From NCBI GenBank assembly GCA_014381755.1, contig JACNLB010000101.1, forward strand, positions 1 to 39,092: a stretch of 39,092 nt of DNA. The letters are read 5' to 3'. Of this stretch, positions 1 to 39,092 are shown piece by piece. The DNA is from Fidelibacterota bacterium (GTDB lineage Bacteria > Fidelibacterota > Marinisomatia > Marinisomatales > TCS55). A program made the translations under genes and the position numbers. Below the pieces are notes generated by a model. The model ran no database searches and was not told where the DNA came from. It saw only the letters and a list, made by a program, of their open reading frames with translations. Position 1 is the first letter of the stretch, and every line of letters starts with the position of its first letter.

Positions 1-76
1 GGTGGGCGATGAGAGATTTGAACTCCCGACTTCCTCCTTGTAAGGGAGGCACTCTGACCAGCTGAGTTAATCGCCC
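1..76 (-). tRNA. tRNA-Val (anticodon TAC); 3' terminal A of CCA lies outside the window
   Basis: Reverse complement GGGCGATTAACTCAGCTGGTCAGAGTGCCTCCCTTACAAGGAGGAAGTCGGGAGTTCAAATCTCTCATCGCCCACC; 7-bp acceptor stem GGGCGAT/ATCGCCC, anticodon stem CCTCC/GGAGG with loop CTTACAA, T arm GTTCAAATC. Confidence 0.95.
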
Positions 77-408
77 TTTTTTAATAAACATTTTTTGAAC
101 GAAGCTGGTTTTTGCCAGCTGCCTGCCCCGCACACCGTAACAAAGTGCAGGTGTCGGGAAGTTAATCGCCCTTTTTTAATAAACATTTTTTGAACGAAGC
201 TGGTTTTTGCCAGCTGCCTGCCCCGCACACCGTAACAAAGTGCAGGTGTCGGGAAGTTAATCGCCCTTTTTTAATAAACATTTTTTGAACGAAGCTGGTT
301 TTTGCCAGCTGCCTGCCCCGCACACCGTAACAAAGTGCAGGTGTCGGGAAGTTAATCGCCCTTTTTTAATAAACATTTTTTGAACGAAGCTGGTTTTTGC
401 CAGCTGCC
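66..408. repeat. 95-bp tandem repeat: 3 exact copies (66-160, 161-255, 256-350) plus a partial fourth (351-408)
   Basis: gttaatcgcccttttttaataaacattttttgaacgaagctggtttttgccagctgcctgccccgcacaccgtaacaaagtgcaggtgtcgggaa recurs with exact 95-nt period; the fourth copy diverges after cagctgcc. Confidence 0.97.
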
Positions 409-468
409 CCGCCTATGTTCCTCCGGCGGGCAGGCTGTCCGCCGTAATTGCCTTTGCAATGTAGGCGG
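409..468. repeat. REP-like multi-hairpin palindromic element
   Basis: Outer arms CCGCCTA (409-415)/TAGGCGG (462-468); inner CGGCGG (424-429)/CCGCCG (439-444); inner ATTGC (447-451)/GCAAT (456-460). Confidence 0.7.
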
Positions 469-497
469 AAGTTAATCGCCCAAAAACGGTTGCGAAA

Positions 498-2897
498 TTA
501 TGATGCTTTTTTTGTTTTAGAACTTTTTTTCTTTACAGTCTTTTTCTTACGACCATTCGTACCCGGTAATGCTACATCAATCACATCCATCATTTCTTTT
601 GCAAAATGGAATGTTAGATCTTTTTTGATATGATCAGGGATTTCTTCAAGATCCTTTTTATTATGATCCGGTAGAATGATGGTTTTTATTCCTGATCTGT
701 GGGCAGCGGTTACTTTTTCTTTAACACCGCCAATGGGTAAGACATTTCCTCGCAATGTAATTTCACCTGTCATTGCAACTCTATTTTCCACAGATTTTCC
801 AGTTAATAATGATAAGATTGATGTAAACATACCCACACCGGCTGAGGGACCATCTTTTGGAATCGCTCCGGCCGGTACATGAACATGAATATCCGTTTTT
901 TCATGAAAGTCATCTTCAAGACCCAAAATGTCTGTGTGGGAACGAATATAAGTTAACGCTGCAGTTGCAGATTCTTTCATCACATCACCAAGTTGTCCGG
1001 TCAATGTTAAATTCCCTTTTCCTTTCATTTTAGAGGATTCGATAAAAAGTATATCGCCTCCTGCGGCTGTCCAGGCCAGACCTGTTACTACTCCTGGTTT
1101 TGTTGTTCGTTCAGCAATTTCTGAATAAAAACGCGGTGCACCTAAATAGCCTAATACTTTCTTCTTTGACAGGTTTGTTTTTTTAGTTTTCTTATCAACT
1201 TTTTCCCGGGCAACTTTTCTGAGCACATTCGCTATCTCCCGTTCAAGGTTTCGTACACCGGCTTCACGGGTATATGAACGGATTAATTCCTTTACAGATG
1301 TATCATCGAATCCAACTTCCTTTTTAGTCAGCCCGTTTTCTTCGATCTGCTTGGGAATCAAGTGTCGCTCGGCTATCTTTAATTTTTCATCTTCGATATA
1401 TCCACTGAATTCCAATATTTCCATCCTGTCTTTCAGTGCCGGAGGAATTGGGTCCTGGTAATTAGCCGTGGCAATAAACATAACTTTGCTCAAATCAAAG
1501 TCCACTTCCAAGTAATGATCGCTGAATGTGTTATTTTGCTCCGGATCCAGTACTTCCAAAAGAGCGGAAGAAGGATCGCCACGGAAATCCATACCCAGTT
1601 TATCAATCTCATCCAGCATAAATACCGGATTATTTTTACCACATTTTTTCAACGATTGAATGATTCGTCCCGGTAAAGCACCGATATATGTTCTACGGTG
1701 GCCGCGTATTTCAGCTTCATCCCGCACACCACCCAGGGAAATACGGATGAATTCCCGTCCCATTGAGCGGGCAATGGATTTTCCCAAAGATGTTTTACCC
1801 ACTCCCGGAGGTCCGGCAAAACAAAGAATTGGACCACGAATAGCGCCGTTTGGATCTTTTTTCTGTTTAAGGGCCCGAACAGCTAAATATTCCAAAATCC
1901 GTTCTTTTACCTTATCCAGTCCATAATGATCCTCATCCAAAATTTTATGGGCTTTTTTTACGTCTACGGTTTCCTTAGACGATTTAGACCAAGGCAAATC
2001 AGCCAACCATTCAATGTAAGTTCGTGCAACAGAATATTCCGGGGATTGAGTGGGTATATTGGACAAACGGTCCAATTCCTTCAAAGCAACTTTTTCCGCA
2101 TCTTCAGACATTTTTGCATCTTTGACTTTTGTTTCCAATTCAGAGAGTTCTACTGACCCTTCATCTTCACCTAATTCTTTCTTGATGGCTTTCATTTGCT
2201 CTCGCAGATAATATTCACGCTGAGTTTTAGAAATTTCATCATGGACTTCAGTTTGAATTTCCTCACCCAGTTTTATTCGCTGTATTTCTCTGGCTAAAAC
2301 TGCGATAGATTTTTCTACACGTGCTTTAACATCGAGCTCTTCTAATATGTCTTGTTTTTCAGAATTGGAAACTGTTAAAAGTGATATGGCCCTGTCAGCA
2401 AGACGTGCCGGTTTTTGAATGTTTGACAGCATGCCCGAATGTTCTTCAGTTAAATTGGGAGCTACTTGAATCAGTTCTGAAAAAGTACTGCGAAGATTTT
2501 TAACCAATGCATCCAGTTCAATATCAGACTCTTCCACATCTTTAACGCGGGAAATTTTGGCAATATAATAGGGGTCATTGTCTACGTAATCCAGCATTTT
2601 AACCCGTTCTACTCCCTGAACGATGGCTGATTTACTGTTATCAGGCATATCAAAAACTTTTAATACAACTGCCAGAGTTCCAAACGCATATAAATCTTCA
2701 GGTTTAGGATCTTCAATAGACCCATCTTCCTGCGCCACAACGACGATGTGCTTTCCCTGGGGAGATAAGTCGTTAATCAATTTTAAGGATTTTTCCCTGC
2801 CAACATAAATGGGAATAACCTGCTGTGGAAACAGGACAGTATTCCTTAAGGGCATTACCGGATATTCTTCCGTTTTTTGCTTTAGTTCTTCAGCCAT
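498..2897 (-). CDS. lon: ATP-dependent protease Lon (endopeptidase La)
   Basis: 799 aa; N-terminal LON domain PVMPLRNTVLFPQQVIPIYVGREKS, Walker A GPPGVGKTSLGKSIA, catalytic KDGPSAGVGMFTSILS. Confidence 0.98.
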   Translation of the reverse strand: MAEELKQKTEEYPVMPLRNTVLFPQQVIPIYVGREKSLKLINDLSPQGKHIVVVAQEDGSIEDPKPEDLYAFGTLAVVLKVFDMPDNSKSAIVQGVERVKMLDYVDNDPYYIAKISRVKDVEESDIELDALVKNLRSTFSELIQVAPNLTEEHSGMLSNIQKPARLADRAISLLTVSNSEKQDILEELDVKARVEKSIAVLAREIQRIKLGEEIQTEVHDEISKTQREYYLREQMKAIKKELGEDEGSVELSELETKVKDAKMSEDAEKVALKELDRLSNIPTQSPEYSVARTYIEWLADLPWSKSSKETVDVKKAHKILDEDHYGLDKVKERILEYLAVRALKQKKDPNGAIRGPILCFAGPPGVGKTSLGKSIARSMGREFIRISLGGVRDEAEIRGHRRTYIGALPGRIIQSLKKCGKNNPVFMLDEIDKLGMDFRGDPSSALLEVLDPEQNNTFSDHYLEVDFDLSKVMFIATANYQDPIPPALKDRMEILEFSGYIEDEKLKIAERHLIPKQIEENGLTKKEVGFDDTSVKELIRSYTREAGVRNLEREIANVLRKVAREKVDKKTKKTNLSKKKVLGYLGAPRFYSEIAERTTKPGVVTGLAWTAAGGDILFIESSKMKGKGNLTLTGQLGDVMKESATAALTYIRSHTDILGLEDDFHEKTDIHVHVPAGAIPKDGPSAGVGMFTSILSLLTGKSVENRVAMTGEITLRGNVLPIGGVKEKVTAAHRSGIKTIILPDHNKKDLEEIPDHIKKDLTFHFAKEMMDVIDVALPGTNGRKKKTVKKKSSKTKKAS

Positions 2898-2990
2898 TGA
2901 TAATCCTTTTTAAATATTTGTATTAATTTAATCAAAAAACATGCCATTGTACTCATTATGCATATGTGGCAGACTTAATAAGCCCCATCG

Positions 2991-3326
2991 TCACATAGTC
3001 CTCGAAGGTAATAAATGGCAAGAAACACAATCCGGACGAAATTCATGGAGAATTTTAGGAACCAAGCCAATTCCAGGGATTGTCATCTCTTGCTTATGGC
3101 ACTTCAAACAAGATTTTTCATCTACATATTTTTGATGAGGACCATCCTCCTGATCTATGAAAAGATCGGATAATTGGGGAGGAATTTTACCATCAACCAT
3201 CACAACGCCATCCTTTTTAACAATGTTTGGTTCAATGGTTTTATTAAAGTCTTGTTTTGTATATGCACTAACTGCCAAAAGTATTCCAGCTATTGCAACC
3301 AAACTAAAAACAAATGTTTTATTCAT
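2991..3326 (-). CDS. Small periplasmic diheme c-type cytochrome (NapB-like architecture uncertain)
   Basis: 111 aa, N-terminal hydrophobic signal MNKTFVFSLVAIAGILLAVSA, two CXXCH motifs CLKCH and CVSCH. Confidence 0.8.
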   Translation of the reverse strand: MNKTFVFSLVAIAGILLAVSAYTKQDFNKTIEPNIVKKDGVVMVDGKIPPQLSDLFIDQEDGPHQKYVDEKSCLKCHKQEMTIPGIGLVPKILHEFRPDCVSCHLLPSRTM

Positions 3327-4199
3327 TTAAATCAATACTCCACTTAAACGTGCCTGTTCATCAGCATGGTATGAACTTCGCACCAATGGCCCTGATTCAA
3401 CAACACTAAATCCCATGTCTAATCCTATTTTTCTATATTCATCAAATTCTTCATTTCCAACATACCTGTCCACAGGTAAATGTTTTTGAGTTGGTTGTAA
3501 ATATTGACCAATGGTGAATATCTTCACACCAATTTCAACAACCTCATGCATTGTAGCAACGACTTCATCCATTGTTTCTCCCAAGCCAACCATTATGCCC
3601 GTTTTTGTCAATAAACCATAATCAACGGACTGCTGTAATACATTCAAACTTCGCTGCCAATTTGCTTGGGACCTAACGTGTTTGCTTATTCGCTCAACAC
3701 ATTCCACATTGTGAGAAAATATTTCCGGTTCTGCTGCAAACACTTTTTCCAGAGCAGGAAAGAATCCCTGGAAATCCGGCGTTAAAACTTCCACAGAGCA
3801 GGATGGGGCATACGTATGAATTGTTTCGATTGTTTCAGCCCAAATTTCTGCACCAAAATCATCTTTCAGATCGTCTCTATCTACCGAAGTGATGACCACA
3901 TGACGTAATTTCATTTTCTTTACTGCCAAGGCAGTTCGAGTTGGTTCCAACGGATCATTCCAAGTTGGACGTCCTGTTTTCACTGAACAAAATCCACAGG
4001 CACGCGTACAGGTATCCCCCAGAATCATAAGTGTGGCTGTTCCCCGATCCCAACATTCATAAATATTCGGACAGCGCGCTTCTTCGCAGACAGTGTTGAG
4101 ATTATTTGTCTGTACAATACTATCTACAAATCTATAGCCATCACCGATATGTAAACGAATTTTGGGTTTTCTTATTTTCAGTTCTTGAATACCTTCCAT
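3327..4199 (-). CDS. lipA: Lipoyl synthase (radical SAM)
   Basis: CEEARCPNIYECW and CTRACGFCSV cysteine motifs, EVLTPDFQG, KTGIMVGLGE. Confidence 0.98.
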   Translation of the reverse strand: MEGIQELKIRKPKIRLHIGDGYRFVDSIVQTNNLNTVCEEARCPNIYECWDRGTATLMILGDTCTRACGFCSVKTGRPTWNDPLEPTRTALAVKKMKLRHVVITSVDRDDLKDDFGAEIWAETIETIHTYAPSCSVEVLTPDFQGFFPALEKVFAAEPEIFSHNVECVERISKHVRSQANWQRSLNVLQQSVDYGLLTKTGIMVGLGETMDEVVATMHEVVEIGVKIFTIGQYLQPTQKHLPVDRYVGNEEFDEYRKIGLDMGFSVVESGPLVRSSYHADEQARLSGVLI

Positions 4200-5449
4200 C
4201 AGAACAAATTCTCCAGATCCATATTTTCAAGATTTTTTTGGACTGTTTCAATAAATTTTGCACCGCCGGTTCCATCAATCAAACGATGATCAAAGCCAAG
4301 TGACAAATACATCATACTCCGAATTCCGATTGAATCACCCTGCTCTGTTTCGATGACAATTGGTTTTTTCTTGATAGTACCCACGCCTAAAATGCCAACA
4401 TTCGGCTGGTTAATGATGGGTGTTCCTATTGATACATTAAACATACCATAATTCGAAATGGAAAATGTCGAACCTGAAAGTTCTTCCGGATTGATTTTTT
4501 TACTTCTGGCACGAACAGCTAAATCACGCACTTTTCTACACAGTCCTAGAAAATTTAATTCTTCACATTGTGAAATGACGGGAACCATTAAACCACCTCC
4601 TACAGCTACAGCTAATCCAATATTCACATTTTTCTTGTGAATGATGGTTGTCCCATCCAGTGAACTGTTCATATCAGGGAAAGCCTGCAATGCTCGAACA
4701 CAAGCATACACAATGAAAGGTGTATAGGTTAAAGAAAAGCCTTCTTGTGCGTTGAAGTTCACTTCATTTGCAGCAACGTATTGAACAATATGAGTCATAT
4801 CCACTTCAATCATCAGATGGACATGGGCTGATGTATCCAAACTCATACGCATATGATCGGCGATAGATTTACGCATTTTGTTCATTTCAACACGTTTATC
4901 AGAAAGCTGTGAAACCGAAGAAGCAGGAGAAAAATCTTTAGGTGCAGACGATCGTTGTTCAAGATAAGCAAGAAGATCTTTCTTTGTGACTCGGGCGTTT
5001 TTACCTGAACCAACAATCCTTGCCAGTTCTTCCTGGCTTATACCTTCCTTATGGGCAATAGAATTAACAACGGGTGTATAATACGTTTTCTCTGAGGAAG
5101 GTGCAGCAGGTTTCGATATTTTCTTTGCTGAAACAGGTGGATCAGATTGTGGCGTAGGTTCAGATTCTTTCTCCGGTTCAATTTTCGGCGCAGATTTAGT
5201 TGCGCCGGTATCATCCGTTTCGATACGGGCAATAACATTGCCCACATCAATCACATCATTGGGTTTTGCTAAAATTTCTGTAAGGGTGCCACTATTGGGT
5301 GAAGGAATCTCCGAATCGACTTTATCGGTTCCAATTTCCAACAAAATTTCATCCGCTTCGATTGTATCGCCCACTTTTTTCCGCCATTCCAGAATTGTCC
5401 CTTCTGTAATCGATTCACCCATTTTGGGCATGACAACATCAACAACCAT
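4199..5449 (-). CDS. 2-oxoacid dehydrogenase E2, dihydrolipoyl acyltransferase (probably branched-chain)
   Basis: Lipoyl domain with EIGTDKVDSEIPSP, peripheral subunit-binding domain, C-terminal LSLGFDHRLIDGTGGAKF; ATG at 5449 (MVVDVVMPKMGES) preferred over the TTG at 5455. Confidence 0.94.
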   Translation of the reverse strand: MVVDVVMPKMGESITEGTILEWRKKVGDTIEADEILLEIGTDKVDSEIPSPNSGTLTEILAKPNDVIDVGNVIARIETDDTGATKSAPKIEPEKESEPTPQSDPPVSAKKISKPAAPSSEKTYYTPVVNSIAHKEGISQEELARIVGSGKNARVTKKDLLAYLEQRSSAPKDFSPASSVSQLSDKRVEMNKMRKSIADHMRMSLDTSAHVHLMIEVDMTHIVQYVAANEVNFNAQEGFSLTYTPFIVYACVRALQAFPDMNSSLDGTTIIHKKNVNIGLAVAVGGGLMVPVISQCEELNFLGLCRKVRDLAVRARSKKINPEELSGSTFSISNYGMFNVSIGTPIINQPNVGILGVGTIKKKPIVIETEQGDSIGIRSMMYLSLGFDHRLIDGTGGAKFIETVQKNLENMDLENLF

Positions 5450-5451
5450 GA

Positions 5452-7455
5452 TCAATACTCCAACAATTCTGTTAATGCCGCTACAATATCAGCAGTCTGG
5501 GGCAAAATTTTCTCTTCCAAAAACCAGTTATATGGAACCGGCGAATCTTTTGCAGCAACACGTTTGATGGGTCCGTCAAGTAATTCAAAAAATTCATCTG
5601 CAATGATGGCTGATATTTCAGCTCCGGGTCCATTGGTAAGATTATCTTCATATACAACCATCGCTTTTCCTGTCTTATCCAGCGACGTTCGAATCGAATC
5701 CTTATCCAGAGGGTTTAAGGTACGGAGGTCAATTATTTCTACAGCTCCCACTGCATCACACGCTTTTACAGCTTCTATGGATTTTTGGACCATGGCACCC
5801 CACGTAATGAGTGTAACCTGATCGCCATCCTGAACCACCCTTGCTTTACCAAAAGGCAGAACATAATTTTTATCCGGCTCAACAGTCGTACAATAACCTT
5901 GGCGATACAATCCTTTATGTTCCATAAACAAAACAGGATCATCCATCCGGCAAGCAGCCTTCAGCAATCCTTTCGCATCTGCAGCATTAGAAGGATAAGC
6001 AATATATAAACCCGGAAGATGGATAAAATAGCCATCTATAGATTGACTGTGACACGGCCCACCGTGAATATATCCTCCCACAGTTACACGAATGACCATT
6101 GGGCAACTCCAAGCATTATTGGATCTGTATCGCATGGTAACAACTTCATTTCTGATTTGCATCATTCCGTACCAAATATAATCCCCAAATTGTATTTCAA
6201 CAACCGGCTTCCAACCGGCAACAGCCATGCCCACGGCTGTGCCGATAATAGATGATTCTGCTAAGGGAGAATTGAATACTCTTTCTTTTCCAAATGTATC
6301 TGAAAGTCCTTTCGTTGCAGTAAAAACGCCGCCTTTTGGATCAGCAATATCCTGTCCGAATATGACCATTTTTTCATTCGTTTTCATTTCTTCTGCCAAC
6401 GCATGGTTTATGGCATCAACTATGACAATTTTATCCGAGACTTTTTTTATGTTCGTTTCTTTTAATTGATTGTTACTTGAATAAATATGATCCAAAGCTG
6501 TTTCAATATCAGGATGGTCTTGCTGTTCAGCCCATTCTGCATCATCTGTAATTTGTTTAAAAACCTCTTTTTTAATCTTATCAAAATCTTTTTGATTAAT
6601 CGTTCCTGCATCCGTGCACATTTTTTCAAATTTCGTTATTGGATCTTTGGAAATGTCGACAGATAGTTCATCTTCTGTTCTGTATTTACGCTGATCATCT
6701 GAAGAAGAATGTGGCATTAATCGTACCACATGACTTACTATGACTGATGGACCTTTTCCTTTCCGTGCTCGTTCAGCCGCTTTTTTAAATGCCAGATGAG
6801 TTTCAAAGAAATCTGTACCGTCTACATCAAAGCGGGCCAAATTATGATAACCGGAAACCATGGAATAAATAGATCCTCCAGCCGTTTGCTCTGAAATATG
6901 GACACTGATAGCATATTCATTGTTTTCAATGTGAAAAATAACAGGTGCTTTTTTCCGGCTTGACCAGTTCAACGCTTCATGGAAATCCCCTTGGCTGGTT
7001 GTTCCTTCGCCGCTGGAAACGTATACGATTTCTTTGGATTCTTCCCATTTACGCGTTATGGCTGTTCCAACACTTTGCAGATATTGTGTTCCTGTGGGAC
7101 TGGATTGACTAACTATGCGCAGTGCTTTATGACCATAATGATGGGGCATCTGACGTCCCCCGGAGTTCGGATCTGCTTCCCGGGCAAGAAAAGAGAGCAA
7201 TTGTTCTCGTGTTGTCATTCCCAAACCCAAACAATACGCACTATCCCGATAATAAGGGTAAGACCAATCTTTACCCGGCCGTATTACTTTAGCAGCGGCT
7301 AATTGTGCAGCTTCATGACCGGAAGCACCCATATGGAAAAAGCTTTTACCTTGTTTTAGCATGATCAGCATTTTCTCATCCAATCGGCGGGCTGTCACCA
7401 TATTCCGATAGACTTCCAGCAATTCCTTTTTCATGAAACCGTGTAAACGTGCCAT
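5452..7455 (-). CDS. 2-oxoisovalerate dehydrogenase E1, fused alpha and beta subunits
   Basis: 667 aa; alpha half with HMGASGHEAAQ, VSSGEGTTSQGDFHEALNW and HSSSDDQRKYR; beta half with FGQDIADPKGGVFTATKGL and SPLAESSIIGTAVGMAVAGWKPVVEIQFGDY. Confidence 0.94.
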   Translation of the reverse strand: MARLHGFMKKELLEVYRNMVTARRLDEKMLIMLKQGKSFFHMGASGHEAAQLAAAKVIRPGKDWSYPYYRDSAYCLGLGMTTREQLLSFLAREADPNSGGRQMPHHYGHKALRIVSQSSPTGTQYLQSVGTAITRKWEESKEIVYVSSGEGTTSQGDFHEALNWSSRKKAPVIFHIENNEYAISVHISEQTAGGSIYSMVSGYHNLARFDVDGTDFFETHLAFKKAAERARKGKGPSVIVSHVVRLMPHSSSDDQRKYRTEDELSVDISKDPITKFEKMCTDAGTINQKDFDKIKKEVFKQITDDAEWAEQQDHPDIETALDHIYSSNNQLKETNIKKVSDKIVIVDAINHALAEEMKTNEKMVIFGQDIADPKGGVFTATKGLSDTFGKERVFNSPLAESSIIGTAVGMAVAGWKPVVEIQFGDYIWYGMMQIRNEVVTMRYRSNNAWSCPMVIRVTVGGYIHGGPCHSQSIDGYFIHLPGLYIAYPSNAADAKGLLKAACRMDDPVLFMEHKGLYRQGYCTTVEPDKNYVLPFGKARVVQDGDQVTLITWGAMVQKSIEAVKACDAVGAVEIIDLRTLNPLDKDSIRTSLDKTGKAMVVYEDNLTNGPGAEISAIIADEFFELLDGPIKRVAAKDSPVPYNWFLEEKILPQTADIVAALTELLEY

Positions 7456-8132
7456 CAGTTCACCGGGGTTTGATGTGAGTTAAAAACATTTTCGAACTGT
7501 TGAATAAGTACCTGCTTCACTTCATCCATATCAATTTCTTTACCTAATACTTTTTCCATGGATGTTACACCATATTCAAAGATTCCGCAGGGAATAATGC
7601 TGTCGTAATAATGAAGTTGTGTATTCACATTTAATGAAAATCCGTGCATGGTTACCCATCGTGATATACGCACGCCTAAAGCAGCAATCTTTTCATCTTT
7701 TACCCATACACCTGTGAGACCTTCTTTGCAATTTGCTGCAATGCTAAAGTGTTTGAGTGTATTAATAATGATGTCTTCCAGTGAACGCATGAACCAACTG
7801 ATGCTCAACGTGTAGTTGTGCAGGTCAATGATGGGATAGCCCACCAGTTGTCCCGGACCGTGAAAGGTAATGTCTCCGCCCCGCTCAATATGAAAGACCT
7901 TTACATCATTGGGGTAATTTTGCAATAGATGATTTTCATTGGCATTTTTACCCATTGTATACACGGGTTCATGTTCCACTAATAATATTGAATCTTCAAT
8001 TTCATTATTAATGCGTTTAAACTGCATTGCTTTCTGTAAATCCCACACTTCCTGATAATTTTGCTTGCCCAAGTCCTTAACTGACAAACCTTTCAAAGGT
8101 TCAAGATCTTGGACAATCGCGGGTTGTTCCAT
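7455..8132 (-). CDS. lipB: Lipoyl(octanoyl) transferase
   Basis: RGGDITFHGPGQLVGYPIIDL, KIAALGVRISRWVTMHGFSLNV. Confidence 0.97.
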   Translation of the reverse strand: MEQPAIVQDLEPLKGLSVKDLGKQNYQEVWDLQKAMQFKRINNEIEDSILLVEHEPVYTMGKNANENHLLQNYPNDVKVFHIERGGDITFHGPGQLVGYPIIDLHNYTLSISWFMRSLEDIIINTLKHFSIAANCKEGLTGVWVKDEKIAALGVRISRWVTMHGFSLNVNTQLHYYDSIIPCGIFEYGVTSMEKVLGKEIDMDEVKQVLIQQFENVFNSHQTPVN

Positions 8133-9520
8133 TATTGATGCACTCCCTGCCCCATTGCATCTAGAGCCGCTTCCATAACTGCTTCCGACAATGTTGGATG
8201 TGCATGGACTGTGGTTGCCAATTCATGCCAGGTGGATTCTAATGCTTTTGCCATTCCCAATTCAGCGATCATTTCCGTCGCTTCCGAACCAATAATATGG
8301 GCACCAAGTAATTCACCATATTTGCTATCAAAAACAAGTTTTACAAATCCGGCTGTTGATCCTGCTGCCATGGCTTTACCACTGGCTTTAAAATCAAATT
8401 TTCCAATCGTTACATCATAGCCTTTTTCTTTGGCGGTTGATTCTGTCAAGCCGATAGATGCAACTTGGGGCTGGCAATACGTACATCCGGGAATATTTGA
8501 ATAATCAACCGGAGTAGTATCATGACCGGCAGCATGTTCTGCAGCTACATGACCTTGAGCAGATGCAACGTGAGCCAGCCATGGCGGTCCAGTCACATCA
8601 CCAATGGCATAAATTTTCGGCACGGATGTTTGATTAAATTCATTTATTGTAATGGCTCCCTTTTCTGTTGCAACACCCATATCTTCAAGTCCAATTCCTT
8701 CGATATTTCCTGTTACTCCGATTGCCACTAATGCGATATCGCCTTCAATTGTTTCTTTTTTCCCTTTTCGTTCCAAGTGAACGTTTACCTTTGTTTTAAG
8801 AGCATCTATTTTTGACACTTTTGCTCCAGTGTAGATTTTCATTTTTGCCTTTTTAAAATTTCTCGCCAATTCCTTGGAGACAGCTTCGTCTTCAATCGGA
8901 ACAATTCGATCCATCATTTCGATCAAATGTATTTCGGAACCGTATTCATTGTAAAAATATGCAAATTCAACACCAATGGCCCCCGAACCGATTATAATCA
9001 TTTTCTTTGGAATTTTCTTAAGAGACATGGCTTCCTTCGAAGAAATAATGCGTTTTCCATCAAGCTCCATCCCTGGAAAAAATCGAGGTCTGCCGCCCGT
9101 AGCTAAAATAATTTTATCTGCTTCAATTGTTTGTTTACTTTTACCCTTTTTTACTTCAATGATTGTAGTTGAAGTCAATTTTCCGTTGCCTTCAATGTGT
9201 GTTATATTATTTTTTTTCATCAAAAAGGCAATGCCTTTAGATAATTGATCTGCGATAGTTCTGCTTCGGGCAATGGACATTGGAAAATCCACAGAATACT
9301 TGGGTATTTTAATGCCAAATGCTTCAGCATTCTTGATATAATGCAGAACTTCTGCATTTTTGAGCAATGCTTTTGTAGGAATACAACCCCAATTCAGGCA
9401 AATACCGCCTAATCGATCTTTATCTATAATGGCAACATTTTTTCCCAATTGTGCAGCACGGATTGCCGCCACATATCCACCGGGGCCACCGCCTAAAATT
9501 GCTATATCATATTTTGCCAT
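8132..9520 (-). CDS. lpdA: Dihydrolipoyl dehydrogenase (E3)
   Basis: AILGGGPGGYVAAIRAAQLG, redox GGICLNWGCIPTKALL, C-terminal HAHPTLSEA; MAKYD start at 9520 preferred. Confidence 0.97.
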   Translation of the reverse strand: MAKYDIAILGGGPGGYVAAIRAAQLGKNVAIIDKDRLGGICLNWGCIPTKALLKNAEVLHYIKNAEAFGIKIPKYSVDFPMSIARSRTIADQLSKGIAFLMKKNNITHIEGNGKLTSTTIIEVKKGKSKQTIEADKIILATGGRPRFFPGMELDGKRIISSKEAMSLKKIPKKMIIIGSGAIGVEFAYFYNEYGSEIHLIEMMDRIVPIEDEAVSKELARNFKKAKMKIYTGAKVSKIDALKTKVNVHLERKGKKETIEGDIALVAIGVTGNIEGIGLEDMGVATEKGAITINEFNQTSVPKIYAIGDVTGPPWLAHVASAQGHVAAEHAAGHDTTPVDYSNIPGCTYCQPQVASIGLTESTAKEKGYDVTIGKFDFKASGKAMAAGSTAGFVKLVFDSKYGELLGAHIIGSEATEMIAELGMAKALESTWHELATTVHAHPTLSEAVMEAALDAMGQGVHQ

Positions 9521-9833
9521 AGTCTTTTTCCACTTTCGCAATACGCACTTTATAATATTCGTACCAAATTGTCCGCCCTCTTGTTTTTGCTTTCTTATGT
9601 TCAGGATGATGACGCCAGGCTTTTATCGATTCCCTATCTTTCCAATAAACACTTGCGATCCCCAAACCAGAATCACTTCGGACCGATTCAACGCCTAAAT
9701 ACCCCGGTTGTTTTTGTGCCAATGAAACCATTTTTGCTGATGTTCTATCATATTCTTCTTGTTCCTTGCCCGTATGTTGAGACGTAAAAATAACTGCGTA
9801 ATAGGGTGGTTTTGGAGTTTGTGCTAATGCCAT
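9507..9833 (-). CDS. Antibiotic biosynthesis monooxygenase (ABM)-like protein
   Basis: YYAVIFTSQ...SLAQKQPGYLGVESVRSDSGLGIASVYWKDRESIKAWRHHPEHKKAKTRGR, ABM fold signature; overlaps the lpdA start. Confidence 0.8.
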   Translation of the reverse strand: MALAQTPKPPYYAVIFTSQHTGKEQEEYDRTSAKMVSLAQKQPGYLGVESVRSDSGLGIASVYWKDRESIKAWRHHPEHKKAKTRGRTIWYEYYKVRIAKVEKDYGKI

Positions 9834-9834
9834 G

Positions 9835-10404
9835 TTAAAACTGCCTCATGCTTATAATACTCAAAAATTCAGCCCGTGTTTCTGCGGATTTTCTAAATTG
9901 GCCCAGCATGGCAGATGTTGTTGCAAAGCTGTTTTGTTTTTCTACACCACGCATCTGCATGCACAAATGTCGTCCTTCCATAACAACACCTACGCCTACC
10001 GGCTCCAAAATTTCTTGTACAGTTTCAGCTATTTGACCGGTCAAGCGCTCTTGCAACTGAAGCCGGCGAGAATACACATCCACTATTCTCGGTAGTTTGG
10101 ATAATCCGATAACTTTTTTGTCAGGAAGATACCCAACATGGCAACGACCGAAGAATGGAATCATGTGATGCTCACACATACTAAAAAATTCAATATCTCT
10201 GACTACCACCATTTCACTGCAGTCTTCTTCAAATATCGCGTCATTAACAATATCATCTATATTGGCTGTGTAGCCTTGAGAAAAGAATTCCCAAGCTTTG
10301 GCTACTCGCTGGGGAGTCTTGATTAATCCTTCCCGAGATGGATCCTCGCCGATTTCAACCAGCAATGATTTCGTCATTTCTTCCAGTTTTTTATGATCAT
10401 TCAT
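9835..10404 (-). CDS. folE: GTP cyclohydrolase I
   Basis: [50 protein letters not shown]. Confidence 0.98.
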
Positions 10405-11075
10405 TTTGCAAATCCTTCTTGATATGGTGCAATTTCAATTTTTCCTTTTAATAAATGTATAACACCATAAATAACAGGTGTATCTAACAGAGCAATTAAA
10501 ACTTTAAATAAAAACCCATTTTCTAATAGTAACAAAAAACGACTCCATTCAATCACACCTGCAAGGCATAACAAAGATAGAACTGCCGCTGTATCTACAA
10601 ATTGACTGACAATAGTTGATCCATTATTTCTCAACCAGAGATGCTTTCCTTTGGTTAATCGTTTCCAAAAATGAAACATTCTGATATCGATGAATTGTGC
10701 AATTAAATACGCCACCATGGATGCAAAAACAGCCGGACCAAAAAGACCAAACACACGGTTAAACGTTTCTGAATCCACCGGTGACCAATCTGTTTGAGGT
10801 AGATAATTCGCCAACAAGATTATACCCATGACAAATACAGATGCAATCAATCCAGTAATAACAACTTGGTCGGCCTTCTTTTTTCCATATAATTCTGAAA
10901 TTAGATCGGTGACTAAAAATGTGATGGGATAAGGTAAAATGCCAACTGAAATTTCAAATGTATAGATTCCAAATGGAGTCCAAGTAAAGAATTTTTGGAA
11001 AATGAGGTTTGAACACACTAAAGATGCAATAAATATCCCTGCCAATATCAGGTAAAATTTATTTTTGAATTCCAT
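10401..11075 (-). CDS. yhhQ: Queuosine precursor transporter, YhhQ family
   Basis: Multi-[70 protein letters not shown]. Confidence 0.92.
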
Positions 11076-11485
11076 CAGCAGTTGTCAGGACCGTAGTAAT
11101 CTGTTTTAATAGTCGGCGTCTCGATTAATCGTATACGATGCAGTTTTGCATCATTTATTTTTTCTTCAATTGTTTCCCAAATAAATACAACCATATTTTC
11201 AGAGGATGGCTGCTTCCCGGAAAACCATGGGATATCCTTTTCAATTTGAGAATGATCCAGTACATGAATGATTTCATCTTCTACTAATTTTTTTAATCCA
11301 CCTAAATCAACAATAAATCCTGTTTCTTGATTTATGTCGCCTTTGACGGTCACTTCCAAGGTATAATTATGCCCATGTACTTTGGCATCTTCTTTGAATA
11401 CCTCAATATTTTTTTCTGTACTCCAATCAGTATGTCCGTACTGGTGTGCAGCACAAAAATAGAATGTTTTTGTCAGGAATTGCAT
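11075..11485 (-). CDS. queD: 6-carboxy-5,6,7,8-tetrahydropterin synthase
   Basis: FCAAHQY, VHGHNYTLEVTVKG, GFIVDLGGLKKLV, LDHSQIEKD. Confidence 0.92.
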   Translation of the reverse strand: MQFLTKTFYFCAAHQYGHTDWSTEKNIEVFKEDAKVHGHNYTLEVTVKGDINQETGFIVDLGGLKKLVEDEIIHVLDHSQIEKDIPWFSGKQPSSENMVVFIWETIEEKINDAKLHRIRLIETPTIKTDYYGPDNC

Positions 11486-11494
11486 ATTATATAT

Positions 11495-11509
11495 TTGTAT
11501 GATACAAAC
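11495..11509. promoter_or_regulatory. Operator-like palindrome TTTGTAT-G-ATACAAA upstream of queD
   Basis: Perfect 7-bp inverted repeat with 1-nt centre, 10 nt upstream of the queD ATG. Confidence 0.45.
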
Positions 11510-11558
11510 GTTTTAACACTATTAAATTAATATGTAATAATTTTGGTGCAAATGAGTT

Positions 11559-12206
11559 TTATTCTTTGATTCTCGACGGGCAAATCGTTGACAAATTACA
11601 CTTGTTACATTTCGGTCTGCGAGCAATACATACCGCCCTGCCATGATCTATGATCATATGTGTCAGTTTTACCCAATCTTTTTCCTCAAATATGTTCATT
11701 AGTTCTAATTCAATCTTTTTAGGTTCTTTCGATTTTGTAAAACCCAGCAAATTCATGATCCGTACCATGTGTGTATCGATTACGACTGATGGCTGGCCAT
11801 AGTATTCACCTAAAATACAATTAGCCGTTTTACGTCCAACGCCCGGTAGTTTAATTAATTCCTCCATAGAATCGGGGACATTCCCATTATGATCTTCCAC
11901 AATTCTTAAACTTGCTCCCTGTATACTCTTTGATTTCTGATTGTAGTACCCACACGAATGTATATCCTTTGCCAGATCGGTAATCTTACAATAGGCGAAA
12001 TCTGATGGTTTTTTATACTTTAGAAACAGGTCTTTTGTTACAATATTGACGCGGTGATCTGTACATTGAGCTGATAAAATCGTGGCCACTAATAATTGAT
12101 GTGCACTTTTATAATTGAGTGAACACTTTGAATCCGGATATTCATTATATAGCATTTTAATGATGTTTGCAGCACGTTCAATTTTATTAATTTTACTTTC
12201 TCCCAT
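11559..12206 (-). CDS. nth: Endonuclease III
   Basis: LVATILSAQCTD, ELIKLPGVGRKTANCIL, VIDTHMVRIMN, 4Fe-4S cysteines C-x6-CNKCNLSTIC. Confidence 0.97.
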   Translation of the reverse strand: MGESKINKIERAANIIKMLYNEYPDSKCSLNYKSAHQLLVATILSAQCTDHRVNIVTKDLFLKYKKPSDFAYCKITDLAKDIHSCGYYNQKSKSIQGASLRIVEDHNGNVPDSMEELIKLPGVGRKTANCILGEYYGQPSVVIDTHMVRIMNLLGFTKSKEPKKIELELMNIFEEKDWVKLTHMIIDHGRAVCIARRPKCNKCNLSTICPSRIKE

Positions 12207-12209
12207 ACT

Positions 12210-12566
12210 TTATTTAACAAATGTAGACAGATTCTTCACCAAAGACGAACGTGGTAAAATTACATTGCACCCGGCTGTTTTAAATTTTTCATGATTTTCT
12301 TTTACAACCTGTTTCATGTAGCCAATTATTTGGATTCCTTTTCGATCAGTGGCTATTTGATGTATAAAAAATTCATTTCCTGTTACCTCATTATCCAGAT
12401 CTACTATTACCAGTTTCGTATTTTCTGATAGATCTGTATTCTTTTCACAAAATTCAAACGTAGAATCCAATTCAGTTAGCTTGGAAGACACTTTCGTTCC
12501 CAATTCAAAATCTTTAATAAATAATCCTACATTCACGATTATATTAACTCCGGTACTAAATCCCAA
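12210..12566 (-). CDS. Hypothetical protein, response-regulator receiver-like (start uncertain)
   Basis: Pattern KLVIVDLDN...IQIIGYMK...FKTAGCNVILPRSS resembles a receiver fold with a degenerate C-terminal motif. Confidence 0.45.
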   Translation of the reverse strand: MGFSTGVNIIVNVGLFIKDFELGTKVSSKLTELDSTFEFCEKNTDLSENTKLVIVDLDNEVTGNEFFIHQIATDRKGIQIIGYMKQVVKENHEKFKTAGCNVILPRSSLVKNLSTFVK

Positions 12567-12904
12567 TTGAATTCTGAAGTGTTTTCAATAGTATTATAAT
12601 ATTCTTCAACAGTGCGAATTTCTTTCATTAGAATATTAACATTGATATTTCGGTGTATGCCATTATAATCAGCAAATTTTATCTGGCATTTTTTGATAAG
12701 CCCTTTTGCACCATTCAGGTTACCGTACTGTAAATGGGCAAAACTAACCGTCAGCATGATTAAGCCTTGAATAAATATTTTGTCTTTTAAATAATAATGA
12801 CACCAAAGATCTTCCCAAAATTCATGAGCATCATTATACTTGCCCAAGTGATATGCTTCCAAGCCCTTTAAATAAAGTTCCTCTTTCCGTCCTTCATCAT
12901 TCAC
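12539..12904 (-). CDS. DUF309 domain protein
   Basis: GLEAYHLGKYNDAHEFWEDLWCHYYLKDKIFIQGLIMLTVSFAHLQYGNLNGAKGL. Confidence 0.85.
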   Translation of the reverse strand: MNDEGRKEELYLKGLEAYHLGKYNDAHEFWEDLWCHYYLKDKIFIQGLIMLTVSFAHLQYGNLNGAKGLIKKCQIKFADYNGIHRNINVNILMKEIRTVEEYYNTIENTSEFNWDLVPELI

Positions 12905-13745
12905 TAATCGTCACCGCATCTTTCAATCTATAATGCTTACCATCAAAATTAACAGTTGCCGCTTGATGATCCGGGTCATGTTCAAAAAATAATATCCATT
13001 CTTCATCCACAATTTTGGGTAAAATTTCCGCCTTTTCCTGAACGGTTTGAACGGGCTGTATATCATAAGCCATGACCCAAGGTAAAGGAATATGCGCCGC
13101 CATGGGAATAAGGTCTGCCATGTAAATTAATTTCTGTGACGAATCACCGATGATGGGTTGCATCATACCCGTTGTATGTCCGTAGGTTAATAGTTGATCA
13201 ATTCCGGGTAGAAAGGATTCTTTGCCGTCAACAAATTGAATCATATCATTTTCTGCAAGAACTGACCAATCATCGCTCATAAAACTCCCCGCATCTTTTT
13301 CACTGGGCGAATTAGCTAAATCCCAATTTTCATTTTGAATCCAACATGTTGCGTTTGGAAAAACAGGCTCGAGTTTCCCCTCCACAATTTTTGTGTTACC
13401 TCCCACATGATCGAAATGGAGATGGGTACAGTATACATCTGTAATGTCCTCTGGGGTAAACCCATATTTACCGAGAGATCTTTCAAGGTTCAAATTTTCT
13501 AATTCGATTTTGTAAATATCCTTGAATTTTTCCTGCCACTTAGTACCATTACCCGAATCCACAATAATTTTATGTTCATCGCTAACCAGCAAAAGCGATC
13601 GCGTAACCATTTTGATGCGGTTTTGAGTATCGGCTGGTGCCTGCTTTTCCCAAAGAGGTTTAGGGATGATACCAAACATGGCACCACCGTCCAGTGCAAA
13701 TTCACTGGTTTCAATACTGTAAAGCTGATAAGGACCGATTTTCAT
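12897..13745 (-). CDS. MBL-fold metallo-hydrolase
   Basis: CTHLHFDHVGGN, YGHTTGMMQP, YMADLIP, FEHDPDHQAA. Confidence 0.92.
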   Translation of the reverse strand: MKIGPYQLYSIETSEFALDGGAMFGIIPKPLWEKQAPADTQNRIKMVTRSLLLVSDEHKIIVDSGNGTKWQEKFKDIYKIELENLNLERSLGKYGFTPEDITDVYCTHLHFDHVGGNTKIVEGKLEPVFPNATCWIQNENWDLANSPSEKDAGSFMSDDWSVLAENDMIQFVDGKESFLPGIDQLLTYGHTTGMMQPIIGDSSQKLIYMADLIPMAAHIPLPWVMAYDIQPVQTVQEKAEILPKIVDEEWILFFEHDPDHQAATVNFDGKHYRLKDAVTISE

Positions 13746-13747
13746 GA

Positions 13748-14692
13748 TTAAGAGGTCGTGAAGTTAATGCATTGTGATATGATGGGGAAATATTCAGGTG
13801 ATGCATTTTTTGCAATACCCCGCAATCCTTCCAATTCTGCAATTTTTTGTATGGCAACATTTAATTGATGATTATCCACAATTAGCTCTGCCAAATCAAT
13901 AAAGTAACTGCCGCCGTTTTCAATATAATTTTCTAATTCATCAGAATTCGCAGCTTCTATTTTTTCAGCATATTGAGTCTTTTCTAGCCATGATGAAATA
14001 GACCTCTTATAACTTTCAATACGTACATACTCTTCATTCCACAGTCTGTTCATTGCTGAAAATGTTGGTATAATTTCTTTGTTATATTTATTCAGAAATG
14101 AGCTTATGTGATCATGTGGTTTTAGGGTTGTTGTATGAAATTGCTTCTGCAAGTGAACCTTAAAAATTTCATTCACCATCGTCCGGCAATATGACCATAA
14201 TATTTCTTTCTCTTGGTGAAAATTATAACTCCGTAACCAATGATATGTAAATAACCCCAACGAATCAATATCATACAGCGCTAATTCGGTTAGGAATTCA
14301 AGGATTGCAGGAGATTTATCGGATGCTAAAAGCTGTTTTGCTGTTTCCAACTCTGCGGTTTCTTTATTCCCGTACATGATTGCTTCTTCAACATCGTCGA
14401 CAAAAACCGTCAGACCGAATCCCTTTTTTATAATTTTATCTATTATTTGATTTTCATTTTCTCTACTGGAAAATTGATTAATATATTTTTCAGATAGATC
14501 TAATAGTTTAAGAGAAGGTTGCTCCCTGTCATCACCTATAATATTTTTGATTGCATTTACAAAAATTAAGGGGTGGTCACTTGGTTTTCCATCAAATTCT
14601 GCTTTGACAGCTTGGGTAATTAGGTTTTTAATTTTCTGAATTAAATCCTGACTATCCTGAACAATAGAATCAGGAGATTTTATGGATGGCAT
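13748..14692 (-). CDS. Hypothetical helical protein
   Basis: 314 aa intact ORF; no recognised motif. Confidence 0.6.
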   Translation of the reverse strand: MPSIKSPDSIVQDSQDLIQKIKNLITQAVKAEFDGKPSDHPLIFVNAIKNIIGDDREQPSLKLLDLSEKYINQFSSRENENQIIDKIIKKGFGLTVFVDDVEEAIMYGNKETAELETAKQLLASDKSPAILEFLTELALYDIDSLGLFTYHWLRSYNFHQEKEILWSYCRTMVNEIFKVHLQKQFHTTTLKPHDHISSFLNKYNKEIIPTFSAMNRLWNEEYVRIESYKRSISSWLEKTQYAEKIEAANSDELENYIENGGSYFIDLAELIVDNHQLNVAIQKIAELEGLRGIAKNASPEYFPIISQCINFTTS

Positions 14693-14722
14693 AAATTATC
14701 AGAGGCGATTAAATTATATTTT

Positions 14723-15412
14723 CTAGTCTTTGACCGAAGATTTCATTCCTAAGTTCACATAAATACGGAAAGAAATACCCGTAAGCCGTGAATACTCTGT
14801 TGGTAGACCGGATGCAGGATCCGTATGGGGCGTATCACTATAGCGCCTGTTGAGATTAGGATCATTCTTGACAGTATCATTCCAATTAAAATCAAAAAGA
14901 TTTGTAATGGGCATGGAACTAAAATCATGGTTATAGCCAATTTCATACCCCCATTTATCATTGGGTTGACCCCCAAGGAGGAATCCGATGCGTGTACTCG
15001 ATCCGCCGGTGATTCCTTTTGCAATATACATCATGCGCAAACCCCACCAGGAAATTGCTCCGAATTTATCATCTCTACTTTTGCGCTGTTTGAATTTGTA
15101 ATACGTAAAATCGGTATTATAGTTGGGATTCATACTCCAGGCCAAATTCATCACATCCCATTGATTATCTTTAGTAAACAGAATTCGACTATAATCAATA
15201 CCCGAACCATAAACTGGCCCGAGTCGAAATCCTATATCATCCTTATCGCTCAATCCATAACGATACCAAAGAAAAGGTAATACGTTTTCCGCAGACCAAC
15301 TCCAGCCGTAACGTTTCTCACCCTGCTCCATGGGTGTGGTACTAACCGTTGGATGAGTGGCACATCCGCCAAGAAAAATAATAAAGGAGAAAATGAGAAA
15401 TTGATGTTTCAT
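14723..15412 (-). CDS. Hypothetical lipoprotein
   Basis: N-terminal MKHQFLIFSFIIFLGGCATHP with lipobox LGGC. Confidence 0.7.
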   Translation of the reverse strand: MKHQFLIFSFIIFLGGCATHPTVSTTPMEQGEKRYGWSWSAENVLPFLWYRYGLSDKDDIGFRLGPVYGSGIDYSRILFTKDNQWDVMNLAWSMNPNYNTDFTYYKFKQRKSRDDKFGAISWWGLRMMYIAKGITGGSSTRIGFLLGGQPNDKWGYEIGYNHDFSSMPITNLFDFNWNDTVKNDPNLNRRYSDTPHTDPASGLPTEYSRLTGISFRIYVNLGMKSSVKD

Positions 15413-15951
15413 TAACCGCCTTCGGGCCTGGAGAATCCTTTCCGCTCTGGGATGGGAGGTAAATTGAAAATTTCTTCACCCAAAACAGCAGCTACTTGTT
15501 GAACAATATCCACTAGCGAAACAACACCGACGGACTTTTTATTATCATCTACAATAGGTACATGACGAAATCCACTGACCACCATTCTATTCAATGCATA
15601 AGCAACAGCATCTTCCATCTTTAAATATTCAGGATTAGGTGACATAAAATCGTCTACAACTTCCTTTTCAAAATCCAAGCCTTTTCCTGTGACTTTCAAT
15701 AGAATATCTCGTTCAGTCATTATACCTGCCAATTTGTTGTCACTTTCAATAAGTAAGCAACCCAAAGAACGGTCTTGTAATTTTTTAACAGCATCACCTA
15801 AGGGTGTTCCGGTATCTACAACAATGGGTTGGGGTAGGGCTAAACCGGAAAGTGGATCATCCAATGAAACACCTTTTTCGATTCCCGATGATTCATCTTT
15901 TTCCAATTCATCCATACGTTTTAATTCATCATCAAATTGATTTTCCTGCAT
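15412..15951 (-). CDS. CBS domain-pair protein
   Basis: Two CBS repeats: SLGCLLIESDNKLAGIMTERDILLKV and GFRHVPIVDDNKKSVGVVSLVDIVQQV. Confidence 0.92.
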   Translation of the reverse strand: MQENQFDDELKRMDELEKDESSGIEKGVSLDDPLSGLALPQPIVVDTGTPLGDAVKKLQDRSLGCLLIESDNKLAGIMTERDILLKVTGKGLDFEKEVVDDFMSPNPEYLKMEDAVAYALNRMVVSGFRHVPIVDDNKKSVGVVSLVDIVQQVAAVLGEEIFNLPPIPERKGFSRPEGG

Positions 15952-15969
15952 AACCTTACCTCGTATTAA

Positions 15970-17766
15970 CTATTTTAAATAGATCATTTTTCTACTCATT
16001 ACAACAGGCAAATATTCACCCGATTGCGCTTGAAGAGTAATAAAATAAATACCGCTGGATTGATATTCCCCAGACCAGTCGAAAGAATAAAATCCTTTTA
16101 CTAAAAATATTTCTTCCAAGAATACTTTCAATTTACGCCCTCTGGCATCTGTAACGAATAAACTGACATTCGCTTCTTCTAACAAATCAAATGTGATATT
16201 GGTGCTGGCATTAAACGGATTGGGGTAATTTTGATAGAGAGCGAAAATTTCCGGAATAAATTGATGAGTCTTTTGTGTTCTTGTAATATCGTTTGATTCT
16301 CCAAAAGATGAAAAAGATACTGTCGTCCATGTACCCAAGTCCGGCACCTTACTTTCATGAAATGATTCCTGCAGATTTAGTGGACGACTTTCCAAAATTT
16401 CCCATTCATCATTTTCATTAACCCGGCAAAGATGCAGCCAACTATAATCCTTTGATGTTTGCAAAGCCCAATTCGAATCAAGAAAACTTACTTCAAATCC
16501 CGGAGTGGAATTCCACTCCCACAATAAAGAATCATTTATAAATAATCCAAGCTCTGTTGACCAATCAGAATTCCCGGCAACTTCAACCTGAAGTTTGTTT
16601 TCCATATCAATGTAAGCGATTTCGTTTAATTGGAAATCCTGTTTCGGGATGGACCGCATGGTACGTAAATCGGTGATTCCATCAGCAAATATATACTGAT
16701 CATCCAAGGCTATTGAAAGCAATCCTTCTTCTTTTACGATTGGAAGCGTTTGAACAACATTTTCTGCAATCATAAGATTTACATATTTCCAATTATCAGG
16801 GATTGCAATCATGCGTGAATCATCGTTTTCAAAAAGTACAGGAATTGATTCCTCGTTCATTCTCAATTCAACTGTAAACCCTTCATTTTCAAATTGATGC
16901 AGGTTTATTTTTACTCCGCTCGAATCTTGCACCAAACTTGTCATGCGAATCGATGATAGTGATTCCAAGAAAATTATATCATTTTCATAAATGTCGATCG
17001 CTTCAGAAAGTTTGCTTTCCAGTATTTTTATCACATTTATTTTTTCATCCTTCCATTCTTGTGGAGTGAATAAAATCTGATGGCGAAGTAGTGGATCAAG
17101 AGTGGTAAATGCTTTATCGATATATTCGTGTAATGATGATACATCCTTGTTAGCAAATAAAAGTTGACACGCTTTGAATTCTCCAATTGGGAGTATATTT
17201 AAAAACGATTCAATATAAACCTCTTCCATTAACAAATACATCTGCAACATGTGAATTTGACTTATTTCAGAAGGAATTTGATTCAATATATAATCGCGAA
17301 CCAGGATACTTTTTAACTCATGAATATCTGTTATTTCCAGATAGGTTGAAACTGTAACAGGATAAGACTGCTGCAATTCAAAAATAATTTGATCTAGATC
17401 TTGTGCATCCTTTGGCTTTGCAAAGGCAGGTGTCTCATAAGCACTGGAAAGAATTTTCTCATCAATAGTTTCCATTTCCAATCTATAAAAATACAATTCA
17501 TTGGATATTAGATCTTTGTCCAGATAGCGATCGGTTATAACGCCGTCAAGATCAATTATTTCATACGTAGACAACATATCACTACTGCGGAAAATTCGGA
17601 TAGAAGTGATGATTCCTTCCTCGGGTAAGTCCCATTTTAACAGGATGGATCCCAACCCACCATGGGCTTCAATCTTAAGGGGCGTACTTTCCTGAATGTC
17701 TGCTCCAAAAAGCAGAAAAGGGAATAAGATGCCCAAGGCCTTAATATTTAGCTTATTTCTATTCAT
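15970..17766 (-). CDS. Secreted protein, fibronectin III-like N-terminus with T9SS type A sorting domain
   Basis: FnIII-like GGLGSILLKWDLPEEG...IRIFRSSD; C-terminal YQNYPNPFNASTNITFDLLEEANVSLFVTDARGRKL...YLK. Confidence 0.8.
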   Translation of the reverse strand: MNRNKLNIKALGILFPFLLFGADIQESTPLKIEAHGGLGSILLKWDLPEEGIITSIRIFRSSDMLSTYEIIDLDGVITDRYLDKDLISNELYFYRLEMETIDEKILSSAYETPAFAKPKDAQDLDQIIFELQQSYPVTVSTYLEITDIHELKSILVRDYILNQIPSEISQIHMLQMYLLMEEVYIESFLNILPIGEFKACQLLFANKDVSSLHEYIDKAFTTLDPLLRHQILFTPQEWKDEKINVIKILESKLSEAIDIYENDIIFLESLSSIRMTSLVQDSSGVKINLHQFENEGFTVELRMNEESIPVLFENDDSRMIAIPDNWKYVNLMIAENVVQTLPIVKEEGLLSIALDDQYIFADGITDLRTMRSIPKQDFQLNEIAYIDMENKLQVEVAGNSDWSTELGLFINDSLLWEWNSTPGFEVSFLDSNWALQTSKDYSWLHLCRVNENDEWEILESRPLNLQESFHESKVPDLGTWTTVSFSSFGESNDITRTQKTHQFIPEIFALYQNYPNPFNASTNITFDLLEEANVSLFVTDARGRKLKVFLEEIFLVKGFYSFDWSGEYQSSGIYFITLQAQSGEYLPVVMSRKMIYLK

Positions 17767-17800
17767 GAGAAAAGATTCTCGGCGAGACCTAAGTTCTGAT

Positions 17801-17826
17801 ATTATACTGGCGGACGCAAGTATAAT
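17801..17826. other. Intergenic stem-loop ATTATACT-(10 nt)-AGTATAAT
   Basis: Perfect 8-bp inverted repeat in the 77-bp gap between secreted-protein genes; no adjacent T-tract. Confidence 0.5.
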
Positions 17827-17843
17827 CTTCGTCGGGATGAGGT

Positions 17844-19481
17844 TTATTTAAGGTATGTTATTTTCCGGGAAATGCTGCCGGACGGTGTTTTTAAATGCAC
17901 AAAATAAATTCCGCTGGGAAAACCCAAAGCGTTCCATTTATACGTATACTCCCCCGGTAAAAGTTTATCATTAACTATCGTCTCAACTAACTTTCCGGTA
18001 ATATCATAAACGTGAAGAGACCTGGAATGATTCGACTTTACCGTAAAACGAATGGTTGTGGTAGGGTTAAACGGATTGGGATATACATTCAATATTGAAA
18101 ATTCATCAGGAACATTATTTTCATCAATGGATGATACTTCATAGTCAATGGCTGCCATGACATCAATCACTCCATATCCATAATCATTGTCCGGCGCATC
18201 CACCCTATCGGCCGTCATCATTAACGCTTCTCGAATCTGCATGGGTGTCCAGTCCGGATGGGCACTCAAAATAACCGCAGCTGCACCGCTGACTAAAGGA
18301 GCTGACAATGACGTGCCGTTGGCTGTTCGATAAGAATCACTATTTGCATTTACACCCCACGTTGAAACTCCCCGGGCACACACTTCCGGTTTAATGCGGC
18401 CGTCATAGGTGGGACCATGTGAACTGAAAGACGCAATAACGCCATCACTATTTACCGCACCGACAGCTATCACAGAATCTGCATCTGCCGGTGCAGATAT
18501 GTAATAATATAGTGTGTCACAAGGATTGGGTGGCGGTTCAGCCGTGCCCCAATTACCTGCAGCTGTAACACAAAGCATTCCCAGAGACGTTGCAATATCC
18601 ACAGCGATGGTGGTTACACCGGTATTTCCATCCATATCACAGTAAGAATACCAGTCCAGATATCCCAATGATGAAGACATAATATCGGCGCCCAATTGTT
18701 CTCCCCATTCCAAAGCAGCTACATAATTATCCTCTTCTACTTGGCTTTCATTAGGAACATCTTCTGTTTTTGCTAATAAAAATTCTGAATCAAAAGCCGG
18801 ACCAATTAAATTTCCCGGATCATAACCCGCCAAGGTTGAAAAAACCATTGTCCCATGGTTATGCTGGTTACTGACATCATCATTTTCATTGGCTGTGTTG
18901 CCGTCATTATTAATGAAATCCCATTCATCAATAATAATTAATGAATCGAAAACAGACCGTACCGTATTAAAGCCGGTATCCAAAATAAGCACTCGGACAC
19001 CTTGGCCTGTATAGCCCGCTTGGTGAGCAGTATGACAGTTGATCTGTTCTATCTGCTCCTGTGCGAAACCATAATCCAGGGAATCAGTTATAGATTGCTT
19101 TCTTAAAGAATGTGAATCTGAAAATTCTAATTTATTATTTTTAAATATTGCTACAGGTTCAATATTTTTCACAAATGGAAATGCAGATATTGCATTTAAC
19201 ACATCATTATCAACTGTAACAGAAACAGCATTCAGCCAGCGACTTTTGTGATGAATGACAACACCCAACTCTTCTACAGCTGTGATATATGATTGTGTAA
19301 CCGGACGGTCATACCATGAATGTTTAATATCCATTTTTTGTCTGCGTTTAATTGCTTTATCATCTAATGTAATACTCTGACCCGCATTATCTTTATCCGT
19401 GAAGTAAATCCACATTTTTTCCGATGCAACAGATTCGATGGGCAGACAAAAAATGAATCCGATTAGGAAATATTTTTTCAT
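17844..19481 (-). CDS. S8 (subtilisin) family peptidase with T9SS sorting domain
   Basis: LILDTGFN (Asp), NQHNHGTMVFSTLAG (His), GTSLSAPLVSGAAAVIL (Ser); tail VYPNPFNPTTTIRFTV. Confidence 0.95.
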   Translation of the reverse strand: MKKYFLIGFIFCLPIESVASEKMWIYFTDKDNAGQSITLDDKAIKRRQKMDIKHSWYDRPVTQSYITAVEELGVVIHHKSRWLNAVSVTVDNDVLNAISAFPFVKNIEPVAIFKNNKLEFSDSHSLRKQSITDSLDYGFAQEQIEQINCHTAHQAGYTGQGVRVLILDTGFNTVRSVFDSLIIIDEWDFINNDGNTANENDDVSNQHNHGTMVFSTLAGYDPGNLIGPAFDSEFLLAKTEDVPNESQVEEDNYVAALEWGEQLGADIMSSSLGYLDWYSYCDMDGNTGVTTIAVDIATSLGMLCVTAAGNWGTAEPPPNPCDTLYYYISAPADADSVIAVGAVNSDGVIASFSSHGPTYDGRIKPEVCARGVSTWGVNANSDSYRTANGTSLSAPLVSGAAAVILSAHPDWTPMQIREALMMTADRVDAPDNDYGYGVIDVMAAIDYEVSSIDENNVPDEFSILNVYPNPFNPTTTIRFTVKSNHSRSLHVYDITGKLVETIVNDKLLPGEYTYKWNALGFPSGIYFVHLKTPSGSISRKITYLK

Positions 19482-21709
19482 CAGTTCGAAAGTATAATAT
19501 CAACCACTGCCAGAGCATCATAAATATTGACTTCGCCGTCAAAATTTACATCTGCTGTAGCTTGCTGATAATCATTTAAATCATTATCACTCAATATTAA
19601 TTCAATAATATTCAACACATCAAAAATATCGAGATTGCCGCTGTCATCCAAATCCCCCGGCAAATAGTTCAGATATCCTTGAATAGCAAAATCATCAAAA
19701 TAAAAACCATCCCTCGTAACACCCCCATCTGATGTCAAGATAAATCGAAAATAGATAGCTGACTCGTCTTCATAGGCAGACAGATCTACTGTTTCTTCCA
19801 CCCAATCTGACTCTCCATCATAACCTGCTTCGGAGGGATTTTGAGTACCAATTCCAGATCCGTTCTCAGTGTAAATCCCGGGCAAAAATGTCCACTGAGT
19901 ACCATCCGTTGATATTTGAAATCGAACAAAATCATAACGACTCTCAATGTTCCATTTAGCTGCAAATCGTGCTGTGGGATAATTCAGACCGGCAAGGCTA
20001 ATAGGATTAGACGTCTTAATTGCTGTTGTGGTATTATCACTATAATTACCCAATGGGCTATCCGTTATGGAATAATTTCCATGATATGAACTAGCTGTAG
20101 TCAATCCCCAATCAAATGTATCCCATTGATCTAAACCAGATTCAGCATTATCACTGAAAACGGATGTTGGAATACCCACAATTGTCGTAAGTGTATCTGT
20201 TCGCACAAAACTGCTATTGTCATTTAATGTTAATAAAAAACCCACTTCTGTTCCATTTTCAGAAGAACCAGGTACGACTAAATAAATACTTATTTGAACT
20301 GTATCTCTTGCATTCAACGAACCAATATTATCGGTAAAATCAAGGATATAACTCGCATTAGTAAACGTCACCGCATCTACCAAAACATCTCCATCAGAAT
20401 CTTGTAAACCCCTGTTCTGAATTGTAACATTAAACTGAATTGTGTCACCTTGCTGCTCATCAATATCAACCGCATAAACAAAATGATCAGCGCCACCAAC
20501 AAAACCAAAGATCTGGTTTGAATACAATTGATCTTCGCATAAAGGTATAACTCTGTTTTCCGGCGGCCAAAAACCTTCCGCGTACGACCCAATTTCCGGA
20601 GTATACGAAATTAAACCCGCAGATCCATAAGACCAATCCACCGCATCACCGTTTACACCATAACCAATGGTTTCGTATCCTGTGCCCACTTGGTAGCCAT
20701 TGTATTTTGACATCTCCCAACCGATTTCTCTAAGGGTGGTTAAATCAGGCTCAGCAGGTAATGTTCCATCGCCCCAAGAATGGATTAGAACATTAGAATA
20801 GGAATGATAATGGAGAACATTGGAAAATTCATGACCTAAAATAAAATCTCTTACCGCTTGAGTCTCCGGTTCTGAAAATGCAGAATCGCCTCTAAATACA
20901 TTTGAACATGGATTTGGAGAAGAACCATTATCATCGGCACCCCATTCAAATCCATAATTACGGTTTAAATCAATTCCCCTTTGGGTGCCGCTACCACAAC
21001 CGGTATCCCTGCGATTTTTTCTGTGCATTCCACCACCGTTCGGAGCGATGCTTTCATTGTATACATAACCATCTGGGTTAATAACCGGGATGAACCATAA
21101 TTCGCGATTATTAACTAAATATTCTGCAACATTATTTGTTGAATAATTTTCCATAAGCCATTGCACAAAATAGAATTGGTTCATCATTCCCAACGGTTCC
21201 CTTGCATGGGTGAGTCCAGTATATAATATTTCCGGTTCATCTTCATCCTGTGCGGGATTATCCGAAACTTTAAACGCCCAGATCGTACGGCCTTCTATTG
21301 ATGTGCCAATTGAATCTTTTACAGAAACAAAATTGGGAAATAAAACAGCCAGTGAATCCATTTTTTCCTCGACTTCGCTGAATGTATAATTACCCAGCAT
21401 GGAACCCAATTCAAAATCCCGACTTACCTCAGTTACATTTCGATCCAGAAAATAACGAGTCATATCATTGATTAACACATCAAAAACAAGTCCATTTTGT
21501 TCCAACAGAATTGTTTGCTCACTGCTTGCTATAACATCGATAAAAACATCTTTCTTAATGCGTACATGATCTAAGGGGACTCCAACAGTGTGTAAAACCT
21601 CAAGTGTCGAAGTGTCTGTACCATATATTCGAAGTGATTGATATATATCAGAAGTATGTACCTGCCCGACCAGCAACAACAGAGCTACTGTTAAAGAATA
21701 AAACCGCAA
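19481..21709 (-). CDS. M14 zinc carboxypeptidase with C-terminal dockerin-like repeats
   Basis: GLTHAREPLG, INPDGY, RKNRR..GIDLNRNYGFEWG, YTPEIGS; tail GDLDDSGNLDIFDVLNIIELIL...ADVNFDGEVNIYDALAVVDIIL. Confidence 0.93.
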   Translation of the reverse strand: MRFYSLTVALLLLVGQVHTSDIYQSLRIYGTDTSTLEVLHTVGVPLDHVRIKKDVFIDVIASSEQTILLEQNGLVFDVLINDMTRYFLDRNVTEVSRDFELGSMLGNYTFSEVEEKMDSLAVLFPNFVSVKDSIGTSIEGRTIWAFKVSDNPAQDEDEPEILYTGLTHAREPLGMMNQFYFVQWLMENYSTNNVAEYLVNNRELWFIPVINPDGYVYNESIAPNGGGMHRKNRRDTGCGSGTQRGIDLNRNYGFEWGADDNGSSPNPCSNVFRGDSAFSEPETQAVRDFILGHEFSNVLHYHSYSNVLIHSWGDGTLPAEPDLTTLREIGWEMSKYNGYQVGTGYETIGYGVNGDAVDWSYGSAGLISYTPEIGSYAEGFWPPENRVIPLCEDQLYSNQIFGFVGGADHFVYAVDIDEQQGDTIQFNVTIQNRGLQDSDGDVLVDAVTFTNASYILDFTDNIGSLNARDTVQISIYLVVPGSSENGTEVGFLLTLNDNSSFVRTDTLTTIVGIPTSVFSDNAESGLDQWDTFDWGLTTASSYHGNYSITDSPLGNYSDNTTTAIKTSNPISLAGLNYPTARFAAKWNIESRYDFVRFQISTDGTQWTFLPGIYTENGSGIGTQNPSEAGYDGESDWVEETVDLSAYEDESAIYFRFILTSDGGVTRDGFYFDDFAIQGYLNYLPGDLDDSGNLDIFDVLNIIELILSDNDLNDYQQATADVNFDGEVNIYDALAVVDIILSN

Positions 21710-21719
21710 AGTTAAATAA

Positions 21720-22991
21720 TCAGGCGTTGGATTTAAGCCAGTCGTACGTCACTGACTTAGGTCGTGTAATAGGAATTGCAAGTGCCCTATTGATCACCAT
21801 CTGAGATACCATCCCCATTGCACGTGAAATACTGAATAAAACTGTATAGAAGCTAAATTCAGTCATACCAAAATGGTGGAGGAGCGATCCTGATGCAGCA
21901 TCTACATTCGGCCATGGATTTTTTGCTTTACCTTGTTCTTTCAATACGGATGGAACAACATCAAATAAGTTCTGAACAATATCAAAAACCGGATCACCTT
22001 TTATATTTTCTTTTCCGAAATTAATAAATGCGGTAAACCTCGGATCCGGGCAACGCAGTACAGCATGACCATAACCGGGGATAACTCGTCCACTATTCAA
22101 TCGTTCCCATACAAATTGAGTCAATTCATCTTTAGAGGGAGAACCATTGAAGTGATCCTTAATCTCCAGAACGAATTTCAAACATTCTTGGTTTGCCAAT
22201 CCATGAAGCGGTCCGGCAAGTCCATTCAACCCTGCGGAAACAGCATAGTATGGATCGGATAAAGCAGAGGCAACTGTCAATCCGCTGAAAGCACTCACAT
22301 TACCACCTTCATGGTCACAATGAAGCATAAGATATAGGCGCATGAGTTTTTTCAGAATTCCGTCGGGATCAGGGATTCCAAGCATATGAGCGAAATTAGC
22401 TCCCCAGTCCATATTTTCATCCGGTGATATCAATTCACCTTTATTAAATCGGGTTCGATAAACACCTGCACCAATTGCCGGGAGTTTTGCAACAAGACTA
22501 ATTGCATCTTCAAGAATTGCTTTCCAATAATCTTGCTTTTGAAGGCCTTCATCGTATTTTTTATGAAAAACAGATTCTTTTTCCATGACAAGAATGGCTG
22601 TATTAAACATTGCCATTGGATGAGAATCATCGGGCATTGCATTCAAGACATCCCATACATAAGTCGGGACTTCTGCATGCTCAGTTAATTGGCTCTGAAG
22701 ATCTTTTAGTTCTTTTTCATCAGGTATTTCACCTGTAAGGAGAAGAAAGAATACTTCTTCCGGTAAGATGTGGGTGATTTCCAGCAAAGGGATGCCACGA
22801 ATGATTAATCCCTTATCAGCAGATACAGCAGATGTATCACATACAAGTCCTTTGACACCGCGCATTCCGCCGTATGCTTGTTGAACGGTTACATTATTGA
22901 TAATGCTATCACCTTTTTCATCGATAATCTGTTTCGCTTCATATCGCCAATCAGGTATTTTATCACAAAGTTTGTTTATTAGTAATGACAT
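21720..22991 (-). CDS. gltA: Citrate synthase, eukaryote-like
   Basis: GGMRGVKGLVCDTS, HCDHEGGNVSAFSGLTVASALSDPYYAVSAGLNGLAGPLHGLANQE, LNSGRVIPGYGHAVLR, EQGKAKNPWPNVDAASG. Confidence 0.97.
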   Translation of the reverse strand: MSLLINKLCDKIPDWRYEAKQIIDEKGDSIINNVTVQQAYGGMRGVKGLVCDTSAVSADKGLIIRGIPLLEITHILPEEVFFLLLTGEIPDEKELKDLQSQLTEHAEVPTYVWDVLNAMPDDSHPMAMFNTAILVMEKESVFHKKYDEGLQKQDYWKAILEDAISLVAKLPAIGAGVYRTRFNKGELISPDENMDWGANFAHMLGIPDPDGILKKLMRLYLMLHCDHEGGNVSAFSGLTVASALSDPYYAVSAGLNGLAGPLHGLANQECLKFVLEIKDHFNGSPSKDELTQFVWERLNSGRVIPGYGHAVLRCPDPRFTAFINFGKENIKGDPVFDIVQNLFDVVPSVLKEQGKAKNPWPNVDAASGSLLHHFGMTEFSFYTVLFSISRAMGMVSQMVINRALAIPITRPKSVTYDWLKSNA

Positions 22992-23010
22992 TATGAACTC
23001 CTTCTAATAT

Positions 23011-24273
23011 TCATTCTCCAAAGCAACGAGTAACCAAACCAGAATATATTTTGGGGAAAAAGAATGTTGATTTCTGAGGCATGATTTCACCCGACTCAGC
23101 GATGGAAAAAATTTCTTCTAATGTGGGTGGCATGACAAAACACGCTACATCATAATCAGGTCCACTTTGTAATAACTCAATAGTTGATTTATTTCCGCGG
23201 ATATATGAAACGTGTTTCAGGTCATCTTGATTGGATGTATCAATATTAAACACATGTTTCAGGACGAAAGTGTGTAAAATATTTGTATCAAGTTCTCTGG
23301 AAGCTTTACTTAGGTTTGAAAACATGATATTCAACTCATCCCAATGGTTGAAATTTAACAATAAACCTGTATCACTTTCCTTATGATAAACACCAAAAGT
23401 ACCTTTTTTTGCAACTCCATTTTCCATGGAGGAAACAATACCATTTGGCCCTGTCATTTTTTCTATTTCAAAATATTTTTCAAGACTGGAAATAATATTG
23501 TTTATATTCAAATTAATTCCTTTTAATAACCGATGAGTGGGCAAGACAATCATTCCAGGATCCTTACTGTTAACCAGTGTAGCCATCACTTTATCAGTAC
23601 CCTTAATTTCAGGGTGATTTTGAGAAAAACGTAATGCAGTTTTATAACGGTGATGACCATCTTTAATTACCAAATCTTTCCCGCTCAAGACTTCTTTAAA
23701 TCTATTAATTTCCTTTTGATTTGTTACTTGCCAAACCTTGTAATGCACCTCATCCAAAACAACATCAATTATTGGGTTTCCCCTCAGTTCGCTATAAATA
23801 TTTTCTAACCCTAATGTCTCATCTTTATAACACATAAATATTTGTCCGGTATTAGCTAATGTGGTTCCCATGAGATTGAAGCGGTCATTGACATATTTCT
23901 CAATAGTCTGTTCATGTGGTAAAACTATTTTACCTAATTCAGTTAATTCTATTGCACAAATACAACCAATTCTCTGAATACCTTGTCCTTTATATTCAAA
24001 CGATTGTGATATTATATAAATCGACTCTTTATCATCCTGTTTTAAAACGCCTTTTGACTTCCAATCCTGTAAATAGTGTGCTGCATTATCATATTGGTCT
24101 TTTCCATGTCTTCGGTTCAAGTTTATTCGGACACAATTAAAAGGTGATCTATTATATAGCATCTCCTGTTCTTCGGGTGTAATTACATCATAAGGGGGAA
24201 CAATCACCTTAGTAAGATCATCGATCAATTCGCTGTTGTACCGCCAACCTTTAAATGGAAAAATATTTGCCAT
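23011..24273 (-). CDS. DUF1015 family protein
   Basis: IFPFKGWRYN...VIVPPYDVITPEEQEMLYNRSPFNCVRINL, VIKDGHHRYKTALRF. Confidence 0.9.
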   Translation of the reverse strand: MANIFPFKGWRYNSELIDDLTKVIVPPYDVITPEEQEMLYNRSPFNCVRINLNRRHGKDQYDNAAHYLQDWKSKGVLKQDDKESIYIISQSFEYKGQGIQRIGCICAIELTELGKIVLPHEQTIEKYVNDRFNLMGTTLANTGQIFMCYKDETLGLENIYSELRGNPIIDVVLDEVHYKVWQVTNQKEINRFKEVLSGKDLVIKDGHHRYKTALRFSQNHPEIKGTDKVMATLVNSKDPGMIVLPTHRLLKGINLNINNIISSLEKYFEIEKMTGPNGIVSSMENGVAKKGTFGVYHKESDTGLLLNFNHWDELNIMFSNLSKASRELDTNILHTFVLKHVFNIDTSNQDDLKHVSYIRGNKSTIELLQSGPDYDVACFVMPPTLEEIFSIAESGEIMPQKSTFFFPKIYSGLVTRCFGE

Positions 24274-24281
24274 ATCAAAAA

Positions 24282-25385
24282 TTACACTTTTAATCTTACT
24301 GAAATCAATTGCTCTACAACTTGTTTTACACGTTCTGACGCTTTACCATCTAATTTGTAAAATATATTTTCCCGATCTGTTTTTTGTGCTTTTTTCATCT
24401 CATCCGTTGGGTTTAATGCTAACTTGATTCCTGACTGTAATTCGTCAGGTGAATTGATATGAACAAATGAGTCTTTTAAAAATTCGCGATTATCAAAACC
24501 CAATAGCATCTCGCCGTCAGAGTGTTTTAAACTTTTTTGATCCATATTATAAATAATTCCGGTCTTCCCTGTGGCTAAAAATTCTGTTATTGCCCCAGAC
24601 GCTTCAGATATCAACGTGTCTGCAACGTATAATAATGGCAAAATATTATAATCATCTTTAGGGATAATGATCGAGTGTGGATATTTATCTAATCTTTCTT
24701 CAAATATTTTATGTTGTTTATGAGACGCATATTTCCCCATCCATGAATAATGATGTAACTTAATTATGAGGTTATAATTTTTTGTTGCTTCAAAAATGGC
24801 ATCTTTTAAATCATAGAGGCAGGTTGGCTTATACGTTGGTGCAAATAAGATCACGGGTTTTTCCGGATCAAGTCCTAATGATTTTAGAATCTTTTCTCTA
24901 TCAAAATTCTCTCCGGAAAAATAGTGATCCATTTTAGGGTAACCCACATTATGAATTTCAGATTTACCTATGCTGCCAGATTCTTTTAATGATTTTTCTG
25001 ATAAATCACCTTCAGCAAAAATAATATAGCGATGATCAGAATGCTTTTTTAACTCTCGATATGTGACTGTTTTTGTAAATGTAATTCCATGATAAATTAG
25101 ACAAAGTAGAGCATCTCCATACTTTTTTTCATCAACTACATCCGGTGCAAATACAATATCAAATTTTTCATTTTCGTCACTAATTCGATGACCCTCTTGT
25201 TCAAATTTATTTAAATATTTATTTGTTTCATCTTTATCAAAAAAACCAAATGATCGCTCAACTTCATGCGTCAATGATAAAGCAACATCATAATTTGAAT
25301 CACGTTCAAAGAGTTCAATTAAGGGATCGAACGCAGCCTTATGGTACAGATAAAACATTTTGAATAATACTTTGGTCTTATCCAC
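24282..25385 (-). CDS. CDP-glycerol glycerophosphotransferase family protein
   Basis: PVILFAPTYKPTCLYDLKDAI, LIIKLHHYSW, YVADTLISEASGAITEFLATGKTGIIYN. Confidence 0.82.
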   Translation of the reverse strand: MDKTKVLFKMFYLYHKAAFDPLIELFERDSNYDVALSLTHEVERSFGFFDKDETNKYLNKFEQEGHRISDENEKFDIVFAPDVVDEKKYGDALLCLIYHGITFTKTVTYRELKKHSDHRYIIFAEGDLSEKSLKESGSIGKSEIHNVGYPKMDHYFSGENFDREKILKSLGLDPEKPVILFAPTYKPTCLYDLKDAIFEATKNYNLIIKLHHYSWMGKYASHKQHKIFEERLDKYPHSIIIPKDDYNILPLLYVADTLISEASGAITEFLATGKTGIIYNMDQKSLKHSDGEMLLGFDNREFLKDSFVHINSPDELQSGIKLALNPTDEMKKAQKTDRENIFYKLDGKASERVKQVVEQLISVRLKV

Positions 25386-25390
25386 TTATT

Positions 25391-26446
25391 TTACGCTTGG
25401 CTCCTTGTAATTAATTTTCGAATCTGATATTTACGGATAAAATTTCGAGGTTTTTGGTTTAAATCATTCTGCAATTCATTCGTAAGTATTTCTGTAATTG
25501 CTTTCAGCATTCGATTAGATGAATTTCCATCCGAATATGGATGTACATCCTTTAGACATTTATCTCTATTGGTTGAAAATTCCTCTGGATTTTTCAGGCT
25601 ACGTTCAATAGCAAATGGAAGACCTTCAGGATTTTGGATATTTATTCCTTTTTCTTTCCGGGCTAGCGCTTGATACGTAATAATTGGTCGGTCAAATGAT
25701 AAAAATTCATAGGCAACGGAAGACGTATCCGTAATCATTAAATCAGATCCTGCCATAATGGGTAAAATATTTATTTCATCAACTACACGAAGGTTTTCAT
25801 TCTCCAATTGCTTATATTTTTCTTGAACAGTTTTATCCATTAAAGAATGAAACTTTATAATCCAGTTGTACTTTCCATTATTCAAATTATTGATAACGTC
25901 TAACAATTCAGGAGCTGAAGTATATTTTTCAGGAAAAGTGGGCGCGTAAAGTAAAATGGGTAATTCAGGATTTAATCCATGTTGATTAATCAAATGATCT
26001 TTTTGATTTTTAAAATCCCATTTATCATTATTGACAGGATCCAGTTTTGGCCAACCTGTTTCCTCAACTAAAAAATGTTTATTCTGTTTTGCGATTTTTG
26101 AAAATTTTTCTGTCATGACCGGTCCGGTTGTACAATATAAATCAAAGAATCCTGTTATATTATAAAACCCTTTCACTTCCTCATCCAGTCCATGAAAAAC
26201 CTGTACTTTCAATCCCGGCCAGAAATGGGGAACAACATTGCCAGGTGCAAGGATAACATCGGGGTTATAATTTTGCACTTCCCCATTGGATATTAATTTA
26301 TCACCGGGACAAGAATAATTAGCAGCTGAACTGGCTAAAAACCACTTAACCGTTCCACAATTCGATTCTGAAATTGTGTGTTGAATCGGTTCCAGGATTG
26401 AGAACGAATATGGTTTAGTTACAAAAAATAAATATTTTAACCTCAT
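25391..26446 (-). CDS. CDP-glycerol glycerophosphotransferase family protein (second copy)
   Basis: VFHGLDEEVKGFYN, LPILLYAPTFPEKYTSAPE, WIIKFHSLMD, MAGSDLMITDTSSVAYEFLSFDRPIITYQ; MRLKYLFFVTKP start preferred. Confidence 0.82.
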   Translation of the reverse strand: MRLKYLFFVTKPYSFSILEPIQHTISESNCGTVKWFLASSAANYSCPGDKLISNGEVQNYNPDVILAPGNVVPHFWPGLKVQVFHGLDEEVKGFYNITGFFDLYCTTGPVMTEKFSKIAKQNKHFLVEETGWPKLDPVNNDKWDFKNQKDHLINQHGLNPELPILLYAPTFPEKYTSAPELLDVINNLNNGKYNWIIKFHSLMDKTVQEKYKQLENENLRVVDEINILPIMAGSDLMITDTSSVAYEFLSFDRPIITYQALARKEKGINIQNPEGLPFAIERSLKNPEEFSTNRDKCLKDVHPYSDGNSSNRMLKAITEILTNELQNDLNQKPRNFIRKYQIRKLITRSQA

Positions 26447-26633
26447 TGACTTACCAGCTTCGAAATAGTGTGAAATTGAAAAAAAGGACATTTTGGAGCA
26501 GTATCGAGCATAAAACGTAAATATGTAAAACGTAAAACTGTCCAATTACATAATTTCGTTTTACATATTTTAATAGCATTATGAATTCTCTATCCACTAT
26601 TTTTTTATTATTTATTTCAATTAGTACACTCAC

Positions 26634-27746
26634 TCATGAATTCTTCAGACTATATAATTCTTTCAAAATACCTAATACGTCATCCGTTGATAAATCCACT
26701 ATATTATTATCCATCCGACCTTTCGTAAATGATTCTTCTGCTAATCTTGGAAGTTGTTCTTCAGTAATTCCCCATTCGTCCAGCGTATAAGGAATGATAC
26801 CTTGAGGAATTTCTTTTATCGTTTGTTTTAATTCATCATAAGTTAATTCATTATTTTTACAAATTCTTTCTACTGGTTCCTCGATCAATTTTCCATTTAT
26901 TTCCAGTAAGGGTAATAAACTGATTGAAGACGCAACACCATGGGGAATTCCATAATGGATAGTCAGCGGATAACTTATAGAATGAGCCGCAGCTGTTGTT
27001 GTATTTGAAAATGCCAAACCTGCAACAGTAGACGCTTTCAATAAATTATTGCGAACATCTAAATCTTTGGGATTTTCTTTCAATGATGTAGCATTTATTA
27101 AAATCGAACAAATAGCTGATATCGCTAAATCAGTTGAAGTGGGGTTCGCTTTCTTATTCCAAATAGATTCAAAACTATGGCTTAATGCATCCATCACAGT
27201 TGTGATTGAAATATCCATGGGAAGGGATAATGTCAAATTTCCATCTAAAATAGCTACAGTTGGATAGAGGTTCGGATGGGATATTGAATACTTCTTTTTT
27301 TCCTGCATATTCCATACAGTCCCCCACATGGTTACTTCACTTGCTGTACCGTGAGTTGTAGGTAGAAAAATGGATGGAATTGTTTGAGAAAACTCTCCAT
27401 CATATTCCAATAGTTCGTTTATATCCGATTTTTCCAAGCACAAGTGTGCCATAACTACTTTTGCCAGATCCATGGCAGAACCGCCTCCGATGGCGACAAC
27501 ACCATCAAACATGTTTTTCTGGCAAAATTTTATAGCATTCGTACAATCCTTAAAATTTGGATTACTGCTCACAGCACTAAAAATGGAATCAGAGTCGAAT
27601 TTTGAATTTAAGTGTAATCGTTTTCTATTTCCCTGTGTTGTTACAATGATTGGGGAAGAAATTTTTAAATCTCCAATTCTGAAGTTTAATTCGCGTTGCC
27701 AATTTTCAGTTTTAATAATTCTTACAGGATTATAATAATTAGACAT
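26634..27746 (-). CDS. Iron-containing alcohol dehydrogenase, probable phosphonoacetaldehyde reductase (PhpC/FomC-like)
   Basis: AIGGGSAMDLAKVV, PTTHGTASEVTMWGTVWN, TVMDALSHSFESIWNKKANP, HSISYPLTIHYGIPHGVASS; located directly after ppd. Confidence 0.85.
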   Translation of the reverse strand: MSNYYNPVRIIKTENWQRELNFRIGDLKISSPIIVTTQGNRKRLHLNSKFDSDSIFSAVSSNPNFKDCTNAIKFCQKNMFDGVVAIGGGSAMDLAKVVMAHLCLEKSDINELLEYDGEFSQTIPSIFLPTTHGTASEVTMWGTVWNMQEKKKYSISHPNLYPTVAILDGNLTLSLPMDISITTVMDALSHSFESIWNKKANPTSTDLAISAICSILINATSLKENPKDLDVRNNLLKASTVAGLAFSNTTTAAAHSISYPLTIHYGIPHGVASSISLLPLLEINGKLIEEPVERICKNNELTYDELKQTIKEIPQGIIPYTLDEWGITEEQLPRLAEESFTKGRMDNNIVDLSTDDVLGILKELYSLKNS

Positions 27747-27760
27747 ATCAGGATTTATAA

Positions 27761-28894
27761 TTACTTATTTAGAAATTTCATAAAATTTTCTTTATTTTCA
27801 ACTGGTTTGATTGTTGGCCTGCCTAAATCGCCTCTTGAACCCGGTTTTATTTTTATTTCTAAAAACGATGGACCGGCACACGTCATAAAATCTGTAATGA
27901 TTGTTTTTAAATCATCTGGTGTGGCCGCATTAAACACATTAGTCGATCCAACAGCTTCAGCTATTGCTGACAAATCTAAATTCTTTGCAGCTGTTTCTTG
28001 TCCACCCACAGATTCATGGACTTCATTATTCATTAAAATATGCCGAAAATTACCCGGTTTCATACTTGCAATGGATGTGAGGCTGCCAAGATGCATTAAC
28101 ATAGCTCCATCTCCATCAATACACACCACTTCTCTATGAGGTTTGGCCAAAGCAATCCCCAGAGCAATTGAAGAACAGTGACCCATGGAGCCCACTGTCA
28201 GGAAGTCCTGCTCATGTGTTTGCTTTCTTTTTTCACGAATCTCAAAAATTTCTCTGGATGTTTTTCCTGTTGTGGAAACAACAATGGTATTATCATTTAG
28301 ATTCTCTAAAATAATTTCTAATGCTTCTTCCCGATTCATTCGCTGATCATCGGATTGTGTAATTTCGGTTTTATATTTTTCAAATGTACCTTTTTTGATC
28401 AGGAGTACCACCGGCCTGTTTTCGGTTTTGGCAATTTCGACTAAATGTGTAATCTTCAAATCGAACTGATCATCTTCTTTTGATATAATTTCATATGGAA
28501 GACCCAGCGCCTTCAGTAGTTCTATCTGCACTCTACCCTGCGTTATATGCTGGGGTTCATCTTTTACGCCCGGTTCACCTCGCCAGCCGACTATTACTAA
28601 TAACGGAATTGAATACACATCCGGATCGCATAATGATAAAAGTGGATTTACTGCATTTCCCAAACCGGAATTCTGCATATAAACTAACGGCAATGATTTA
28701 TTAGCTAAAAAATAACCGGTAGCTAAAGCGACAGCATTGCCCTCATTGGCTGCAATAATATGTTTTTCTTTGGAAATTCGATCGTCGATACATAAACAAA
28801 ATTCTTTCAGAAGAGAATCCGGAACTCCTGCAAAAAATTCTACTCCATGGCTGGCTAACTGATCGTAGAAATCAGTCGGTTTAATTGCCATCAA
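27761..28894 (-). CDS. ppd: Phosphonopyruvate decarboxylase
   Basis: [59 protein letters not shown], ThPP motif [30 protein letters not shown]. Confidence 0.95.
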
Positions 28895-30210
28895 TTAACC
28901 TCGGGAATAAGTGTAATAATATCTTTAATGGACATGCAGTATTGGTCTGATGCTTCTTTTGATCGCGAATTCTCCAGAATGGATCGGGCTGCATTTATCA
29001 TGGAAGGATATGCTGACCGCAGTAAATGATTAGCATAAATAATGACATTAACGCCTAAAGCCTGCAAGTCTGATTCAGTCATATGGGCATATGTTGAAGG
29101 CACCACAACTAGTGGAACTTTCATTTCAAACGATTGAAATTTTTCGCAGAATTCAATTATTTCTTTACCATCTTTTTCCTTGCTGTGAATCATAATTCCA
29201 TCAGCTCCGGCAGCAATATATGCTTCGGCTCGTTTGAGGGCATCATCCATACCTTTTTTCAAAATCAAACTTTCCACACGAGCAACGATCATAAAGTCAG
29301 TCGTAACCTGGGACTGTTTTCCTTCATGAATTTTCTGGGAAAAATGTTCGATTGAATCCTGTTGCTGCGGAACAGTCGTTCCAAAAAGTGAATTTCGTTT
29401 ATCGCCAACCTTATCTTCAATAATGATAGCCGAAACACCTAATCTTTCCAACGTTTTTACCCTGAACTTAAAATGATCAATTCTGCCGCCTGTATCTCCA
29501 TCTACAATCATTGGTTTTGTAGTGACTTCTAATATTTCTTCAATGGTCGAAAACCGTGAAGAAAAATCCACAAGTTCTGTGTCGGGCTTTCCTTTGGCTG
29601 TAGAATCGGTAAGACTGCTTTCCCATATGCCGTCAAATTCTATTTTTCTACCATCTTTTTCTATACTGGTTTTTTCTACAATCAGTCCCGTTAATCCATT
29701 ATGCGCTTCTAAAATTCTCACGATTGGTTTTACATTAATCAACCGTCGCAGAGTTTTCATCCGCTTTCCGGGAGTGATGCCTTGTGCTTTAACAGCCGTA
29801 ATCAAATCAGTTGATGAAATTCCTTCCGTGTATTTTGGTTCTACAAGTTCCCCGCCCCATTCAGCCAAGGCATCTATAACTTGTTGGCGGACTTCTCTCT
29901 GAATACCTGTTTTCCAATCATCACCGTGGACAACATAATCCGGTTTTATTTCTTTTAAATTTGGAACATAATCCAAAGTTGTTTGGGGTACAACCTTCTC
30001 TACACCTTTTAGATTTTCCACAATCACTTTACGTTCATCAAATGCAATTAATGGCAAGCGCTTATAACTTGCTATCGCTTCATCTGTAAGTAATCCTATA
30101 ATCACTTTACCCAGCTTGCAGCCTTCAGCGATAATGTTCAAATGGCCTTGGTGAATCAGGTCAGCTGACATCCCTATATATACTTTTTTTGAGTTTTTAT
30201 TATCTGTCAT
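28891..30210 (-). CDS. pepM: Phosphoenolpyruvate mutase with fused N-terminal nucleotidyltransferase domain
   Basis: N-terminal [15 protein letters not shown] (HxGH); C-terminal PEP mutase signature [29 protein letters not shown]. Confidence 0.95.
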
Positions 30211-30236
30211 AATTATTCTTAATATAGTGTTATGAA

Positions 30237-31430
30237 TTAAAATCCTTTTTCTGCAATGGAGCCATCATGTAATCCAGCGTTATAATTTTGCTCTGGAACT
30301 TGCCAATTTCCATAACGCAGAGAAAGATATTCTTCTGCATGATTAGGTATATTAATTGTGCGCCCCTCCCACTCGATTGTACTCAGTGAATCATAAAATT
30401 TTCTATCCACGTGCTTTAATGCATTGCTGTCCACCCAGCGATATTTATCATTTACGGGGTATACACAAAATAAATCGATGTGAAAATTAATCTGTCGTAT
30501 CTTTTCCCAGGGTGTTTTTATTTTTATCACACGCATATCTCCCGGAATCCAAAGAGAATTAATTCTCCTCCTTTTAATCAAGTATTTGGGTAAAAATTCC
30601 AAACGCAGTTTCATGATTTCATCGGCAGATTCTGCAGGTATCCCTAAATCTGCATCGTAGTCCCAAGAAATTAAATCCCCATCACGCATAATTCCCAAAA
30701 GCGTGCCGGCTTCCAACCAATATTTGAACCCTTTTTCATTCAAAATATCAATCGTTTTCAGCAGCATATTTTTCATGCGCTGATGGTAATTTCCTTTTTG
30801 TAATTGGATTTTGTCCAAAGGTGAAGCATTAAGCACTTTTTTAAAAGGAATTTGTTTTAAAGTAGAATTATTTACAATGGTGCTGTCATCTATACTGGCT
30901 ATCCAATTTAAATCTGGATTTTTCCAATTCTCTCCAAATCGTATTCTTAAATAATCTTCAGTATTTTGAGGAACTGGAAAAGTGTTTCCACCCATATTAA
31001 TTTTATTCAATTTTTCGTAATACTTATTATCTATTTCTTTACAGCTGCGTTTATCAACCCAACGGTGTTTTTTATCCACTTTATACTTGGGAGTAATAAA
31101 AACTTTAAACGCTTTTTGTTTATGTTTCCAGCGGCTCAATACAGCAAGACGACAATATTCATTTTTTATCCAATTTCGTCCTGATCGATCAGGAATTAAT
31201 TGAAAACGATAAGCCAAACCTAATTCTTTCTCTAGAGTCAATAATTTTGAAAAATATTTACCCGGAATACTTAACCGTACATTTCTGTCTTGAGGAACTG
31301 TACAGTCACATTTTTTTCCCATTACCGCCAATAATGTTTTGGTGTCCAACCAAAAAGGAATACTATTATTTTTTAATAATTTTACTGTAGACGAAAAGAG
31401 GTTTGTATTTAACTGGCGTGTAATATCCAT
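30237..31430 (-). CDS. LicD-like protein with two tandem homologous domains
   Basis: C-terminal half [31 protein letters not shown]...[17 protein letters not shown]...[15 protein letters not shown]-terminal half repeats it as [33 protein letters not shown]...[17 protein letters not shown]...[15 protein letters not shown]. Confidence 0.82.
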
Positions 31431-31456
31431 TTATAAACTATGATTGAATTTCAAAT

Positions 31457-33286
31457 TTACTTGAACTGAAAATTGTATAGATTACTGTAATGTCCCGCTT
31501 TTTCCATGAGTTCATTGTGAGTCCCCATTTCTTTAATCTCACCTTTATCCAAAACTATAATTTTATCGGCATTTGTCACAGTTGACAATCGATGGGCAAT
31601 CACTAATACCGTACGGTCAGCCATGAGTGTTTCAAGCGCTTCCTGGACCAAGCGTTCTGATTCAGTATCTAAAGCGGACGTTGCTTCATCAAGAATAAGA
31701 ATCGGCGGGTTTTTCATAATGGCACGTGCAATTGCCAATCGTTGACGCTGCCCGCCGGAAAGTTTAACACCCTTCTCGCCAATCACCGTATTTAGTCCTT
31801 CCGAAAGGTCATTGATAAATTCCAATGCATTGGCAGCTTTAGATGCAGCTAGAACCTGTTCTTCATTTATGATTTGCTGGCCGTAAGCAATGTTTGCCCG
31901 GATTGAATCATTAAATAAAATCGTCTCCTGAGTTACGATTCCCATCATACTCCGTAGGGAGTTTAAAGTAATATTTTGAATGTTTTGCCCATCAATTGTA
32001 ATGGAGCCTTGGTTTATATCATAAAAACGGGGAATTAAGTCCGCCAATGTTGATTTTCCCGCACCGCTGGATCCGACCAGAGCAACCACTGATCCTTTTT
32101 CAATTTCGAAGGAAATATCATGCAAAACTGTATCATCAGTTTCATAATTAAAACTCACATTATTAAATCTGATCTTCTCTTCAAACGTATCAATTGTTGC
32201 TGCATCCTGTTTATTTACAATGGTTGGAGTTGTGTCTAATATTGCAAAAATGCGCTCTGCGGACGCAGCGCCTGCCTGCAGCGAAACATTTACTTTACTC
32301 AATTTTCTTAATGGGTCCATCATGGCAAATAGTAGAAGAATAAACCGCAAGAAATCTTCGGGGGTTAAACCCTTGCCGCTCAAGACTTCTATTCCACCAA
32401 CCCAGAGTAATAAGACCCCTATCATTACACCAAGCGTTTCTGTAATGGGCGATGCCAATAAACGGAGTTTTGCCCTGCGGAGAATTAATTGAAAATATTG
32501 ACGCGTTTCTTTGAAGAATCGTTGAACTTCATACTCTTCCATTGCAAACGCTTTGACCACTCGAATAGAAGACAATGTTTCTGTAATAATATTGGTAATA
32601 CCGGCAATCATTTCAGCCGTGCGCTTAGATTTGCGACGAATACTTCTTCCGATTGTGAAAATAGTAAATCCAGCAATAGGGAGTATGATTAAAGATAGTA
32701 ATGCCAGTTTCCAGCTGATAATAAATAAAAGCGATATAAAAGCCAGTAAATTAATTGGTTCAACGAGGAGTTGATGGAAACTGGTACCTAATGCACGACG
32801 CAAATTGGCTACATCATTGATTACAATTGACGTTAATTCACCTGATTTATTCTGATTGAAATACGATAGCGATAATGAATTAAAATGTTCGTAAAGACGA
32901 TTGCGCATTTCTGTGATTAAATGGTATTGAACCATCGTCACTGAAATATTTTTCAAGTAAAGAAATACATTTTTTGTCAGGAATACAACCATAATGGTCA
33001 GGCACAATACTTTCAATGTGTCCTGAGGAGTTTCTCGAAGAATTAATCCATTTGTCCAAAATTTTAATTTTTCATTCAGGGTAAGTGTTCCATGCTCTGC
33101 CATCTGTGAGTGGTCAGTCAATAACTGGTTGAAGTCCATCAAAATGTTATTGATCAAGGACGCTGTCAGCCAAATCGAGGCACTATTTAATACGACGTAT
33201 ACCAGGGCAGCCAGCGTAGACAGCAGTAAATACGGCCAATGCTGAATAACAAGTTTGATCATACGCTTATAGAGGGATTCTTGCAT
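31457..33286 (-). CDS. ABC transporter, fused permease/ATPase (MsbA-like exporter)
   Basis: 6-TM region; GSSGAGKSTLADLIPRFYD, VKLSGGQRQRLAIARAIMKNPPILILDEATSALD. Confidence 0.95.
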   Translation of the reverse strand: MQESLYKRMIKLVIQHWPYLLLSTLAALVYVVLNSASIWLTASLINNILMDFNQLLTDHSQMAEHGTLTLNEKLKFWTNGLILRETPQDTLKVLCLTIMVVFLTKNVFLYLKNISVTMVQYHLITEMRNRLYEHFNSLSLSYFNQNKSGELTSIVINDVANLRRALGTSFHQLLVEPINLLAFISLLFIISWKLALLSLIILPIAGFTIFTIGRSIRRKSKRTAEMIAGITNIITETLSSIRVVKAFAMEEYEVQRFFKETRQYFQLILRRAKLRLLASPITETLGVMIGVLLLWVGGIEVLSGKGLTPEDFLRFILLLFAMMDPLRKLSKVNVSLQAGAASAERIFAILDTTPTIVNKQDAATIDTFEEKIRFNNVSFNYETDDTVLHDISFEIEKGSVVALVGSSGAGKSTLADLIPRFYDINQGSITIDGQNIQNITLNSLRSMMGIVTQETILFNDSIRANIAYGQQIINEEQVLAASKAANALEFINDLSEGLNTVIGEKGVKLSGGQRQRLAIARAIMKNPPILILDEATSALDTESERLVQEALETLMADRTVLVIAHRLSTVTNADKIIVLDKGEIKEMGTHNELMEKAGHYSNLYNFQFK

Positions 33287-33350
33287 AAATTTGTTTGTCT
33301 AACGGTTTAAGTATTGAGAATTTACACTTCTTTACAAAAACAGGATAATT

Positions 33351-33779
33351 TTATACGATTCCTTTATTATAGATCATTTTCTTATGGGGAATGTCAGCTT
33401 CATAAAAAATATCTCCAATTTCCTCAAAATTATATTTTTGATAGAACGGAATTACATATTCCTGAGCATTTAAATATAGCATATTTTCTTCCCTTAATTC
33501 GTCCACTGTAAATTCTACAAGTGCCCTGCCTACGCCATGGTTTCTATAAGGTTCCAAGACTGCAAACCGTTCTAATTTTACACCTTCATCTGTATAGCGC
33601 CATCTGGCTGTTCCCACAGCTTTGTCATCTTCCAAAGCAAGAATATGAGTTGAGGTATTTTCGTATTCATCAATCTCTTCTTCCAGAGGGACATTCTGTT
33701 CTACGATGAAAACCTCCTTACGTATAGTTACGGCAGTGGTGTATTCATCTTCCGTTTCGATATATTTAACTGTTAACAT
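33351..33779 (-). CDS. GNAT family N-acetyltransferase
   Basis: IRKEVFIVEQNVPLEEEID...GTARWRYTDEGVKLERFAVLEPYRNHGVGRALVEF. Confidence 0.93.
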   Translation of the reverse strand: MLTVKYIETEDEYTTAVTIRKEVFIVEQNVPLEEEIDEYENTSTHILALEDDKAVGTARWRYTDEGVKLERFAVLEPYRNHGVGRALVEFTVDELREENMLYLNAQEYVIPFYQKYNFEEIGDIFYEADIPHKKMIYNKGIV

Positions 33780-33818
33780 AATTATTTTAAATGAGTCAAA
33801 TTTCGTAATATTACCCTA

Positions 33819-34199
33819 ATGAGACATAAGAAAAAACAAATAATTGTTGTTGGTGACAGAGTGTTGATCCAACCGGACAAAGGGGAAAGCAAATCTGCTG
33901 CCGGGCTTTACCTCCCTCCAAGCGTGTTGGAAAAGCAGGAAATCCGCGGTGGAATTATTGTAGAAGTGGGACCAGGAATCCCCGTTGGAAATCCTGACGA
34001 GGTTGGTGACGAGCCTTGGAAAACGGAAACACATGGTGGTATCAAATATATTCCCACTCAAGCAGAGTTGGGTGATTATGCATTATTCCTGAATAAAGCT
34101 GCTATTGAAATCAAAGTAGAAAAGGATAATTATCTGATCGTTCCCCAATCTGCCATTCTCGTCTTAATTCGTGACGACTTAAACAGTCTTACAGAGTAA
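33819..34199 (+). CDS. GroES-family protein (orphan co-chaperonin paralogue)
   Basis: VVGDRVLIQPDKGESKSAAGLYLPPSVLEKQEIRGGIIVEVGPG...GDYALFLNKAAIEIKVEKDNYLIVPQSAILVLI. Confidence 0.85.
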   Translation: MRHKKKQIIVVGDRVLIQPDKGESKSAAGLYLPPSVLEKQEIRGGIIVEVGPGIPVGNPDEVGDEPWKTETHGGIKYIPTQAELGDYALFLNKAAIEIKVEKDNYLIVPQSAILVLIRDDLNSLTE

Positions 34200-35385
34200 A
34201 CGTAAGCATAAGCCAGCTGTAATCCAGTTGGCCGCCGCCTTCTTCCCAATAACGGGCAAAGCCCTGCTGCAACACTCCGCCAAACCCAAGTTTCTTGGAA
34301 AAAACAATATCCAGCTCTGAACCCAATGGATCAGATTTTACTCCATCCTTAAAATCATGGTAATGAACATTGAGTTTTAAATCTCCCGGAAGTGAAAATA
34401 TAGCTTTCACATTCCATTCATCTAATCCGACACTATAATTATCAGAAAATCGAGTGTGCCTGTCAAAATAGCCGTGGTATTTATGTCCGGCGCCCCAAGG
34501 GTTGACAAAACTATCTATTCGATCATTATTAAAATCTTCGCCCGAAAAATTTTCTTTACCAAATGACAATCGAGTAAGTATGGGAATAAACGATAAATCT
34601 AAATGAAGATTAATAATGCTCATTGCGGCACTAATATTATTTTCACCATCGTCATGTTCGCGAACACCACTTTGATAAGCATATTCTCCCTCAAAACGTA
34701 TAAACAATATTCCCACATCCCATCGACTGCCAATAGTCCTGCGCATTAATTGAATTTCATTTATATCATAAATGTAATTATACCAATAGAAGTCTAAATG
34801 TTTAAATATAAGTGGGAATGAATTATTTATAATTGGAGAAGAAAAATAAACACCCTGTATTACTTCACTTATATAATCTACCCAGACATCATTAGGAAAA
34901 GTAGAAGAATCGATATTTTTCAGGTAAAATGTATTTAGCGAACCATATTTATTTTGGTTAAAAGAGTGAATACCTTCAAAAGCTCTGCCATAATTATTCC
35001 AATTGTTTTTACTGAATAATCGTTCGTTGCCCAAGGGCATTTCAAATCGGCCAAATCGAATAGTCCAGTTTCGTTTAAGTAAATGGCTTACCTGAAAATA
35101 TATTTGATGAAATTCTACATCATTATAGCTGGGTAGAGTTAAACCAGGTCTATTATAGACGTCTCCCAAGATCCTGGAATCCTGAAGTTGTGCGAAGGCA
35201 GTTACGGGTCCGTTAAAAAATTTTAGACTGATTCTGCTTCGTGTAAAATTTGTTGTAATTGGTTTGCTTGTAAAAAGAGAATCGCTCTTAACCGTTTCCA
35301 AGCGATAGCGAAATTCCGCCTGCCACTCAAATTCAGAAGCCATAGCAAAACTCATCAGCAAAATAAGTGAAAATAATTTATTTAT
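34189..35385 (-). CDS. Outer-membrane porin-like beta-barrel protein (apparent ATA start)
   Basis: Signal-peptide-like (I)NKLFSLILLMSFAMASEFEWQAEFRYRLE; amphipathic strand pattern; C-terminal aromatic strand LDYSWLMLTFTL; AAGGAG lies 6 nt upstream of ATA at 35385. Confidence 0.75.
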   Translation of the reverse strand: MNKLFSLILLMSFAMASEFEWQAEFRYRLETVKSDSLFTSKPITTNFTRSRISLKFFNGPVTAFAQLQDSRILGDVYNRPGLTLPSYNDVEFHQIYFQVSHLLKRNWTIRFGRFEMPLGNERLFSKNNWNNYGRAFEGIHSFNQNKYGSLNTFYLKNIDSSTFPNDVWVDYISEVIQGVYFSSPIINNSFPLIFKHLDFYWYNYIYDINEIQLMRRTIGSRWDVGILFIRFEGEYAYQSGVREHDDGENNISAAMSIINLHLDLSFIPILTRLSFGKENFSGEDFNNDRIDSFVNPWGAGHKYHGYFDRHTRFSDNYSVGLDEWNVKAIFSLPGDLKLNVHYHDFKDGVKSDPLGSELDIVFSKKLGFGGVLQQGFARYWEEGGGQLDYSWLMLTFTL

Positions 35386-35406
35386 GATTTTCTCCTTTTC
35401 ATTAAA

Positions 35407-35472
35407 ACCTTGACAAGGAGGGTAAAAATTTCTTTCAGATTTCTCATATTTTAATTCCCGCCTTGTCAAGGT
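35407..35472. repeat. Inverted repeat ACCTTGACAAGG(A/C)GGG with 34-nt spacer
   Basis: Arms 35407-35422 and 35457-35472; 15 of 16 complementary positions; each arm also contains near-palindrome CCTTGNCAAGG. Confidence 0.75.
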
Positions 35473-35483
35473 CTACACTAAAC

Positions 35484-36152
35484 TTATTCATTGCTCGGTC
35501 CATCCCAAATGATGGGATAGATAGACTCACCAAATACACCTACTGATTTGCCATAAAATATCTCCAAATCTTCCAAGTCAAAAGGCGTTTTAGCTGCTTC
35601 ACCTTTATTGATATTACCAAAATAATTGGCACCGTATTGTTCGATGGATTTTGCATGCCTAACAACACGAACCGGATGAATTCCTGCTTTCAATGCAGCA
35701 ATAATGTCCGTATCTGAATCTCCATAATACAAGTCCAGCCCAAGTTCATTTATTTTACGATGCTTGGAAGTAAACTTTATTCCATTTACCGTATCCTTGG
35801 GCATGAAAAATAAATCCACATTTTTCTCCACTTTATATTTCAAAACTTCAGATAAATAAGTGGCAAGAATTTCTCCGTTTTTCCCAGGTCGGGCGGTGAT
35901 GAAATATACATCATGACCATTTGTTCTGAAAAATTGAACCAGTTCAATTGTGGGAGTAATTGGAATCGAAAAATCTTTATCGTGAGAATTGATCCAACCA
36001 AAATCAATGGGTAACCCATGCTCTTCAATATGGTACTGAAACATGGGTTCTGAAAAAAGAACTGTATCATCAATATCAAATCCCACTTTAAGGATTCCCG
36101 ATTGGGAAAAAACAATAGATGCAGATAATAGAATAGCAATAAATAAACGCAT
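35484..36152 (-). CDS. aphA: Class B acid phosphatase (AphA-like, HAD superfamily)
   Basis: VGFDIDDTVLFSEP, FITARPG, LYYGDSDTDIIAA, GESIYPIIWD; signal peptide MRLFIAILLSASIVFSQ from 36152. Confidence 0.88.
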   Translation of the reverse strand: MRLFIAILLSASIVFSQSGILKVGFDIDDTVLFSEPMFQYHIEEHGLPIDFGWINSHDKDFSIPITPTIELVQFFRTNGHDVYFITARPGKNGEILATYLSEVLKYKVEKNVDLFFMPKDTVNGIKFTSKHRKINELGLDLYYGDSDTDIIAALKAGIHPVRVVRHAKSIEQYGANYFGNINKGEAAKTPFDLEDLEIFYGKSVGVFGESIYPIIWDGPSNE

Positions 36153-36156
36153 AATA

Positions 36157-36930
36157 TCAATACTTAAAATGCTTAATTGGTTCGCCTTCTTTTCCAATAT
36201 GGCTCATGGCATCAATACCAATTTCCAAATGCAAATCAACATATTTCTGTGTGACTTTTGAATCAGATTCGGATGTTTTTATTCCTTCTGGTGTCATGGG
36301 TGTATCTGAAACCAAAAGCAATGCTCCCCGTTCAATTCCGTTGGCAAAACCAACGACAAATATGGTCGCTGTCTCCATATCGATTCCAATAACGCGGACA
36401 TTGCGCAAATAATCTTTGAATCCTTCATCATATTCCCACACACGGCGGTTGGTGGTGTAAATAACACCTGTTCGATATTCTAAATCATTTTCACATAATT
36501 TATCTGAAACATATTTATGAATTTTGAATGAGGGCAAAGCAGGAACTTCTTTAGGAAAATAATCATCACCTGTTCCTTCACCGCGAATGGCAGCACTGGG
36601 AAGAATAAAATGACCAATTTCTGTAGAATGCTTTAATCCGCCGCACTTCCCAAGGAATAAAACACCTTTTGGAGTAACGGCTGAAAGTAAGTCCATGATG
36701 GTTGCCGCATTGGCACTTCCAATACCAAAATTAATTATACTTAATCCATCCTTGTTTGTGGCTGATGTCATGGGACCGCCCCGACCATTTACTTCTACAT
36801 TAAATCTTTCGGCGAACTTATCTACGTAATTCTGAAAATTTGTCATCAATATCCAGTCGCCGAATCCAACGGATGATGTACCGGTATAACGCTTAATCCA
36901 ATTTTTAACTATATCAGCTTTTGTTTTCAA
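36157..36930 (-). CDS. amn: AMP nucleosidase (short form)
   Basis: INFGIGSANAATIMDLLSAVTPKGVLFLGKCGGL, AIRGEGTGDDYFPKEVPALPSF, TTNRRVWEYD, VIGIDMETATIFVVG. Confidence 0.93.
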   Translation of the reverse strand: MKTKADIVKNWIKRYTGTSSVGFGDWILMTNFQNYVDKFAERFNVEVNGRGGPMTSATNKDGLSIINFGIGSANAATIMDLLSAVTPKGVLFLGKCGGLKHSTEIGHFILPSAAIRGEGTGDDYFPKEVPALPSFKIHKYVSDKLCENDLEYRTGVIYTTNRRVWEYDEGFKDYLRNVRVIGIDMETATIFVVGFANGIERGALLLVSDTPMTPEGIKTSESDSKVTQKYVDLHLEIGIDAMSHIGKEGEPIKHFKY

Positions 36931-37691
36931 TCTTCAACCTCTAATGATATGGGGCAATGATCAGAACCCATGACTTCATCATGAATATCTGCATCCAGAA
37001 CTTGATCAGCAAATCCTTCATTCACAAAGAAATAATCGATGCGCCAACCTACATTTCTGGATCGTGCTCCAAAACGATATGTCCACCAGGAATATCGATC
37101 TCCTTCGGGATGAAAAAGGCGAAATGTATCCACCCAGCCATTTTCCACATACGTATCTAATCGTTCCCTTTCTATGGGCATGAATCCGCTATTTTTAACA
37201 TTATCTTTTGGCCTTGCCAGATCAATAGGATGATGAGCTGTATTCCAATCGCCGGTTACGATGACGTTATTTCCTGATTCTACTTGCTCATTGATTATTG
37301 GTAATAGTTCATCATAAAAATCTAATTTATATTGTAGACGTGTCTGATCGCGTTGGCCGTTAGGGAAATAAATATTATAGAGTAAAAAGTTTGGATGCTC
37401 TGTAATTAATACTCTACCCTCGCGATCAAAAATATCTATTCCCAACCCCTCTTGTACATACAGTGCCTCTTCCTTACAAAATGTTGCTACACCGCTATAT
37501 CCTCTTTTCTCCCCGGAATGCCAATACGTATGATAGCCATGTCCTTCTAACAATTCTTTTGGCAATTGCTCCACATGAGCTTTTGTCTCCTGCAGACACA
37601 AGATATCGGGATCGGCGTCTTCCAACCATTTAAGGAAACCTTTTTTATTCACAGCTCTGACACCGTTAACGTTCCATGAAATCAATTTCAT
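36927..37691 (-). CDS. xthA: Exodeoxyribonuclease III
   Basis: ISWNVNGVRAVNKKGF, ILCLQETKA, YNIYFPNGQRD, VTGDWNTAH, WRIDYFFVN, GSDHCPISLEV. Confidence 0.97.
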   Translation of the reverse strand: MKLISWNVNGVRAVNKKGFLKWLEDADPDILCLQETKAHVEQLPKELLEGHGYHTYWHSGEKRGYSGVATFCKEEALYVQEGLGIDIFDREGRVLITEHPNFLLYNIYFPNGQRDQTRLQYKLDFYDELLPIINEQVESGNNVIVTGDWNTAHHPIDLARPKDNVKNSGFMPIERERLDTYVENGWVDTFRLFHPEGDRYSWWTYRFGARSRNVGWRIDYFFVNEGFADQVLDADIHDEVMGSDHCPISLEVED

Positions 37692-37782
37692 AAGTGCATA
37701 AGATTATAACAATGCTCGGACAATATGCAAAATGATTCCTAATTTCATTTGGTACTTGGTTTGGCAATCACACCATTTGATT

Positions 37783-38031
37783 ATGGATTCTGAAAAAGTA
37801 AAAGATTTAATATTAAATGAAATTCCTGATGCCCATGTGGAAGTCATCGACACCACCGGGACGAATGATCATTTTAGCGCTATTGTGATCAGTGATTCAT
37901 TTAATGGCAAATCTATGGTGCAGCAGCATCAGGTTGTTTACAAAGCTTTGGGTCGATTTATGACCAATGAAATTCATGCGATGCAGTTGAAAACTTTAAC
38001 CAAGGAACAGTGGAAAGGCGAGGAACGATAA
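37783..38031 (+). CDS. bolA: BolA family protein
   Basis: VKDLILNEIPDAHVEVIDTTGTNDHFSAIVISDSFNGKSMVQQHQVVYKAL...EIHAMQLKTLT; ATG at 37783 preferred. Confidence 0.92.
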   Translation: MDSEKVKDLILNEIPDAHVEVIDTTGTNDHFSAIVISDSFNGKSMVQQHQVVYKALGRFMTNEIHAMQLKTLTKEQWKGEER

Positions 38032-38078
38032 ACGAGAGGCGAGAGAGGAAATGAAAGGAAAAAATTAGGAGAAAAATC

Positions 38079-38444
38079 ATGAAAGACCCTTTAGAAAATT
38101 ATCCTGTTTATGTTAAGTCAATGGAATTCTACGACAAAATGTGGGACGACACTGAAATTTTGCGAAAGGATCCACGTGGAATAGAAATTATGAGACAACT
38201 CGTTCGATCTGCTGGTTCTGTTTGTGCAAATTTTGAAGAAGGATATGGCAGGGGTACTACAAAACAATTTTTATATTTTTTAAGAGTAAGCAGAGGTTCT
38301 GCCAGAGAAACAAAAGGTTGGTACCATCGATCAAAAAGATTATTACAAGCAAATTTATTAAAAGATAGAATTAATGAAATGGATGAAATTATTGCACTAT
38401 TAGCATCTATGATTAATACTATGGAAATAAAACAAAAAAAGTAA
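38079..38444 (+). CDS. Four-helix-bundle protein (S23/23S rRNA intervening-sequence protein family)
   Basis: LRKDPRGIEIMRQLVRSAGSVCANFEEGYGRGTTKQFLYFLRVSRGSARETKGWYHRSKRLLQANLL. Confidence 0.88.
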   Translation: MKDPLENYPVYVKSMEFYDKMWDDTEILRKDPRGIEIMRQLVRSAGSVCANFEEGYGRGTTKQFLYFLRVSRGSARETKGWYHRSKRLLQANLLKDRINEMDEIIALLASMINTMEIKQKK

Positions 38445-38474
38445 CTTTCGACTGTCGTCTTTCGACTTTCGACT
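38445..38474. repeat. Short direct repeats CTTTCGACT
   Basis: ctttcgact at 38445-38453, then ctttcgactttcgact at 38459-38474, directly after the four-helix-bundle stop codon. Confidence 0.65.
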
Positions 38475-38493
38475 ATCTCGAAGAGGAATAACT

Positions 38494-38802
38494 ATGGAAT
38501 TAAAAGAACAAATCATTAACGATATTAAAACAAATTCAATCATGCTCTATATGAAGGGTACACCTGAGATGCCGCAATGCGGTTTTTCGAATGCCGTTGT
38601 GCAGGTGTTAAATCATTATGGAGTGGAATACAATTCAACGAATGTGCTGAGCGATCCGGAGATAAGAGTAAAACTGTCTGAATATTCCAACTGGCCGACA
38701 ATTCCACAGTTGTTTGTGAATGGGGAACTTATCGGCGGTGCTGACATAACCATGGAATTACATGAAAAAGGGGAATTGCTAGATATCCTTGATGATGCAT
38801 GA
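38494..38802 (+). CDS. grxD: Monothiol glutaredoxin, Grx4 family
   Basis: MLYMKGTPEMPQCGFSNAVVQVLNHYGVEYNSTNVL...YSNWPTIPQLFVNGELIGGADITMELHEKGEL. Confidence 0.97.
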   Translation: MELKEQIINDIKTNSIMLYMKGTPEMPQCGFSNAVVQVLNHYGVEYNSTNVLSDPEIRVKLSEYSNWPTIPQLFVNGELIGGADITMELHEKGELLDILDDA

Positions 38803-38877
38803 GAAAATTCTGAATAATATTTTTGTTCTGACATATAATAAAATATAAATTTGCGCCCCTAATTATATATAATTAAT

Positions 38878-38949
38878 GGCCCGTTCGTCTAGTGGTTAGG
38901 ACTCCAGGTTTTCATCCTGGCAACAGGAGTTCGATTCTCCTACGGGCTA
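38878..38949 (+). tRNA. tRNA-Glu (anticodon TTC)
   Basis: GGCCCGTTCGTCTAGTGGTTAGGACTCCAGGTTTTCATCCTGGCAACAGGAGTTCGATTCTCCTACGGGCTA; anticodon stem CCAGG/CCTGG with loop TTTTCAT; no encoded CCA. Confidence 0.95.
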
Positions 38950-38956
38950 CAAACTT

Positions 38957-38985
38957 AAACCCTTCTCAAATTGAGGAGGGTTTTT
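38957..38985 (+). terminator. Rho-independent terminator after tRNA-Glu
   Basis: AAACCCTTCTCAAATTGAGGAGGGTTTTT: GC-containing stem followed by a T-run. Confidence 0.85.
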
Positions 38986-39092
38986 ATTTAATAAATAATT
39001 TGGACAATAATAATTTATGTATTAAACTGCGTTAGTGAATACTAACAAACACAACGCTAAATCAAAATAATGAACGAATACACCGAGAGACA

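Follow-up and report, generated by a model that had tools for sequence, protein, structure and literature searches.

The window, by which the whole analysed stretch of 39,092 nucleotides is meant, carries on its minus strand a LicD-family gene lying between an ABC exporter gene and the genes of phosphonate metabolism. The features of the locus and of the LicD product (P0001) are the following:

24282..25385, minus strand: PF04464-like transferase 2 (63.8 bits, cut-off 22.1)
25391..26545, minus strand: PF04464 (CDP-glycerol glycerophosphotransferase-like) transferase 1, assigned by Pfam, conserved downstream
26634..27746, minus strand: iron-containing alcohol dehydrogenase (PF25137/PF00465; TIGR03405 239 bits, below the cut-off of 424)
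27761..28894, minus strand: phosphonopyruvate decarboxylase (TIGR03297 491 bits, cut-off 312)
28891..30210, minus strand: cytidylyltransferase-PEP mutase fusion, 439 aa (PF01467 53 bits; PF13714 190 bits; TIGR02320 397 bits, cut-off 320)
30237..31430, minus strand: two-domain LicD protein, 397 aa (ORF with ATG start; Pfam LicD)
30255..30770, minus strand: its C-terminal copy, residues 221-392, an intact LicD domain (similarity to FKRP; conserved motif GTRWDDDD)
30801..30875, minus strand: linker, about residues 186-210, of low model confidence (pLDDT <50 over residues 174-210)
30876..31403, minus strand: N-terminal copy, residues 10-185, predicted LicD fold with the metal site lost (alignment, profiles, predicted fold, residue comparison)
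31457..33286, minus strand: MsbA-like ABC exporter, the conserved upstream neighbour (TIGR02203 522 bits, below the cut-off of 602)

The fusion enzyme contains the PEP mutase motif EDKxxxxxNS, as given in PMC6697681; its product is phosphonopyruvate, and CTP-dependent activation of the phosphonate is probably its second function. The iron-containing alcohol dehydrogenase, certain as to family, is a probable phosphonoacetaldehyde reductase, possibly of the phpC type, with 2-hydroxyethylphosphonate as its product. The LicD gene belongs to a phosphonate operon in Marinimicrobia, a context that goes beyond the preliminary description of this DNA. The placing of the window in a Candidatus Marinimicrobia assembly is drawn from its relatives, the five retrieved first all belonging to this phylum. 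The gene order is kept in close relatives where the contigs allow (L050-L055, L057), and LicD directly adjoins the phosphonate cytidylyltransferase gene in these close relatives. Among 245 genomes of the phylum, the fusion enzyme was found in 14 of the 17 with a window-type LicD and in 10 of the 228 others (Fisher p 5e-14, the test taking the genomes as independent though they are related, and one of the 14 being a fragment at a contig end). Three genomes have the window-type LicD and no fusion enzyme (G213, G215, G220), and in the ten with the fusion enzyme no window-type LicD was detected, in some of them owing to contig ends; the LicD gene order beside the phosphonate genes is not universal. 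The two PF04464 proteins of the window's genome both lie in the phosphonate cluster. At other loci, the fusion enzyme, the decarboxylase and the iron-containing alcohol dehydrogenase are all present in L078 (genome G155), where the LicD site is occupied by a different kind of gene on the other strand. ORFs of about 380 aa of one family (YHVYHSAPTAFELS...), read as another type of transferase, near or adjoining phosphonate genes or PF04464 neighbours, occur at L062:8916-10067, L064:7575-8711 and L080:8196-9350, where they stand in the place of the LicD of close relatives and resemble PF04464 by eye.

The 397-aa protein matches Pfam LicD (PF04991) with 57.6 bits against the gathering cut-off of 22.6, the best stretch lying in the C half, and it is the sole LicD match in the window's assembly, the completeness of which is 89%. 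Residues 10-185 and 221-392 align over their whole length with 51 of 177 positions identical (29%), the halves matching each other by BLASTP at E 4e-27 (composition adjustment off) and by Smith-Waterman with a score of 224, while the maximum over 2000 shuffles was 80 (0/2000 as good); the profiles of the N and C halves of 16 relatives match at E 3e-46, a single comparison with an uncalibrated E value. The two tandem LicD copies of the preliminary description are thus borne out by the 29% identity, the E value and the shuffles, the three blocks by which the halves had been aligned proved real and in register, and the motif said to differ between them does so, the C half having W256-D257-Y-D259-A-D261-L-G-I and the N half Q47-D48-R-N50-V-R52-L-S-I. 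That the ORF consists of two tandem LicD domains is practically certain, chance similarity or a repeat artefact being ruled out by the same BLASTP and shuffling results. Across six genomes of the window's family the gene shows 81-100% identity (five of them at 81-87% to the window copy), and since all six copies are equal in length (397 codons) and free of stops, a sequencing artefact is excluded. A pseudogene is likewise rejected for the window's clade, in view of the six intact 397-codon copies and of dN/dS well below 1. In genome G112, an ORF of 86 aa (L065 14805-15062) occupies the canonical site, flanked by the ABC gene and the PEP mutase fusion gene, and its end is a remnant of the canonical LicD's C-terminal part; the same contig has a divergent two-domain LicD of 432 aa about 4.5 kb from it.

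The C half matches human FKRP by sequence at E 3.7e-15, with D360, D362, D364 and D416 of FKRP (numbering of PMC6965139) aligned to D257, D259, D261 and D319, and with the FKRP hG[GS] aligned to A241-G242-T243. In every one of the 29 aligned rows, those of single-domain LicD among them, positions 242, 243, 249, 256, 257, 259, 261 and 319 are G, T, R, W, D, D, D and D. Judged by these residues, the C half has an intact LicD active site with all four catalytic Asp of FKRP kept, and the C copy is predicted, with high probability, to be catalytically active.

The N half alone, when compared by sequence with the solved structures, found FKRP only at E 2.3, and a comparison of folds was therefore needed. 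The AlphaFold2 model of the N half alone (5-sequence alignment, pLDDT 73, pTM 0.76) had its best Foldseek matches in the PDB with FKRP (E 7.8e-7) and the nucleotidyltransferases LnuA (8.8e-7) and ANT(2'')-Ia (1.1e-4), the TM score against FKRP being 0.58-0.61 on the query. In the full-length model, built on a shallow alignment of 11 rows (pTM 0.50, the relative placement of the domains being of low confidence), the helices and strands follow in the same order in the N and C halves. A LicD/nucleotidyltransferase fold is thereby predicted for the N half, which the preliminary description had allowed might turn out not to be LicD-like.

The residues of the active site are replaced in this copy: K31, K40, Q47, D48, N50, R52 and F111 of the window N half stand at the equivalents of G242, R249, W256, D257, D259, D261 and D319. 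Of the 16 window-type N halves, 14 have Asn and 2 have Lys at the position of FKRP D362; at that of D416 they carry F, I, Y, N or S, and the catalytic Asp set is kept in none of them. An intact metal site formed by other residues, the second reservation of the preliminary description, was sought by sequence among the 15 full-length relatives, and no conserved acidic cluster was found in the N half, because the only invariant acidic residue is D182, close to the domain end; D29 and D81 are nearly invariant and form no DxD cluster. A rebuilt metal site appears unlikely from these alignments. The N half is a homologous domain with catalysis lost rather than an active LicD, and the earlier claim of a catalytically dead N copy is supported by the absence of the Asp set in 16/16 window-type N halves, so that we hold it with very strong confidence.

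Pairwise dN/dS among the six genomes is 0.13-0.23 for the N half and 0.035-0.06 for the C half, these ratios being approximate as some dS values exceed 1; the N copy evolves faster than the C copy, yet under clear purifying selection. Blocks conserved specifically in the N copy are SGxxW and RW....CK, and its net charge is +4 to +16 against 0 to +6 for the C copy, the N copy being higher than its own C partner in 16/16. The pairwise dN/dS and the N-specific conserved blocks support the retention of the N copy for what would be a non-catalytic purpose.

The explanation that suits these data best, and which as a whole we consider reasonably likely, is that of a LicD-family (FKRP-like) transferase which would have arisen by the tandem duplication of one LicD domain, with the C copy as the enzyme and the N copy as its docking partner. 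The C copy, with Mg2+ held by D257/D259/D261/D319, would move 2-hydroxyethylphosphonate from the CMP-hydroxyethylphosphonate made by the operon to a glycan or glycolipid of the cell surface, at one of its hydroxyls, and the MsbA-like ABC transporter may then export the decorated molecule. The N copy, having kept its fold and lost the metal site, may serve the non-catalytic docking of the anionic acceptor. In FKRP, the stem is a GT-fold domain without the catalytic motif, which contacts the acceptor phosphate from another subunit (PMC6965139); the N and C copies here may form an internal pseudo-dimer that replaces the second subunit giving the acceptor contacts in FKRP, and the duplicated LicD could give both sides within one chain. 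To such a docking or pseudo-dimer role we give a chance slightly below even.

The N copy may otherwise be mainly a scaffold for oligomerisation or stability, that is, an internal dimer or a tetramer mediator without substrate contact, which we consider rather unlikely. Dimerisation is needed for the activity of FKRP, the stem domains of which are the largest contributors to the dimer-dimer interface (PMC6965139), and the conservation of the N copy is mostly of core-type residues (W, L, P, G, Y). However, the N-specific polar blocks and the consistently basic charge exceed the needs of a scaffold, and single-domain LicD relatives without an N copy exist in the same phylum.

As regards the donor, the assembly has eight further PF01467/PF12804 matches, which include CoaD, NadD, RfaE-II, RibF, IspD and KdsB and, as judged by inspection, ManC- and RmlA-like proteins; a cytidylyltransferase of the LicC or TagD type was not found among these matches. 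CMP-hydroxyethylphosphonate is the best donor candidate because of the phosphonate operon and of this absence, and such a phosphonate donor is probable; the compound is made by the similarly fused Fom1, according to PMC6697681. It is unlikely that the C copy uses another CDP-activated donor, such as choline, glycerol or ribitol phosphate, with the PF04464 enzymes handling the phosphonate. The characterised LicD-family enzymes referred to here do use CDP-choline or CDP-ribitol (PMC11982090, PMC6965139), and phosphonate transfer could alternatively fall to the two PF04464 enzymes of the same operon, but the lack of LicC/TagD types among the assembly's PF01467/PF12804 matches and the position of LicD directly beside the phosphonate cytidylyltransferase gene in close relatives argue for the phosphonate donor. 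The acceptor would be a surface glycan, and RfaE-II and KdsB point to heptose/Kdo lipopolysaccharide as a possible one; the probable function of the cluster is to add carbon-phosphorus (phosphonate) groups to the cell surface.

The homologues with the same two-domain layout, a search for which had been proposed in the preliminary description, comprise 16 window-type relatives and a second, very divergent two-domain LicD lineage of about 365-396 aa (L028, L030-L033, L035, L037, L038, L072-L074, L077). The N half of the second lineage is LicD-like by profile, with a probability of 95.7 against single-domain LicD and of 88.5 against its own C halves, and in most members GxESLxGL...N replaces GTLLG...DxD, by which residues this lineage, too, is read as having a dead N copy. 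At L067, L074 and related loci, the second-lineage LicD adjoins CMP-acid synthetase-like, NeuB-type synthase-like (L067) and Kdo transferase-like genes, and at L074 it also adjoins phosphonate genes.

In a tree of 64 LicD halves, the window-type N halves form one group (100/96, starred), and the window-type N and C halves group together (93/90, not starred), separately from both single-domain LicD and the second two-domain lineage. A divergent C group (L022-L025) is not part of this N and C pair, and a topology test with all C halves forced together was not rejected (p-AU 0.18). A duplication inside the gene is favoured as the origin of the tandem because the window-type N and C halves group together, and the tree to this extent favours the internal duplication, followed by the loss of metal-binding residues, that had been suggested at the outset. 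A tandem formed by the fusion of two different LicD genes is distinctly improbable: the clade joining the halves is at 93/90 only, unstarred, and for the two groups of dead N copies monophyly, though disfavoured, is not rejected (p-AU 0.086), but the best tree joins the window-type N and C halves to the exclusion of the single-domain LicD and the second lineage.

Within the duplicated LicD, different stages of the loss are seen in the relatives of the window protein. The N copy of the deep relatives L020 and L021 keeps GTLLG, the equivalents of R249 and W256 and one Asp; those of L022-L025 keep GTLLG (GTLLS in one) and R, the Asp being absent; that of L005 keeps W and one Asp; and in the window's genus GTLLG, R and W are all lost, with only the variable D48 left. 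The decay of the N copy is, on this comparison of residues, stepwise, with the loss of the metal site common to all and the pocket residues apparently lost later. A role of the N copy as an allosteric sensor, with metal-free binding of CMP or of the CMP-activated donor, is very improbable, since, although the GTLLG..R kept in deep relatives means that part of the donor pocket outlasted the Asp losses, the window's genus lost the equivalents of G242 and R249 (K31, K40) and the pocket was therefore not maintained.

Among the known systems, FKRP (PDB 6KAJ-6KAN, 6L7S-6L7U) is, among solved structures, the nearest to both halves in fold and to the C half in sequence, sharing with the window protein the hG[GS] and D360/D362/D364/D416 and having a non-catalytic N domain before the LicD catalytic domain. 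However, the N domain of FKRP is a GT-fold stem resembling ppGalNAcT-10 (PMC6965139), whereas here it is a second LicD/NTase domain by profile and predicted fold, and the donor of FKRP is CDP-ribitol, whereas here it is probably a CMP-phosphonate. The LicD phosphorylcholine transferases and Mycoplasma Mf1 (PF04991, NF045866) share the LicD motif of the C half, but the match to the Mf1 model, which has one LicD domain (240 positions), is 63.7 bits, far below the cut-off of 225, and no choline activation gene was found beside the two-domain LicD gene. The loci for phosphonate tailoring of the cell surface (Pnt) with PntC or Pcy-Ppm fusions, described in PMC6697681, are similar in gene content, in that Ppm is fused to a PF01467 cytidylyltransferase and a LicD-like gene is present in the cluster, LicD-like genes near phosphonate genes being noted there. 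The published loci of this kind use aminoethylphosphonate, whereas here no transaminase is seen and the iron-containing alcohol dehydrogenase points to hydroxyethylphosphonate; nor do the passages on these loci mention a tandem of dead and live LicD.

The C half makes the protein a LicD, and its cluster is of a known type (PMC6697681). In the open-licence papers searched, no pairing of a dead with a live LicD came up; LicD with pseudoenzyme gave no match and the single match for 'LicD domain' with 'tandem' was unrelated. It is tentatively proposed that the surface phosphonate transferases of Marinimicrobia may be an undescribed pseudoenzyme-enzyme tandem, in which a dead LicD would have been kept, possibly twice independently (window type and second lineage), as the built-in acceptor-docking partner of the live copy, in parallel to the dead-GT stem of FKRP, with the active site decayed in visible steps. 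For an uncultured marine phylum, the locus provides a concrete transferase candidate that adjoins the gene making the donor and, in parallel to human FKRP, a bacterial example of its two-domain logic. The active-site loss is graded within one domain of one protein, and the role of the dead copy is therefore testable by the comparison of stages.

In the plasmid and phage collections, four Paracoccus plasmids matched the C half only and no phage matched. The LicD relatives on viral contigs are too divergent for placement in the tree; two of these contigs (L048:3941-5128, L049:3440-4678) have a single ORF of about 400 aa with a LicD-like and a cytidylyltransferase-like domain (VFIEGVWDLFHQGHVELL...), so that a single protein carried by a virus may synthesise its CDP-activated donor as well as use it.
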